64,000 nucleotides of DNA from a candidate division FCPU426 bacterium. Its GTDB lineage: Bacteria; Oederibacteriota; Muellerivitia; Muellerivitales; Muellerivitaceae. Positions 1-64,000 of the stretch are shown piece after piece (the stretch's first letter is position 1; every line of letters starts with the position of its first letter). The translations under genes and the position numbers were made by a program. The notes below the pieces were generated by a model. The model was not told where the DNA came from and ran no database searches. It saw only the letters and a program-made list of their open reading frames with translations. The stretch spans positions 1 to 64,000 of the forward strand of contig PLZG01000073.1 in the NCBI GenBank assembly GCA_003152075.1, written 5' to 3'.

Positions 1-34
1 ATTAAAAATTCAAAACTAAAATTTTAAATTAGGA

Positions 35-1609
35 GTGGCCATGCTTAAAAAACTAGTCCTACTATTCGCTTTAACCAGCGTTGTTTCGGCGGCTGACGTG
101 AACTTCTTAATCATGCCCGGCGAGGTCATCGGACCCATCAGTCCCTATATCTACGGAATCAACGACAAGGGCCCGGTGGATACCCACACCACCGTGCGGC
201 GCCTAGGCGGTAACCGCATGACGGGCTACAACTGGGTGAACAACGCCTCAAACGCGGGCAGCGACTGGCACCAAACCAGCGACGATTGGATGTGCGCCCA
301 GAACCTCCATTACACCGACTGCGACAAACCCGGTTCGATGGTCAAGCAATTCGTGGAGCAAAGCCAAAAGTTCGGCCTGGATTCCCTCATCACCGTCCCC
401 ATGGCGGGCTACGTGGCCGCCGACAAACTGGGTGAGGTATCCGAGGCGGAAAAAGCCCCGAGCAAGCGGTGGAAACCCATTGCCTTCCACAAAAAAGGCA
501 AATTCACCCTCACTCCCAACCCTAACGATCCGGTGGTTTACGAGGACGAGTTCATCAACTATCTGGTGCGGAATTTCAAGACCGCCGCCGAGGGCGGCGT
601 GAAGTTTTATGACCTGGACAACGAAACCGCCATTTGGAAAGGGACCCATCCCCGCATCCATCCGAAAAAAACCGAGTATTGGGAGATGGTCAACAAAACG
701 GAGGGCCTAGCCACCAATATTCTTTTGGTGGACCCCACCGCCCTGATCTTCGGCCCTGTCTGTTATGGGTGGAGTGAATTCATGACTCTCCAAGACGCTC
801 CGGATTCCAAGGAATTGAACGGCACATTCGGCACCTATCTGGATTTTTACCTGGAACAAATGAAAGTCCTGGAACAACGCCATAAGAAACGCCTGCTCCA
901 CGTGTTGGACCTGCATTGGTATCCCGAAGCCCAAGGCGGCGGCAAGCGGATCACCGAGAACGACATCTCCCCCGAAAGCGTGGAAGCCCGCCTTCAGGCT
1001 CCCCGCAGTTTATGGGATCCGGGTTATGTGGAAAAAAGCTGGATCACCCAGGCTTCCACCGGCGGCAAGCCCATTCAACTCCTTCCCTGGATTAAGGAAA
1101 AAATTGAAAAACATTACCCTGGCACCAAGATGTCCTTTACCGAGTACGACTATGGGGCGGGCGACCATGTTTCCGGCGGTTTGGCCCAAGCGGATGTTTT
1201 AGGACTCTTCGGAAAATTTGGGGTCTTTCTGGCCACCTATTGGGGGGATTTAAAAACCTATAACAAGGCGGCCTTCAAGATTTACCGCAACTATGATGGA
1301 AAGAATTCTTCCTTTGGAGACACGTCTGTCTCTTCAGCTACCGAAGACGTGATCCAAACCTCGATTTACGCGGCCACGGACAGCAAGAACCCAGGAACCT
1401 TATGGATAGTGGTCTTGAACAAAAACCAAAAGGATTCGTTACACGGCAAGTTCAAGTTTAAGGCGAAGGAAGCTTACAAGACCTATGAGGCCTACGGGTT
1501 CGATTCCAAATCAGCTGACATCAAGCTGGTAAAAAACGGAAATGTGGACAAGGACCATTTCGATTATTCCCTGCCACCGCTCTCGGCCACGCTTTTCGTG
1601 TGCCATTAA
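35..1609 (+). CDS. Glycoside hydrolase family 44 (endoglucanase/xyloglucanase-like), secreted
   Basis: Signal peptide then ISPYIYGIND..RRLGGNRMTGYNWVNNASNAGSDW, LDNETAIW..THPRIHP (acid/base Glu) and FTEYDYGAGDHVSGGLAQADVLG (nucleophile Glu) GH44 motifs; ATG likely at 41. Confidence 0.9.
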   Translation: MAMLKKLVLLFALTSVVSAADVNFLIMPGEVIGPISPYIYGINDKGPVDTHTTVRRLGGNRMTGYNWVNNASNAGSDWHQTSDDWMCAQNLHYTDCDKPGSMVKQFVEQSQKFGLDSLITVPMAGYVAADKLGEVSEAEKAPSKRWKPIAFHKKGKFTLTPNPNDPVVYEDEFINYLVRNFKTAAEGGVKFYDLDNETAIWKGTHPRIHPKKTEYWEMVNKTEGLATNILLVDPTALIFGPVCYGWSEFMTLQDAPDSKELNGTFGTYLDFYLEQMKVLEQRHKKRLLHVLDLHWYPEAQGGGKRITENDISPESVEARLQAPRSLWDPGYVEKSWITQASTGGKPIQLLPWIKEKIEKHYPGTKMSFTEYDYGAGDHVSGGLAQADVLGLFGKFGVFLATYWGDLKTYNKAAFKIYRNYDGKNSSFGDTSVSSATEDVIQTSIYAATDSKNPGTLWIVVLNKNQKDSLHGKFKFKAKEAYKTYEAYGFDSKSADIKLVKNGNVDKDHFDYSLPPLSATLFVCH

Positions 1610-1612
1610 ACC

Positions 1613-2461
1613 TCAACGGGGAAAACGGCTCCAGGGAAACATAATACCCAAACCCCATTCCCATAGGGCGTCGGGCAAAAGCCAGCGTAGATAATAGGTA
1701 AAGTAATCATCCAATTTTACTAGGTAGCGCCTCTTCATGGGACGGTCTTCCAGGGCTTTCAAAACCACCCCGACTAATTTTTCGACAGGCGCGGCCTTTT
1801 CAAACCTCTCTTTCGAGAAATTCTCAAAGTACTTGGTGAAGGGAGTGTAGGGGGATTGGGGCGATTTCACCCTTTCCCCCAAGCGAGCGTTCTGAACCAC
1901 CGAGGTTTGTATTTCCCCAGGATTAATTTCTGTAACGTCGATACCCCAAGGCCGGGTTTCCATGCGGAGGGCCTCGGTAATGGAATTAACAGCGAACTTC
2001 GTGGCCGAGTAGGCCCCCAGGCCGGGCAAGGCCGCGAACCCCGCCACGCTCCCGATGTTGAGAATTTTTCCAGATCCCTGTTTACGCATAAAGGGCAATA
2101 CCGCCCGGCTGACCCTAAGTAACCCAAATACGTTGGTCTCGAACTGGTCCCGCACATCTTTGTCCGAAAGGTCTTCCCAAAAACCCGCCATGACAAACCC
2201 GGCATTATTAATCAGCGCATCCACCCTTTTCTCCTTTTTAAGGATTTGGGAAACAGCCTTTTGAACCGAAGGGGTCCGGTTCACATCCATAAGCAAAGGA
2301 AAAAGGGGAAGACTCCGGGAAAGCCTCCAAAGATGCCCCGCCTTCCGGGGATTACGATAGGTTGCGTAAACCCGGTATCCTTTCCGGGCTATGGCTTCGG
2401 CGCAAGCCAGGCCGATGCCCGAATTGGCGCCGGTGACCAGGACAACGGGGCGGGAATTCAT
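1613..2461 (-). CDS. SDR family oxidoreductase
   Basis: TGANSGIG, NNAG, YSATK motifs. Confidence 0.93.
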   Translation of the reverse strand: MNSRPVVLVTGANSGIGLACAEAIARKGYRVYATYRNPRKAGHLWRLSRSLPLFPLLMDVNRTPSVQKAVSQILKKEKRVDALINNAGFVMAGFWEDLSDKDVRDQFETNVFGLLRVSRAVLPFMRKQGSGKILNIGSVAGFAALPGLGAYSATKFAVNSITEALRMETRPWGIDVTEINPGEIQTSVVQNARLGERVKSPQSPYTPFTKYFENFSKERFEKAAPVEKLVGVVLKALEDRPMKRRYLVKLDDYFTYYLRWLLPDALWEWGLGIMFPWSRFPR

Positions 2462-3309
2462 GCCGGCTCCTTTAGAAACCGCCCGTACATCCTCCGCATG
2501 ACTAGTTCATAAACAAAGGAAGGCATAAACCACTTGGCGACGGGATACCAAACCGCGTCAAAACCCAATGCGTAGCGAAGTGCCATGCGACGGTCTCGCA
2601 GGGCCTTCAGAATGGTTCCCGCTACTTTTTCCGGGCCCGGTGCCCCCTTCGCCCTTTCATTGCTCCAAGCGAACACCTTTTCCATGACCGGTTGGTAGGC
2701 GGACTTCTCCTGAAAAAAGGTTTGTGCTTTGCGGCGGTTATCCTTGAACCGGGTCTCGATGACCCCGGGTTCCACTAGGCCGACTTGAATATTAAAAGGT
2801 CGAACTTCCAATCGAAGGCTTTCCGTGACCGCCTCCACGGCGTACTTGGTGGCGCAGTAAAGCCCGATTCCGGCGAAAGTCATTTTTCCAGCCAAGGACC
2901 CGACATTAATAATTCGGCCGGACTTTTGATCCCGCATGGCGGGCAAGACGGCCCTGGTCACCCTTAAAAGGCCAAAGAGATTGGTTTCGAATTGGGCGTG
3001 AATTTCCTTATCCGTAAATTCTTCCGTTGCCCCAAAGGCTCCCCATCCCGCGTTATTGATGAGGACGTCGATGGAACCCGCCTTTTTTAATACTGCGGAA
3101 ACGGCTTTCTTGACCGAGGCGGGCTTATCCACGTCCAGCTGAAGAATTTCTAGGGAGAGGCCGACGGCGGCTTGCCGCAAGGAGGAGGATTTCTTGAGGT
3201 CCCGCATGGTGGCGAAGACCCGATAGCCCTGGCGGGCCAATAATAAGGATGTTTCCAAACCGATGCCGGTGGAACAACCCGTGATGAGGGCGACAGGATA
3301 TTTGTCCAT
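2458..3309 (-). CDS. SDR family oxidoreductase (paralogue of neighbour)
   Basis: TGCSTGIG, NNAGWG, YCATK; overlaps previous SDR start; start set at MDKYPVALITG. Confidence 0.92.
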   Translation of the reverse strand: MDKYPVALITGCSTGIGLETSLLLARQGYRVFATMRDLKKSSSLRQAAVGLSLEILQLDVDKPASVKKAVSAVLKKAGSIDVLINNAGWGAFGATEEFTDKEIHAQFETNLFGLLRVTRAVLPAMRDQKSGRIINVGSLAGKMTFAGIGLYCATKYAVEAVTESLRLEVRPFNIQVGLVEPGVIETRFKDNRRKAQTFFQEKSAYQPVMEKVFAWSNERAKGAPGPEKVAGTILKALRDRRMALRYALGFDAVWYPVAKWFMPSFVYELVMRRMYGRFLKEPA

Positions 3310-3322
3310 GAACCCGATTCTA

Positions 3323-3432
3323 ACAGGCTGCTGACCCCCATTTCTTGGGAAATGGGGACTTCCCCATCCTCTTTGAAATATTCCCAAAAGAGAGATGGGG
3401 GAAAACTTAAATAGGGCTACAAAGCAGCCTGT
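3323..3432. repeat. Intergenic inverted-repeat element (ACAGGCTGCT...AGCAGCCTGT)
   Basis: 10-bp perfect terminal inverted repeats with further internal pairing (TTCCCCATCCTCTTT / AAAGAGAGATGGGGGAA). Confidence 0.6.
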
Positions 3433-3673
3433 CTACCCCTAAAATTCCCAGGCCTTGGTTTTGTGGGTACATAGGGGGGGTTCCCTATGAACGCAGTTGA
3501 ATTGGGGGTTACATCAAATGTTTTGAAAAAGTTCCGACGAAGGCGGACTTTTTCAGCATCCTACTAACAAATCCCCTGTTCAAAGGGGGAAAGGGGGGTT
3601 TTCCGGATTGCCGTAAAAATGAAAAAAAGATAGGATAAGCCCCTGTCCGTTCCTCATTCGTCAAGGAGAGCCC

Positions 3674-4357
3674 ATGCGCCTTCAATTGTTAAAAGCCGTG
3701 ACGATCTTGTGTTTTTTGGTGTCCCCTTCCCTGTGGGCCACTACCAAAACCTTCAACGACTGCACCGTGGACAAGTTGGAGGGAACCATTATGGTCCAGC
3801 GTAATGACGGCACCAAACCTTTCCCTCTCGAGACAGGAAGCACCGTTCAAAAGGGGGATACCTTGACTGTTTATGACAAAAGCTGGGTGATTTTGAGGAC
3901 CCACAAGGGAGACCAAATCGGTGTCGATGGCGGCACCATTGTCACGCTCGATGAATATTACATCGAGGGGCCCGACCGTCAAATCCGTCTCATTTTGCAA
4001 AAAGGGTTTCTTCTATTGAGAACTAATGGCTGCGGCTCCCGCCAAAGCTTTTTCGAGATCAACGCTGGCTCCGTGGTTACTTCCATTAACGACACCCATT
4101 CCACCCTGAGTTATGAGCCTGCCAAGGAACACCTTAATGTTCAATACTTCGAAGGCAAGCTGACGGTGATTGACAAGGATAATGAGCTAAAATTCCAGGA
4201 CATGCATACGGAACACAACTGGGAAAACGGGAAAAAGTTTGAGGAAGTCGCGATTCCCGTGGATGAGGTCGACGTGGTGAATTTCAACCGTTTCTTTAAC
4301 GCCGAACCCCGTCTCGCCCCCACGGACAACAATATGCTCCTGCGGGGCAATTACTAA
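3674..4357 (+). CDS. FecR-domain-like secreted protein
   Basis: Signal peptide, VQRNDGTKPFPLETGSTVQKGDTLTVYDKSWVILRTHKGDQIGVDGGT typical FecR-domain beta-rich fold. Confidence 0.65.
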   Translation: MRLQLLKAVTILCFLVSPSLWATTKTFNDCTVDKLEGTIMVQRNDGTKPFPLETGSTVQKGDTLTVYDKSWVILRTHKGDQIGVDGGTIVTLDEYYIEGPDRQIRLILQKGFLLLRTNGCGSRQSFFEINAGSVVTSINDTHSTLSYEPAKEHLNVQYFEGKLTVIDKDNELKFQDMHTEHNWENGKKFEEVAIPVDEVDVVNFNRFFNAEPRLAPTDNNMLLRGNY

Positions 4358-4381
4358 AAGTCGAAATCGTTTTTCCACAAG

Positions 4382-4488
4382 ACCCTTCGGGGCCACAAAG
4401 TACACGAAGTAAGGCTTAAATCCCCGTGAAAGTCAAAAATCTTTTTTTCCGCTTTGTTTTCTTTGTGAACTTTGTGGTCCCGAAGGGG
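4382..4488. repeat. Intergenic hairpin repeat, CACAAAG/CTTTGTG type
   Basis: CCCTTCGGGGCCACAAAGTACACGAAGTAAGG ... CTTTGTGAACTTTGTGGTCCCGAAGGGG. Confidence 0.7.
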
Positions 4489-4520
4489 CTTGTGGTGAAA
4501 AAATTATTGGTTTTCCCTTC

Positions 4521-4709
4521 ATGAGTGAATCCAACATCGAGTTTGATTGTCCCTACTGTGGTTACCCTAACTTTTCCCCTTTAGACCCCCTTTCAGGCAC
4601 CCAACAATGGACCACCGATTGCGAGAATTGCTGCCACCCAATCGCCTTAAGGGTCAAAGTGCGGGGCGGGGAACTTGAGGAATTGGATGTGGAGAGGGAG
4701 CAAGATTAA
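4521..4709 (+). CDS. CPXCG motif-containing small cysteine-rich protein
   Basis: FDCPYCGYPN...CENCCHPI. Confidence 0.8.
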   Translation: MSESNIEFDCPYCGYPNFSPLDPLSGTQQWTTDCENCCHPIALRVKVRGGELEELDVEREQD

Positions 4710-4830
4710 TTCCGGAAGTTATGAGTTTTGAGTCCTTAGTTATTAGTTTCGGAAGGTTTCTCAATTAAAGATTGAAAAACCAACCATCACTCAACACTTA
4801 AAACTCAAAACTAAGAACTCGCAATGAATT

Positions 4831-5520
4831 TTATTGCGTAATGAACGGCGCCCCGCCGGTGTGAACCAGGTTCATCGCGACTTTGCCAGCCATGAAAAGG
4901 TAATATCCCAGAAGAACCAAACCGCAAACCCAACTGATAATTCGGAGGGCCTTCCGGTCAAACAGGTTCCGGCTGTAATGCACGGCAATCCCTAGGCAGA
5001 TGTACCAGGCCATTTCACTGACCAAGACCGCCGAGAAAAAAGAGGTGGCGGCCCCACCGGTCAACTCTATTTTCCCCGCCAATTGCAGCGTTCCCACCAT
5101 TCCAATCCAATAAAGCAGGGTAAAGGGGTTAGTGGCGGCGATCAGGGCCCCCATGACGAAGGAATCATCGATGAACTGGACTTGCTTTCGAACCGCCCGG
5201 GTTGTTTCAGGGCTGTCCCTGATTTCAACCAGGGTGGAATAAGCGAGGTATAAGAGAAAAATGGCGCAAAGGCCCCAAAGGATAATTTTCCAAGACCCGG
5301 TGAATCCCACCTTCATGAGCCCGGCGAAGACCACGTAAGCGCAGAGGGCGTCGACCATGGCGCCGCCGGCCCCCACCCCGACGGTCTGCTGGATTCCTCC
5401 CATAATCCCCCGGCGAACGGCCAGGGCGTTGATGGGTCCCAGGAGGGGCGCGGTGCAAAAACCGAGGATGAGGCCTTGGGTGATGGCGACGTAGATGAGT
5501 TTGTAGGTTTCGGGCGTCAT
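4831..5520 (-). CDS. LysE family translocator
   Basis: Multi-TM, LGFCTAPLLGPINALAVRRGIMGG, NPFTLLYWIGM. Confidence 0.8.
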   Translation of the reverse strand: MTPETYKLIYVAITQGLILGFCTAPLLGPINALAVRRGIMGGIQQTVGVGAGGAMVDALCAYVVFAGLMKVGFTGSWKIILWGLCAIFLLYLAYSTLVEIRDSPETTRAVRKQVQFIDDSFVMGALIAATNPFTLLYWIGMVGTLQLAGKIELTGGAATSFFSAVLVSEMAWYICLGIAVHYSRNLFDRKALRIISWVCGLVLLGYYLFMAGKVAMNLVHTGGAPFITQ

Positions 5521-5739
5521 GGGGGCATTTTACATGAAGCCAAGGCTCAACGGAAATTTTTCACCACCCCTTCGAGCCGCCTTCCGCCCCTCAGGCCCCT
5601 GAGTTCATCGAGGGGGAAAACCTCCAAGAGGATCAAGGCGTTAAATTTTGGGGTTGATAAAAATAATTCGGTTTTCTTGGTGAACTTGGTGCCCTTGGTG
5701 GTTAAACTTTTGGTATCTTTTCTTCAAAAGGGGCGGGTC

Positions 5740-6231
5740 ATGGCTCAATCTTCTAAACCACTCGTGAACATCCTCATGGGCAGTAAGTCCGATTGGGAAG
5801 TGATGAAAAACACTTCCGACACCTTGAGCCAGTTCGGCGTGGCGCACGAGTCCCGGGTTCTTTCCGCCCACCGTACCCCCCGCCAGACCTCCGAGTACGT
5901 CTACGGGGCCGAAGGCCGGGGCGTGGAAGTCATCATCGCGGCGGCGGGCGGAGCGGCCCATTTGGCGGGTGTTTGCGCGGCCCATACACTTTTGCCCGTT
6001 TTGGGGGTTCCCATGGAAAGCAAATTAAACGGCCTGGATTCCCTTCTCTCCACCGCCCAAATGCCCGGCGGCATCCCGGTGGGCACCCTGGCCATCGGCA
6101 AGGCGGGCGCGGTGAACGCGGCCCTTCTGGCCATCGCCATCTTGGCTAATAAGGACCCCAAACTGAGGAAAAAGCTCAAGCAATTCCGCGACGACCAGGC
6201 GGACAAAATCCTCAAGGAAAAACTAACCTAA
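5740..6231 (+). CDS. purE: 5-(carboxyamino)imidazole ribonucleotide mutase PurE
   Basis: VNILMGSKSDWEVM, ESRVLSAHRTP, AAAGGAAHLAGVCAAHT; start trimmed to ATG 5740. Confidence 0.93.
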   Translation: MAQSSKPLVNILMGSKSDWEVMKNTSDTLSQFGVAHESRVLSAHRTPRQTSEYVYGAEGRGVEVIIAAAGGAAHLAGVCAAHTLLPVLGVPMESKLNGLDSLLSTAQMPGGIPVGTLAIGKAGAVNAALLAIAILANKDPKLRKKLKQFRDDQADKILKEKLT

Positions 6232-6242
6232 ACACCGGCTTT

Positions 6243-6345
6243 CACCACGAAGTACACGATGTTCACGAAGTAAAAAATAAAATCTTTTTGATTTAAGACT
6301 TAGGCCTCACTTTGTGAACTTCGTGTACTTCGTGGTAAAAATATT
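6243..6345. repeat. Intergenic hairpin repeat, CACGAAG/CTTCGTG type
   Basis: TTCACCACGAAGTACACGATGTTCACGAAGT ... CTTTGTGAACTTCGTGTACTTCGTGGT. Confidence 0.75.
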
Positions 6346-6359
6346 TTTGGACGTGACTC

Positions 6360-9149
6360 TTGCCGAACTCAACCGAACCCTATTCGCTCTCCTCCCTCGT
6401 CAATATCCTCGCGAGCACCCTAGGCCGTGTCATTTCATTCCAGGAAGGTGAGTCCGCCCTAGCCCTGGTGGAAAAGGTCCGACACTTGGCCAAGAACCTC
6501 CGCGTCACTTCCGATCCAAAGATCGGCGAGGAACTGGCCCAGGCCATCGCCAAACTTCCCACGGGAAAGTTGAACCTCCTCACCAAGGCCTTCACCCACT
6601 TTTTCGGTCTCATCAACCTGGCCGAGAAGGTGGACCTGGTTCGCTCCTTAAAACACCCCTACGCGGTGAACGGCGTTTCCCAACCTCGTCCCGGGTCAGT
6701 GTCCGAAGCCGTGGCGATCCTGGGGGACCAGGGCGTCCTGCCGAAAAAACTTCAGGCTCTGCTGGAACAGGCGCAGGTCTACATGGTTTTCACCGCCCAT
6801 CCCACCGAATCCAAGCGCCGTACCACCCTTACCAAACTTCACCGCATCTCCAAAGCCACCACCCGCCTCGTGGTGGAAGACTTGTCCCCGGACCAAAAGG
6901 ATGACATCCTTAAATTTATCCTGGAAGAAGTGGTATCCATCTGGCAGTCCGAGGAAATACGCCAGGTCAAGCTGACCGTTCCCGACGAGGTGAAGGGCAA
7001 TCTTTACTACTTCGAGGACACCCTGTCCGTGGTGATCCCCCAGATTTATCACGAGCTGGAAAGGTCGCTGAAAAAGGTTTTTCCGAAAACAGCCTGGAGC
7101 GTTCCAGCTCTGTTGAGATTTGGTTCTTGGATCGGCGGTGACCGTGACGGTAACCCCTTCGTAACGCCGGAAGTGACGGTGGAGGCGGTGCGGCTTTTGC
7201 GCGTGGCCGCCCTGAAAATGCACATCGCAGCCATCGAGGAATTAAGCCACCGTTTAAGTTCCTCCGAGAAGCAGACCCCCATCAGCCCCGAGCTGTTCCT
7301 GTCCCTTAAAAAAGACACTGAACTATTCCCTGAACTGGCCCAGTCACTTTCCCAGCATATCCCCTTCGAGCGCTACCGGGAAAAATGTAATTATATCCAC
7401 GAAAAGTTGCTGAAAACCCTGGAGCACACTCTTGCCTTCGGTGGCGGCTGGAAGGCCCCCCCGCCCACTCCAGTCCCAGGCACTTGGTACCCCTCTGCCC
7501 ACGAACTGGTGGTCGACCTCCATGTCATGGACGCCAGCCTTCGCGCGAACAAGGGCGCCATCCTGGCCGACGGTTACTTAAAGGATGTCACTCGCAACGC
7601 CCAGGTCTTCGGGTTTAAGCTTGCCACTTTGGATGTGCGCCAATATTCGGGGAGGCACACCGCGGCGCTGGCCGAACTACTGAAGCGAAGCGGCACCTGT
7701 GCCGACTACGCCTCCCTGCCGGAGGAAGATCGACTCAAGGTTTTGGAAAAAGAGCTTTCCCAGGACCGGCCCCTGGTGGCCGTGAAAGACGGCTATGGCC
7801 CCGAAACCGCCGAGATCCTTCGCACCTTCCAAGCCGTGGCGACCGTCCAGGAGCGTTTGAACCCCGGGGCGGTGGAAACCTACGTCATTTCCATGACCCA
7901 CGGGGTTTCGGACATTCTCACCGTACTTTTATTTTGTCGTTGGGCCGGCCTCTACCGGCAGGGTCAGTTCAGTCATTTAAATATTGTTCCCCTTTTCGAA
8001 ACCCGTGAGGACTTGAAAAGATCCAGCGCGATTTTTGAGCGCCTATTGAAGAACGAATCCTACCGGGCCCATTTGAAACTGCGGGGCGACCTGCAGGAAA
8101 TCATGCTGGGCTACAGCGACTCCAATAAGGAAAGCGGGTACCTGTCCGCCAACTGGGCCCTCTACCGGGCCCAAACCGACTTGACCCGGCTGGCCGAGGG
8201 ACACCAAATCGCGCTGCGCCTTTTTCACGGCCGTGGCGGAAGCATCGGCCGTGGTGGGGGTCCCACCGGGCAAGCCATCCTGGCCCAACCCCCTGGCACC
8301 CTTAAGGGCCGCCTGAAGATCACCGAACAGGGCGAAGTCATCAGTGACCACTACGGCGAGCCTCCCACGGCTCGTTGGCACCTGGAACAGATCCTCAACG
8401 CGGTCTTAAGGGGCTCCTTCCCTCCCCGGGAGGTCATCCCCAAGGCCGAATGGAAACAGATTATGGATAAACTGGCCAAGCGGTCGCTCTTAATCTACCG
8501 GGACCTGGTCTACAACCATCCCCGCTTTAAGGAATACTTCTACCAAGCCACGCCCATCCGTGAAATCAGCAACCACAGCCTGGGCAGCCGCCCAGCCCGG
8601 CGGGTGGTGGATGACTCGGTGGAAAATCTCCGGGCCATCCCCTGGGTCTTCGCTTGGATGCAGAGCCGCCACACCCTGCCGGGTTGGTACGGCTTCGGAG
8701 GGGCTGTCGAGGAATTCCTGGGAACCGATCCCAAGGGCCTGGACACCCTGCGGGAAATGTACGCCCAATGGCCCTTCTTCAAGACCGTCCTGGACAATGC
8801 CCAGATGATTTTGGCCAAGGCCGATATGGATATCGCGCGCCGTTACGCCCAGCTGGTGCTGGACAAGGCCCTTGGCAAGGAAATTTTCGACCGGATCAAA
8901 GCCGAGCACGACAAGACTTTCTCGGTGGTCTGCCAGATTGTTCAGGTGAAAGAGCTTTTGGAGAAGGACCCCGCCCTTTACGAATCCATCAAACGCCGCA
9001 ACCCCTATATCGACCCCTTGAGCTTTATCCAGATCGAGCTCATCAAGCGCTTGAGGAATAAACCCTCCGAAACCGAAAGCCGTGAGCTCGAGGACGCCAT
9101 CCTCCTGACCATCAACGGCATCGCCGCCGGATTAAAGAATACCGGCTGA
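6360..9149 (+). CDS. ppc: Phosphoenolpyruvate carboxylase
   Basis: FTAHPTESKRRTTL, GGDRDGNPFVT, LGYSDSNKESGYL, HGRGGSIGRGGGPT; 929 aa. Confidence 0.97.
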   Translation: MPNSTEPYSLSSLVNILASTLGRVISFQEGESALALVEKVRHLAKNLRVTSDPKIGEELAQAIAKLPTGKLNLLTKAFTHFFGLINLAEKVDLVRSLKHPYAVNGVSQPRPGSVSEAVAILGDQGVLPKKLQALLEQAQVYMVFTAHPTESKRRTTLTKLHRISKATTRLVVEDLSPDQKDDILKFILEEVVSIWQSEEIRQVKLTVPDEVKGNLYYFEDTLSVVIPQIYHELERSLKKVFPKTAWSVPALLRFGSWIGGDRDGNPFVTPEVTVEAVRLLRVAALKMHIAAIEELSHRLSSSEKQTPISPELFLSLKKDTELFPELAQSLSQHIPFERYREKCNYIHEKLLKTLEHTLAFGGGWKAPPPTPVPGTWYPSAHELVVDLHVMDASLRANKGAILADGYLKDVTRNAQVFGFKLATLDVRQYSGRHTAALAELLKRSGTCADYASLPEEDRLKVLEKELSQDRPLVAVKDGYGPETAEILRTFQAVATVQERLNPGAVETYVISMTHGVSDILTVLLFCRWAGLYRQGQFSHLNIVPLFETREDLKRSSAIFERLLKNESYRAHLKLRGDLQEIMLGYSDSNKESGYLSANWALYRAQTDLTRLAEGHQIALRLFHGRGGSIGRGGGPTGQAILAQPPGTLKGRLKITEQGEVISDHYGEPPTARWHLEQILNAVLRGSFPPREVIPKAEWKQIMDKLAKRSLLIYRDLVYNHPRFKEYFYQATPIREISNHSLGSRPARRVVDDSVENLRAIPWVFAWMQSRHTLPGWYGFGGAVEEFLGTDPKGLDTLREMYAQWPFFKTVLDNAQMILAKADMDIARRYAQLVLDKALGKEIFDRIKAEHDKTFSVVCQIVQVKELLEKDPALYESIKRRNPYIDPLSFIQIELIKRLRNKPSETESRELEDAILLTINGIAAGLKNTG

Positions 9150-9256
9150 TTGAACCACTAAGAACACCAAGTTCACCAAGAAAACCAAAATTTTAAGAAC
9201 CGTTTCTGAATCGTTTATATTCACGCTGTTCTTGGTGTACTTGGTGACCTTGGTGG
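9150..9256. repeat. Intergenic hairpin repeat, CACCAAG/CTTGGTG type
   Basis: AACCACTAAGAACACCAAGTTCACCAAG ... CTTGGTGTACTTGGTGACCTTGGTGG (9-bp periodic arms). Confidence 0.75.
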
Positions 9257-9265
9257 TGATAGCTT

Positions 9266-10213
9266 ATGGGTCTTATGTCCGAAATCCAAAAAGCGGCTGA
9301 AATTATCCAAGAAGGCGGGCTGGTGGCCTTCCCCACCGAGACTGTTTACGGTTTAGGGGCCGACGCCTTGAACCCCTATGCGGTGGCGCGGATATTCGAG
9401 GTGAAGAACCGCCCCCAGTTCGACCCCCTGATCGTGCATGTGGCGGATATGCGGCAAGCGGAAATCCTGGCCTTGAAGTTTCCCGAAAAAGCCTTGAGAC
9501 TCATTGAAAAATTCTGGCCTGGTCCCCTGACGGTGGTCTTGCAAAAAGCCGCCATCGTGCCCGACATCGTGACGTCTTCCCTACCCACGGTTGCTATCCG
9601 CGTTCCCAACCACCCAATGGCATTGGAACTCATCCGTGAAAGTGGCCGCCCTATCGCGGCCCCCAGCGCCAACCCCTTTGGCGGGGTTAGCCCGACCACC
9701 GCCGAGCATGTGCGCCAATCCTTAGGAGGCAAAATTGACATGATCTTGGACGGCGGGCCCTGCTTAGTCGGTGTGGAATCCACGGTTATTTCTTTCGTCG
9801 GCAAAGAACCGGTGCTCTTGCGCCCCGGAGGGGTGTCGTTGGAGGAAATCCAAGCCATCATCGGTAAAGTTGAAATCCACACCAGCGCCGTTGATAAGCC
9901 CCTGGCGCCAGGCCAATTGGACCACCATTACGCGCCCCGAACTCCTCTGATTTTGGATGACTCCCTGGAATCCCTGCCCGAGGGCAAAAAAATAGGCCTC
10001 CTGGCCTTTCAAAAGCCGAAGACCTCTTACACCTTCGCCGCGATTGAAATCCTCTCGGAAAAAGGGGATTTAAAGGAAGCGGCGGCGAATCTCTTCGCCG
10101 CCCTTAGACGCCTGGATGAGAAGAACTTGGACTTGATCGTGGCTCACCCCGTGCCACACGCGGGCCTGGGCCGCGCCATCAACGACCGCCTTTACAAGGC
10201 AAGCCGGAAATAA
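9266..10213 (+). CDS. L-threonylcarbamoyladenylate synthase (Sua5/YrdC)
   Basis: VAFPTETVYGLGADA, FWPGPLTVVL, AAPSANPFGGVSPTTAEHV, C-terminal Sua5 domain. Confidence 0.93.
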   Translation: MGLMSEIQKAAEIIQEGGLVAFPTETVYGLGADALNPYAVARIFEVKNRPQFDPLIVHVADMRQAEILALKFPEKALRLIEKFWPGPLTVVLQKAAIVPDIVTSSLPTVAIRVPNHPMALELIRESGRPIAAPSANPFGGVSPTTAEHVRQSLGGKIDMILDGGPCLVGVESTVISFVGKEPVLLRPGGVSLEEIQAIIGKVEIHTSAVDKPLAPGQLDHHYAPRTPLILDDSLESLPEGKKIGLLAFQKPKTSYTFAAIEILSEKGDLKEAAANLFAALRRLDEKNLDLIVAHPVPHAGLGRAINDRLYKASRK

Positions 10214-10221
10214 TGCCCCTT

Positions 10222-10647
10222 TTAAAATTGGAACAGTGACTTTCCTTTGCTCTTATTCGGCGCATCCTCGATTCCAAGGATCGTGCGGACGGTCTTTTTG
10301 AGGACCTCCAGGCTTAAAGGTTTATTGAAGAAATAATCCACGGTAAAGCCTTTTTGATGGAAATCCTCGGCCATATTCGTGTAATGCCCCGAGACCACTA
10401 CGATGGGCAGTTTGGGATGATTCTTGCGAACGTCCGGAAGAACTTCCAGCGCGCTCATTGAATCCAATTGCATATCTGTGATCAATAGATCGAATCCGCT
10501 TTCCGCCAGCTCCGCCAGCATCTGCTCACCGCTGCTGGCCATAACCACTTCGTAGCCTTCGGCTTGGAAGACCTTCTCATACAGCTTGCGGATATCCGGC
10601 TCGTCTTCCGCGATCAAAATCTTGAAATCGTTGCGTTTCATAATCAT
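10222..10647 (-). CDS. Response regulator receiver domain protein
   Basis: ILIAEDEPDIRKL, LLITDMQL, VVVSGHY, FNKPL; no output domain. Confidence 0.92.
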   Translation of the reverse strand: MIMKRNDFKILIAEDEPDIRKLYEKVFQAEGYEVVMASSGEQMLAELAESGFDLLITDMQLDSMSALEVLPDVRKNHPKLPIVVVSGHYTNMAEDFHQKGFTVDYFFNKPLSLEVLKKTVRTILGIEDAPNKSKGKSLFQF

Positions 10648-10830
10648 TCTCCTGATAATTGATTTATTTCCTCATGGGATAAGGCAACGGTCATGCCAAA
10701 ATTTTCCCTGAAAATCCGTTAATTTGCGGGTCAATAAATGATTTTTCGCGGGTCAAAATTACCCATCCCCAAAAGCTTACCCAGACACACCCTTCACCAA
10801 GGAAACTAAAAACCAAGCAAAATCAATTTG

Positions 10831-10958
10831 GCCACGGATAAATGGGATGAACACGGATGGATAAGGATTCAAAAAGAAAATCAAAAATCTTTATTGTTCT
10901 TATCCCTTTCATCCCCTTCATCTGTGGCAAAAAACATGTTTTTGCCTTAATCTGTGGC
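10831..10958. repeat. Intergenic hairpin repeat, CACAGATAAATGGGAT / ATCTGTGGCA type
   Basis: GCCACGGATAAATGGGATGAACACGGATGG ... CCTTTCATCCCCTTCATCTGTGGC; second copy 11978-12075, single arm near 21886. Confidence 0.7.
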
Positions 10959-10987
10959 ATCTTTGACGAATCTTTGTTGGAGGGTTT

Positions 10988-11959
10988 ATGAAATACCGCA
11001 AGCTTGGTCAATCTGGCATTGAAGTTTCCGAAATCAGCCTGGGCTGTTGGACATTGGGCGGCCTCAATTGGGTGGATGGTTCCCCGAACGGCTGGGCCAA
11101 CGTGGACGCGGTTGAGGTAAAGCGGGCCATTGATTATGCCCTGGATCAGGGCGTCAACCATTTCGACAACGCCGACGTGTACGGCAATGGCCGCGCCGAG
11201 CGCATGCTTTCCGAGATCCTGGGCGACCGCACGAAGAAGCTCACAATCGCCACCAAAGTCGGCTGGTTCCCTGGCACCGCCCCCCACGCCTACGAAGCGG
11301 CCCATATCCGCCACCAGTGCGAGCAATCCCTCATCAACCTCAGACGCGACGTCATCGATCTCTACTATTTTCACCATGGCGACTTTGGCCCCAATGACCG
11401 CTACCTGGACGAAGCCGTTAAAACCATGGTCGCCTTAAAGAAGGAAGGTAAAATCCGCCTGATTGGTCAATCCGCTTACTCCAACGCGGATTTCACCCGG
11501 CTCGTACCCAAAGTCAAACCCGATGTTCTTCAAAGCTGGGCCCATATCATGGATGACCAGTTCATTCGGGAAGGAACCCCCGTCCGCAAGCTTTTGGAAG
11601 AGAAGAAAATGAGCTTCGTGGCCTTCTCGCCGCTAAACCAAGGCATTCTCCTGGGCAAGTTTGATCCCAAGAATCCTCCCAAGTTCGAGGCGGGCGACCA
11701 TCGCCTGGGCGACAAGCGCTTCACGACCGAGGAACTCTTGGCGGTCCAGCCCAAGATTGAAAAGTTGAAATCCCGTTTCGGAAATGACATTAAGGACCTG
11801 GCCCGGGTGGCCCTACAGTACCTGCTGGCAAACCCCGTGGTTTGTTGTGTCATTCCAGGCTTCCGGAACCTGAACCAGGTTCAGGTTAACTTGTCCGCCG
11901 ACAGCAAACCCCTGACTGCCGAGGACGTGGAATTTATCGGTAAAACCTTTTCGGCTTAA
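10988..11959 (+). CDS. Aldo/keto reductase
   Basis: MKYRKLGQSGIEVSEISLGCWTLGG, FDNADVYGNGRAE, catalytic K and H. Confidence 0.93.
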   Translation: MKYRKLGQSGIEVSEISLGCWTLGGLNWVDGSPNGWANVDAVEVKRAIDYALDQGVNHFDNADVYGNGRAERMLSEILGDRTKKLTIATKVGWFPGTAPHAYEAAHIRHQCEQSLINLRRDVIDLYYFHHGDFGPNDRYLDEAVKTMVALKKEGKIRLIGQSAYSNADFTRLVPKVKPDVLQSWAHIMDDQFIREGTPVRKLLEEKKMSFVAFSPLNQGILLGKFDPKNPPKFEAGDHRLGDKRFTTEELLAVQPKIEKLKSRFGNDIKDLARVALQYLLANPVVCCVIPGFRNLNQVQVNLSADSKPLTAEDVEFIGKTFSA

Positions 11960-11977
11960 CAACACTTAAAATTAGCC

Positions 11978-12075
11978 ACAGATAAATGGGATAAAGGGGA
12001 TGGCTTAAAATCTTAAGATCAAAACCTTGAATCTTTGTCTTTTGTTATCCGTGTTCATCCCCTTCATCTGTGGCA
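11978..12075. repeat. Intergenic hairpin repeat, ATCTGTGGCA type (copy 2)
   Basis: GCCACAGATAAATGGGATAAAGGGGAT ... ATCCCCTTCATCTGTGGC. Confidence 0.7.
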
Positions 12076-12126
12076 AAAATAGTCTTTCTGTTTTTTTGTG
12101 TTTCTGCATAAAATTTTTTATCCGGA

Positions 12127-13680
12127 GTGACCATGAATCCTGAGCAATCTTATGAAGAGCTGCTTCGCCGCATGAAGGAAATCGCCGTGCTGGGCAACAC
12201 CGCCGGGGTGCTGGGGTGGGACCAGGAAGTCTACATGCCCGCCGCCAACGCTCCCTACCGGGCGGAACAGCTTTCCCTTCTGGCCGGTATGCTCCACCAC
12301 AAATTCACCGACCCCGCCGTGGGGGACTTGATCTCCCAATCCGAATCTTCGAAAGCCCTCACCGGCGACCCCCTTTCGGATAGCGCGGTAAACCTTCGGG
12401 AATGGCGCCATTCCTACGACCGTTCCACCAAGTTGCCCCAGCGGCTGGTAGAGGAAATGGCCAGGGTGACTTCCAACGCCCAAGTGGAGTGGGTGGAAGC
12501 CCGCAAGGAAAACAAGTTTTCCCGCTTCCAGCCGTGGCTGGAAAAAATCGTGGCCCTCACGCAAGAGCAAGCCAAGTGTTACGGCTACAAGGACCATCCC
12601 TACGACGCTTTATTGGAAGATTACGAACCGGGCCTGACCTCCGCCCAACTCAACCAGCTTTTTCCCCCGCTTAAAAAGAGCCTGGCCGAAATGGTGACGA
12701 AGATCACCTCTTCCAAGCGCCAGCCCGACCTTTCTATTTTAAAGCGCAAGTGTCCCGTCCCCGCCCAGGTGGCCTTTTGCCGCACATTGGCGGAAGCCAT
12801 CGGTTTTGATTTCGCCAAGGGCCGCATCGACGTTTCCACCCATCCCTTTACCACCGGCCTGGGGCCGTCCGATACCCGCATCACCACCCGGTTTGAGGAA
12901 ACCAATTTTGAGAACGCCTTCTTCAGCACCCTGCATGAGGCAGGCCACGGCATCTACGACCAGAACCTTCCTGCCTACGCCGAGGCTTCGGCAGGCAGGC
13001 CTGGTGAGTCCATTTATGGAACACCCCGGGCCTCCGCGGTTTCCCTGGGAATCCACGAGTCCCAATCCCGCCTCTGGGAAAACCTGGTGGGTCGAAGCCT
13101 TCCCTTTTGGAAATACTTTTTCCCTGAATTGAAAAAAGCCTTTCCAGGAACCTTTGACGATCTTTCCCTGGAAACTTTCCATTTCGCTATTAACCACTCG
13201 GCCCCTTCCTTCATCCGCACCGAATCGGACGAGGTGACCTACAACCTTCACATCTGCCTTCGATATGACATCGAGGTCAATATCATTGGCGGAAGCTTGA
13301 AAGCCGCCGATATCCCCGGCGTCTGGAACGATTCCATGAAAAAGTACTTCGGGATCGTCCCGCCGACGGATTCGGTGGGTTGCCTGCAGGATGTCCACTG
13401 GAGTCACGGAAGCTTCGGCTATTTCCCCACCTATACGCTGGGCAATCTCTATTCGGCCCAGTTCTTTGACGCGGCCAATAAGGAAGTGGGGCCCTTGGAG
13501 GGAAAGTTTGAGAAGGGGGATTTCAAGCCACTGAAAAAATGGCTGAATGAGAAAATCCACTCCCATGGCCAGCAATACCGGGCGAATGAATTATGCAAGG
13601 TGGCAACGGGTAAGGAATTGAGCAGCGAGTATTTCTTGAACCATCTTCAAAAGAAATTCGGTGGGCTTTATGGGTTTTAA
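12127..13680 (+). CDS. Carboxypeptidase M32
   Basis: HEAGHGIYDQ (HEXXH), GIHESQSRLWEN, GWDQEVYMP; contains in-frame insert PAYAEASAGRPG. Confidence 0.95.
   Translation: MTMNPEQSYEELLRRMKEIAVLGNTAGVLGWDQEVYMPAANAPYRAEQLSLLAGMLHHKFTDPAVGDLISQSESSKALTGDPLSDSAVNLREWRHSYDRSTKLPQRLVEEMARVTSNAQVEWVEARKENKFSRFQPWLEKIVALTQEQAKCYGYKDHPYDALLEDYEPGLTSAQLNQLFPPLKKSLAEMVTKITSSKRQPDLSILKRKCPVPAQVAFCRTLAEAIGFDFAKGRIDVSTHPFTTGLGPSDTRITTRFEETNFENAFFSTLHEAGHGIYDQNLPAYAEASAGRPGESIYGTPRASAVSLGIHESQSRLWENLVGRSLPFWKYFFPELKKAFPGTFDDLSLETFHFAINHSAPSFIRTESDEVTYNLHICLRYDIEVNIIGGSLKAADIPGVWNDSMKKYFGIVPPTDSVGCLQDVHWSHGSFGYFPTYTLGNLYSAQFFDAANKEVGPLEGKFEKGDFKPLKKWLNEKIHSHGQQYRANELCKVATGKELSSEYFLNHLQKKFGGLYGF
12970..12999. 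repeat. Short palindromic element inserted in coding sequence
   Basis: CCTGCC-TAC-GCCGA-GGCT-TCGGC-A-GGCAGG, 30 bp. Confidence 0.75.
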
Positions 13681-13713
13681 GGAGATCGGAAACTTAGATC
13701 GCGGAGATATTAT

Positions 13714-14184
13714 TTGAGAGATTTGTTTAAAAATTTTACTCTTTTACCCACTCTGTGTGTTTTGTTCATAACCACTTCGGCGTCCCACGCAAAACCGGTC
13801 GATTTTAAAGATGAAGAGAATGTTCGAGAAACCGTTTTTCTCTACCAATTCAGCCACAATGCTTCCGCACTTAAACAAAAAGCTAAAGCTTATTATTTAA
13901 CCATTGGAACAAACGGCGCTGATCCTTCCGATAATCTTCTTAAACGTTTCGCCGGACATAAGCCTCCGGTTTTCAAAATTTCGAAATTAAAACCCAACAA
14001 TAAAAAAGAAATTGATGGGCTCACCTTTAAAATTACTAACCTGCGGTGGATAAGTGAAACAGAAGTGGAAGTTACCGGAGGATATTACGAAGGTCCGCTC
14101 AGCTCTTCCGGGGGCATTTACCGAGTAAAGAAACACAACGGAAAATGGATCGTTTTAAACTATCAAGAACAATGGATTTCATAA
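13714..14184 (+). CDS. Secreted hypothetical protein
   Basis: 156-aa ORF with N-terminal hydrophobic segment. Confidence 0.55.
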   Translation: MRDLFKNFTLLPTLCVLFITTSASHAKPVDFKDEENVRETVFLYQFSHNASALKQKAKAYYLTIGTNGADPSDNLLKRFAGHKPPVFKISKLKPNNKKEIDGLTFKITNLRWISETEVEVTGGYYEGPLSSSGGIYRVKKHNGKWIVLNYQEQWIS

Positions 14185-14220
14185 AAACATTCTATAATTT
14201 TTAATTTCAAAAACATTTCT

Positions 14221-14448
14221 CTATGTTCTTTTTGCTTTTAAGCCTACTACCGTCATCAAGATAATCTCCACCGTCACAAAAGCGATCACAAAGGGCAAGC
14301 CGCCCTTAGAAAAGCCATAGCTGTGAAGCCCCACGCCCAGGATGAAGTTCACCCCGTACCAGGCCATCAAGACTCCCAAAAAGGCCGATACCACGCCGAT
14401 GGTAAATCCCAGTTCCCTCAGCCATCCGGCCAGCCGCCCAGGAACCAA
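14221..14448 (-). pseudogene. Truncated CcsA C-terminal fragment
   Basis: LAGWLRELGFTIGVVSAFLGVLMAWYGVNFILGVGLHSYGFSKGGLP closely matches C-terminus of ORF 20244-21968; rest of gene absent. Confidence 0.9.
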
Positions 14449-14477
14449 GGAGCCTGGCCAACATTCAACACTTTCAG

Positions 14478-15002
14478 CTATTCCACCGGTGGGGATTGCA
14501 GCTTATCGAGTATCCCCTTTTTAATTTGACGGTTATATTCTTCAATCCAAAATACCTCATGGTTCGAAAGAACTCCCCTCAATACCTCCTCCACAACCGC
14601 AAAAGTGGCCCATTTAAATTCTTTTCCCCGGATTTTGGTGATCATGAAAAGGTACACGGGAACCCGGACCCTGCCGGGGCCGGGTTCATGGAGGGGGAAA
14701 TTAAGCGAATCATTGGGGTCGCACCAAAACTTATTGAAGGTTCTCACGTCCCATTGAAAATTATTTTCGGGCGACAACCCAAGGCCGTTGGCGTAGAGGC
14801 TGCGGTGGATGAACCTCTTGAAATACTCCGACCCGCCCATCTTGATCACTTCCGGGTCGTAATCCAGGCCCTTAACCTTGCGGGGATCAATCCACTTATT
14901 TCCAAACCCTTCCACTTCCGCCCTGACAAGCCCGCCGCCCCCTTCCTTGGAATTTTCCATAAAGGGATTGGTACCGCCGTTGGATTTTTTCTTTTTAGCC
15001 AT
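14478..15002 (-). CDS. Hypothetical protein
   Basis: 174-aa ORF in minus-strand gene run; no recognised domain. Confidence 0.55.
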   Translation of the reverse strand: MAKKKKSNGGTNPFMENSKEGGGGLVRAEVEGFGNKWIDPRKVKGLDYDPEVIKMGGSEYFKRFIHRSLYANGLGLSPENNFQWDVRTFNKFWCDPNDSLNFPLHEPGPGRVRVPVYLFMITKIRGKEFKWATFAVVEEVLRGVLSNHEVFWIEEYNRQIKKGILDKLQSPPVE

Positions 15003-15021
15003 AACTTTCCCCTAAGTCAGT

Positions 15022-15297
15022 TTAATATGCCACTAATTCTATCTTCTGCCGCTTCGGGTTGAAAATCCGGGTCTCGCGGGGGTTCTTGGGCGGAGGACCA
15101 TTTCCCCAGTCGTCGGCGGCCACGACGTAGAGGTCATGCCGGCCCGGGGTGAGCGTTTCCAACGTCGCCTCCAGGGGCTTGCCTTGCGGCGCCTTCGCGT
15201 CGCCATCCAAACTCCAAATCACATCCCCTAGCCGCAATGCCGTCAAGTCCGCGGGGCTGCCGGCCCACAAACACAATATCCTCCCGGCCTCATCCAT
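15022..15297 (-). pseudogene. PDZ-like domain fragment duplicated from ORF 16237-18099
   Basis: MDEAGRILCLWAGSPADLTALRLGDVIWSLDGDAKAPQGKPLEATLETLTPGRHDLYVVAADDWGNGPPP nearly identical to neighbour C-terminus. Confidence 0.75.
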
Positions 15298-15357
15298 CTG
15301 GGGTTTGATCTTTTTCGCGATCTTCCTGAAAAATGCCTCCCGGTTACCACCCGCCCT

Positions 15358-16215
15358 TCAAGAAGTTTGGTTTTTCACTTCAAGTTTTTTGAGGGTGGCC
15401 GGCAACAGCCAGGCAGTAAGTCCCCAGGTTACTAGGCACGTCAAAATGATGACGGCGAAAATTTGAATCTGCCACCCCGTGAAAAAACCGTCCTCAGCGA
15501 AGGGCGGGTTGACGGGAAATGTTTCAAAAAAGTAATCGTAGCCAATATGGAAAATCATCCACCCCCAAATGACATTTCCGCCCCTTTCAAATAGGTAGGC
15601 GGCGGGAATCGACAGGAGAAGGACACAAGTCAATTGAAACGCCAATCTATGGGGATAGAGCCTAAATACAAACGCATAGTTGACCAAATGGGAGCTAGAC
15701 CAAAATATTCCGGCCAAAATGGCCGCCGGAAAAAAGGGCCGGTTTTCCCGGAATAGGCGGAAAAGGAAACCACGGTAAAAAGTTTCCTCGTGCAAACCTG
15801 GCAAAATGAAGAGAGAGACTATTTCCGTCCATGAAATGACGGTAAAGGAAGCCGCACCAGTTTGATAATTATAAATACAACAAAAAACAACGGGGAGGCA
15901 CGATAGAATTCCGATAATGATTTGCCGTTGGTTTGGCTTTTTGAAACCAAGATATTGAAGGCTTTCGACCCAAGTTAAATCTTTAAGGCGTTTCAACGCG
16001 AAAACGATTAAAACCTCCATCCCCATCGCTTCGAATATGGTTAATAGGTTTTTATAGGTCTTAATATCCAGGCCGAAAAGGCTTGACCGTTCGGGGCTAA
16101 TGACCAGGTCCGGCAGCAAGAAAACAAACATGGAGCCCAGCTGAAGCAGGACAGCCCAACCCATTACCCGGCGGGAATCCTGGGCGGAAATAGATTTTTC
16201 CTCAATTCCGGCCAT
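15358..16215 (-). CDS. CPBP family intramembrane metalloprotease
   Basis: HEETFYRGFLFRLF, SSSHLVNYAF, HIGYDYFFE. Confidence 0.85.
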   Translation of the reverse strand: MAGIEEKSISAQDSRRVMGWAVLLQLGSMFVFLLPDLVISPERSSLFGLDIKTYKNLLTIFEAMGMEVLIVFALKRLKDLTWVESLQYLGFKKPNQRQIIIGILSCLPVVFCCIYNYQTGAASFTVISWTEIVSLFILPGLHEETFYRGFLFRLFRENRPFFPAAILAGIFWSSSHLVNYAFVFRLYPHRLAFQLTCVLLLSIPAAYLFERGGNVIWGWMIFHIGYDYFFETFPVNPPFAEDGFFTGWQIQIFAVIILTCLVTWGLTAWLLPATLKKLEVKNQTS

Positions 16216-16236
16216 TCTTTTTTCCTTTCCCTGGTT

Positions 16237-18099
16237 TCAAAGGATTAGCAACTCCACTTTCCGCCGCTTCGGGTTGAAGTTCGGGGCGTTGCGGAAATTC
16301 CTGGGCGGCGGCCCGTTTCCCCAGTCGTCGGCGGCCACGACGTAGAGGTCATGCCGTCCTGGTGTGAGGGTTTCTAACGCAGCCTCCAGGGGTTTTCCTT
16401 GCGGTGCCTTTGCGTCGCTATCCAAACTCCAAATCACGTCCCCTAGCCGCAATGCCGCCAAGTCCGCGGGGCTGCCGGCCCACAACAACAAAATCTTCCC
16501 GGCCTCATCCATCCGCAGGCCTTGGGTCAGGTAAGGCAACCCGGCGATGGGCGCTTCCTTTCCTTTTGTCGCGGCCCTGATCCAAAATTCCAGGGCGGAT
16601 ACCAGGTGCCTCAATCCATCCCCGGTGGCGCATTGCACCGTGAACGGATGGTTCAAACCGTTTACCACCAGCCCGCACTGGTACAGGACCTTGGCCCCCG
16701 TTTTGATCTCATCGCAATGGATGGCCTTTATGTCCTCCCAGTAAAGTTCCATTTTGGAAGGGCCGCCCATGAGACCCCCCAGGCCCAGGGAATCCCCATA
16801 GGTCAGGGTGAGGCCGGACAGGGATGGGCTTACGGATTGGATCTTTTGCCGGTCGTGCCCCACCATAAGGGTGTACTTTTCCGGATTCGCCAGGTCCTCC
16901 GTTCGCCTTGTGCCCATATCCCCGGTCATCTCCTGGTCGGGTTGGACAGGGAAAGCGCTGATCTTGGAGAACCTGGCTATGGGAGCGTATTCCCCTTCCA
17001 AATAGCTTTTATCCTCGGTGTCGTTATTCCAAGGTTGGGAAGAGATCGCTTGGTGGTTGGGTTGATGTTCAGTTACCTCAGGTTTTCCAGCCACCAACCG
17101 CTTATCAGGCCTTGGTGTCCTTTTTTCCTCCGAAGCCCGGGTGCTGGGGGATATGGGTTCAATCGCCTCTTGTTTTGCCGTTGTGGTTGGCTCCGCCTTG
17201 GAAGCGATCCAATGGACGGGCCACAAGAGGGCCCTCTTTATTTCTCCCGTTACCTTGCCAGGATGGAATAGGCTCTCGTATGCCACCCATAGAATGGCCA
17301 GTATCAAACCCACTGAAAATATAAACTGGGCCGCCTTATTAAATGTTCCCCCCAACGGCCGGGCTAGGCCTTTGACCGCTTCCCGGAAGGTCCGCCAGAA
17401 AAACCGGAGGGTTTCCTTGAGAAGCTTCAAAACATGTTTCCAAATCCAGTGAGCCCCTTTCCCGGCGAAATGTCCCGCCCGAGCCAGGTATTCATTGTTC
17501 TTCAACCTTTTCCTCGATTCCTTTTTTTGCTTGATGGGTTCAGTGGAGGAATAGGCTTCTTCCGACGGAGGTTTCGAAAGAGGGAGTTCATTGCCCTGCG
17601 CTTCACTTTGCGCCCTTTGTGTCCGTTTATCCTCCGAGGCTTTGGTGTTGGAGGATGTTGGTTCAACAGCCTTTTTTGGCTTCTTTTTTTTGTTTTTGAC
17701 TTTGGCGGGGTCAAACTCCGAAATAGGCTTGCCCTCGGCCATCCAATCCACCAGGGCTTCGATATGCTTGGTGGCCAGGCGGCGGGGGAGGACTAGGTCC
17801 AGGGCGGCATGGATAGCCCCAGGAAGGTCCGGAACCTTGCCCTTTAACTTAGCCAGTTCCCTGGCGTTGTTAAAAGAGAGGGTATAGGAAGGGCTACCCT
17901 GGGCCGCCTGGCGAACCCTCTCCAAGGCGGCTTGGTCGAAACATTCGTAAATGGCCGAAAGGAACCCGACATAGGGTTTGCTGACCTTGAGGGCATCGGC
18001 CAGTTCGGGGTATTTGGCTTTGGGGTTTTTCGCCTTTTCGGCAACCAAGGAAGACAGATTTTTCAGCCAGGAAAGGGGTTCAGACTGTATTTCGGGCAT
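16237..18099 (-). CDS. Large protein with charged linkers, TM segment and C-terminal PDZ-like domain
   Basis: 620-aa ORF; FIFSVGLILAILWVAYESLF TM; LLLWAGSPADLAALRLGDVIWSLD PDZ-like. Confidence 0.65.
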   Translation of the reverse strand: MPEIQSEPLSWLKNLSSLVAEKAKNPKAKYPELADALKVSKPYVGFLSAIYECFDQAALERVRQAAQGSPSYTLSFNNARELAKLKGKVPDLPGAIHAALDLVLPRRLATKHIEALVDWMAEGKPISEFDPAKVKNKKKKPKKAVEPTSSNTKASEDKRTQRAQSEAQGNELPLSKPPSEEAYSSTEPIKQKKESRKRLKNNEYLARAGHFAGKGAHWIWKHVLKLLKETLRFFWRTFREAVKGLARPLGGTFNKAAQFIFSVGLILAILWVAYESLFHPGKVTGEIKRALLWPVHWIASKAEPTTTAKQEAIEPISPSTRASEEKRTPRPDKRLVAGKPEVTEHQPNHQAISSQPWNNDTEDKSYLEGEYAPIARFSKISAFPVQPDQEMTGDMGTRRTEDLANPEKYTLMVGHDRQKIQSVSPSLSGLTLTYGDSLGLGGLMGGPSKMELYWEDIKAIHCDEIKTGAKVLYQCGLVVNGLNHPFTVQCATGDGLRHLVSALEFWIRAATKGKEAPIAGLPYLTQGLRMDEAGKILLLWAGSPADLAALRLGDVIWSLDSDAKAPQGKPLEAALETLTPGRHDLYVVAADDWGNGPPPRNFRNAPNFNPKRRKVELLIL

Positions 18100-18132
18100 A
18101 ACAACCTCCTTGGGTTAATCAGAAAAGGCCTG

Positions 18133-18364
18133 CGTCTACCGAGGAATCCGGCACCGTCTACGGGGAAATACCAGCCGTCTACCGAAGAACCCGGCTCCGT
18201 CTACTGGGAAATGCCCTCGTCTACCGGGAAAATGGGCACCGTCTACCGGGAAACGCCTCCGTCTACCGAGAAACCTGGCTCCGTCTACCGGGAAACACCA
18301 GCCGTCTACCGAAGAACCCGGCACCATCTACCGGGAAATGCCACCCGTCTACCGAGAAACCCGG
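18133..18364. repeat. Degenerate minisatellite, 11 units of 20-22 bp (CGTCTACCGRGAAA...)
   Basis: Eleven consecutive CGTCTACC-type units alternating two subtypes. Confidence 0.93.
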
Positions 18365-18724
18365 TCCTCTTGGCTGGCGGCTTGTGGGGCTGTGCCCCAA
18401 GCGAAGTCCCAAGCCTTAGGAAAGCCGGATGCCAACGGAGCAAATTCCATGGGGCGGTAAGTTCCTGAAGATGGGTTGGCGGGAATAATTTACAACATCA
18501 AATTTTTGGGGATCAAGCGGAAAGTATTTGGAATTTTAACCGGAGGGGAATTATTAAAAATTTTGCCTAATAGCTGTCCCAGAAAGCGTTTTTAGGGGGG
18601 CTTCAGCCGAGGAAGAAAAGGGTCTTGTCGAAGGTTAGCGGGGGATGGGGGCCAGCACCTTTACGGGTTTTAAACAAATCCGAAGAAAATATTAAATGTT
18701 GGCCAGGCCCCTTGGTTCTTTATC

Positions 18725-19648
18725 TTAAAGGTCATCAACAGTTGTTGAATCAAGCCTGAATCGAGTTATCCCGGTGGGTGTCTGATCCGACAATTGAACG
18801 AACGAATCCGTATTCCTAAAGTTTTGGGGGAAAATGGCCAAACAACTTTTCCCTTCGTACTTAGAGGGGTACTGGATACCCTCAATGCCCGCCTCGACTA
18901 CTAATTGACCGAACAACTGGCAATTAGCTGGTACATCAACGTGTTGGGGAAAGGCCCTCCAGTTTGGATAGGTTAGGGTGGTCATTAATGTTTCCACATT
19001 CCTTGTAACGTTTATATTGATCCCAATTTTTTGCCCCGCCTTAACCAAATCCTCTGAAACCGCAAAATCCTTCAACAAATCCACAAAAGGCTTGAGACGT
19101 TCTGGTCGGCCCAAGTCGATATATTTCTCCAACGATCCATAGGTTGAAACACAAGCTAGCGACCCTGGATTAGTTAAGGCCAACTCTTCGGCGGTAAATT
19201 CACCCTGTCCTTGGGGATCCACCTGAAACAATTCCTGCAAGGCGGTCATTTTATCCTGCCCTAAGTAAAGGGCCGGAAAAGGCGTGAATTTAGTCCTGTC
19301 TATTTCACCAATGTTGAACCGTCCCCCGACCTCATCCAAGAGGCTTCCCCGCACGGAAAGGGGCTCCAAAGCCCACTTGTATTTGACCGCGCGTTGATAG
19401 TCGTGGAAATCAAATGGTCCAACGGCGGCATCCGACAAGGCGGCTTTAAGCTTGGGAAGGATTCTGGAACGTTGGTGGGCTAACTGGCTGTACCAGTTCC
19501 AATAGACTCGGATGAATTCATCCTGGCCCTTTTTCCATTGGCGGACGTCCTCCAGGGAAAATGTATCCAAGTGGTAGACGGTCGGGTTGGGAGGGGGCGG
19601 TTTCCTGCGTCGCGGCTTCCATGGCCTGTTACGCCTGGAACGTGGCAT
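18725..19648 (-). CDS. RES domain protein (NAD-degrading toxin family)
   Basis: LSVRGSLLDEVGGRFNIGEID..FPALYLGQDKMTALQELFQ and paired upstream antitoxin-like ORF. Confidence 0.82.
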   Translation of the reverse strand: MPRSRRNRPWKPRRRKPPPPNPTVYHLDTFSLEDVRQWKKGQDEFIRVYWNWYSQLAHQRSRILPKLKAALSDAAVGPFDFHDYQRAVKYKWALEPLSVRGSLLDEVGGRFNIGEIDRTKFTPFPALYLGQDKMTALQELFQVDPQGQGEFTAEELALTNPGSLACVSTYGSLEKYIDLGRPERLKPFVDLLKDFAVSEDLVKAGQKIGININVTRNVETLMTTLTYPNWRAFPQHVDVPANCQLFGQLVVEAGIEGIQYPSKYEGKSCLAIFPQNFRNTDSFVQLSDQTPTGITRFRLDSTTVDDL

Positions 19649-19651
19649 GGG

Positions 19652-20038
19652 TTAGCTGGCCCGGCGGTTTTCGTTCAAGGAATTAAGGACAAAGGAAATG
19701 AGTTTCTTATAACGCCCGATACGGATCATGTCCCTCGGGCTGATGTTGCCCAAAAGAGGATTCGGGATTTTGAACCAAACGGAGGTCTTCCGGGCATCCC
19801 CTTTAAAATAACCCGCCACAAGGTTGAAAAGGTTCGCCCACTCCGTAAGCCTGTCTTTGAGTTCCTTAGGCATCTTCTCGACTTCATAGCGAATGGAACC
19901 CACAGGAATATCAGTCGCCCTCGAGACGTCTTTCTTCTCAAGTTCCGCAAACTTCACGACTTTCTGGTAATCCAGGCCGGTCTCTGAATTAAATTCCAAG
20001 TAATCCTTATCGGGCACGGTTGAAAAGATGGATGGCAT
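19652..20038 (-). CDS. Xre/MbcA/ParS-type antitoxin of RES pair
   Basis: ERPLIERKxK-like HTH then NLVAGYFKGDARKTSVWFKIPNPLLGNISPRDMIRIGRYKKLISFV; good SD upstream of ATG 20038; 3 bp from RES ORF. Confidence 0.8.
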   Translation of the reverse strand: MPSIFSTVPDKDYLEFNSETGLDYQKVVKFAELEKKDVSRATDIPVGSIRYEVEKMPKELKDRLTEWANLFNLVAGYFKGDARKTSVWFKIPNPLLGNISPRDMIRIGRYKKLISFVLNSLNENRRAS

Positions 20039-20066
20039 AGTCCCCTCCCTTAAAAGAGTGGCCATA

Positions 20067-20100
20067 TTTCTACCACACTTTTACCATACTTTCACCATAG
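20067..20100. promoter_or_regulatory. Tandem ~11-bp direct repeats upstream of antitoxin gene
   Basis: TTTCTACCACAC TTTTACCATAC TTTCACCATAG. Confidence 0.65.
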
Positions 20101-20243
20101 TTCTTTAGATCCCTTTAATCAATCCCATTAAGGTCTTATTTGTTTGGTTTAAACTCCAGGCGCTTGCCGCTTAAAGCCTTCATGATCTTGGCGATATCAA
20201 TCCAAAACCGGAAACAAAGGGGAAGGCCAACATGTTAGGAGAT

Positions 20244-21875
20244 TTAAGCCTTACGAGCTTTGAAGCCGACAGTGGTCACCAGCAGTATTTCCACCACCAC
20301 GAAGGAAATGACGTAAGGCAAGCCGCCCTTGGAAAAGCCGTAGCTGTGAAGCCCCACGCCTAGGATGAAATTGACCCCGTACCAGGCCATGAGAACCCCC
20401 AGGAAAGCCGATACCACCCCGATGGTGAAGCCCAGTTCCCTCAGCCACCCGGCCATCCGCCCATGCAGGATGGCCACATAGCCCAAAAGCGCGATCAAGG
20501 CCCAAGTTTCCTTCGGGTCCCAGCCCCAAAAACGGCCCCAGGAATAACTTGCCCAAACACCACCCAAAATAGTTCCCGACGCCAGCAAAACTATCCCAAC
20601 CTGAACGACGCGGTAAAGAAGGTTGGTTTGGCGTTTCAGGCGCTCCTTATCATCCCGGTGTTTCCAGAGGGACCAGAGGCAGACATGGCCGATGCCAAGG
20701 GAAAGCAGGAAGGCCGCGTAACTCAAGGTGATGGTCAGTACATGGATGGTCAGCCAGAAATTACTGCGCAAAACCGGCTCGATGGGCCCGATGGAGGGGT
20801 CCAATATGGTGGGGACATTGTCCGCCAAAACGAAACCGAATACCGCCAGGATTGATCCCGCCAAGGCGAAATAACGGCTCCCGAAGATGAGTTCAAAGAT
20901 CAAAGCGAAAACCGTCATGCCGAAGGTGACCCAAATAAGCGACTCATACATGTTTGAAACGGGGGGACGCCCCGCGATAAGGCAACGCATGACGAAGCCA
21001 TAAAGGCTCATCAAAATACCGGCGATAAAGATGATAAATCCCGGCTTGAACAACTTCGGCATTTCCAACAAGAACGAAAGGCCAATGACCAAAAAGGCCA
21101 CCAAGTGGATAATCCAAGCCACCCGGAAGGGTTTCAAACCATTGAACTGAACCTCCATGGATATTTTGGAGGGGTCGGGATATTCCTTGCCGCCAATCTG
21201 GCTTAACATCCGGCTCAGGTCTTCCGTGCCCGCCGCGAACTCGGTCGGGTTATGGCCGTCGTAGCTTTTCAGGATTCGGGCGAAAGTCATCAGGACTTCC
21301 TTGGCCGCGTCCGGCATTTTTTGGTTGTCCAAATCGTAAGCCTTTTTCAAATCACCGATGGAGGCCCACTTGTAGGTCTTGGTATTGGGAATGGGGATGA
21401 TCGTCAGGCTGTCCCCCGGCAATAGATCCTCAAACTTCTGGAGACGACCAAACACGGCGAGGGATTCCTTCTCCTTGGCATCCAAGGTGATTTTTTTCTG
21501 TTGTTTGGCGTAGTTCATTTTGGCGAAGGCCATGAACCCGTCGTTGTGCATTAATAATTTGGGCGAAACCCTTTTCTGGTCCTTGGGGATTCCGAGTTGA
21601 TCCCTCATTTCCAGGTTCTCGACCAGGATAAAATCCTTCGCTTCCCAGGTTTCCGGGTGGGTTAACCAATCCATCAACGTGTCCATGGAAGAACGGTTTT
21701 CGAATTCCTCGTGCCCCGTGATGAAGCGAACGCTTTCCCGGGCAAAGGTATCCATCGGCTTCAACCGCCCGCCTTCCTGGATGGGAATAAGGGAGAGGGT
21801 CTTAAAATCCAGCTCAGAGGCAAAACCCTTACCAGAGAGACACAGAGATACAGAGAAGACAACAGCACAGATCAT
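20244..21875 (-). CDS. ccsA: Cytochrome c biogenesis protein CcsA/ResC
   Basis: WASYSWGRFWGWDPKETWALI signature, AWYGVNFILGVGLHSYGF; start set at MICAVVFSVSLCLSGKGFAS. Confidence 0.9.
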   Translation of the reverse strand: MICAVVFSVSLCLSGKGFASELDFKTLSLIPIQEGGRLKPMDTFARESVRFITGHEEFENRSSMDTLMDWLTHPETWEAKDFILVENLEMRDQLGIPKDQKRVSPKLLMHNDGFMAFAKMNYAKQQKKITLDAKEKESLAVFGRLQKFEDLLPGDSLTIIPIPNTKTYKWASIGDLKKAYDLDNQKMPDAAKEVLMTFARILKSYDGHNPTEFAAGTEDLSRMLSQIGGKEYPDPSKISMEVQFNGLKPFRVAWIIHLVAFLVIGLSFLLEMPKLFKPGFIIFIAGILMSLYGFVMRCLIAGRPPVSNMYESLIWVTFGMTVFALIFELIFGSRYFALAGSILAVFGFVLADNVPTILDPSIGPIEPVLRSNFWLTIHVLTITLSYAAFLLSLGIGHVCLWSLWKHRDDKERLKRQTNLLYRVVQVGIVLLASGTILGGVWASYSWGRFWGWDPKETWALIALLGYVAILHGRMAGWLRELGFTIGVVSAFLGVLMAWYGVNFILGVGLHSYGFSKGGLPYVISFVVVEILLVTTVGFKARKA

Positions 21876-21960
21876 TTTTGCCACAGATGAACAGGGATGA
21901 ACAGGGATGGAAAAATGTTTCCAGAATTCAAAATTAAAAATTAAAAACTTAAAATTGCCT

Positions 21961-23379
21961 TTAGACATTTACTTCCTTCTTTCCCCACGAGGGGTTCTTG
22001 AACCAGAACATAAAGATAATACCCAAGACCAGAGTAATGGCGCCGGTGTATTTTATCCAGATGCCCGGGTCCTTCCCCACGGAAAAGACCGAAATATACT
22101 TGCCGTCCGGCATGGGCTGGTAGCTGGCCTGGTAAACCGTAAAGCCTTTGAAGTGAAGCGGCTGGTTCATGCTGATCTCCGCTGGTACTTGGGTTCCCTT
22201 TTCCGGGTCCGTATATAAAATATCGCTGGCGTAGGAAGCGGGTTTGTCGGTGCCGGGGTCGAGCCCCAATTTAAACTTGGTCAGGTGAAGCGTGAAGGGA
22301 AGGCGAACCTGCTTTGGCCCGTAAGCCAGGCCGAAAGTTTTTCCCTTAAGGAGAAATGTGGTTTGGCCCTGGTAACCCAGCCAGCCCTCTTTTTTATCGG
22401 GGTTTTGAATCAACTCATAATGAATGGCGGACTCCGGGTCTTTCTGGTTGGGCAAGGGCTGTTCCAGGTAGGTTTCTTCCGGCAAGGCGTTGGAAAGCCG
22501 CTCTTCCGCCTTGAATTGCATGTCCATCCACCCGGTCGAGTAATCCTGGCCCACCTTCAAGGGTTGTACGGGGGTAAATTCCCCACGGTGCCGGGTCTGG
22601 TATTTCAAACTGCCGTCCTTGGCCAAGAGAAAGGCCAGGGCATTTTCACTTATTTCTTTGGCCCCCATCGCCAGCCGTTTTTTCCAATCGGCCTCTTTCT
22701 CAAAAAACACCGAGGCCGGTCCCAGGTCCAAGTGGCCGTAATCCGCGTGGCCCAAAAACAACCATTGGTTCTCATGGACGAAGGAACTGTCCAAGTTCAC
22801 ATGGACCGCGGGGAATCCCTTTTCGCCCTCCCCAGCTACCCGGCCAGCCACCTTTTTTTGGGCGTTCAAATAAAACTGGTCCACCATGAGCATCCCCCCT
22901 TCCGGCAGGTTTACCAGCAAAGGATGGTCCGGGTTAGGCGGCCGGAAGGAAAAGGAGGCGGGGACCTGCTCGATAGGCCCTTCGCCGATTTGATAATAAA
23001 AGTTGGGTTTGTCTTCCTGGAAGATGTGTCCCTCTTCTCCTTCGGTGAGGGCGATTTGGCCGTCCGCGCCCATCTGCTGGGTAACCATGGACCCGGCCAG
23101 GATGGTAATGATTCCCAGGTGGGTAATGACAAAGCCCGTTTGGTATTTCTTCCAGGGAAAGCGGGAAAGGGCCGAACAAAGCAAATTAATGGAAAGAAGG
23201 ATGAGAAATCCCCCGAACCACCAGGTCCCGTAAACAAAACGTTTTGCCACCACGGTGGAATAGCGGGATTCCACGATGGTTCCGGTAGCCAGTAAGACCG
23301 CCAGGATGAGGATCATCGGCAGGGCCATCTGGACGGAACCCAGGAACTTGAGAACTCGATTTTCTTTAAAGATGTTCAA
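21961..23379 (-). CDS. Cytochrome c biogenesis protein ResB/Ccs1
   Basis: LKFLGSVQMALPMILILAVLLATGTIVES, VTHLGIITILAGSM, adjacent to ccsA. Confidence 0.88.
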   Translation of the reverse strand: MNIFKENRVLKFLGSVQMALPMILILAVLLATGTIVESRYSTVVAKRFVYGTWWFGGFLILLSINLLCSALSRFPWKKYQTGFVITHLGIITILAGSMVTQQMGADGQIALTEGEEGHIFQEDKPNFYYQIGEGPIEQVPASFSFRPPNPDHPLLVNLPEGGMLMVDQFYLNAQKKVAGRVAGEGEKGFPAVHVNLDSSFVHENQWLFLGHADYGHLDLGPASVFFEKEADWKKRLAMGAKEISENALAFLLAKDGSLKYQTRHRGEFTPVQPLKVGQDYSTGWMDMQFKAEERLSNALPEETYLEQPLPNQKDPESAIHYELIQNPDKKEGWLGYQGQTTFLLKGKTFGLAYGPKQVRLPFTLHLTKFKLGLDPGTDKPASYASDILYTDPEKGTQVPAEISMNQPLHFKGFTVYQASYQPMPDGKYISVFSVGKDPGIWIKYTGAITLVLGIIFMFWFKNPSWGKKEVNV

Positions 23380-23557
23380 GCAGACCCCTCATTCGTATGC
23401 CAGCCTTGCCTTTGAAAGGAAAAAAGCCGATAGGCTTTTAACATTAACTCAGAACTCAAAACCCAAAACTCATAACTACCTTTTTTTGATGCCGTGGAAA
23501 TGAGGCAGTATCTTACGGGTGGGTACTGGTCAAAACAAGTGATTCAGGTCATAAAAC

Positions 23558-23595
23558 AAAAAACCCCGGTTCATTTTCATGAAACGGGGTTTTTA
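23558..23595 (-). terminator. Rho-independent terminator (bidirectional)
   Basis: AAAAACCCCGTTTCATGAAAATGAACCGGGGTTTTTT on minus strand. Confidence 0.85.
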
Positions 23596-23611
23596 TCAAA
23601 AAAAGAATTGA

Positions 23612-24682
23612 TTAGAAATCGAAACTCATCCCTAACTCAATGGGGATGGAGGAAAAAGTATACCCCGGCGAGGTGTAAGAGGGCGTAGTGGCAGTCGCCG
23701 CGACGGTCGCGTTGCCCTCGAAAATCATGCAGTATCTCACTTGGAGGAAAAGGTTCATGGCATCGCCCAGCGAGTATTCTCCTCCTCCGCCCACCTGAAT
23801 CATGGGACCCGAATAAGAGGGGCCGGCCGCGCTAGCATTCGCTAAATACGATCCATATCCGGAATTAGGATTACCATTGGACCAACTGCCGAAACTTTGT
23901 GACGCGCTGGTCGAGCCCATGGAAAAACCAAACGAACCAAGTAAATAAGGCTTGAAAGAACTGTCCCCAAATTTAACTTTTACCGCGGGCATAATTTCAA
24001 TGCTGTTGAAAGTGGCTGTACTGGTTGCGGTTCCGACCGTTTGTTGAGAGGATTGGTTTAAGACTGTGACTGGGGTGCCCGTTGATTTCGAATAAGACAT
24101 GTAATTAAAAATCAATCCGACACCGAGGTGGGCATCCACGAGATAATAACCTTCCACGCCTCCACCAATTCCGAATCCCTGGTCAATGGTAGTGGCGGGT
24201 TGACTATAACCGTTGCTGGTTGTAGCGGGAAATGAAGCACTGGCGGCCACTCCCACGCCAATCTTGGGAGCTATTTCAAAGGTCTTGGGGGTTCTTCTGC
24301 CCGCTGAGGGCGCTGCAGTGGAAGCGGCCGGACTAGCGGCGGCTGGGGCGGGAGCGGAAGCCCCGACCTTGGCCCGAAGGCCTTGGACGAAGGTGGAAAG
24401 CTGGGCGTTATTAGGGTTTAAATTGAGTGCCTTTTCGTAAGCGGCCAAGGCCTCACTGTTATGTCCTTGAACGTACTCGCAATTTCCCAAGCCCTGAAAA
24501 GCTGCCGCGGAATTCGGGTCCGCTTGGGTAGCGGCTTGGTAATACTGCGCCCCTTTAACATAGTCCTTGGCCGCGTAGTACTGGTTTCCGGCGGCAATAT
24601 ATTGGGCCGCTGACTGCGCGAAACCCGACCCTGCTATTCCCAACCCAACGAGCAAAGCCGCGAAAAAAACAAAGCATTTCAT
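23612..24682 (-). CDS. TPR-containing outer-membrane beta-barrel-like protein
   Basis: Signal peptide, TPR repeats AAFQGLGNCEYVQGHNSEALAAYEKALNLNPNN, C-terminal strand ending GMSFDF. Confidence 0.75.
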   Translation of the reverse strand: MKCFVFFAALLVGLGIAGSGFAQSAAQYIAAGNQYYAAKDYVKGAQYYQAATQADPNSAAAFQGLGNCEYVQGHNSEALAAYEKALNLNPNNAQLSTFVQGLRAKVGASAPAPAAASPAASTAAPSAGRRTPKTFEIAPKIGVGVAASASFPATTSNGYSQPATTIDQGFGIGGGVEGYYLVDAHLGVGLIFNYMSYSKSTGTPVTVLNQSSQQTVGTATSTATFNSIEIMPAVKVKFGDSSFKPYLLGSFGFSMGSTSASQSFGSWSNGNPNSGYGSYLANASAAGPSYSGPMIQVGGGGEYSLGDAMNLFLQVRYCMIFEGNATVAATATTPSYTSPGYTFSSIPIELGMSFDF

Positions 24683-24924
24683 AAGATTCTCCTAAAAAGA
24701 TTTTAGAATTCTCTCCCTCTTCGAACAATCGGGGAAAGGTAATTAGCTAGATTTTATTTTTAAAAGGATGGAAGTGTCGGCAAACACTCCCAGGCAAGGC
24801 AAGTTCGTGAATTATAACACCTAAATTTTGGGGAATTGGACAGGAAAAACGGATAAAAACAGGCCGGAACAAAGGATAAATTAGAAAACCTGAAAACCTC
24901 GACTATCAGCGTCAGCATTGCTTG

Positions 24925-24954
24925 TGTAGGGGCGGGATTCATCGCGCCCCTACA
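24925..24954. repeat. GTAGGGGCG...CGCCCCTAC hairpin repeat
   Basis: TGTAGGGGCGGGATTCATCGCGCCCCTACA. Confidence 0.7.
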
Positions 24955-24977
24955 AAAACTTTCTCAGAAACTACAAA

Positions 24978-25715
24978 TCAAACCACTTCCCCAAGATAAG
25001 CCTCTTTCACCTTGGGATTTTCAAGGACTTTCGACGCTTCTCCCTCCAAAAGAATGTTCCCCGTTTCCAAAACGTAAGCGTAATGGGAGGCTTTCAGCGC
25101 CAGTTGGGCGTTTTGCTCCACCAAAAGAATGGTCGTGCCTTCTTTGTTGACCCTATCGATGGTCTCAAATATCAGCTCAATCACCTGGGGAGCCAAGCCC
25201 AAGGAAGGTTCATCCAACAATAAAAGCTGGGGCCTGGCCATAAGCGCCCGGCCAATGGCCAACATTTGCTGTTCCCCGCCCGATAGCGTTCCCGCCAATT
25301 GCTTGTGGCGTTCCTTTAAGCGTGGAAAAAGCGAGTAAACATGTTCCAAGTCCTTCTTGATTTCGGGTTGGTCATGGCGGACATAGGCCCCCAAGTCGAG
25401 GTTTTCCTCAACCGTGAGGTTAGGGAATACACCCCTGCCTTCCGGGCATTGGACAATTCCTATTTTGACCAATTCGTGGGGAGCCAAGGAGACGATTGGC
25501 TTTGATCGAAATAAAATTTCCCCGTCAGTTGGTCGTTTGATGCCAGAGATGGCTCGGAGCACGGTGGACTTTCCAGCACCGTTGGCGCCGATGAGGCAGA
25601 CAATCGAGCCCTTCCCCACTTTCAAACTAATTCCACGCAAGGCCTGTATAGCGTCGTAAAACACGGTCAAATTTTGAATTTCGAGTAAGTTTGGATTCAA
25701 CCGATGTGCCTCCAA
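24978..25715 (-). CDS. livF: Branched-chain amino acid ABC transporter ATP-binding protein LivF
   Basis: GANGAGKST, GIKRPTDGEI, LSGGEQQMLAIGRALM, LLLDEPSLGLAP. Confidence 0.9.
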   Translation of the reverse strand: MEAHRLNPNLLEIQNLTVFYDAIQALRGISLKVGKGSIVCLIGANGAGKSTVLRAISGIKRPTDGEILFRSKPIVSLAPHELVKIGIVQCPEGRGVFPNLTVEENLDLGAYVRHDQPEIKKDLEHVYSLFPRLKERHKQLAGTLSGGEQQMLAIGRALMARPQLLLLDEPSLGLAPQVIELIFETIDRVNKEGTTILLVEQNAQLALKASHYAYVLETGNILLEGEASKVLENPKVKEAYLGEVV

Positions 25716-25717
25716 AA

Positions 25718-26150
25718 AGTTTTAAGTTCTAAGTTTTGAGTTTTAAGTTATGGTCAAAAACCTATCGGTTTTTACCTGTCGTTTTAACAATGGCTGTTAA
25801 CATCCGAGCCAGTTCTTCGGCTTGGCTCAAAAGCTGGTTATAATCTTGCCCTTCCAGCTTCGCTGCCTTCATCAAACGCAGCCAATAACGGGTTTCACGG
25901 GCTTCTTTGGAGGCAATGGACATCTTTGAAAGGAAATCCCTACGGCTTTGCGCGGCCAAAGCCTCTTCGACGTTGGCCCCAATACTTGTCGCGCTTCGGA
26001 GCAGTTGTTTCGATAGGACAAATTCATTCTTGAGCTTAAGCCTTTGGTACAACTCTATTACTTTCAAGGAAAACTCAAAACTTTTTTCGCCCACGAAACT
26101 TTTCAATGTTCGCCTTTTAACTTAAAACTAAAAACTTAGAACTTAAAACT
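25718..26150. mobile_element. Putative inverted-repeat cassette carrying four-helix-bundle gene
   Basis: 32-bp IRs 25718-25749 AGTTTTAAGTTCTAAGTTTTGAGTTTTAAGTT and 26119-26150 (31/32 when reverse-complemented). Confidence 0.75.
25762..26106 (-). CDS. Four-helix bundle protein (23S rRNA intervening-sequence/S23 family)
   Basis: SFEFSLKVIELYQRLK...LRSATSIGANVEEALAAQSRRDFLSKMSIASKEARETRYWLRLM. Confidence 0.92.
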   Translation of the reverse strand: MKSFVGEKSFEFSLKVIELYQRLKLKNEFVLSKQLLRSATSIGANVEEALAAQSRRDFLSKMSIASKEARETRYWLRLMKAAKLEGQDYNQLLSQAEELARMLTAIVKTTGKNR

Positions 26151-26982
26151 ATTTTTTTTTGATTCCCAGGTAGGCCTCAATCACTTTCGGGTCTTCCTGG
26201 ATTTCCTTGGGGCTCCCTTCGGCGATCTTTACACCGTGGTCCATCACGTAAATCTTCTCGCAGATGCCCATCACCACCCTCATGTCGTGCTCGATGAGGA
26301 GGACGGAGAGGTTAAATTCTTCCCGGATGCGCTTGATAACCTTCATCAACCACTGGGTTTCCTGGGGATTCATGCCCGCGGCTGGCTCGTCTAAAAGCAG
26401 GATTCGGGCGCCCGTGGCCAAGGCCCGGGCGATCTCCAGCTTTTTTTGGTCCCCATAGGGCAGCGCCCCCGCCAACACGCCTTTTCGATGGGTCAGCTCC
26501 AGGACTGCCATTAGCCTGTCCGCTTCTTCCTCAAAAACTTTTTCAATCTCATTGAACCGTTTGGCTTGGAAAAGCGCCGCACCCACGCCATAGGGTTTGG
26601 AATGGTGGAAGGCCACCTTGATATTAGTTTCAACCGTCAGATCCTTGAAAAGACGGATATTTTGGAAGGTGCGTACCAGCCCCAGGTGCGTGATCTGGCT
26701 TGGCTTCAAGCCCAAGATGGATTTGTCAAAGGCCCGGACTTCCCCCTTTTGGGGAGCGTAAATGCCCGAAAGGATGTTGAAAACCGTGGTCTTGCCCGCG
26801 CCATTCGGGCCGATCAGGCCGGCCATTTCTCCCTCGCGCAGGACCATGGAAAAATTATCAACCGCCACCAGGCCGCCGAAAGCCAGGGTGATGTTTTCCA
26901 CGTCCAAAACGACGGATTTTCCGCTGGGCTTGTTCAACATCGGACCTTTGTTATTTATTTTAGCGGGAATAGTGTAACTCAA
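26149..26982 (-). CDS. livG: Branched-chain amino acid ABC transporter ATP-binding protein LivG
   Basis: GPNGAGKTTVFNILSG, RTFQNIRLF, LLLDEPAAGMNPQE, LLIEHDMRVVM. Confidence 0.92.
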   Translation of the reverse strand: MSYTIPAKINNKGPMLNKPSGKSVVLDVENITLAFGGLVAVDNFSMVLREGEMAGLIGPNGAGKTTVFNILSGIYAPQKGEVRAFDKSILGLKPSQITHLGLVRTFQNIRLFKDLTVETNIKVAFHHSKPYGVGAALFQAKRFNEIEKVFEEEADRLMAVLELTHRKGVLAGALPYGDQKKLEIARALATGARILLLDEPAAGMNPQETQWLMKVIKRIREEFNLSVLLIEHDMRVVMGICEKIYVMDHGVKIAEGSPKEIQEDPKVIEAYLGIKKK

Positions 26983-26993
26983 CCCTAAAGAAA

Positions 26994-27206
26994 AGTTTTA
27001 AGTTTTGAGTGTTGAGTGTTACCCTCATGTTTCCTTAAATAACATCGGGCGTTGCCCGATAATAAGGTTATGAGGGTGGCACAGTTTTCCACTAATGAGC
27101 CTATGGCTCCACGAAAAAGAGAAACTGTGTAAGTTATGGAACGCAATTTAATGGGAAGATTAAATTGCTTCTTCAACTCAAAACTAAAAACCTAGAACTT
27201 AAAACT
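26994..27206. repeat. IR-bounded structured intergenic element with four internal hairpins
   Basis: Arms AGTTTTAAGTT.../...AACTTAAAACT enclosing ACCCTCAT/ATGAGGGT, ATCGGGC/GCCCGAT, CACAGTTT/AAACTGTG, GAGCC/GGCTC, GCAATTTAAT/ATTAAATTGC. Confidence 0.8.
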
Positions 27207-27215
27207 GGATATTAA

Positions 27216-27887
27216 ATGGATCTCCTTATTTTTGACTTTGACGGTCTTATCCTGGATACCGAAACCGCTTCCTACCAGACTTGGATGGAAATATACGAGT
27301 CCTATGGGCAGACCTTGCCCCTGGAAAAATGGGCCCTTTGCATCGGCACCACCTACAACGCTTTTAACGTGATTGAGTACTTAGAGGCCCAGTCCGGAAT
27401 AACCTTGAACCATCGGGAGTTGCGCGACCGCCATAATAAGCGGATCAACGAATTGCTGGGTCCCATGGAACCACGGCCGGGAGTGATTGATTACCTGAAA
27501 GAAGCCCAACGGCAGAGAATCGCCTTGGCCCTGGCCTCCAGCTCCCCCCAGGAATGGGTGGTGGGCCATTTGTCCCGCTTGGGGCTCGCCGAGTGTTTTC
27601 ATTCCATTCGCTGCGCCGATGACGTGGAGAACGTGAAGCCCCATCCCGAGCTCTACAACTTGACCCTCACCTTCATGGGGGTTCATCCCGAAAAGGCGGT
27701 TGCCTTTGAGGATTCCCCCCATGGCATCCAGGCCGCCAAAAACGCCGGGGTCTATTGCGTGGCCGTGCCGAATTCCGTGACAAGCCGGCTGCCTATCGGC
27801 CATGCCGATTACCGCTTGGAGTCCATGGCGGATTTGAGCCTTCGAGAGTTGTTGCACAAGATTGAAACCCGCAAAACAAACATCTAA
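27216..27887 (+). CDS. HAD family hydrolase (beta-phosphoglucomutase-like)
   Basis: LLIFDFDGLILDTE, LASSSPQEWV, KPHPELY, FEDSPHGIQAAKNAG. Confidence 0.93.
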   Translation: MDLLIFDFDGLILDTETASYQTWMEIYESYGQTLPLEKWALCIGTTYNAFNVIEYLEAQSGITLNHRELRDRHNKRINELLGPMEPRPGVIDYLKEAQRQRIALALASSSPQEWVVGHLSRLGLAECFHSIRCADDVENVKPHPELYNLTLTFMGVHPEKAVAFEDSPHGIQAAKNAGVYCVAVPNSVTSRLPIGHADYRLESMADLSLRELLHKIETRKTNI

Positions 27888-27972
27888 GTTCTGAGTTCTG
27901 AGTTAATGTATGTTTTTGAACCTCTGGTTCAAAAACTTCCGAAACTTAAAACTCAACACTTAGAACTCAAAA

Positions 27973-28617
27973 CTATTTTTCAGCGATGAGGACATTGGTC
28001 ATTCCGAGGGGTTGTTTAAAATCTAAAAACCTCACCATCGGTAGAAGTACCCTCGGCGTTTTATTAGGTACCGTCATCCCATGGGAAAAGGATGCCACTA
28101 CCTTCAGCTTGTTCCGTTCCAGTTTCTCCCTCAAATACCCCATCGAAAAGGCCAGGGCCTTCCTTTCTTCCGGCACGATGGCCGAAAAAAGAAACATGAG
28201 GGGATTGTTCCGGTTGGGTTCCAGGATCACCACGTACTTCCTCGAAACCCGCCGCATTTCCTGGAGCACCTGGTCCAGGTTATCCACGTGGTGCAAAAGC
28301 GCGTGGCAGAAAACCACGTCGAAGGCAAAGTCCTGGAAGCTTAATTGGCCCGCGTCCATCAGGAGTTTTTGGCGGAGTGGGTTCTTAACCAGCATTTTCT
28401 GCGAAAAATCCACTCCCACCGTGTCGCAGATTTGGTCGAAATAATAAGAAAAAAAACCGTTCCCACAGCCCACATCCAACAGCCGGGTTTTCTTTTCCAG
28501 GGAAATCACCCGCCGGATTTGCTCGATTTTGGGTACCACATATTGCCGTACCACCGGATGGTCCGGCGGCCTGCGGTCTTCCAATGACTTTCTTTCCCAG
28601 TATTCTTTTTGGAACAA
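27973..28617 (-). CDS. Class I SAM-dependent methyltransferase
   Basis: TRLLDVGCGNGFFSYYF, VVFCHALLHHVDNLDQVLQEMRRVSR. Confidence 0.92.
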   Translation of the reverse strand: MFQKEYWERKSLEDRRPPDHPVVRQYVVPKIEQIRRVISLEKKTRLLDVGCGNGFFSYYFDQICDTVGVDFSQKMLVKNPLRQKLLMDAGQLSFQDFAFDVVFCHALLHHVDNLDQVLQEMRRVSRKYVVILEPNRNNPLMFLFSAIVPEERKALAFSMGYLREKLERNKLKVVASFSHGMTVPNKTPRVLLPMVRFLDFKQPLGMTNVLIAEK

Positions 28618-28645
28618 AAGGGCTCCTAAACCTCGCCTTATTTCA

Positions 28646-28800
28646 GGTAATGTCTCAGTTTAAGAAATCACCCCTCACCCTACCCTCTCCCGCAAGGGGC
28701 GAGGGTATCTAGAAAAGGGCCGTTTCCTTAATCCCCCCTCTCCCCTTACGGGAGAGGGTAGGGTGAGGGTGAAAGGATTATTTCAAAATGAGACACTACC
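28646..28800. repeat. MITE-like element with ~45-bp terminal inverted repeats
   Basis: GGTAATGTCTCAGTTTAAGAAATCACCCCTCACCCTACCCTCTCCC ... GGGAGAGGGTAGGGTGAGGGTGAAAGGATTATTTCAAAATGAGACACTACC. Confidence 0.8.
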
Positions 28801-28896
28801 TTTTTTCACGATGACGCTATTTTTCGCTTCGTTTCTGTTAGCATCAAATCAGATGAATGATTTTAGAGTCAAAAAACCAAGTGGAGGAAACATTTT

Positions 28897-29076
28897 ATGG
28901 ACTTAACGGTTAATATGCGCGTCGGGAATATTCGGACCAATAAAGTCGGAACCATCATTTCGGAGCAATTCAGGGGCGCCAACGGGGAATTCCGTGGGCA
29001 TGTGATTAAAATCAGCGAGGGAGTCCTTGAAATTTGGGATGTGACCGCGACCGCCGCCCTGCCACAGGGCTTTTAA
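28897..29076 (+). CDS. Small 59-aa hypothetical protein (below ORF-track cutoff)
   Basis: GTGGAGGAAACATTTT-ATG strong SD; MDLTVNMRVGNIRTNKVGTIISEQFRGANGEFRGHVIKISEGVLEIWDVTATAALPQGF. Confidence 0.65.
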   Translation: MDLTVNMRVGNIRTNKVGTIISEQFRGANGEFRGHVIKISEGVLEIWDVTATAALPQGF

Positions 29077-29082
29077 TTACTC

Positions 29083-30045
29083 TCACATTCCCATCATAAA
29101 GTTGAACACCTTATCCCCGAATTCGGGCAGGTGCTCATGGGCGTAATCAGGAAAAATCACCATTTCTTTTTTTGACCGGATCTTATTGTAGGCCGCGAAC
29201 TGGGTGGAAGGGGGGCAGATATCATCCATCAGTCCCACCGCCATGAGTATTTGGGCCTTGATACGGGGGGCTAGGTGTTGGTTGTCAATGTAACCTAGTT
29301 TGGTGAAAACTTCCTTTTCCCGAGCGTGGGTGGGGTCGAACCGGCGGAAATATTGCTGGAGTTCCTCGTAAGCGTGTTTGGCCTGATCCATCTCCCACAC
29401 CCTTTGATAATCGCTTAAAAAGGGATAAATCGGCGCCGCGCGGGCGATGCGGGGCTCCAAGGCCGCGCAAGCCAACGTCAATCCCCCGCCCTGGCTTGCC
29501 CCCGTGGCTCCGACCCTTTTAGCGTCCACGTCGGGCATATCCATGACGATCCGCGCCATCTGGGCCGTATCCAGGAAAATTTGCCGGTAAAGCATCTTTT
29601 CGGGTTTGTCATCCAGGCCCCGGATAATATGGCCGTTCAAAGTATTTCCCTTTACCCCGCCCATGTCTTCCGAGGAGCCACCCTGCCCCCGGCAGTCCAT
29701 GGCCGCCACCGTGAACCCCGCCGCCACATAGGGTAGCTTGTCGCTCCAATCGCCCGCAGAGCCGCTGTACCCGTGAAAAACACAAAGGGCCGGGTGGGCT
29801 TTAGGGGCCTTTTTTGGTTTTAAGAGCTTGGCGTGAATTCTCGAACCACCCACTCCTGTCCAGAACATATCGAAGCACTCGGCGTAAGAAGCCTGGAGGG
29901 TATGATTCGGTTTCAACTCCACCTTGGGATTGAGGGAACGCATCTCCATTAAAGCCCTGTCCCAATAGGCGTCGAAATCCTTGGGCTTGGGATTCATTCC
30001 CTTGTAAGTCTTTAATTTTCGGAGCGGAAAATCAAGTATGGGCAT
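29083..30045 (-). CDS. Acetyl xylan esterase / cephalosporin-C deacetylase family
   Basis: FHGYSGSAGDW, DCRGQGGSSED, GATGASQGGGLTLACAAL (GxSxG). Confidence 0.92.
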   Translation of the reverse strand: MPILDFPLRKLKTYKGMNPKPKDFDAYWDRALMEMRSLNPKVELKPNHTLQASYAECFDMFWTGVGGSRIHAKLLKPKKAPKAHPALCVFHGYSGSAGDWSDKLPYVAAGFTVAAMDCRGQGGSSEDMGGVKGNTLNGHIIRGLDDKPEKMLYRQIFLDTAQMARIVMDMPDVDAKRVGATGASQGGGLTLACAALEPRIARAAPIYPFLSDYQRVWEMDQAKHAYEELQQYFRRFDPTHAREKEVFTKLGYIDNQHLAPRIKAQILMAVGLMDDICPPSTQFAAYNKIRSKKEMVIFPDYAHEHLPEFGDKVFNFMMGM

Positions 30046-30077
30046 GGGTGGTCCTTTGGCAAAATTTAAGGAACTTA

Positions 30078-30294
30078 CTCGACTTTGGCAATTTCTGAAA
30101 GGTTGCGTTAAGCATCACCCCCCCCCTTTGAAAAAGGGGGAAGGGGGGTATTAGCCGTTGCCAAAACGGACGACAAGGCTAACTCCCCTTGGTCCAAAGG
30201 CTCCCACAGGGAGGAACCCCTGTGTACCCGCAAAACCAACATCCCTCTTTCAGAGGGGGAAAAACTGAAATCTCAAGAATTTGCCAAAGTCGAG
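30078..30294. mobile_element. MITE-like element, 217 bp, with 7-bp target duplication GAACTTA
   Basis: CTCGACTTTGGCAA... / ...TTGCCAAAGTCGAG; flanks GAACTTA at 30071-30077 and 30295-30301. Confidence 0.75.
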
Positions 30295-30336
30295 GAACTT
30301 AATGATAAACGATATTAAAGCCACTTCAAGAAAATG

Positions 30337-32259
30337 CTAGTGGCCTTGAAGGCCCTTCAAGGAAATGGGGTGAATGTAAGCGCCTTTATATTCCCTTTTC
30401 CACCAATTTCCCGTCCTCGCTTTTTCGGAATAATTCGTAAAATGATAATCATAGGCTTCTGCGCGCACATACCGGGGTGGCCCCTCCGGGAAAGGATTGA
30501 TTTTGAGCAGGCCCAGCACCTCCGGCGACCCTTGTAATATGCGGACAAGGAAATTCACGAACCAGGGGTTTTGCCGATAGTCCCCCAGGGCCGCGAACCA
30601 CATTTGCCAATCCAACCGGGGCTGGTAAGGCGCCACCCAATGGGGCCCGGTTCCCAGGTCCCCAGGTTTCCACTTGAACTCGTAAGCTTTCCAAACCTTT
30701 CCATCATTGCTTCCTTCCACGATTATTTCCGGGCGGGTGGTCGTCATGACCGCGAATAAACCGTAGCTGTTGACCGATCGGAAAGGTTCCAAAGCCTCAT
30801 AAACCGCCCGGCCGGGGACTACCCATCCCCCCCTGCCAACCAAAGTGGCCTGCATTTGTAAGGCCGACATAAAGAGAACAATCGCCGCCACGGCCGTTCG
30901 AATCCAACCCGGCCAGTCCCTCCCGCTGGTCTTATTCCAGGGAGAGGGCAAGAGCTTCTCACGCCAGCTTTGGGGCCAGGCTTCGTCCTCCAGCACAAAC
31001 AGGCACAAAGCCAGGGTCAGGAAGTTGAAAAAACAGTAGTTCCCCGTCAAAAGAATTAAAAGTTGGAAGGAGACCAGAATCCAAAAAACCGCCGGCCTTA
31101 AACGCCGCGGTCCAAAGATCATAAAGGGCACCGCCAACTCCACCCCAAACATGTAAAGACAGGACACCCCCTGGAACCAATCCGGCAATTGGTTCATGAA
31201 CCAGGCCGGCGGCGTGGGAAGGGGCTGGGTCCCGTAATGGAAACGCAGGGCGGTCAGATTGTGCCAAGCCGCGTCTCCGCTGGCCCATTTCACGAACCCG
31301 GAGGAAAACATCAGCCGGAAGAGAAACCATTGGAATAAAAAGACTACAAGCCTCGGCGGAAACTCCCGGCTTGAGTTTTTCAAGCGGCTGGTTAGGGGCA
31401 CGAGAAATATGGAAAGGAACCCTGTCTCCAAAAGAAGATTGTCCCATTGGAAGCCCAGGAAATCCTGGCCCACGGTAATCAACGATAAGTAAAAGAGCCA
31501 AAGGAAAAAGAGGCATAAGGCCGGAACCAAGTCGAGGAACAACAGGATGGAAATGAGGATTCCCCCACCGCAAAGAAAAAGCAAAAACCCGTCGCCGCCG
31601 TTGAGCCAACAAAGGGTGGGAAAATCGAGGTAAGCCTTCCACCCCAGTTGGGCCAGGGCATCCGACAAAAGCAATCGGAAGGGCAGGATTCCCTGGCTGC
31701 CCACCAAGCCCGTGATTTGGAACCAAAGGGACCCGAAAGCCGTTAGGTAAACCAGGGCCAGGGCCTTCAAGAAAAACCAACGGGAAAGAAAATAGGTGGA
31801 AGGCCTATCCGCGGAAGCCAGCCCGCAGGAATCCACCGAGGAAAAAAAGTGACGGTGCCCTGCCACAAAGGCGTAAAGGGTTTCAGCGATAAAAGCAAAC
31901 CCGGGGACGTGGTCGTGGCCCCAAAGAACCCATCCGAAGGCCGGTACCAGGGCCAAGGTTTTAATCACCGCGTGGGCCCCCTGCGTCACGGTGCCGTTCG
32001 GCTCGATCAATTGAACGGCCTTTTCGAACCTCGCCAAGGGTATTTCGGGAAAAGACCCCGCCGCCTTTTGGTATGCCTCATAAGCGACTTTATCCCCGGT
32101 TAAAAACTTCCAGCGGTTGATCCATTTTCGGCAAAATCCGCAATCGCCGTCATAAATCATGAGCGGCTTGGGGGGCAGACGCTTGACGATAGGAGGTTTT
32201 ACCTCCTCAAGATGCTTCTTCATGGGCTCCCGGATCCTCTTGGATGGCATCCCACCCAT
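30337..32259 (-). CDS. DCC1-like thiol oxidoreductase (DUF393) - lipase maturation factor fusion
   Basis: MIYDGDCGFCRKWINRW N-terminal DUF393, then multi-TM lipase maturation factor region. Confidence 0.85.
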   Translation of the reverse strand: MGGMPSKRIREPMKKHLEEVKPPIVKRLPPKPLMIYDGDCGFCRKWINRWKFLTGDKVAYEAYQKAAGSFPEIPLARFEKAVQLIEPNGTVTQGAHAVIKTLALVPAFGWVLWGHDHVPGFAFIAETLYAFVAGHRHFFSSVDSCGLASADRPSTYFLSRWFFLKALALVYLTAFGSLWFQITGLVGSQGILPFRLLLSDALAQLGWKAYLDFPTLCWLNGGDGFLLFLCGGGILISILLFLDLVPALCLFFLWLFYLSLITVGQDFLGFQWDNLLLETGFLSIFLVPLTSRLKNSSREFPPRLVVFLFQWFLFRLMFSSGFVKWASGDAAWHNLTALRFHYGTQPLPTPPAWFMNQLPDWFQGVSCLYMFGVELAVPFMIFGPRRLRPAVFWILVSFQLLILLTGNYCFFNFLTLALCLFVLEDEAWPQSWREKLLPSPWNKTSGRDWPGWIRTAVAAIVLFMSALQMQATLVGRGGWVVPGRAVYEALEPFRSVNSYGLFAVMTTTRPEIIVEGSNDGKVWKAYEFKWKPGDLGTGPHWVAPYQPRLDWQMWFAALGDYRQNPWFVNFLVRILQGSPEVLGLLKINPFPEGPPRYVRAEAYDYHFTNYSEKARTGNWWKREYKGAYIHPISLKGLQGH

Positions 32260-32352
32260 TTTACACGGGAAAGTGTTCTATTCCTTTATCCCGCCGGGAA
32301 ACCGGAATATACTTTATGTACCTAATTAACCCTTTCCCGATGGGGGCAAAAG

Positions 32353-33207
32353 ATGGCTGAGAATCTGTTGAGAGCCTGGGTGGCAGACGAAAGAAACGTC
32401 AGGATAATGTCTTTCCTCTGGGTTTTCTTTTTCTTGGCTTTAATCGAATGGAAATTCGGGCGCCGCAAGCCGAAATTCCCAAAAAGAATCCGCTGGACGA
32501 ACAACCTTTTGGTTACGCTAATCAGTGGGCTTGTCCTCCGGTTTGTTTTTCCGGCCACAACCCTGGGAGCGGCTTATTTGGCTTCCAGCTATCAATTCGG
32601 CCTTTTCAACTGGGTGAAAGTTCCCTTTTCCTTGGCGGCCTTGATGACCCTGGTCAACTTGGATTGGCTTCTTTATTACCAACACCGCTTATTTCATGCC
32701 CAACCCCTGTTTTGGAAAATACACCGGGTCCACCACACCGATTTGGAGGTGGATGTGACCACCGGGGTCCGCTTTCATCCCTTGGAAGCGCTCATCTCCA
32801 CCTTCACCCGGTCGGTCGTCATTTTGCTGTTGGGAACCCCCGTCGGGGCCGTTTTCTTGTTCGAGGTAATTCTCAACGCCTCTTCCCTCTTCAATCACGC
32901 CAACATTCGGGTCCCCCGCTTCTTGGACAGGCTCTTGAGGCTGGTCATCGTGACCCCTGACCTGCACCGGATCCATCACTCCTCCAACCCCAAGGAGTTT
33001 GGCAAGGATTTCGGTTTTATTTTCTCATGGTGGGACAGGTTTTTAGGGACCTACCTTGCCCAACCCGAGAAAGGCCAGGAACAAATGACCCTCGGCCTGG
33101 ATCTTTTTAACGAGCCCCAATATCTGAAGGGGGATAAGATCCTTCTTCAACCCTTCATGGACAAGCAAGGACACCCGGCTTGGGGCAACCTCATTTCCTC
33201 GGAATAA
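32353..33207 (+). CDS. Sterol desaturase / fatty acid hydroxylase superfamily
   Basis: QHRLFHAQPLFWKIHRVHHTDLEVDVTTGVRFHP, DLHRIHHS histidine boxes. Confidence 0.93.
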   Translation: MAENLLRAWVADERNVRIMSFLWVFFFLALIEWKFGRRKPKFPKRIRWTNNLLVTLISGLVLRFVFPATTLGAAYLASSYQFGLFNWVKVPFSLAALMTLVNLDWLLYYQHRLFHAQPLFWKIHRVHHTDLEVDVTTGVRFHPLEALISTFTRSVVILLLGTPVGAVFLFEVILNASSLFNHANIRVPRFLDRLLRLVIVTPDLHRIHHSSNPKEFGKDFGFIFSWWDRFLGTYLAQPEKGQEQMTLGLDLFNEPQYLKGDKILLQPFMDKQGHPAWGNLISSE

Positions 33208-34906
33208 TGTTAATCATGGGCTGGTTGGGAGGAATCGCCCAGTAGGGGCAATAGCCCCGGTACTGAAGGAAGGGTGCCGAAACCAAGGACGGATCTTCTT
33301 TTAAGAATTTAGGTTCTCCTGGGACCTCAAAATAATACCAACTATCCCCGATTTTTCCCGAAAAGGGTTTCTCATTGATCCAACTTAACGCGATATTTCG
33401 CGTTGGCGGGTAAGCGGTGGGAGCCAATTGGAAGAAACTTGCGTTGATGGCGTAAACATTCCCTGGTTGCGGTCCCGCCAAGTCGCTTTTCCGCCAGGGC
33501 TCCCAATCCAGCCCATATACCTTTGGATCAACCCCGCCCAGGTAGGCCAGCTTCACCTTGGCCCACTTCCGTTCTTTCGCGGTGGCCGCCAGGCGCTTTA
33601 AATCCTGTCCCCAATCCAGGTTGGAATCCCCCAAAAAGTGGATCTTCTGGTCCGGCGCCACCAATTCGTTGAAATAACTGATTGGGTGGGGAAAATTGAA
33701 AGCCACGCTGGCGGCTTGAAAAAGCAGGAGCGCGATGACCCCTAACTTCCAATTGATCGAAATTTTCCCGCCGGTTTTGTTCCACATCCAAGCCGCCCCC
33801 TGCCCGGCCACGAGGAATAGAAAAGGAAAGGCGGGAAGAAGATACCGGACCCCCAGGTTGGGAGCCGGAAGCAGGGCCAAGGAAAAAACCAGGGGCGGCA
33901 ACCATTGCCAAGGCGGTAGGCTGATCCTTTTCCGGAAAATTAATCCTATTCCCAAAATCAAAGTCAAAAGGAAGGGCAAAGGCTCCTTCAAGACGAAAGC
34001 CACCGGCAAGTAATACCAATGGCTTTGAAGGCCGCTGGTCCCGAGAAAATAAACCGGAAAAGGATTATGGGAGAAGGCGATATCTTCCTTGAATTTATCA
34101 ATGAAATATCCGAAAGGTTCCCGGTGGTCGTGAAGAAGCAGGGTGGCCGGAAGGTAAAGAAAAAATATCCACAGGAAAAATCCCCCCGTTCCCCAAAGCC
34201 ATTTCGGGACAAGAGAACGGAATTCTTTTAAACCTAATTTTCGCAAAATGAAACTTTTGTCCGGCTCGAGGAACTCCAAGGCCAAAAAAACCGGGATTAA
34301 AACCAGGCAATAAAATTTAGAGGTAACCGCCATAGCCGCCACGGCCCCCGCCGCCGCCCAAAGTTTAGGCGAGGCCTTCTCCTGGGACTTTCGAAACAAC
34401 AGGACAGCCAGGAAAAAGAAAAAAGCCGGCGCGATGTCGGTTTTGGCCAGGCCCGACAGGGCCGTGAAGGTGGGATTCAAGGCCCAAAGAAATAGGACCG
34501 CCGCCGATAGAACTGGTTCCTCCCGGGTAACCCAAAAAAGCAAGAGTCCCAACGCGCAGCCCAGGACCCAACTGACCGACCTGGCCCAGGCAGTTACGGA
34601 TTCCAACCGATCGATATTCCAGTTAAAGATAAAGAAATGGCCCCGGTCGATCACGTCTCCCGAAAATGACAAGGTTTTTAGGTCCATGAAGAGAAGCGGT
34701 AGGGCGTTCAAAGCCCCTGCCAAGGGAGGGTGGTTGTGGGGTGTCACCACGTCTCCCCGAGTTAAATAGTAATAGCCGTTGGTGATGTCCGAGGGCTCGT
34801 CGTTGGTGAGGGAATCCCACCAAAATCGAGGAACAACCTGAATGGAGAAAAGGAAAACGAAAAAAAGGTAAATGAAATAACCGGGGTGTTTTTGGGGGGA
34901 TGTCAC
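33191..34906 (-). CDS. GT39/ArnT-like membrane glycosyltransferase
   Basis: Multi-TM, NDEPSDITNGYYYLTRGD, HPPLAGALNALPLLF. Confidence 0.8.
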   Translation of the reverse strand: MTSPQKHPGYFIYLFFVFLFSIQVVPRFWWDSLTNDEPSDITNGYYYLTRGDVVTPHNHPPLAGALNALPLLFMDLKTLSFSGDVIDRGHFFIFNWNIDRLESVTAWARSVSWVLGCALGLLLFWVTREEPVLSAAVLFLWALNPTFTALSGLAKTDIAPAFFFFLAVLLFRKSQEKASPKLWAAAGAVAAMAVTSKFYCLVLIPVFLALEFLEPDKSFILRKLGLKEFRSLVPKWLWGTGGFFLWIFFLYLPATLLLHDHREPFGYFIDKFKEDIAFSHNPFPVYFLGTSGLQSHWYYLPVAFVLKEPLPFLLTLILGIGLIFRKRISLPPWQWLPPLVFSLALLPAPNLGVRYLLPAFPFLFLVAGQGAAWMWNKTGGKISINWKLGVIALLLFQAASVAFNFPHPISYFNELVAPDQKIHFLGDSNLDWGQDLKRLAATAKERKWAKVKLAYLGGVDPKVYGLDWEPWRKSDLAGPQPGNVYAINASFFQLAPTAYPPTRNIALSWINEKPFSGKIGDSWYYFEVPGEPKFLKEDPSLVSAPFLQYRGYCPYWAIPPNQPMINIIPRK

Positions 34907-34950
34907 GATTTCAGTTTAACAGGCCGCCTAAAAAGTAAAAATAGGCATCC

Positions 34951-37350
34951 TCAATATTTGACCTCAAAACCGATGTAGGGCAAAAAGGGAAGCTGGTCGA
35001 TCTCCTTGGTTTTACTGGGATCATAATTGTAATTGTAGTCATAACCAAAAACGTTGGCGTGGTTGTAAACGTTCAGGATCTCAAGGTAAAAACGCCATTG
35101 CCAAGTGTCGTAAACCGTGGAGAGCGAGGTGGAAAAGTCCAACCGGTGGTAATCGGGAACGCGGCTGGAATTAACCGGCCCATAGTTAGCCGTGTACCGA
35201 CTGTAGATGGGTTCATAAGTTGATCCGGTAATAGGAGTTTGGGGTAATCCTGACGAATATCGCCATTTGATCCCCACGTCCCAACCGGGATTGATCTTGT
35301 AACTGGCGACGATGGTGGCGATGTTGGGCTGGTCGTAATCATAAACGTGGGTGTCCCCTGGGGCATTGTGTCGGACCGAATCGCTAAAGGCGTAGGAAAT
35401 CCATCCAAAGAACCTCTCCGTGGGAGCCCGGCGAAGGAAAAACTCGACGCCCCGGGAATAACCCGTGCCGTCGTTGCTGTAATGGAGGATGGAATCGCTA
35501 ACGACCACATCCGTTAAATCCTTGTTATAGCCTTCCACCCTTGCATAAAACCCGTCGCCCAGTTTTTGCTCCACCCCCAGGATGGCGGATATCCCCTTTT
35601 CGGAAAAAAGTTTGGGATTACCGAAACTGGGGTCCAGGTAGGGCCCCTGCCATGGCAATTGGTAGTAATAACCATAGGAACCCTTGAGGGTGGTGTCATC
35701 GGATAAAAGATAAGCCGCGGAGATCCGGGGGCCCCAGGTGAAATGGGTGTTATAAGCCAGGTAATCGCCCCTCAAACCCAGGGATAATTCCAGTTTTTTA
35801 TCCAACCATTTGAACTTTTCGTCCCCGTAAACACCGATATTATCAGCCGGATAGTTCTCATTGGCGCTGATTTTTTGCGCCGTGGTCAAATCAAAACTTT
35901 TTGTCCCTTCACCCGGAATATCTACGAAATAGGAATTGTTCCCCGTAATAGTATGGTCATATTCCATCCCCACCATTAAATTTTGGTCGTTGGAATCATG
36001 GCGCCATTCCAAACGTCCCCCGAAATCCTCGAAATTGATGTCCAGGTGCAAGTCCCTTCCCAGGTGGGTGTCGAAAAAGAAATTGGTGTGGTAGGCCGTG
36101 GCAAAGAGAGTATTTTGGTCGTCCGCGACGCGGCGGAAATTAACCCCCTGGCTGTCATAACCGTTGTGGAACTCGAAAACCCCGGCGTAGGCGGGGTCCT
36201 GCTTGGCCAGGTTCGAGTCCGGAGCGATGGTCAGTCCCAGCCGGTCGTCACTACCGAAGGCCTGGAAGTCCCAATGGGTTTGTTTGGAATAATCGTAGCT
36301 GTATTTCACCTGGTAATCGCCGAAGGAGGGGATAACGGTCAGGCTGCTTCCCGCGAAAACCCCGCTAAAGAGTTCCAGGTAACTGCGCCGGCCTGCCACC
36401 GCCAAAGAGCTGTTGGAAGTAATCGGCCCTTCCACCAATCCCTCGGAAAGAAGCATATTCACCTCGGCCCGCCCGCCCCAGCGGTCCATGCGGGCGTCAC
36501 GCTGGGTGATATCCACCACCCCTCCCCAATAATTGCCGTATTGGGGGCCAAACCCGCCGGCGGAAAAATCCACGTTCTTGATGAGGTCCGAGTTGACGGT
36601 AGAAATGAGCCCCCCGAAATGGAAAGGAAAGGCCAAGGGAATCCGGTCCAAGAGATAAAGGTTGTCCTCGGGCCCCCCGCCCCTCACGATCAGCTGCCCC
36701 GAATAGTCCCCCGCCACGGCGACTCCTGGCAGTGTTTGGAGCGCCCTTAACACGTCCCCACCCGTCCCCGGAACCGACTTAAGTTCGTCCTTGGAGATGA
36801 CCTCATGGCTGACCGACGTTTTGGCTTCCTTGCTGGTGGAAACCACGACTTCCGGCAAAGTGAACCCTTCCCGAACCAGGAAAAAATCCTGGGTGGTGTT
36901 TTCATGGACCACGATAGAAGGCAGGGTCAACTTTCCAAAACCTTCCCCGGCCACGGTCAGGCGGTATTTCCCTTCCGGCACCGAAATCTGGTATTTCCCC
37001 TTCATATCCGCGTCAGCGGAATAAGATAGCGCGGTCGGGGTTGCCGTTGGACTTGGCGTCACAGCGAGCGTGGCGGTGATGGATGGGGTTTCGGTTGATT
37101 TTGCCGTTGGTTCGGTTGGAATGGGTGTTGATGTAATCACTCGTTCAAGGTAAAGGCTGGCCCCAATGATCGGAGCTTTGCTTCCTTTTTCCAAGACGCT
37201 CCCAGAAAAGGTAGCGGCATCCGTTGGTGCCCAAAAAAGGATAAAGAGGCTCAAAAACAAAAAGGTGAGATTTGAATGTAGCCGCAAGGGTAGGCCTTGA
37301 TATGGGAAATAGTGTTCGGGAAGAATAAACTGGATACCGCAAAAAAACAA
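34951..37350 (-). CDS. TonB-dependent receptor with carboxypeptidase-regulatory-like domain
   Basis: VSHEVISKDELKSVPGTGGDVLRALQTLPGV plug, VRGGGPEDNLYLLDRIPL. Confidence 0.93.
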   Translation of the reverse strand: MFFCGIQFILPEHYFPYQGLPLRLHSNLTFLFLSLFILFWAPTDAATFSGSVLEKGSKAPIIGASLYLERVITSTPIPTEPTAKSTETPSITATLAVTPSPTATPTALSYSADADMKGKYQISVPEGKYRLTVAGEGFGKLTLPSIVVHENTTQDFFLVREGFTLPEVVVSTSKEAKTSVSHEVISKDELKSVPGTGGDVLRALQTLPGVAVAGDYSGQLIVRGGGPEDNLYLLDRIPLAFPFHFGGLISTVNSDLIKNVDFSAGGFGPQYGNYWGGVVDITQRDARMDRWGGRAEVNMLLSEGLVEGPITSNSSLAVAGRRSYLELFSGVFAGSSLTVIPSFGDYQVKYSYDYSKQTHWDFQAFGSDDRLGLTIAPDSNLAKQDPAYAGVFEFHNGYDSQGVNFRRVADDQNTLFATAYHTNFFFDTHLGRDLHLDINFEDFGGRLEWRHDSNDQNLMVGMEYDHTITGNNSYFVDIPGEGTKSFDLTTAQKISANENYPADNIGVYGDEKFKWLDKKLELSLGLRGDYLAYNTHFTWGPRISAAYLLSDDTTLKGSYGYYYQLPWQGPYLDPSFGNPKLFSEKGISAILGVEQKLGDGFYARVEGYNKDLTDVVVSDSILHYSNDGTGYSRGVEFFLRRAPTERFFGWISYAFSDSVRHNAPGDTHVYDYDQPNIATIVASYKINPGWDVGIKWRYSSGLPQTPITGSTYEPIYSRYTANYGPVNSSRVPDYHRLDFSTSLSTVYDTWQWRFYLEILNVYNHANVFGYDYNYNYDPSKTKEIDQLPFLPYIGFEVKY

Positions 37351-37373
37351 TGAGGGTGGCGCCCATCCATTCC

Positions 37374-37450
37374 GTCATCCTGAGCGCAGCGAAGGATCTT
37401 TGTGGGTCTTTAACCTGGATTCTTCGGCAAAAGACGCCTCAGAATAAGAT
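37374..37450. repeat. GTCATCCTGAGCG..GCGAAGGATCT type hairpin repeat
   Basis: CGTCATCCTGAGCGCAGCGAAGGATCTTTGTGGG then GATTCTTCGGCAAAAGACGCCTCAGAATAAGATC. Confidence 0.65.
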
Positions 37451-37455
37451 CCCTA

Positions 37456-38244
37456 TTACTGCGTTGTCGGAGTTTCCTCGGGCGTGGGTGTCGGCGTGGG
37501 AATGGTGGTAAGGTAAAACTTGTCGAAAATCTTCGTGGCCTTTTCTTCCTTGCAATCCATGCACTCGGAAACCACTTTAGCTTGAAGGGTGTCGAATAAA
37601 ACCGAGTCCCTCAAGTAAAAAAGTTTGTTGTTTTCCTTGTCCCGATCCTTACCGCAAATACTGGTCAATTGGATGAAGGCCATGTTTGGCTTTGTCCATT
37701 TCACGACCGCCACCTTGGGTTGTTCGCAATCCCATCCGCGGGAGTCGATTTTTTTCAACAGCGCCCCCTCGATATCCGGGGTGATGTCGGTGGTTTTTCC
37801 GGAATTGATGTCCACGAAATAGGTTTTCCAGGTGCCTTCGATGACCTCAAGCCGGACAAAAAACTTCAAGCTGTCCCTGGCCCAGGCGAAACGAATGGAT
37901 TTCCAGTTATCGTCGAACATGTCCTTTTGACCTTCCGGTGTGGGAACCGGGTTGGGTTCAGAATAAACATGGAAGGTCCCCTTATCAGTTTCCTGAACCA
38001 AGGGACTCCCCCCCTGCAAAATCTCGAAATGGTGTTTGGGGTTGTGGATGTTTTGCAAGTCGATGATATAGCGGAAAAAGACCTTGTCCCCGACCCGGCG
38101 GTCGATGATCTGTTCGATGAGGACCCTGTATTTCGCGTTAGGGGACTCGGAGAGATACATTTGCTGCCCCGCTTGTGTGGTTCCCTTGAGGCCGGCGAAG
38201 AACAATAAGAAGAGAACCAGAAAGCGTTTCAAGGTTGATTTCAT
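37456..38244 (-). CDS. Secreted hypothetical protein
   Basis: 262 aa, signal peptide, operonic with TonB system. Confidence 0.7.
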   Translation of the reverse strand: MKSTLKRFLVLFLLFFAGLKGTTQAGQQMYLSESPNAKYRVLIEQIIDRRVGDKVFFRYIIDLQNIHNPKHHFEILQGGSPLVQETDKGTFHVYSEPNPVPTPEGQKDMFDDNWKSIRFAWARDSLKFFVRLEVIEGTWKTYFVDINSGKTTDITPDIEGALLKKIDSRGWDCEQPKVAVVKWTKPNMAFIQLTSICGKDRDKENNKLFYLRDSVLFDTLQAKVVSECMDCKEEKATKIFDKFYLTTIPTPTPTPEETPTTQ

Positions 38245-38257
38245 GAAGAGTCCCTTT

Positions 38258-38869
38258 CTAATAGTCGAACTTAAACCGGTACGGGATTCGCAACCTCACC
38301 GGCACCGGCTCCCCACCCGCCAAGGCGGGAGTAAAAGTGGACTGCTGGACAGCGGCCAGGGCTGATTCGTCACAACCGTACCCTAAACCCTGAATCAAAT
38401 CCACCTTTTTTACCGCACCCGTGGCGTCAATGTCCACTTGTAAAATGACCACTCCCTCGATATTGGCGTGTTTGGCCGCCTCCGGATATTGGGCTTTTAC
38501 CTGGTTGATAAAGTGGGGTAATTGGCTGACTTGTGCGATGGATTTGTAAACACCCGTTTCCGCGTCCCCGCTGGGTCCCGCCGGTCCCGGCGCCGGAGCG
38601 GCTTGAGGTTCGGGTTTTGGAAGGGGCTTAGGGAGAGGCGGCGGGAGTATTCGCTTCAAGGTTTGAGGTTTTTGCCATTCCTCGTCTTCGGGGGGTTGGC
38701 TTTGGACCATGGAAATCTTCGAGGAAGAGGAAAGGTCTAAGTCAATCACCGACAAATCCAGGAAATGGTTTCGGCCAAGGAATAGCAGCGCCGTGAAAAA
38801 AAACAGGTGGATTCCAAAAGAAAGGGACCAAGGAGTCAAGGAAAGGGAGAGGAAAGTCCGGGGATTCAA
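38258..38869 (-). CDS. TonB family energy transducer
   Basis: N-terminal TM, PPPLPKPLPKPEP, YPEAAKHANIEGVVILQVDIDATGAV. Confidence 0.9.
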   Translation of the reverse strand: MNPRTFLSLSLTPWSLSFGIHLFFFTALLFLGRNHFLDLSVIDLDLSSSSKISMVQSQPPEDEEWQKPQTLKRILPPPLPKPLPKPEPQAAPAPGPAGPSGDAETGVYKSIAQVSQLPHFINQVKAQYPEAAKHANIEGVVILQVDIDATGAVKKVDLIQGLGYGCDESALAAVQQSTFTPALAGGEPVPVRLRIPYRFKFDY

Positions 38870-39282
38870 GGTTTAGCCTCGCCTTGAGCCACTCCGAGGG
38901 CGATTTTAGTGACACCCGCTTTCCTCACCAGGTCCAAGAGTTCAACGACTTTTCCATGGGTCACTTGGGTATCGGCCGAAAGAACGATCCGAATCTCCGG
39001 ATTCAGGGCCGCCGACTCCTTCAACTGGTTCTTCAATTGGTCCTTTTCGATTTTTTTATTCTGATAAAAAATTTCGCCCTTGGTATTAAGAATTAAGGCT
39101 TGGCTGGCCGGGGCGGTGGGGTTGGAAGTGAGGGCCTTAGGCACGTTTACTGGAATCGAGGGCGTGGAAATGAAGCTGGCCGTCAGCATAAAGATAATGA
39201 GAAGGACCAGCATGATGTCCACCAGGGGCACCACGTTAATCTGGGTGATGGCATCGTCCGAATCTCCCGAATGGGAAGCCAT
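38866..39282 (-). CDS. ExbD/TolR biopolymer transport protein
   Basis: INVVPLVDIMLVLLIIFMLT. Confidence 0.95.
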   Translation of the reverse strand: MASHSGDSDDAITQINVVPLVDIMLVLLIIFMLTASFISTPSIPVNVPKALTSNPTAPASQALILNTKGEIFYQNKKIEKDQLKNQLKESAALNPEIRIVLSADTQVTHGKVVELLDLVRKAGVTKIALGVAQGEAKP

Positions 39283-39286
39283 GGTT

Positions 39287-39910
39287 TTACCTTCTTTTCT
39301 TTGAGGCGTAAGCCAATAGCAACCGGGAAAGCCGGTCCGCGTTGGCCAGCGATCTCTTGATTTGGCCCTGAAAGTAGTTAAAGGAAGCCACAGCCGGGAT
39401 GGCGATCAAGAGCCCCATGGCGGTGGCCACCAGAGCTTCCGAAACCCCTTGCATGACGATGGCAGGCCCCGAAGTTCCGGCGGTCGCCAGGTCGTTAAAA
39501 GCCCTGATAATACCCAAGACCGTACCGAACAAACCGATAAAGGGCGCGTTGTTCCCCAGTGTCCCCAGCACCAATAAATTTTTCTCAAGAGACAATTTTT
39601 CCTGGATCCTGCGGCTTTCAAGAATTTGCTCCAGCGCTTCCCGATCCAAAGAGAGGTTTTCCAGGCCCGCCTTGAGGATAACGCCTTCCGGCGAGGATGC
39701 GTTTTCGACCAGCTTGAGGACTTGGGCAAAGTTGCCTTTAGCTAGCAATCCGGGGACCTTTTCCCCGAGCATTTCCGCGTCTTTGACCAGTTTGCGGAAC
39801 AGAAAATAACGGTCGAATACCACCGCCAAGCCCCACAAGGACAGCGCGATCAGGATATAAAGAACCCATACATTATTAATAAGCGCGAAGGCTTTAATGG
39901 CTTGAAACAT
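39287..39910 (-). CDS. MotA/TolQ/ExbB proton channel protein
   Basis: LGNNAPFIGLFGTVLGIIRAFNDL, GLLIAIPAV. Confidence 0.95.
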   Translation of the reverse strand: MFQAIKAFALINNVWVLYILIALSLWGLAVVFDRYFLFRKLVKDAEMLGEKVPGLLAKGNFAQVLKLVENASSPEGVILKAGLENLSLDREALEQILESRRIQEKLSLEKNLLVLGTLGNNAPFIGLFGTVLGIIRAFNDLATAGTSGPAIVMQGVSEALVATAMGLLIAIPAVASFNYFQGQIKRSLANADRLSRLLLAYASKKRR

Positions 39911-40041
39911 GAGCGACCTCGTTTATGTGAAGGTTTTTTGGAGGGAGAATCTTAACACAGGGCTCGGTTTAAATTCATCCCACTTGCCCAGGGGAATTGG
40001 ATGGCTGATTTTATCCAGAAAAAAGTTCAAAAGGCCTATTT

Positions 40042-40548
40042 TTAGTTGAACCGGCTGTTGATTTGGGCGATGGCTTGGAGGGCGGGGGCATAATCCGGAC
40101 TCAGCTCAAGCGCCTTGTTCAAATGTTCCATGGCCAAGTCGTCTTTTTTCAAGTGGAGATACACGCGGCCAAGATTGAAATGAGGGTAATGTCTCGGCTC
40201 ATAACGGGGGGCCTGGGTGGCTTTTTCCAGCCAGGGAATGGCTTCCTCCCACTTACCCTGCTCGATAAAATAAGCGCCGATGTCGTTGAAGGGATTCCCA
40301 AAGGAAGGGTCAAGATCAATGGCCTTCAGGCATTCCTCAATGGCTTCTTGGTATTCGCCCTGGAAGGAATAGGCCCATCCGAGGAAAGTATGGGCTTCGG
40401 CCGTCGGAAAGAGTTTCAATGAATCCCGGTAATAACGAATGGCCTTATCAACCTGCTGGTTCATTTGGGCCTGGTAGCCCTTCATCCAAAGCGACCGGGC
40501 TTTGGCTTGTTTTTCACGGCCGTTGGAAGGAAGTTCCTCATGGGTCAT
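40042..40548 (-). CDS. TPR protein
   Basis: Repeated TPR units e.g. AHTFLGWAYSFQGEYQEAIEECLKAIDLDP. Confidence 0.9.
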   Translation of the reverse strand: MTHEELPSNGREKQAKARSLWMKGYQAQMNQQVDKAIRYYRDSLKLFPTAEAHTFLGWAYSFQGEYQEAIEECLKAIDLDPSFGNPFNDIGAYFIEQGKWEEAIPWLEKATQAPRYEPRHYPHFNLGRVYLHLKKDDLAMEHLNKALELSPDYAPALQAIAQINSRFN

Positions 40549-40562
40549 GATTGTCTCCAGAC

Positions 40563-40599
40563 AATAAAAAGCCCGGGTTGTTTTAACCCGGGCTTTAAT
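40563..40599. terminator. Rho-independent terminator-like hairpin
   Basis: AATAAAAAGCCCGGGTTGTTTTAACCCGGGCTTTAATT; located just upstream of TPR ORF start. Confidence 0.8.
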
Positions 40600-40653
40600 T
40601 AAACCCCTTCTTGTTAATTCAACAAGCCGCTTGCCGCTTTGTCGACCAGTCTT

Positions 40654-42000
40654 TCAAGGTCCAAAAACATTCAGAAAGTCATTGCCTGTATCGCCGACGA
40701 CAATATAGCCGCCGCCAATAAATTGGAGACAAGAAGGAACATAGGGAACGAATTCATGGTAACTATGGGGGTCTCCCCAAGCCCTTCTCAATCCCACCTG
40801 AGTATATACAGTGCCGCTAGGAGGGGGCCAGGGGGCGGGAGTAACCCCCGTCGCGCTGATGATTTGATATTGTTCAACTTCACCATTATTGGTATCGCTG
40901 ACATAAAAGTCTCCTGTGTTATCCACCGTGAGCCCGTTCACGACACACCCCGGGATGAGGGTAAAGGAACCCAATATGCTGGTTCCTCCGGAGCTGTAGA
41001 TTTGGACCATGGAAGTGGTTACCCCACCCGAACCATAGGGGCCCGAATCGCCCACATACACGTTACCGAAAGTATCACAGGCAAGGGAGTTCGGGACTTT
41101 AAATTGGACACCCGCCGCGCCAAACCCACCGCCCGATCCATTCCAACGGTGGAGCCACAAAGGACTGCCACCAAGCACATCATAGTATGTGGTCGTTCCC
41201 CCGCCGTCGAACTCGTCTACATATCCATTCCCAGTATCTGCGACGTAAAAATGGCCGAATGTATCCGCGGTCAAGCATTTGGGATTGTTGAATGAGGCGC
41301 CGCCAAATCCTGGGGTGAAATACGAAAAAGGGCCACCATCAGAGGCGGTTGGACATAAAAAATAATTATTTTCGGCATACAAAGTCGCGCCGCCACTGCT
41401 TGAAGCATCCAATATTTCTACCATTCCTGGAAGCCCACCAACTAACCCCCCCGGTGAGGAGACAGCCAACCCCATCGGGTAATTAACCAGACTTGTTGTT
41501 TGAGTAACGCCGGTATAGGCGATGCAAGGGGTTGCTTGCCCTTTAACTATTATATTACCCGTGAAGTTATAAACCAGTACGCCGCCCCCGCTATTGGTGA
41601 ACTGCTCCAAAGCATTCACGATGATGCCAGCCTTGCTTTCCGCTTCGGCCACGTAAACGGTAGTTCCGTCGTAGTACATTCCATTCGCCCCGGCAGATGT
41701 TCCGTAGTTATTGTCATAAGCGGGCGTAAACGCGGGCGTCCATGTAATTGTGAATGTGGCGGATGGACTGATCGCACCAGTGGGAGTGAAGGTTGGAGTA
41801 CTAGTCGAAGTGGGAATAGTTCCTGTGGGGGTGGTAGATGTAGAAACTGTTCCAGTGGGAGTGTTTGTTGACCCCCCAGCGGACGGTGCGCTTGGTTTCG
41901 TGGGGGCGCTATTATTGTCCGAGCAGGCTAAAGGAATAATTAATCCCGAAAGCAGAATAAAAACTAGAAGGACTTTTTTTATTTCTCGTCTTTTTTTCAT
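40654..42000 (-). CDS. NHL-repeat beta-propeller lipoprotein with T/P-rich linker
   Basis: Lipobox LIIPLACS, TPT-rich linker, repeats NSLACDTFGNVYVGDSG. Confidence 0.85.
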   Translation of the reverse strand: MKKRREIKKVLLVFILLSGLIIPLACSDNNSAPTKPSAPSAGGSTNTPTGTVSTSTTPTGTIPTSTSTPTFTPTGAISPSATFTITWTPAFTPAYDNNYGTSAGANGMYYDGTTVYVAEAESKAGIIVNALEQFTNSGGGVLVYNFTGNIIVKGQATPCIAYTGVTQTTSLVNYPMGLAVSSPGGLVGGLPGMVEILDASSSGGATLYAENNYFLCPTASDGGPFSYFTPGFGGASFNNPKCLTADTFGHFYVADTGNGYVDEFDGGGTTTYYDVLGGSPLWLHRWNGSGGGFGAAGVQFKVPNSLACDTFGNVYVGDSGPYGSGGVTTSMVQIYSSGGTSILGSFTLIPGCVVNGLTVDNTGDFYVSDTNNGEVEQYQIISATGVTPAPWPPPSGTVYTQVGLRRAWGDPHSYHEFVPYVPSCLQFIGGGYIVVGDTGNDFLNVFGP

Positions 42001-42192
42001 TTTCCGCCTCGATCAACTTTATTAGGTCTAATCTTACCTAACTTTTCCCTTCTTTGCATAAACCGGGGCAAAAATGGGCCATCCGAGACCAAAATCAACG
42101 AATTCCTATCCATCCTATTTTCAATTTTGCTTTTATGTCAATTTGTTTGTTTCGGCGGTTTTCAACCCCCAGAAGGCTTTTTTTAACCTAGA

Positions 42193-43065
42193 TTACTCAA
42201 CACCAAAGGTTGTACCGACGTAAAGATTGAGGCCATTTCCAGCCAAAGAGCCGACGTCAGCGGGGATGTTATTGAAATATACACTATTCGTTGCGATTTT
42301 TGAGGCTCCATTGATTTGATCGAAACTGGTCCAGGTTTCATAGGCCCCTCCTATTAGGGAGAACCCATTCCCCAAATAAATTTCCAATCCTGCCCCGACG
42401 TTAAAACCAATACCCGAAAGGGTCTCATCGTCCACTCGTATGGTCGTGGTTTGGGTAGGATCTGTAATATACGAGCCCTGGCGCATCCAAAGCCAAGGAA
42501 AACTAAATCCGACGCTCACAAATGGTTGAGTGGGAAACTGGGTAAAAAAATAACGTTTAAAATCAATATTTAAGGATTCCAACCTTGCGGGACTGGTAAA
42601 GGTGACGGGGCCTGCAAAATAAAATGTTCCGGTGTGATCGCTTCGCCAATAACTCACTTCCGCGGCCCAAGGGCCTTCCCGGTGACCGACCAAGGCTCCA
42701 AAACCAAAATTTCTCTGGATGGTTGGAATTAAGTCCAACTCAGGGTTACCTATAAACGAAACCCCGCCGATTACAGTCGTACCAGGGTTAAATATTGTTT
42801 CAGTTGTACCGGTGAATTGACCCCATTGGTCAATGGTGGACGAAATTCCTACTCCGCCAACATAAGTCCGGCTTTTGACAAAATCATTCTGTTTCGCCCC
42901 GGATATCTCAACGGCTTCCCGGTCACTATCATCATCAGCCCACGCCACCCCTGCCAACCCGGTTAAAGTAATAAGAACCAACGCGAGCAATCCGGCTTTA
43001 TTGAATTTCATTCGTTGCGCCATCCCCCATTCTTGAGTTTCACGCAAGCAAGCCAAAATCCCCAT
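42193..43065 (-). CDS. Outer-membrane beta-barrel-like protein (start probably downstream at MAQRMKFNK or MKFNK)
   Basis: Signal peptide, paralogous to 45498-46328 (SRTYVGGVGIS / FGFGALVGHREGPWAAEVSYWRSDHTG). Confidence 0.75.
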   Translation of the reverse strand: MGILACLRETQEWGMAQRMKFNKAGLLALVLITLTGLAGVAWADDDSDREAVEISGAKQNDFVKSRTYVGGVGISSTIDQWGQFTGTTETIFNPGTTVIGGVSFIGNPELDLIPTIQRNFGFGALVGHREGPWAAEVSYWRSDHTGTFYFAGPVTFTSPARLESLNIDFKRYFFTQFPTQPFVSVGFSFPWLWMRQGSYITDPTQTTTIRVDDETLSGIGFNVGAGLEIYLGNGFSLIGGAYETWTSFDQINGASKIATNSVYFNNIPADVGSLAGNGLNLYVGTTFGVE

Positions 43066-43228
43066 TTGGCCTCGTTTGAGTTGTTATTTTAGCCTAGGGA
43101 ATATGGAAATATAAGGAAAACTTTCAAGGAAGCGGCCAAGAGCCTGAAGAACAAGGGTTTACAAACCACAAACGCCCTGATGGCCTAAAAGGGGAGAAGA
43201 AACCTTGGTTCAGGAAGCTTTTGCTTCT

Positions 43229-44398
43229 TTAGGGACCGAATTCTTGGACCGAACCCGTTGGATTGGTGCCATTTTCAAAATCCGTCACCCAAATATCTGA
43301 ACCTGATGAAACCACGCCATCGGGACTCACAAAAGCGGTGGAACCAGAAACACTATTCCATGACACGATCAAGTTGCCGCCCGCATTATATTCTTCAACG
43401 AGGCTGTTGGCTAAGTCCGCCGCGAAAACGTTTCCACTCCCGTCGACAGTGATCCCCAAAACATCCGACCCTGAAACCGTCGAAAAGCTTGACCAAGAAG
43501 AACCGTTGTAAACCTGGATCAACTCATTCCCGGCGTCCGCGACATACAAGGTTTTCACGGGTCCGGCCGAGATAACGGCCGCAACCGCGCTAGGGCTTGA
43601 AAAAAGACCAGTTCCCGTATTCCATTGATTTATGTAATTAACCGTGCTGCCAGTCGTCGTAAATTCCTCCACCGTATTATTTCCGGTATCAGCCACATAA
43701 ATATTGCCACCCCCATCCACCGCGATCCCTTCAGGATTCAAAAAAGAAGTGGCCGATCCGCCGGACCAGGAAGACCAGGAAGTAACAGTGGCTCCCGCCG
43801 AATTGAATTCATAGACGGTATTCTTCAGCCTGTCGAGCACGTAAAAGTTTCCCGTGCCCTGGTTCACGGCGACGCCATAAGGCTCACCGAAAGGCGCACT
43901 TCCATATTGCGTCAAAGTGGTTACCGCGCCACCGCCTGAAGTTAAAACTTGAACGACGTTACCCGAATTACCATCACCTTCGGCCAGATAAATGTTTCCA
44001 TTACCGAGCGCCAAGCCGTTTGGAAAATTCACGTTGGGTTGGGCCCATCCCGTTTTATAAGGGAGAGGGGTCGCCGCGAAAGTATTGGTCGGTGTGCCGG
44101 TATTCGTCGGCGTACTCGTCACAGTTGGGGTAGCGGTTGAAAACGCAGTGTTCGTGATTGTCGGCGTAGGGGTATTGGTTGCGGTCGATGTCGGAGTGGA
44201 GGTGATTCCGCCTAAATTCGTAGCGGTGATTGTCGGAGTCACTGTCGGCGTAATGGTGTTCGTCGCGGTGTAACCGGCCCAGAATGTAGCGGTCGGAATC
44301 GGGGTTGGAGTCAAAGCAGGACTCGTTGGATTATTCGAACAGGCCATAGGAATGGTCAACCCCAATAAAATGATGAGCGCCCCAAAAATCTTTTTCAT
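43229..44398 (-). CDS. NHL-repeat beta-propeller lipoprotein with T/P-rich linker
   Basis: GLTIPMACSNNPTSP lipobox, (T/P)n linker, EGIAVDGGGNIYVADTGNNTVEEF. Confidence 0.88.
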   Translation of the reverse strand: MKKIFGALIILLGLTIPMACSNNPTSPALTPTPIPTATFWAGYTATNTITPTVTPTITATNLGGITSTPTSTATNTPTPTITNTAFSTATPTVTSTPTNTGTPTNTFAATPLPYKTGWAQPNVNFPNGLALGNGNIYLAEGDGNSGNVVQVLTSGGGAVTTLTQYGSAPFGEPYGVAVNQGTGNFYVLDRLKNTVYEFNSAGATVTSWSSWSGGSATSFLNPEGIAVDGGGNIYVADTGNNTVEEFTTTGSTVNYINQWNTGTGLFSSPSAVAAVISAGPVKTLYVADAGNELIQVYNGSSWSSFSTVSGSDVLGITVDGSGNVFAADLANSLVEEYNAGGNLIVSWNSVSGSTAFVSPDGVVSSGSDIWVTDFENGTNPTGSVQEFGP

Positions 44399-44448
44399 CT
44401 CGAATTTCCTTTTCTTAACCTTCCATAGCTATAAATCCAAACTGCGCT

Positions 44449-45501
44449 TTAAGGAGCAAAAACGAAAATACGCGTTCCGGCGGGATCAGCTACACATAAA
44501 GTTCCAGCTTGAGCTCCCGCGCCAACAATCGCTATTCCCTTGGGGCTCATCAACTGGCCGCCCCCATTAAAAATATTAATGGGCGACTGAACTAAGCCTG
44601 GCCCGGATAAGAATTCCTCGATTTGATGGTTGCCAGCATCCGCCACGTAAAGATTATTCCCAGAATCGAATGCAATACCGCCAGGGCCGTTAAACCCGGG
44701 AATGGTAATACCCGCTGAACCGGTTGTGGAATTGAAAAAACGGATTTGATTATCACCACAGGCTACAGCCGCATCACCAATGCTATCCAACCCCAAACCA
44801 TAGAAAGTCACGGCTTGGGAAATAACCCCGTTGGTTCCAAAAATGGAAATAGGGGCTCCACTCGAATTCATTTTGACGATGCGATTATTGCCCGTGTCGC
44901 TTACGTAAACGTTGTTGGCGCTGTCAACAGCCACTCCCTGGGGTCCCGCGAAAGTTATCCCGTTGGCGTTGGTAAATTGAGCCAATAAATTCCCAAAAGC
45001 GTCGTATTGATTGACCCCATTAGTTCCGCTTCCCACTACATAAAGGATACCCGCGCTATCCACCGCCACTCCTTTGGGGGTGGTAAAAGAGATTTTTCCC
45101 TTTCCTTTTCCGCCGTCTCCCCAGGAGGTAACCAGAACACCACCGGAAGTATATTTTTTCACCGCGTTATTACCCGTGTCGGCCACATACACATTTCCGC
45201 TTGAATCCACCGCGACTCCCGAAGGGGCGTTGAACCCGACCCAAGTGTTAGTGACAAAGGGTGTGGGAGATCCAGTAGGTGTAGGTGATGGGGGCACAGG
45301 CGTGTTGGTAGATGTTGGAGTGGCTGTCCACGTCGGATTAATGGCCACAACAGTCTGCAAAGGACTTTGGAAATTAGGCGCTGAGGGCGATTTACTGGTA
45401 CAGGCCATGTTGAAATAGGTGGCCCAAATACCGACAAGCCCAAACATTAAAAGGATGAATAGCTTTTTCACAAAATTAACCTTTTCACTTTTAAAAATCA
45501 T
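44449..45501 (-). CDS. NHL-repeat beta-propeller lipoprotein
   Basis: GVAVDSSGNVYVADTGNNAVKKY repeats. Confidence 0.9.
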   Translation of the reverse strand: MIFKSEKVNFVKKLFILLMFGLVGIWATYFNMACTSKSPSAPNFQSPLQTVVAINPTWTATPTSTNTPVPPSPTPTGSPTPFVTNTWVGFNAPSGVAVDSSGNVYVADTGNNAVKKYTSGGVLVTSWGDGGKGKGKISFTTPKGVAVDSAGILYVVGSGTNGVNQYDAFGNLLAQFTNANGITFAGPQGVAVDSANNVYVSDTGNNRIVKMNSSGAPISIFGTNGVISQAVTFYGLGLDSIGDAAVACGDNQIRFFNSTTGSAGITIPGFNGPGGIAFDSGNNLYVADAGNHQIEEFLSGPGLVQSPINIFNGGGQLMSPKGIAIVGAGAQAGTLCVADPAGTRIFVFAP

Positions 45502-46328
45502 TGAAAACCAACCGTTGTTCCAACCATAAAAACAAGCCCGCTTCCATCATCACTGCCGGTGTAACCGTTAATATTTAGTCGATTATATTGGACCACCGGG
45601 CTGATTGAACCTTGCGATTGGTCGAAGCTGGCCCAACGCTCATACCCACCGGCCATAACTGAAATCGTAGGGGTGATGTAATACTCCGCCCCAATGCCTA
45701 TGTTCAGGCCCAAACCGGCCAGCGTAACTGACCCAATTTGCATATTCCCGTTTGGGTCAAAATTCGCCGCGGCGTTGGAAACAACAATCCAGGGAAAGCT
45801 CACCCCCAAGTTAATGAAAGGTTGTAACTGAAGTTCGGTTAAAAAATATCTTTTAAAGTCCAAATTGATCGAGTTATACACGGCCGTGTCTTGGCCAAAA
45901 GCAACGCTGGTCGGGGTGGACATTGTGGGCGAGGTTACTGACGCCGGGCCAAAGGAAGCCGTGTGATTTGATTGATAATAACTCACTTCCAAAGCGTAAG
46001 CCTCTTCCCGGTGCCCGACAAGCAGTCCAAACCCGAAGTTTTGGCTAATGGAGGGAATAAGGTCTATTTCATAAGCGTTATTAAGGGAGGAATAATTCTG
46101 ACCGCTGAATATTCCACCATTCCCCACGCTTACCGAGGTTCCCACGGCCCCAATATAGGTTCTCGAGTGAAGATAATCGCTGGGATTGCCCCCATCCGCT
46201 TTGGCGTTAGATCCCAGGGACAGGAAAAGGCCCAAGAGGGTGAATATGAGAAAAAATTTATGTTCAGTTCTTTTCATTTTTACTTTCAGGGCTGTTTCGA
46301 TATTCCGCTGGCAAATCATTAGACGCAC
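45498..46328 (-). CDS. Outer-membrane beta-barrel-like protein
   Basis: SRTYIGAVGTSVSVGNGG..FGFGLLVGHREEAYALEVSYYQSNHTASF; overlaps next ORF by ATGA. Confidence 0.75.
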   Translation of the reverse strand: MRLMICQRNIETALKVKMKRTEHKFFLIFTLLGLFLSLGSNAKADGGNPSDYLHSRTYIGAVGTSVSVGNGGIFSGQNYSSLNNAYEIDLIPSISQNFGFGLLVGHREEAYALEVSYYQSNHTASFGPASVTSPTMSTPTSVAFGQDTAVYNSINLDFKRYFLTELQLQPFINLGVSFPWIVVSNAAANFDPNGNMQIGSVTLAGLGLNIGIGAEYYITPTISVMAGGYERWASFDQSQGSISPVVQYNRLNINGYTGSDDGSGLVFMVGTTVGFQ

Positions 46329-46396
46329 AGGGCCGTCATTTTAGCTCATTTATTTATTCGTCATATTAAAAAATAAGGATTTTCTGGAGGAAAAGC

Positions 46397-47107
46397 CTAA
46401 GCGATGGATTTTTTCCTCGATTTATACCATCCAATCACCAGGCAAAGGGCGCTTAAGGCCAAAAAAGGCCAAAAAGTAAAGGTACGGCTCCCCAGGGACA
46501 ACTTAACGTAGAGAAAAGGCACCCAGACCGCGAAGGCAAGAAAATAAAAATTGGCGGCTGGATTGGGCGTGACTTTTGGCGGGACGGGTTCTTCTGGTTG
46601 GCTTACCCTGGGGGAATCGGTGATATTTCTTTCCCGGTTAAGGTTGCGGATCTCCCCGTTCATTTGATGGATGGCATTCACGTTGTCCACCAGGACCCGG
46701 TGAGAAATCCAAAGGGAACGAATGTTTAAAAGCAAAGCCACCCAAATAAAAACATGATGAACCCCCATCGTAACAGCGCCCACCGAAACTCCCCCGCCCA
46801 ATACCGCTGCCGTGACCGAGAATAAAATCGCCAACATCAAGGCAGGATAAGAACGGTTTTTATAATCCTTGGTCTTTTGAATCCATTCGGGATTCAACCC
46901 AAATTCCTGGACCTTCTGCTTGATGGATTTGCCGCTCCCAATGAAAAAACCGAAAATCAGGCATTGCAATAAAATGATGAGGGTGGCGGTGAAAAGGCCC
47001 CAAAGCATGTGATACCCCACGGGGAAGCGATGGGAATAAACCAACCCCATTGTGGCAAGGTAAAAAAGAAGGATGGTCATGCTTACGCTAGCGAACACAG
47101 TCGGCAT
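46397..47107 (-). CDS. Membrane hypothetical protein
   Basis: Multi-TM 236-aa ORF. Confidence 0.7.
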   Translation of the reverse strand: MPTVFASVSMTILLFYLATMGLVYSHRFPVGYHMLWGLFTATLIILLQCLIFGFFIGSGKSIKQKVQEFGLNPEWIQKTKDYKNRSYPALMLAILFSVTAAVLGGGVSVGAVTMGVHHVFIWVALLLNIRSLWISHRVLVDNVNAIHQMNGEIRNLNRERNITDSPRVSQPEEPVPPKVTPNPAANFYFLAFAVWVPFLYVKLSLGSRTFTFWPFLALSALCLVIGWYKSRKKSIA

Positions 47108-47127
47108 TTTATTTCCTCAAACTTAGG

Positions 47128-48210
47128 TTATTTTTTGAACGCGGCTTTAACGGCCGGATGGACTAACACACCATGGTCAATGTTCAAACCATGCTGAATG
47201 GCGGGATTTTTCCTCACGGCTTCCTTATAACCATGCCGCGCGATTTCCAGGACAAAGGGCAGGGTGGAATTGGTTAAGGCGTAGGTGGAGGTCATTCCGA
47301 CAGCGCCGGGGATATTCGTGACGCAGTAATGAACTACTCCGTGCTTCGTATAAACAGGATCGCTATGTGTCGTGGGTTTGGCGGTTTCCACGCATCCCCC
47401 TTGGTCGATGGCCACGTCTACGATGACCGAACCTGGTTTCATTTGTTTCACCATGGCTTCGGTGACCAATCGGGGAGCCTTGGCCCCCTCTATATAGATA
47501 GCCCCAATCAAAAGATCCGCGTCCCGTACTTCCTCACGGATGACCCTCCGGTTGGAAACCAAGGTAATCACGTTTTTGGGAAGGATCTCTTCCAAGTGGC
47601 GCAGGCGGGAAGGATTCACATCCAGCACCGTCACCCTCGCTCCTAACCCCGCCGCGGTCTTGGCGGCATTGCTTCCCACCACTCCCCCGCCCAGGATCAC
47701 GACCTTAGCCGGCCTCACCCCCGGTACACCCCCCAATAAAATACCCTTGCCGCCCATTGACCTTTCCAAGTACTTAGCGCCTTCCTGGATGGCCATCTTG
47801 CCGGCAACTTCGCTCATGGGGGTTAAAAGGGGATGCTCGCCCGAGGCCAGGCGAATGGTTTCATAGGCGATGGCTACCGACTTGGTTTTAAGGATGGCCC
47901 GGGTTAATTCCTTGGCGGCCGCGAAATGAAAGTAGCAGAATAAAATTTGCCCCTTTCGAATGAGGGGATATTCGACGGGTTGGGGTTCCTTAACCTTTAA
48001 GATCATTTCAGCGCGGCGAAAAAGGCTTTCCTTTTGGGTTATTTCGGCCCCAGCGTCTTTAAGTTCCTCGTCCGAGATGCCGCTGCCTTGTCCGGCTCCC
48101 TTTTCTACCAAGACGGTATGCCCCGCCGCGACTAATTCTTCAACTCCACCGGGAACCACCCCGATTCGAAATTCATTATCTTTAATCTCTTTAGGAACCC
48201 CGATAATCAA
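47128..48210 (-). CDS. ald: Alanine dehydrogenase
   Basis: MIIGVPKEIKDNEFRIGVVPGGVEELV, VILGGGVVGSNAAKTAAGLGA, VDVAIDQGGCVET. Confidence 0.96.
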   Translation of the reverse strand: MIIGVPKEIKDNEFRIGVVPGGVEELVAAGHTVLVEKGAGQGSGISDEELKDAGAEITQKESLFRRAEMILKVKEPQPVEYPLIRKGQILFCYFHFAAAKELTRAILKTKSVAIAYETIRLASGEHPLLTPMSEVAGKMAIQEGAKYLERSMGGKGILLGGVPGVRPAKVVILGGGVVGSNAAKTAAGLGARVTVLDVNPSRLRHLEEILPKNVITLVSNRRVIREEVRDADLLIGAIYIEGAKAPRLVTEAMVKQMKPGSVIVDVAIDQGGCVETAKPTTHSDPVYTKHGVVHYCVTNIPGAVGMTSTYALTNSTLPFVLEIARHGYKEAVRKNPAIQHGLNIDHGVLVHPAVKAAFKK

Positions 48211-48382
48211 GTTGACCTCCGCTTAAATACGAAAGGCGGCCTTTTGAGCCGCCCTTCCATAATTCAACATTCATGCCTCTCTTCCATAAAAACTATAAGG
48301 AGAGCGGTATAGTCCCACATTCAACTTGCGAAATTCTCAATGTTAGGTAGGAGATAATTGAGAATTCAAAATTGCCTTAATC

Positions 48383-49084
48383 TTATTGTTTGAGCCACTC
48401 CACCTTGCCGGTATCCAGGTGATATATGCATGCCACAATCTTGATCATGTCGTTATTTTCAAGGTTCCACAACAGAGGGCTTTGCTCCCGGATAGCGTGC
48501 ATGGTGCTCAAAATGTTGGTTCGCACCACTGCGTCCAAAAACGCTTCTCCCTCCAACATTTTTCCAGTCCGGGCCCGAGCGATCCTTTGGTCCTCCTCGA
48601 CTTCCGCCACCGCCGGTTCCAGCTGTTGGTTCAAGGCCCTTTGGTTCAGCGAACGCCATTCGGTGCGGGGGTGGTTATGTTCCTCGATAGCTTCTTTCAA
48701 TGCGCTGCAGTTGGTGTGGCCCATGATCACCAATACCCGGGCATTCAGGTGTTCGGCGCCATACTCCAGGCTCGCCAACAATTCCTTGTCCACGATATTG
48801 CCGAAAGCCCTGGTGGTGAAAAGCTCGCCCGGCTGCATATGAAAAACCACTTCCGGAGGGACTCGGGAATCGGCGCAGCTGACCACCATGATCCTGGCCA
48901 ACCCGGTTTTCCGGGACACATTATTCATGTGGTGTTTATTGCCGGTCTCCAACGCCTTCATGATCGCGTCTTGCTCTTTTTTAACCTCCGGCGGCGCCAA
49001 CTCGCCGGTCCTCTCCCGCGCCCAAAGCGGCGTGGCCAATAGGACGACCGCCAGAAGAATCCATTTCGGATTTGTGGGTCGCAT
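48383..49084 (-). CDS. Beta-class carbonic anhydrase with signal peptide
   Basis: VVSCADSRVPPE, GHTNCSALKEA. Confidence 0.94.
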   Translation of the reverse strand: MRPTNPKWILLAVVLLATPLWARERTGELAPPEVKKEQDAIMKALETGNKHHMNNVSRKTGLARIMVVSCADSRVPPEVVFHMQPGELFTTRAFGNIVDKELLASLEYGAEHLNARVLVIMGHTNCSALKEAIEEHNHPRTEWRSLNQRALNQQLEPAVAEVEEDQRIARARTGKMLEGEAFLDAVVRTNILSTMHAIREQSPLLWNLENNDMIKIVACIYHLDTGKVEWLKQ

Positions 49085-49330
49085 CGCGTCCTCCCCCTCA
49101 GAGATGTGAAGCGCCTAAAAGTATATTCCTTTTGACTGGAACTGACAGCTTCTAAAATCATCTTTCGAATCGGGAGTTCGGCCAAGAAAATCAACGTTTC
49201 CCCCCAAGTTATTAGGCTTTGGGAGAAGATATTATTTGGGATAAGCCGGGTTAAGAATATAATCCCTTTTCCCCATGGTATTGGCCATTCCGCTTGCCAT
49301 TGAAACATCGGGAATAAATCAGAGGTTTTA

Positions 49331-50608
49331 ATGCTCGATCCTAAATATGTTCGTGAACACCAGGCCGAGGTCCGCAAGGCTTTGGAAGACTGTAAATCCA
49401 AGGTGGACCTTTCTTTATATTTGGACCTGGAACGCCGCCGCCGGGACCTGATGGTCTCCGCCGACAAACGCAAAGCCCGCCTGAACCAGGCTTCCGAGGA
49501 AATGAGCCGGTTGAAAAAAGAAGGCAAGGACATCACCGAGTACCGTTCCAAGCTTTCCGAGCTTTCCAATGAGATCAAAACGGTGGACGCCGAGATCACG
49601 GCCGTCGAAAAGGATTTTCACGAGATCGAACTTCAGATTTGTAACCTTCCTCATGAGTCCGTTCCTGTCGGCGGGGAGGAGGCCAATAAGGAAGTGCGCC
49701 GGGTAGGTGAGCCCAAAAAATTCGATTTCAAACCTAAGCCCCATGAAGAACTGGGCTTGACTCTGGGCATCCTGGATTTCGAGAAGGCCGCTAAAGTCGC
49801 GGGCACCCGTTTTTTCAGTCTCGCGGGGCTCGGCGCCAAGTTGGAACGGGCCTTAGTCAATTTCATGCTCGATCAGAATTCGCAAAAGGGTTACCAGGAA
49901 ATGGTGGTACCCCACCTGGTGAATTACGAGTCCATGGAAACTTCGGGCCAGTTCCCTAAGTTCATTGAACAGGCCTTCGCCATTGAGAAGGATAAGTTAT
50001 ATCTTATTCCCACTTCGGAAGTTCCTCTTGCCAACCTTCACCGAGGCGAAACCTTTCCCGCCGGATCAATTCCAAAAAAATACACCGCCTATACCCCCTG
50101 TTACCGCCGGGAGGCCGGAAGTTACGGCAAGGACACCAAAGGCCTCATACGGTTACACCAATTTAATAAAGTTGAAATGTTTCAGTTCGTGGAGCCGGAA
50201 AAAAGCATGGAAGCCTTGGATCAACTGACCGCTGACGCGGAAGACTTGTTAAAAAAACTGGGGTTGCCTTACCGGGTCGTTGTTTTGGCGACCGGGGACA
50301 AAAGTTTCTCTTCGGTCAAGACCTACGACCTGGAAGTCTGGCTGCCCAGCCAAAACACTTACCGGGAAATTTCCAGTTGCAGCAATTGCACCGACTTCCA
50401 AGCCCGCCGTGGAGCGATCAAGTTCAAGCGGGAGGGTGGCGCCAAGGCTGAGTTGGTTCATACCTTAAACGGTTCGGGCCTGGCCATTGGCCGCACTTGG
50501 CTGGCGATATTGGAAAATTACCAGCAGGCTGACGGTACTGTACTGGTCCCTGATGCGCTCCAACCTTACATGGGGGGCTTGAAAATGATCGTACCCGCCA
50601 AGCCCTGA
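49331..50608 (+). CDS. serS: Seryl-tRNA synthetase
   Basis: MLDPKYVREH, FRREAGSYGKDTKGLIRLHQFNKVEMF-type motif 2, NGSGLAIGRTWLAILENYQQADGTVLVPDALQPYMGG. Confidence 0.97.
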   Translation: MLDPKYVREHQAEVRKALEDCKSKVDLSLYLDLERRRRDLMVSADKRKARLNQASEEMSRLKKEGKDITEYRSKLSELSNEIKTVDAEITAVEKDFHEIELQICNLPHESVPVGGEEANKEVRRVGEPKKFDFKPKPHEELGLTLGILDFEKAAKVAGTRFFSLAGLGAKLERALVNFMLDQNSQKGYQEMVVPHLVNYESMETSGQFPKFIEQAFAIEKDKLYLIPTSEVPLANLHRGETFPAGSIPKKYTAYTPCYRREAGSYGKDTKGLIRLHQFNKVEMFQFVEPEKSMEALDQLTADAEDLLKKLGLPYRVVVLATGDKSFSSVKTYDLEVWLPSQNTYREISSCSNCTDFQARRGAIKFKREGGAKAELVHTLNGSGLAIGRTWLAILENYQQADGTVLVPDALQPYMGGLKMIVPAKP

Positions 50609-50626
50609 GCGAGCGGGAGCAAGTCG

Positions 50627-50698
50627 AATGGGCAAGCCGATGGATCGGTGAAAGTCCCCGACGCCCTAAAACCCTATGGGCGGAATCGAAATATTTAA
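50627..50698 (+). pseudogene. Remnant/duplicate of SerRS C-terminus
   Basis: NGQADGSVKVPDALKPYGRNRNI*, same frame as serS immediately after its TGA. Confidence 0.8.
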
Positions 50699-50848
50699 GC
50701 CCTCTTGATTCCTTCCCAAACCCGTTAGCTCCTGGCAAAAACCTTTATTTTTCAGGCCCCTCTCCCCTTTGTCTCCAGGTAGTTTCATCTTATAAGAGTG
50801 GCTCTGGTACAATACCCGGCGATTCACCAACAGCCGGAGGAACCCTTC

Positions 50849-51040
50849 ATGGCGGACAAGACAGCCAGAGTCCAAACCGTTGAACCGAAGATGAGCAGGG
50901 AAGGCAAGATCACCCTGGGCGCCGGAGTCGGCGTCCTAGTGGCGGGATACATGTTTCTAGCGACCGGGTCCATGACCCTCGCGCCTATCTTGATTATCGG
51001 GGGCCTCATTACCATCGGCGTTGGGATTTATAACCTATAG
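50849..51040 (+). CDS. Small membrane hypothetical protein
   Basis: GGAGG SD; two TM segments. Confidence 0.7.
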   Translation: MADKTARVQTVEPKMSREGKITLGAGVGVLVAGYMFLATGSMTLAPILIIGGLITIGVGIYNL

Positions 51041-51054
51041 TTTTTAAGGACGCC

Positions 51055-51579
51055 ATGCGACCCCAGTTACCCCAGTTAATTCCCAGTGAAATCTGCTTGG
51101 AATGTCCCGTTTGCTGCCGCTTTCCCGAAAAGCAGGCGACCCTCTCTCCCTTCTTCTTTCCTGAGGAAAGAAATCAGTCTCAGTCTATCAAATCGAAAGG
51201 TTCTTTTAGGCAGGCGGCCACAGGCCAAGCCTCCAAGGCCGAACTCGTGACATGCGGGCACGGGTTTGCCTGTTCGTTTTTCAATCCTGAGGATCACACG
51301 TGCCAGATTTATGAGGCCCGTCCCCTGGATTGCTCGATGTACCCCGCGGTGATCATGGAAAGTAGGGATCACCAGAAAGTGTTTTTGGGCGCGGACACCA
51401 AATGTCCGGCGCTCTCGCGGCCAAGCGTGACCGCGAAGTTGCATCAATATTTAGATTCGATTCAGCGATACTTGGAAAGCACAACCCTGTCGTCCCTTAT
51501 TCGACAATATCCTCAATTTATTAGCGAATTTCAGGAAGAGGTTGTGGAGGTGCGCGAGCTGTCGCTGGGAAAGGCGTAA
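51055..51579 (+). CDS. YkgJ-like zinc/iron-chelating cysteine cluster protein
   Basis: CLECPVCCRFP ... GFACSFFNPEDHTCQIYEARPLDCSMYP. Confidence 0.85.
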   Translation: MRPQLPQLIPSEICLECPVCCRFPEKQATLSPFFFPEERNQSQSIKSKGSFRQAATGQASKAELVTCGHGFACSFFNPEDHTCQIYEARPLDCSMYPAVIMESRDHQKVFLGADTKCPALSRPSVTAKLHQYLDSIQRYLESTTLSSLIRQYPQFISEFQEEVVEVRELSLGKA

Positions 51580-51582
51580 ATT

Positions 51583-52335
51583 ATGGTCGCCACGTTACAA
51601 AAGCTGCAGCCCCCTAGGGCGATGCGGTGGGTGATTCGTTGGAAATGGATTACTATTTCATTGGTTGTTTTTGCTGGGTTGCTTTTTTATTTCATTCATC
51701 ATTGGACGTCGCGGTTTATCCTGGTTCCGATCATTTTAGGGGGGGGCTATTGGGCCTTCACGATTTATCGGCATCGGGGCCGCATTGTGGGTCAGGGGTC
51801 CGAAGGCGAGGCCTTGGTGGCCAATGTCCTGGACAATCTCCAGATGGACGCCCGGGTAATTCACTCGGTGCAGTTTGAGTCCGGGGACAGGGCCAGGGAA
51901 CTTGATCATTTATTGATTACCCATAACACCATGTTTGTGATCGAGACCAAGTATCTTCGGGGTCGGATCGCCGGAGAGGTGTTGGACCGGGAATGGACCC
52001 TTCACAAAAGGGCCCGTCAAACCCGTTCCCGTTACAAACGCACCTTTTACAACCCCTTGAAACAGGTCGCCACTCAGATATATCACCTTCGGAGCCATTT
52101 GGAAAAAAATCTGGCCCCCCGTTGGGCTCAGGAATGTTCCCAGATTTGGATCCAGGGCGTAGTGGTGTTTGCCCATGCCCAAGGAGACGCCTCGGCGGTC
52201 ATCAACCACGAGCATGGTGTGGTGGATATCAACAGCCTGCCGCAGTACCTGGCCAATTACCGGCCGCCCTCTCGGGCTCACCGGTTAAGTTATGGACTTC
52301 GCCGTGAGATTTCACGAGTCCTGACCGGTCAGTAA
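51583..52335 (+). CDS. NERD domain nuclease-related protein
   Basis: GSEGEALVANVLDNL..RELDHLLITHNTMFVIETKYLRG. Confidence 0.9.
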   Translation: MVATLQKLQPPRAMRWVIRWKWITISLVVFAGLLFYFIHHWTSRFILVPIILGGGYWAFTIYRHRGRIVGQGSEGEALVANVLDNLQMDARVIHSVQFESGDRARELDHLLITHNTMFVIETKYLRGRIAGEVLDREWTLHKRARQTRSRYKRTFYNPLKQVATQIYHLRSHLEKNLAPRWAQECSQIWIQGVVVFAHAQGDASAVINHEHGVVDINSLPQYLANYRPPSRAHRLSYGLRREISRVLTGQ

Positions 52336-52340
52336 ACCCT

Positions 52341-52377
52341 AACCCCAGGCGGTTAATCCGCCTGGGGTTTTCTTTTG
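52341..52377 (+). terminator. Rho-independent terminator
   Basis: AACCCCAGGCGGTTAATCCGCCTGGGGTTTTCTTTT. Confidence 0.92.
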
Positions 52378-52385
52378 GTGAAATC

Positions 52386-53303
52386 TTGTCAAACATTCCC
52401 CTTCCTCATTCCGATTTTTTTGACCAGGTGGAACCATTGGATTTAGCCTTGGAGAAGGCTGCCCGTTTTTTTTCCTCAGCACCGGCCATGTCCGCGTCTA
52501 TTCCCTCGTTTTTAATGTGGCAAGATGAATTCGCTTACGCATTCACCTCCAAAGGACCTAACTCTTTCATCCTGGCCCATTACGATAAATATGTTTATTT
52601 TCCCATTCCTCCAAAGCCTTTTAATGTCGACACGCTTCAAACCGCTTTTAATTATATGAAGAAGGTAAATGGTCCCGGCACCGGCATTTCCCGGGTGGAA
52701 GGCCTGACAGAAGAACAAAAAAAAATGACAGAGAGTTGGGGTTTTGCCACCAGGCCTACCTTCACCGAATATCTTTACGATCGTTCCCAAGTCGCGGGCC
52801 TTCACGGCGACCCTTACCGCGCCAAGCGGGCAGAAATCAATCATTTAGTGAAGGAACACTCGGTAGTCCTGAGGCCTTATCGGGAAAGCGATTTGATAGC
52901 CTGTGGTAACTTGTTCGATCTTTGGAAAGCCCAGCGCCTTCCCAACCTAAAGGGAGAGATGGGCGAAAAGATGCTTCTGTCCTCCCAGAAGGCCCATTTC
53001 CGGGCGTTGCACCAAGGTGAGGATTGGGGAATGGACGCCTGGGTGGTCATTCTGGAAAACCGCTTAGCCGCTTATTCGGTGGGCACCCCGTTAAGTCCTG
53101 ATATATACGGAGTATACCTTGAAGTAACGGACTTGACGGTCAAAGGATTGTCCGCTTATATATTCGCCAACATCTGCCGGCAGATGGAATCGTTCGATTT
53201 GATCAACACCGGGGATGCGGAAGGTTTGCCCCGTTTGGCCGAATCGAAGGAACATTGGCATCCTGTCCGGCGGCTGCAATTGTTCGCGGTTGACCCGAGG
53301 TAA
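52386..53303 (+). CDS. DUF2156-like (phosphatidylglycerol lysyltransferase C-terminal-like) protein
   Basis: Domain-type motifs FLMWQDEFAYAF, YVYFPIPPKP, LINTGDAEGLPRLAESKEHWHPV. Confidence 0.65.
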   Translation: MSNIPLPHSDFFDQVEPLDLALEKAARFFSSAPAMSASIPSFLMWQDEFAYAFTSKGPNSFILAHYDKYVYFPIPPKPFNVDTLQTAFNYMKKVNGPGTGISRVEGLTEEQKKMTESWGFATRPTFTEYLYDRSQVAGLHGDPYRAKRAEINHLVKEHSVVLRPYRESDLIACGNLFDLWKAQRLPNLKGEMGEKMLLSSQKAHFRALHQGEDWGMDAWVVILENRLAAYSVGTPLSPDIYGVYLEVTDLTVKGLSAYIFANICRQMESFDLINTGDAEGLPRLAESKEHWHPVRRLQLFAVDPR

Positions 53304-53860
53304 TGAGAAACCCTATGGCTTCTAAAATGAAGATCAAATTCAAAAAGAAAAATTTTGAAAACTTAAGCCGGCGTAAATCCCCCAAGGCTTCCACTTCCAA
53401 GGCAAAACATCGCAAACCCATCCACCGCATCCGGGTGGATTGGCACCAGTATTTCATGAATATCGCGGCTGAGGTGGCTTCCCGCTCCACCTGCGACCGA
53501 AAACACGTGGGGGCCGTCATTGTGCGGGACAAGACCATTCTTTCCACGGGCTACAACGGAAGCGTAAGAGGCCTTCCCCATTGTGATGACGTGGGCCATA
53601 TGATGGAAGACAATCATTGCGTTGCCACCATCCACGCCGAGGCTAACGCCATCATCCAGGCCGCCAAAAACGGTGTAAGGGTGGATGGCGCGGATATCTA
53701 CATTACCGCTTCCCCCTGCTGGAACTGCTTTAAGATCGTGACCAACGCGGGCATCAAGAATATTTACTACGGAGAGTTTTACCGGGACGACCGTATTTTT
53801 GACGCCGCCAAGAGGCTGGGCATGTTCGTCCGCCAGATCATGGTTCACAAAACCCGCTGA
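53303..53860 (+). CDS. Deoxycytidylate deaminase
   Basis: STCDRKHVGAVIVRDKTILSTGYNG, TIHAEANAI, PCWNCFK. Confidence 0.93.
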   Translation: MRNPMASKMKIKFKKKNFENLSRRKSPKASTSKAKHRKPIHRIRVDWHQYFMNIAAEVASRSTCDRKHVGAVIVRDKTILSTGYNGSVRGLPHCDDVGHMMEDNHCVATIHAEANAIIQAAKNGVRVDGADIYITASPCWNCFKIVTNAGIKNIYYGEFYRDDRIFDAAKRLGMFVRQIMVHKTR

Positions 53861-54360
53861 AGGGCCTGTCGTGCGTAGAATTTCAAGGGCTTCGATAAAC
53901 CCAACTTAACATCATCAAAATCCTTTTCACCCAACCAGCGGATGTCCTTGTGCTCTTCCACGTTTAACTTCACTTCACCGGATATCACTCTGGCGAAATA
54001 AACCATTCCAACATGCCAGTGGGGTTCCTTGATGAGGTGGATATCCATATAGGATGGCTGGAGCAGGGGGAGAAAGCCGGGTTCCGTTTCAATTGGCGGC
54101 CGATCCCCCACCAATTCCACTTCCAAACCGCTTTCCTCACGGGCTTCACGAATCGTCGCTTGCTCGGGATTTTCATCCAACTCAATGTGGCCGCCTATCG
54201 GCAACCATCGGTTCAGTTGTTTATGAAAGATGAAGAGAACTTGGTTATCTTTGACAATGAAAATGGAAACGATGAAATCAATTTTTTCGTGGATGTGGCC
54301 CACTATCGGCCCTGGTTTTTTAAATAAGATTGCCAATGCTTCCAATAATGGTCTTTCCAA
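53845..54360 (-). CDS. NUDIX hydrolase (start probably internal)
   Basis: GGHIELDENPEQATIREAREESGLEVEL Nudix box. Confidence 0.92.
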   Translation of the reverse strand: MERPLLEALAILFKKPGPIVGHIHEKIDFIVSIFIVKDNQVLFIFHKQLNRWLPIGGHIELDENPEQATIREAREESGLEVELVGDRPPIETEPGFLPLLQPSYMDIHLIKEPHWHVGMVYFARVISGEVKLNVEEHKDIRWLGEKDFDDVKLGLSKPLKFYARQALQRVL

Positions 54361-54725
54361 CCCTGGTTCAAATGCTTGGCGTGTTGATCCGGAACATCCG
54401 CGTGAACCATGGTGACCAAGGCCCCTCCTTTAACAGGCTCAAAAGTCAGGATAAAAATTGAATCCATATCCTTCTTTAACCAATCGGCAGCCCTCCAAGT
54501 CTGAACAATCATGTTGTTTGGAACAACCGCCAAATTCTTACCCCAGCAATATCCGCCGTGGGCCGAAAATTCCCCTCCCGCTTTCCTACTTATAACCGCT
54601 TTCGCTCCGGTAAGTAGACTGTGCTTTTTCGTATCCATGTACAATTCAAAAAGAACATTGGGAGCGGCTTTGAACTTTATTTTTTGAATGATCGTTTTCA
54701 TCTCTTCCCTCCATGAATTTTCCAA
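54303..54725 (-). CDS. SRPBCC/AHSA1-like domain protein
   Basis: KFKAAPNVLFELYMDTKKHSLLTGAKAVISRKAGGEFSAHGGYCWGKNLAV. Confidence 0.88.
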   Translation of the reverse strand: MENSWREEMKTIIQKIKFKAAPNVLFELYMDTKKHSLLTGAKAVISRKAGGEFSAHGGYCWGKNLAVVPNNMIVQTWRAADWLKKDMDSIFILTFEPVKGGALVTMVHADVPDQHAKHLNQGWKDHYWKHWQSYLKNQGR

Positions 54726-54788
54726 GTATTTTAATTCGACTCCTCATAAACAACATGTAAAAGCTTTGAAAAAGAACTTGGTTTTGGG

Positions 54789-54853
54789 TTGTTCCCTCAA
54801 TGAATTTGGGTACAATATGCCCCCTGACTTGGCTGGTGAAAAACGGGTACAAT
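54789..54853 (+). promoter_or_regulatory. Two tandem sigma70-like promoters
   Basis: TTGTTC-N16-TACAAT (54789-54816) and TGACTT-N17-TACAAT (54825-54853). Confidence 0.55.
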
Positions 54854-54887
54854 TGGGGCCGGCGGTTTGACAGGCTCACCGCATGCT

Positions 54888-54927
54888 GGAGGGTTAGTCC
54901 TAATTGGTAAGGCAGTGGACTTGAAAA
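54888..54927 (+). other. tRNA-Ser(UGA)-like 5' half ending in anticodon loop
   Basis: GGAGGGTTAGTCCTAATTGGTAAGGCAGTGGACTTGAAAA; no 3' half follows. Confidence 0.5.
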
Positions 54928-54984
54928 ACTAATTAGCCTTCCCCGAAAATTTCCTAAAAAAAATTCAGTCCCCAGCAACATTTT

Positions 54985-55027
54985 AAAAGCCTTTGCCCGT
55001 AACAGTTTTACGAGCAAGGGCTTTTTT
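54985..55027 (+). terminator. Rho-independent terminator
   Basis: AAAAGCCTTTGCCCGTAACAGTTTTACGAGCAAGGGCTTTTTT. Confidence 0.88.
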
Positions 55028-55275
55028 GTTGGTGATGGATTCTGACGGATGGTGAGTGGAAAAAAGTGAAAAAAATGGGTTCTTAGGACTCCTATAGGAC
55101 ACGGGGCGCTTGGAAATCCTGTCTTCCAATTCAAAATTTCGTGTCCTAACCGTGTCTTTCAAGTCCTAAAACCATTGTCAATAAAAGAGAAAACAGCGGT
55201 CCGGTTTTTTCGCATGTCAAAGTAAATAGCAGAAAAACTTGACATTCGGCATGTTACGCCTGAAATTATTAAAAA

Positions 55276-56019
55276 ATGGGCTCAACGGTCAAAAATTCTT
55301 TAGATAACTCCCAAGTTGCTAAATTGGTCCGCCAGCGGATTGAGAAAGGTGGGGAGCGTTTTTGGCGGTTAAAAGACTTTCAAGGCTTGTCCTCTATGGC
55401 GGTTGCCCAGGCTCTTTCACGGTTAAGAAAGACCGGTTATATCGAAAGGGTCCGTAAAGGCATCTATTACCGCGCACGGCAAACAACCCTCGGCAAAAGC
55501 CGACCGAACCTGGCTAAGCTTCAAAAGCTTATTACCGGCAAACGGTTTTTCCCCTCTGGCATTGCCGCTACAAATCTTTTGGGGTTCACCACCCAGAACC
55601 CGAATAAAATAGAGGTCTCAACCCACGCCTTGAGCCTGCCCCGCCAACTAATCGGGCATGACGTCATTATCCATACACGGCGTCCGAAATCTTGGACCAA
55701 CCTCCAAGAAACCGACGCGGCCCTGTTGGACTTCTTTCGGCAGGGCGGCAAATCGAGTGAGTTATCGTCGGAGGAAACCGTCCGTAAAACCATTAAGTGG
55801 TTATCCGAGGATGGGCGTTTTGGTCGTTTGCTAAGGGTGTCAGCGTTTGAGCCTCCACGAGTGAGGGCCCTATTAGGAGCTTTGGGAGAAGAACTCGGAC
55901 GGACACCCGCCGCTTTGCAAGGTTTGCGAAAATCCTTAAATCCATTATCTAAATTCGACTTCGGGCTCTTTGCCGATTTGAAGATGGCAGCCAAATGGCA
56001 GGCAAAACTGAAAAATTAG
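55276..56019 (+). CDS. AbiEi/DUF6088-type wHTH antitoxin-like regulator
   Basis: LKDFQGLSSMAVAQALSRLRKTGYIERVRKGIYYRARQTTLGKSRPNLAKL. Confidence 0.82.
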   Translation: MGSTVKNSLDNSQVAKLVRQRIEKGGERFWRLKDFQGLSSMAVAQALSRLRKTGYIERVRKGIYYRARQTTLGKSRPNLAKLQKLITGKRFFPSGIAATNLLGFTTQNPNKIEVSTHALSLPRQLIGHDVIIHTRRPKSWTNLQETDAALLDFFRQGGKSSELSSEETVRKTIKWLSEDGRFGRLLRVSAFEPPRVRALLGALGEELGRTPAALQGLRKSLNPLSKFDFGLFADLKMAAKWQAKLKN

Positions 56020-56038
56020 TTTAAAAAAGTATTAAAAA

Positions 56039-56127
56039 GTGTAGTTAAACTACACATATTTACTTATTAATAAACTAATTCCGTCCTAAAGTTTATATTG
56101 GTGCTAATATGTGTAGTATGGCTACAC
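56039..56127. promoter_or_regulatory. Twin operator palindromes of AbiEi-like gene
   Basis: GTGTAGTTAAACTACAC (56039-56055) and GTGTAGTATGGCTACAC (56111-56127), second spans the ATG. Confidence 0.8.
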
Positions 56128-56903
56128 AAAACAAAAGTAAATTAAACCAAATCCTAACGGAATGGCCCCTTCACGGCGGTATGGTCACTCAAAAATGGCT
56201 GACCCAAAAGGGCGTCAGCCGATTCCTGGCCCGAACCTATGTAAAGAGCGGGTGGTTGAAGTCTGCCGGTGGAGGTGCCTTTTACAAAACCGAAGTAAAA
56301 GTTGAGCCCCTTTGGCCGAGTGGGCTTTACACACTCCAACAACAGCTCAAGCTCCCTATCCATGTCGGGGGAGAAACCGCATTGCGATGGCATGGTTACG
56401 GCCACACCGCCCAAATGAACTCCATCCCCCCCGTTTATCTCTTTGGCCCCCAAGGAATAAAACCGCCTTCTTGGTTCCTCAAATTTAATTGGGCCAATAA
56501 GATCCAATACCAAACAACCGATATGCTCCCCTACAAAAAGGAATTTGGCTTCACCGAGGATGAAATGGCTGGCATAACCCTCTCCTCCCCGGAACGGGCT
56601 ATGTTTGAAACCCTTTTGTTAATGCCCCGTCATACCACTTTTGAGGGGGCCTTCCATCTTATGGAAGGACTTTCAACTTTGAGGCCGGATTTGGTAACAA
56701 CTCTTTTAAAGGCCTGCCGATCCGTCAAAGTAAAGCGATGTTTCCTTTATATGGCAGAACAATCAAACCACGCCTGGTTTAAAGAGCTTGATCTTTCCAA
56801 AGTGAAATTGGGAAAAGGCAAAAGGGTTATTGTCCCAGGTGGTACCTTCGATTCAAAATACCAAATCACCGTTCCCACCAAATCATCCGTGAGCGTTCCA
56901 TAA
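56118..56903 (+). CDS. AbiEi-family type IV antitoxin-like protein
   Basis: WPLHGGMVTQKWLTQKGVSRFLARTYVKSGWLKSAGGGAFYK..HVGGETALRWHG..LSSPERAMFETLLLMP. Confidence 0.85.
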   Translation: MATQNKSKLNQILTEWPLHGGMVTQKWLTQKGVSRFLARTYVKSGWLKSAGGGAFYKTEVKVEPLWPSGLYTLQQQLKLPIHVGGETALRWHGYGHTAQMNSIPPVYLFGPQGIKPPSWFLKFNWANKIQYQTTDMLPYKKEFGFTEDEMAGITLSSPERAMFETLLLMPRHTTFEGAFHLMEGLSTLRPDLVTTLLKACRSVKVKRCFLYMAEQSNHAWFKELDLSKVKLGKGKRVIVPGGTFDSKYQITVPTKSSVSVP

Positions 56904-57078
56904 ACGACAGGAGCAATCAATTCTTTTGCGGAAAGTCTTGGGACTGTAACACCTAAAACAGCGTTTGCAATTTCTACCTTTAAACGGTCATTTCCGCAAA
57001 CGTCACTTTTTGGGGGAATGCATTCCACTGTTCTTGGGCTCCCCCTTAAGGGTTTTCAATGCTCCTCCTGCGGTGTGA

Positions 57079-57108
57079 ACGTTTTGTTCAGGTGCCTGAA
57101 CAAAACGT
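57079..57108. promoter_or_regulatory. Perfect 30-bp palindrome
   Basis: ACGTTTTGTTCAGG-TG-CCTGAACAAAACGT. Confidence 0.9.
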
Positions 57109-57346
57109 AAATGCCTAAACCCGTTTTTGATCCATGAGGAAGTCTTCGAAATACTCACTGTTGAGTAAAAATACTCAATGACTGAGTAATCGGGGAATCC
57201 GCATTAAAGGATGTTTTTGTGGCCGTCCCAAAGCCAGCGGGTCTCTTGAATTAGGTAATATCGAATTAATTAGGTAATGAATTAGGTAATGTGTTAAACT
57301 TTGCCCCTGGCCATCCCGGCTATAACCAAAACTTTTAGGAAACCCC

Positions 57347-58396
57347 ATGCTGACTTTAAGCCGTTTTTCATCCAAAACCTTTTCTATCCCAACCATGACT
57401 TCATGGTACTTGTCCGATCTGGGCGAGGCAAAGGGGCGGCAGGAGCTTTTCACCAAACAATCACCCCAAAAATTAAAGGCCCTTCGTGAACATGCCATCA
57501 TCGAAAGCGCGGTTTCTTCCAATCGCATCGAGGGCGTCCAGATCGACCAAAAGCGGGTTGCGACCGTTGTATTCGGGAAGTCCCACTTGAAAGACAGGGA
57601 CGAGGAGGAAGTCCGGGGCTATCGGCAGGCGTTGAAGTGGATACACGAAGAGGGGAAGGATATCCCTGTTTCTGAAAAGACGATTTTAACCCTCCATCGC
57701 ATGACCCGTGGCCAAATTTGGGACGCGGGGAAATACAAGGAAAAGGACGGGGATATCATCGAGAAATACCCCGATGGCCGCCATCGGGTAAGGTTCAAGA
57801 CGGTTTCGGCCAAGAAAACACCTACCGAGATGAAGGAACTTATTCAACTCAACGACGAATGTTTCAAGGAGAAGTGGGTTCAACCCCTCATCGCCACAGC
57901 CCTATTCAACCTGGACTTCCTGTGTGTTCACCCTTTTCGGGATGGCAATGGCCGTGTTTCCCGTCTTCTTTTTCTTCTCCAATGCCATCGGTTGGGGTAT
58001 GAAGTGGGAAGGTTCATCAGCTTGGAACGGCTTATTGAGGAAAACAAAGAGAGGTACTACGAAACCTTGGAGCAAAGTTCTCAAGGGTGGCATGAGGGAA
58101 AACAAGATCCTTGGCCCTTCGTTAATTACATGCTTTTCATTCTCAAAGCCGCCTACCAGGAATTTGAAAGCAGGTTGGAGGCAACTTCCGGGTCAAAGGG
58201 TGATAAGACCGAATTGGTATTATCCGCCATGACCCGATATTCCGGCCCTTTCCGGGTATCAGAGTTACAGAAGGATTGCCCAGGGGTCGGGGTGGACATG
58301 ATCCGAAAGGTATTGAAGGATTTAAAAGCTCAGGGCCGGGTGGATTGTTTAAGCCGTGGAAAAAACGCCCAATGGAAACGCACTAAGAAATGGTGA
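57347..58396 (+). CDS. Fic family protein (N-terminal inhibitory motif)
   Basis: SSNRIEGV inhibitory-type motif, HPFRDGNGRVSRLL Fic core, C-terminal wHTH. Confidence 0.93.
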   Translation: MLTLSRFSSKTFSIPTMTSWYLSDLGEAKGRQELFTKQSPQKLKALREHAIIESAVSSNRIEGVQIDQKRVATVVFGKSHLKDRDEEEVRGYRQALKWIHEEGKDIPVSEKTILTLHRMTRGQIWDAGKYKEKDGDIIEKYPDGRHRVRFKTVSAKKTPTEMKELIQLNDECFKEKWVQPLIATALFNLDFLCVHPFRDGNGRVSRLLFLLQCHRLGYEVGRFISLERLIEENKERYYETLEQSSQGWHEGKQDPWPFVNYMLFILKAAYQEFESRLEATSGSKGDKTELVLSAMTRYSGPFRVSELQKDCPGVGVDMIRKVLKDLKAQGRVDCLSRGKNAQWKRTKKW

Positions 58397-58411
58397 GGGG
58401 TTAAAGAACCC

Positions 58412-58771
58412 ATGAACATCAACCGGCAGGCGGTGGTCGTTAAGGCGAAACAGCCCTTCGTGGATTGGATCAATTCCAACCCCGTAGAACCTGGTCAAAA
58501 AAGACCGTCCTTCACCTTGGAACTGGTGAACCGGGATTGCCTTGTCCTTTTGATCCCCGAATTCGATTCCAACGAGGAAGCGCATGAGGATGTTGGCTAT
58601 ATCAAAATGGACATTTTCGAGGAATCGCTGGAGGCCTGGTACACCGACGAGTATTTCTGGCCTAAGAACCGGGACGAGCAGATGTTCGATGAATGGTTTA
58701 CCTTGGAAATACATTCGGACGTTATCGACACAGTGAATGAACCCATCATGAGGGACGATTTAGGGGAATGA
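58412..58771 (+). CDS. Hypothetical protein
   Basis: 119-aa acidic ORF downstream of Fic. Confidence 0.65.
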   Translation: MNINRQAVVVKAKQPFVDWINSNPVEPGQKRPSFTLELVNRDCLVLLIPEFDSNEEAHEDVGYIKMDIFEESLEAWYTDEYFWPKNRDEQMFDEWFTLEIHSDVIDTVNEPIMRDDLGE

Positions 58772-58859
58772 ATGGGCTTTGGATATCCTCCGCATGCATG
58801 GCTTATAATTAAAACCGGCAGGAAAAAATGGTTTTTACCCCATTTACTTAGGTGCTTAA

Positions 58860-59756
58860 ATGAAATCCCTTATCGACAAAATCATCGAACACAAAAATCA
58901 AGAAGTTGAGAACCACCGTAAAAAGACCCCCGTTCAAGATTTGAAAGAAATGGCTGCGGGTTGCAATCCTAAGTCTTTCAAAAAGGCCTTAAGTGTTTTC
59001 GGCATCATTGGGGAAATCAAAGCCAAGGCTCCTAGCATAGGCAACATGAACCGAGAAAGTGTCCATAAGGCCATCTCCGTTTATGACAAATCCCCCATTG
59101 TCCGGGCCATTTCAGTTTTGACAGACGAGAAATATTTTGGCGGTTCCCTGTCAAAACTTGCCGAGTACCGTAAGAAAACCGAGAAACCCCTCTTAAGAAA
59201 AGACTTCATTGTCGATGAATACCAGGTTTGGGAAGCCAAGGCCTACGGAGCCGATGCCATCCTATTAATGGCTTCCGTTCATCGGAAGGATGCTTCCAAA
59301 TTCAAAGCCATCTACGAACTTGCCACCGAAATTGGATTGGATGTTTTGATCGAATTCGGCATGGAAGTGAACCCCCAAAAGAAGTTCATCCCTAAAGGCG
59401 CTACGATTTTCGGGATTAACTCTCGGAGGTTTAAAACCGCAGGCACTTACCAGTTAAGTAATTTCATTAATAAATTTGTCCATAAAGATTTGACAATTGA
59501 TAACCAAATCCATTTTGAACTCTTCGAAGAGTTGAATAAATTGGTCCCGGGTAAAAAGACAATCGTTGCCGAAAGCGGGATTAGCCAACCTTCCGAATTA
59601 GACACTTTGATCAAACATGGTTTTTCAGCCGCGCTCATCGGAACCGCTCTCTTGAGAAAAGGTGGGGATATTGAAGCTATCCTCGAAAGCTATTCCTCTT
59701 TCATCAAAGAGAACGAACCGAAGTTAGCCAAAAAGCTTCAACTACATTTCGCATAA
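58860..59756 (+). CDS. Indole-3-glycerol-phosphate synthase-like (TrpC-like), divergent
   Basis: IIGEIKAKAPSIG, LRKDFIVDEYQVWEAKAYGADAILLMAS, GINSRRFKT, AESGI. Confidence 0.88.
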   Translation: MKSLIDKIIEHKNQEVENHRKKTPVQDLKEMAAGCNPKSFKKALSVFGIIGEIKAKAPSIGNMNRESVHKAISVYDKSPIVRAISVLTDEKYFGGSLSKLAEYRKKTEKPLLRKDFIVDEYQVWEAKAYGADAILLMASVHRKDASKFKAIYELATEIGLDVLIEFGMEVNPQKKFIPKGATIFGINSRRFKTAGTYQLSNFINKFVHKDLTIDNQIHFELFEELNKLVPGKKTIVAESGISQPSELDTLIKHGFSAALIGTALLRKGGDIEAILESYSSFIKENEPKLAKKLQLHFA

Positions 59757-59797
59757 TCAAGTCTATTTCCCTTCATAATCCTCTCGTGTGATTCTCA

Positions 59798-60442
59798 CTA
59801 TAAGCGTTCCTCCCGTCCTAACCTACCTGTGGCCACGTCGCGGAGAATAGGACGCATCCAGGCCGGAGCCAATGACATATCCTCCATCAACCTCTTCCGA
59901 TCAGAAGCCGAGAGCACTTTCCGCAGAGTAGTAATCCGGTCGTTCGTGGCGTGGTTCTTTCCCAAATAACGTAAAGCCTGGATCACTAATCCACTGGTAC
60001 GACCAGCGGCTGACATATTTCGTGGGGTCGTTCGCCTCAACCGGATAGTCCTATTGATGATGCGGTAAGTCCGGCTGTTCCCGTCGGTTAAAAAGTCGAT
60101 CTTGGCCGGGACCTGCTCAGAAAGATGGAGTAGGTTTGCCGCATAAGCGCCGGTAGGTTGGAGCCGGAGCTTGTTCTTTCCTGCCAAAGCCTTGGTGATG
60201 GCCTCAATGGGTGGGGCTAAAAGGCCCACTTCGGGATGAGTGCGGGGATAGTCATACAACCCCCTTGTTAAGCGGCGGATAGTACCGGCCTTGGTCAACC
60301 GATGCAGGACAATATCGACCGCTTGTCGGCTTCCTAAATCCAGGAAATCGGTGGGAACGAAAACGGAACCCCGACCCAATTCCCGGATTCGATCTAGGAT
60401 TTTAGAATCAATGCTTTTAAGTGATTTGGTCTTTGTTTCCAT
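59798..60442 (-). CDS. DUF6088/AbiEi-type regulator
   Basis: VFVPTDFLDLGSRQAVDIVLHRLTKAGTIRRLTRGLYDYPRTHPEVGLLAPP. Confidence 0.9.
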   Translation of the reverse strand: METKTKSLKSIDSKILDRIRELGRGSVFVPTDFLDLGSRQAVDIVLHRLTKAGTIRRLTRGLYDYPRTHPEVGLLAPPIEAITKALAGKNKLRLQPTGAYAANLLHLSEQVPAKIDFLTDGNSRTYRIINRTIRLRRTTPRNMSAAGRTSGLVIQALRYLGKNHATNDRITTLRKVLSASDRKRLMEDMSLAPAWMRPILRDVATGRLGREERL

Positions 60443-60470
60443 GTAAGAAAAACTACTATGTTTTTCTTAC
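60443..60470. promoter_or_regulatory. Perfect 11-bp inverted repeat abutting DUF6088 start
   Basis: GTAAGAAAAAC-TACTAT-GTTTTTCTTAC. Confidence 0.85.
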
Positions 60471-60564
60471 AAAGGCAAAAGGTTTCGGGATATCAAGGCA
60501 TCCACAGAATATCGTCGGTTTATCGGCAGTCGGTTGTCTCAGGAGTTGACTTACAGTTGTCTAA

Positions 60565-60756
60565 AGAATATCCCCCCGCCAGGAGAAAGTCCTCGACCTC
60601 TTACGGGACCACAAGGGACTCTCCCCCCAGGAGATATGGGAAGCCCTAGGGGTCACCCGCCAGGGGGCTATCAAGCTTATGGGTCCTTTGCTGAAAGCCG
60701 GTTTGATCGAACGGATTGGAACGAAGAAAATGGGAAAATACGTTCTAAAGGGATAA
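60565..60756 (+). pseudogene. Orphan winged-helix domain fragment (Fic/AlbA-type C-terminal wHTH)
   Basis: Frame after TAA at 60562: RISPRQEKVLDLLRDHKGLSPQEIWEALGVTRQGAIKLMGPLLKAGLIERIGTKKMGKYVLKG*; no ATG. Confidence 0.7.
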
Positions 60757-60782
60757 ACCAATTTGGGAAGTCACTGGAGGGA

Positions 60783-62012
60783 TTACGCGAAATAGTGGAG
60801 CGCCTCGGCGGCTCCCGCCACAAGTATTTCACCGTTTTCGAGTTTATGCTTGTTCCAAGCGGGACGATTGACGAGTTGCAGTCCCCTTTTGCAAGGCAAG
60901 ACCGCCAAAAAGCGGGACCAGTTTTTGGAGGGTTCGACGTCGGAACTTTTTACTTCCACCGGCAGCCAGGGAACGCCATCCTTGACGATCAAAAAATCAA
61001 TCTCTCGTTTGTCTTTGTCCCGCAAATAGAAAAGCTCGAATTCACCCTCTCCCGTGTCCGTCCAGTAATGGCAGGTCTTCAAAAGGTGGCAGGCCACCAA
61101 GTTCTCGAAGCGCGCGTCCTTGTCCTTGACGGCTGGATAATCGAATAAATAGACCTTTCCCTCCCGTCGTAGTGAACGGACGATGTTCCGGCTATAGGGC
61201 TTGATTTCAAAGAGATAATAAAGTTCCTTGAGGTATGTCATCCATCGGCGGATCGTGTCGAAACCGATTTCCATATCCTCCCGCAACGATGTGACACTGA
61301 ATAAGGAACCTACCCTCTCTGGAATCAGGGAGGCCATCAATTCAAGCCTGCCGAGATCAGGCAGACGGCTGATATCCCGCAAATCCTCCCGGATGACGGA
61401 TTGCTCATGGGTGCGCCGCCAAAGCCGCGCGTTTTGGGCATCCTGGCCGAAAAGCGGGTCCGGGAAAGGCCCATAGGTTAAAAGCGAAGCCAGGTGATCC
61501 TCGCTTTGACGATTTTGCCGGGAAGCACGGCCAAAAATGGATTCCAGCATTTCGTCCGGCCCAAGAATGTCTTCCTGGTCCATTTCGCGCAGACTAAAGG
61601 GATGAAGTCGGAAGTGAAAAAAACGGCCCATGAGGCTGTCGCTTCCCCTTCGATAGACGTTCAAGCGTGCGCTGCCGGTAACCAAAAAATCGCAGGGCTT
61701 TTCCAGCGTGTCAAACAGGCCCTTGAGGTTACGTTTCCAAAGACGATCCTTATGGATTTCATCCAGGACCACTAACGGAACGATCCCCCGGCTGGCCGAA
61801 GGGATGAGGGAGGACGGCTTCTTGGTCCAAACCCGGCGGAATTCCACTTCGTCCCAATTGTGATAGGCACCCACCCCGCGTTTCTTGAGCATCATCTTCG
61901 CAAGTGTGGTCTTCCCGCATTGGCGCGGGCCGGAGACCATCGCGATCTTGTGCTTGGAGAAGCTAAACGAATTGATGGCGCTGACTAGGTAACGATTTCG
62001 CATTCCGACCAT
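60783..62012 (-). CDS. AAA ATPase with DUF4143 domain
   Basis: VSGPRQCGKTTLAKMML, VVLDEIHK, VTGSARLNVYRRG, C-terminal EVDFLI-like KREIDFLIVKDGVPWLPVEVK. Confidence 0.92.
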   Translation of the reverse strand: MVGMRNRYLVSAINSFSFSKHKIAMVSGPRQCGKTTLAKMMLKKRGVGAYHNWDEVEFRRVWTKKPSSLIPSASRGIVPLVVLDEIHKDRLWKRNLKGLFDTLEKPCDFLVTGSARLNVYRRGSDSLMGRFFHFRLHPFSLREMDQEDILGPDEMLESIFGRASRQNRQSEDHLASLLTYGPFPDPLFGQDAQNARLWRRTHEQSVIREDLRDISRLPDLGRLELMASLIPERVGSLFSVTSLREDMEIGFDTIRRWMTYLKELYYLFEIKPYSRNIVRSLRREGKVYLFDYPAVKDKDARFENLVACHLLKTCHYWTDTGEGEFELFYLRDKDKREIDFLIVKDGVPWLPVEVKSSDVEPSKNWSRFLAVLPCKRGLQLVNRPAWNKHKLENGEILVAGAAEALHYFA

Positions 62013-62094
62013 ACTACGGACTGTCCGCAGTATGGTCAATACCCTTAAAACGACCCAAATCCCGACCAAACTACGGGCACTCCCCAGTTTGGTC
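62007..62094. promoter_or_regulatory. Two related 31-bp palindromes at AAA/DUF4143 gene start
   Basis: GACCATACTACGGACTGTCCGCAGTATGGTC (62007-62037) and GACCAAACTACGGGCACTCCCCAGTTTGGTC (62064-62094). Confidence 0.9.
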
Positions 62095-62208
62095 GAAAGC
62101 CTCTTTTCACCCCGTTTGCAAAAATGAGCACATAACGCAAGAATTTGCAAACGTCACTTTTGAAGAAATTTAATCCAAATCGCTTTTTGGGGGGAAAGGC
62201 TTCCCCCT

Positions 62209-62267
62209 GGCCTCGGCTACCTTCGGTGATCCTCGGCACACCCCCTTCTCCTGGGGCTTTGCCCCAA
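62209..62267. repeat. ~59-bp direct repeat, copy 1 (copy 2 at 62791-62848)
   Basis: GGCCTCGGCTACCTTCGGTGATCCTCGGCACACCCCCTTCTCCTGGGGCTTTGCCCCAA vs CGGCCTCGGTTGCCTTCGGTGATCCTCGGCACATCCTTCTTCTGGGGCCTTGCCCCAA. Confidence 0.85.
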
Positions 62268-62365
62268 GCCGCTTAACTTCTTTCAAGGCTCATTCCCCAA
62301 GAATTAGGTATAAAATCAACTGATGCGGATTGAATGTGCAATTGAAGTTTGAGGTTGTTCCCACT

Positions 62366-62779
62366 ATGAAAAGAACATTTTCAAGATTTCTCATTCTCGC
62401 TGTTCTTTTCACGCTTTCGGTGTTGGGCGGTATCTCCTGCGCTGGCATCCTGGAAATCGAATCCGGCTCCAAAAAAACGCCCTCAAACAACATCCCTGTG
62501 CAAGCCGCATCTCCCGCTCAATCTCCAACCACTCAACTTCCTAATCCCCCGGTGCCAAGGGCCTGTGATTTTGTCATTTACTTCCAATCTTGGGTTACGG
62601 AGGAAGCGAAACAGGAAATCCTAAAGGATTTGAAGACGACCCGTGTGACTGACGGGGGAAAAAACTATTCCATTTGGCTTAAGGATATAACCACAAGGGA
62701 CTCATTGGTCTACGACTTGAAGAGAAAACGCGAGGTTGCCGAGATCGGTTACTGCTTCTCATTTGGGACATTTGAATAG
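62366..62779 (+). CDS. Putative lipoprotein
   Basis: MKRTFSRFLILAVLFTLSVLGGISCAG lipobox. Confidence 0.75.
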   Translation: MKRTFSRFLILAVLFTLSVLGGISCAGILEIESGSKKTPSNNIPVQAASPAQSPTTQLPNPPVPRACDFVIYFQSWVTEEAKQEILKDLKTTRVTDGGKNYSIWLKDITTRDSLVYDLKRKREVAEIGYCFSFGTFE

Positions 62780-62884
62780 TAGGTTCTCCCCGGCCTCGGT
62801 TGCCTTCGGTGATCCTCGGCACATCCTTCTTCTGGGGCCTTGCCCCAAACCCCTTTTTGCTCAACTGTTTACTTGGACAAACCT

Positions 62885-64000
62885 ATGCGTAACCATACCC
62901 TGATGCAGACCATCGCTAGGGCTAATAGGGTTTTCCCTGGGAAACACTGCGGCGTCATCGTGGATTATGCCAACGTCTTCGCAAATCTGGAGAAGGCTTT
63001 GGCGATCTATGCCCAAGGGGTACCAGGTTCAACCCCGGTAAAAGATAAAGCCAAACTGGTTGAGGAATTACAAAAAGCAATTGAGGCGGCGGAAACCTTT
63101 TGCAAAACCCACAGTGTGAATATAGAAAAAATTGCAGAGCTCCGCTCTGGTTCTATGGAAAAGCTAACTGCAGTTGCCGATGCCGTTAATCAATTGATTT
63201 CCCCTGATTCGGAACGTAAGGATTTTTTAGCTTTGGAAAGGCTTACCCGTATCCTTTACAAGGCGGTTAAGCCGGACCCCTCCGTAATAACTATTTCCTC
63301 GCGGTTAGGGTGTTTGGCCGTCATTGCCGATGAAATTCGGCTTCGAACTGGAGAAGGCTTCGCTGATATTTCCGATGTCATGACGGGCATTACTCAGTTA
63401 TTAGATAAATCCATTGGAGCCGAAGGGTTCTCTATTGTTCCGTCACCTGAAAGAGGCGACGACCTTCAGGCAAGGCCAGGGGTTATCGACTTGAGTAAGA
63501 TTGACTTCGCGGCCTTGAGCAAACGATTTAAAGAATCCTCCAAGAAAAATTTGGAGTTAGAGGCTTTAAAAGCGGCTATCCGGGCTCAACTCGACAAACT
63601 GATCCGCTTGAACCCAAGCCGAGTGGATTACCTACAGAAGTTCGAAGAATTAATTGAAAATTACAATGCCGGAAGCCGGAACATAGAGAACCTATTCCAA
63701 CAGCTTTTGAATCTGAGCCAAACCTTAAACGATGAACAACAACGCCATGTCCGTGAGAATTTAAGCGAGGAAGAATTGACCGTATTTGACCTTTTAACTA
63801 GACCTGGACCTGAACTAACGACCGAGGAACGGGCAGAAGTGAAGAAGGTAGCTCACATACTTATGGAAAAGGTGAAATCCCTTTTGGTTATCAATTGGAG
63901 AGAGAAAGTGCAGGCCCGGGCCAAGGTAAAATTAGTGATAGCGGACACATTAGACGAACTTCCTAGGGCTTATACAAAAGACCTTTTCGAGGGAAAGTGC
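62885..64000 (+). CDS. Type I restriction enzyme HsdR C-terminal portion, runs off window end
   Basis: MRNHTLMQTIARANRVFPGKHCGVIVDYANVFANLEKALAIYA (helicase motif VI then C-terminal domain); open to 64000; in-frame TGA at 62810. Confidence 0.85.
   Translation, partial: MRNHTLMQTIARANRVFPGKHCGVIVDYANVFANLEKALAIYAQGVPGSTPVKDKAKLVEELQKAIEAAETFCKTHSVNIEKIAELRSGSMEKLTAVADAVNQLISPDSERKDFLALERLTRILYKAVKPDPSVITISSRLGCLAVIADEIRLRTGEGFADISDVMTGITQLLDKSIGAEGFSIVPSPERGDDLQARPGVIDLSKIDFAALSKRFKESSKKNLELEALKAAIRAQLDKLIRLNPSRVDYLQKFEELIENYNAGSRNIENLFQQLLNLSQTLNDEQQRHVRENLSEEELTVFDLLTRPGPELTTEERAEVKKVAHILMEKVKSLLVINWREKVQARAKVKLVIADTLDELPRAYTKDLFEGKC

Follow-up and report, generated by a model that had tools for sequence, protein, structure and literature searches.

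Among the longer simple repeats of many bacteria, heptanucleotide arrays are the most common, and the IVP/S23 proteins (23S-rRNA-intervening-sequence proteins) are abundant and, to our knowledge, without known function. The closest described relatives of the locus analyzed here are the intervening sequences (IVSs) of 23S rRNA in Coxiella and Leptospira, in which an S23p/IVP ORF lies between complementary ends; in the Coxiella IVS, tandem heptamers (GACAGAT) are found directly upstream of the ORF (PMC4990558). Separately, the TAACTGA arrays (PMC4679880), for which "no mechanism is evident" (PMC4679880), and the G-rich heptads of Nostoc and Xanthomonas (PMC4692102) have been published as unexplained direct repeats. 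Neither of these two papers mentions an intervening sequence or a four-helix bundle or makes a link to IVP genes, and our search of the incomplete open literature, which leaves priority uncertain, found no work linking heptads to IVP genes in general.

In the window, i.e. the whole stretch of 64,000 nucleotides analyzed here, an IVP element occupies positions 25718-26150. It consists of (i) an arm of five AGTT cores (25718-25749, minus strand), (ii) an IVP/four-helix-bundle gene (25762-26106, minus strand; 114-aa ORF, PF05635, E 1.5e-26, PDB homologues 2rld and 2gsc) and (iii) an opposite arm of five AACT cores (26119-26150, plus strand), each arm being exactly 32 nt long with a 7-nt pitch. 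The element resembles the 23S rRNA IVSs in that an IVP-family ORF lies between complementary ends and differs from them in its location between livF and livG, outside 23S rRNA; no 23S gene was found in the assembly. Inverted five-unit heptad arms and the non-coding family that shares them are, as far as we found, new to the literature. The 4.1-Mb genome contains two IVP genes, and the second (L002, contig C107) has AATTNNN and not AACTNNN heptads, giving two element types in one genome.

Arms of the same type recur 0.9 kb away at 26994-27206, a segment that, unlike the 23S rRNA IVSs, holds no IVP ORF. The preliminary description of this segment had reported inverted arms enclosing a cargo of ~150 nt with several hairpins and no ORF, and all of its stems and arms are present where it placed them; none of the listed ORFs of at least 80 aa lies inside, and AACTTAAAACT occurs 18 times in the window at no more than one mismatch against 1.5 occurrences expected. 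The segment consists of two nested elements, a 103-bp heptad-arm palindrome (HAP) outside and a 110-nt repeat, AB, inside. Because AB interrupts it, the left HAP arm is split into its first four heptads (AGTTTTA, AGTTTTG, AGTGTTG and AGTGTTA; 26994-27021, minus strand) and a fifth AGTT core (27132-27135, minus strand). AB itself (27022-27131, plus strand; 96.2 bits in an RNA covariance model match) has a TA target dinucleotide on each side and comprises, as indicated by folding and covariation, hairpin A (ACCCTCAT...ATCGGGC-GTT-GCCCGAT...ATGAGGGT; 27021-27077, plus strand) and hairpin B (CACAGTTT...GAGCC-TAT-GGCTC...AAACTGTG; 27080-27129, plus strand). The HAP continues with a 39-nt loop (27136-27174) that holds the hairpin GCAATTTAAT-GGGAAG-ATTAAATTGC (27143-27168) and has the length of other HAP loops (39 nt at 4717-4819 and in L014), and ends with a right arm of 32 nt and five AACT-like cores at 7-nt pitch (27175-27206, plus strand). 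When AB is deleted in silico, 26994-27021 joins 27132-27206, the fifth core completes a canonical 32-nt five-unit arm, and a canonical HAP of 32 + 39 + 32 = 103 nt is restored; therefore, 26994-27206 is an AB nested in a HAP. The hairpins are thus real and the single cargo is not: what had been taken for one cargo is AB together with the loop hairpin belonging to the HAP.

The fold energy, which was to be compared with shuffled controls, bears out extensive structure: the minimum free energy of 26985-27215 is -76.7 kcal/mol versus -44.5 +/- 3.8 for shuffles (z -8.5, 0/200 shuffles as good), and the opposite strand has a z of -7.2. The alternative of a structured RNA, raised in the same description, is supported only in the sense of conserved secondary structure, and the structures in 26994-27206 have no Rfam match even at a relaxed threshold. 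Its other proposal, a non-autonomous element, is correct on two counts: the arms come from a family of repeats that is kin to the IVP-gene element, and AB, a repeat in its own right that is dispersed separately, has homologous copies, shows covariation and has empty sites. The gene order livF-livG-HAD-methyltransferase is kept in G001 (same genus), G002, G006 and G007, and at this locus none of the four has a heptad array or an IVP gene. At the syntenic position the four relatives lack all three of the IVP element, the composite and the HAP by the 3' end of the HAD gene, which marks these three as insertions, most simply gained in the lineage of the window.

HAPs share a design of a 32-nt arm (five AACT cores in AACTNNN heptads at 7-nt pitch), a hairpin loop and an inverted 32-nt arm; they mostly measure ~95-107 bp, with loops of mostly 31-43 nt that contain a hairpin of their own. 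The pattern of four AACT cores has 22 matches in the 4.1-Mb genome, most of them belonging to HAPs, versus 0 for the reversed-pattern control. Besides the composite, the window contains a complete 103-bp HAP (32 + 39 + 32; 4717-4819) that is missing from the corresponding place in G006, a HAP at the HAD gene's 3' end (27887-27974) whose left arm is shortened and which is absent in G001, and a half HAP (23422-23477, plus strand) with the loop hairpin AAAAGCC-GAT-AGGCTTTT and a right arm. Across 36 candidates the cores are 81-98% conserved in all five units per arm and the spacers weakly so, a figure that is partly ascertained because the set was collected by core pattern and that includes a few arrays of other phyla. 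The loop hairpins differ in sequence and fold well (mean z -4.2; 31/36 below -2). HAPs are, like MITEs, short, non-coding, multi-copy, bounded by inverted termini, polymorphic in their insertion and related to a gene-carrying element, and seem to differ from them in having no known transposase. They likewise recall REPINs and their RAYT (TnpA-REP) in that ~100-bp palindromic doublets are dispersed in the genome and the same arms surround a rare protein gene; here, however, the arms are heptad arrays and not REP hairpins, there is no Y1/HUH transposase, the Y1 transposase PF01797 having no match in the genome. In G002 there are about 70 AACT-array matches, yet the three IVP genes inspected there all carry arms other than AACT, with AATTTAA, ACCTGAC and GTTCACA-like units, so the supposed master element there is missing or decayed. 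Isolated degenerate AATT-type arrays were also seen in the window at 21925-21956 and 1-24.

AB has the general form of hairpin A (ACCCTCAT..ATCGGGC-nnn-GCCCGAT..ATGAGGGT) followed by hairpin B (CACAGTTT..GGGCC-nnn-GGCCC..AAACTGTG). The covariance model detected it in 7/8 family-f1 genomes searched and in 0/36 genomes outside this family; it occupies about four distinct places in the genome of the window, and three genomes of a sister genus have 42-55 matches each at E <= 0.1, some of these being one site counted on both strands. In 84 matches from 81 places, 94% of cells are paired versus 85% in shuffled and 33-44% in slid alignments, and 23/25 pairs show two-sided changes, in an alignment that is fitted to the covariance model and hence biased towards structure; compensatory changes in five pairs were already present in the first MAFFT alignment of 12 copies. 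Building the model from dispersed copies, as had been proposed, thereby yielded both homologs and covariation. These data support a conserved secondary structure, and the same fold evidence would accommodate action as RNA or as a single-stranded DNA hairpin. Of 81 copies, 33 lie in open frames, a count that is uninformative because any stretch between two stops, on either strand, was taken as a frame.

Joining the flanks of AB copies identified empty sites, of which that of L218 is 96% identical over 161 nt without gaps (in G007:C25 and G002:C22) and those of L220, L223 and L217 are 94% (G007:C27), 88% and 85% identical. For L218 and L220 the alignment is exact: TTTTG is followed by CCCTCAT...GTGTG and A in the filled sites versus TTTTGA in the empty ones. 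The dinucleotides at the left and right edges are mostly alike (TA/TA in 39 copies, TG/TG in 22), with TR at both edges of filled sites and a single TR in empty sites. Covariation also links the base that precedes CCC to one within hairpin A (AU 45, GC 29, GU 6), so that AB seems to match its target, a hint that a hairpin base may guide target choice. Of 79 junctions, 17 lie in 7-nt periodic sequence, compared with 0 or 1 when lags other than multiples of 7 serve as controls, and the remaining copies are in other repeats or in unique sequence. The view implied in the preliminary description, of the arms as carriers of a hairpin cargo, is therefore not supported. Two such other repeats receive AB between GGGAGAGGGTA and GGGTGAGGGG and directly after GCCCGGTCC. 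With its sub-terminal hairpins, lack of terminal inverted repeats and short TR target beside a covarying internal base, AB resembles non-autonomous elements of the IS200/IS605 type, and its termini set it apart from MITEs. Unlike IS200/IS605-type elements, AB was found near none of the 11 Y1 loci tested and the genome of the window has no Y1 gene; on the basis of these 11 loci, Y1/RAYT was rejected as its mover.

Other dispersed repeats were observed in these genomes. The window has a further inverted repeat at 28667-28773 (CCCTCACCCTACCCTCTCCC...GGGAGAGGGTAGGGTGAGGG), relatives of which in G001 and G002 hold AB between GGGTA and GGGTG (L235, L279, L280, L284 and L286). In G002, AB also inserts (L219, L226 and L337) into a repeat of ~130 bp or more, GGTACCCGGACTAGCCGGAACC...GCCCGGTCC, which is present in at least 15 copies and has no Rfam match.

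The association of heptads with IVP genes extends beyond these genomes. The flanks of 31 IVP loci from the genome of the window and its relatives are 7-nt periodic, and among 80 loci from many phyla 85% of the flanks upstream and 64% of those downstream reach a lag-7 score of at least 19/28, versus 3% of control stretches located 700-900 nt away; no lags other than 7, 14 and 21 are prominent. In a scan without a preset unit number, five is the most frequent number of units in an arm (27 upstream and 25 downstream of 79), followed by four (20 and 21) and more than five (8 and 11), and 145/148 control stretches have no units; 18/79 flanks on each side (about 23%) have no array of the general core, some of these having other units. 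The two arrays around a gene are inverted to each other (0.79 versus 0.61 for direct orientation, 56 loci). In an independent set of plasmid loci from Cyanobacteria, Bacillota, Spirochaetota, Bacteroidota and Chloroflexota, 13/13 have an array, with a lag-7 mean of 22.1/24 versus 11.5-13.2 at lags other than multiples of 7. Distinct IVPs within one genome have distinct heptad units. The arms share their 7-nt pitch with described bacterial heptanucleotide repeats (TAACTGA; GGGGATT in Nostoc, GGGAATC in Xanthomonas, GTGATTA in Helicobacter), and AATCCCC (= GGGGATT) flanks an IVP gene in Planktothrix and ATTAGTG, a rotation of GTGATTA, one in Bernardetia. The oligomeric state of IVP is taken from the solved homologues 2rld and 2gsc, which have five chains each, and from the description of S23p as a homopentameric toroid (PMC4990558).

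Two observations were made on plasmids. In the Nostoc flagelliforme plasmids pNFSY06 and pNFSY08 (L312-L314), dozens of solo or paired arrays are identical or nearly identical to IVP arms; full IVP-element copies there share flanking genes and are therefore uninformative on the element ends. Several plasmid IVP genes (L378, L379, L380, L386, L387 and L388) lie in defence loci, where they separate cas2 from cas1, hsdS from hsdR, drmD from pglX (DISARM/BREX) or DUF1156 from Swt1-HEPN genes.

Combining these data, we suggest that 26994-27206 quite probably consists of two non-autonomous mobile repeats, one nested in the other, in which a HAP akin to the IVP element, with arms that may be read by IVP, received the unrelated AB at a TA in its left arm. 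It is rather unlikely that HAPs are mainly RNA processing or termination hairpins, i.e. RNase III substrates like the 23S rRNA IVSs, and not IVP sites. The arms can pair into a stem, and it is at such a stem that RNase III excises the Coxiella IVS (PMC4990558); however, within a HAP, complementarity between the spacer triplets of one arm and those of the other is no higher at matching than at non-matching positions (0.495 versus 0.517), although a small excess remains over arms swapped among HAPs (0.447, p 0.03). Since the spacers pair no better at matching positions, the repeated core and not perfect pairing is what is kept, and spacer complementarity is not supported as the cause of arm conservation. 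We regard it as unlikely that AB, or the entire 213 nt, functions as a structured RNA that regulates the neighboring genes, in cis or as an sRNA, and is kept for its RNA fold. The strong covariation of AB and the fold z of -8.5 are in line with this idea, as are a copy just upstream of a ribosome-binding site (L239) and copies adjoining tRNA genes in G001 and G004 (L281 and L291). AB is, however, dispersed in unrelated contexts and in both orientations, has exact empty sites, is conserved at orthologous positions in no more than a few pairs and has no Rfam match, and hairpins recognized as single-stranded DNA in transposition would covary too.

Heptad arrays could also be simple repeats generated by slippage, or sites of host regulators, which lie near IVP genes by chance or by a shared intergenic preference; polymerase slippage and binding by S1, Csp or Csr have been proposed (PMC4692102, PMC4679880). 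This is very unlikely given that the arrays are inverted about the IVP gene, most often have five units, are specific to lag 7, are found in 3% of stretches 700-900 nt away and are replicated in plasmids; moreover, the unit sequence follows the IVP protein sequence (Mantel r 0.53, 0.45 after correction for GC), a correlation that common descent of gene and arms would yield as well. Finally, the hairpins of AB would be the true cargo of the arms if the ~213 bp formed one mobile unit, for which the composite itself and a similar arrangement in L229 and L174 could be cited. We consider this extremely unlikely and largely refuted by the flanks and empty sites of AB: most AB copies are without arms and AB is present in a minority of HAPs, its position within the arms varies, it is found in two other repeat families, and empty sites within heptad arrays leave the array intact.

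For the composite of HAP and AB, the following model can be outlined from the sequence comparisons. A pentamer of IVP would recognize the arms, with one heptad core per subunit of a five-subunit ring. The TRAP ring binds spaced triplets, and an IVP ring on five heptads might be analogous to it. IVP elements and HAPs would spread by means of IVP recognition together with a partner activity, HAPs possibly being used in trans by IVP as REPINs are by RAYTs, and AB would be moved by a separate machinery that favors TR dinucleotides, often in repeats. We know of no catalytic activity of IVP, and no transposase or nuclease was found linked to HAP or AB, IVP being the only protein gene that shares the HAP arms. 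As a tentative generalization, about which we remain more doubtful than convinced, IVPs may be pentameric readers of five-heptad arrays that define a widespread class of mobile elements without a classical transposase, and the scattered heptanucleotide repeats may be their arms, solo arms and palindromic non-autonomous copies.

IVP genes and heptad arrays are physically linked in multiple phyla, with a unit number that matches the number of subunits, and elements of the IVS type are found far from rRNA, among other places within CRISPR, BREX/DISARM and restriction loci. IVP-linked arms may explain bacterial 7-base repeats, and because the link between IVP and heptads is tight, both problems, that of the repeats and that of the proteins, can be tested by one binding experiment.
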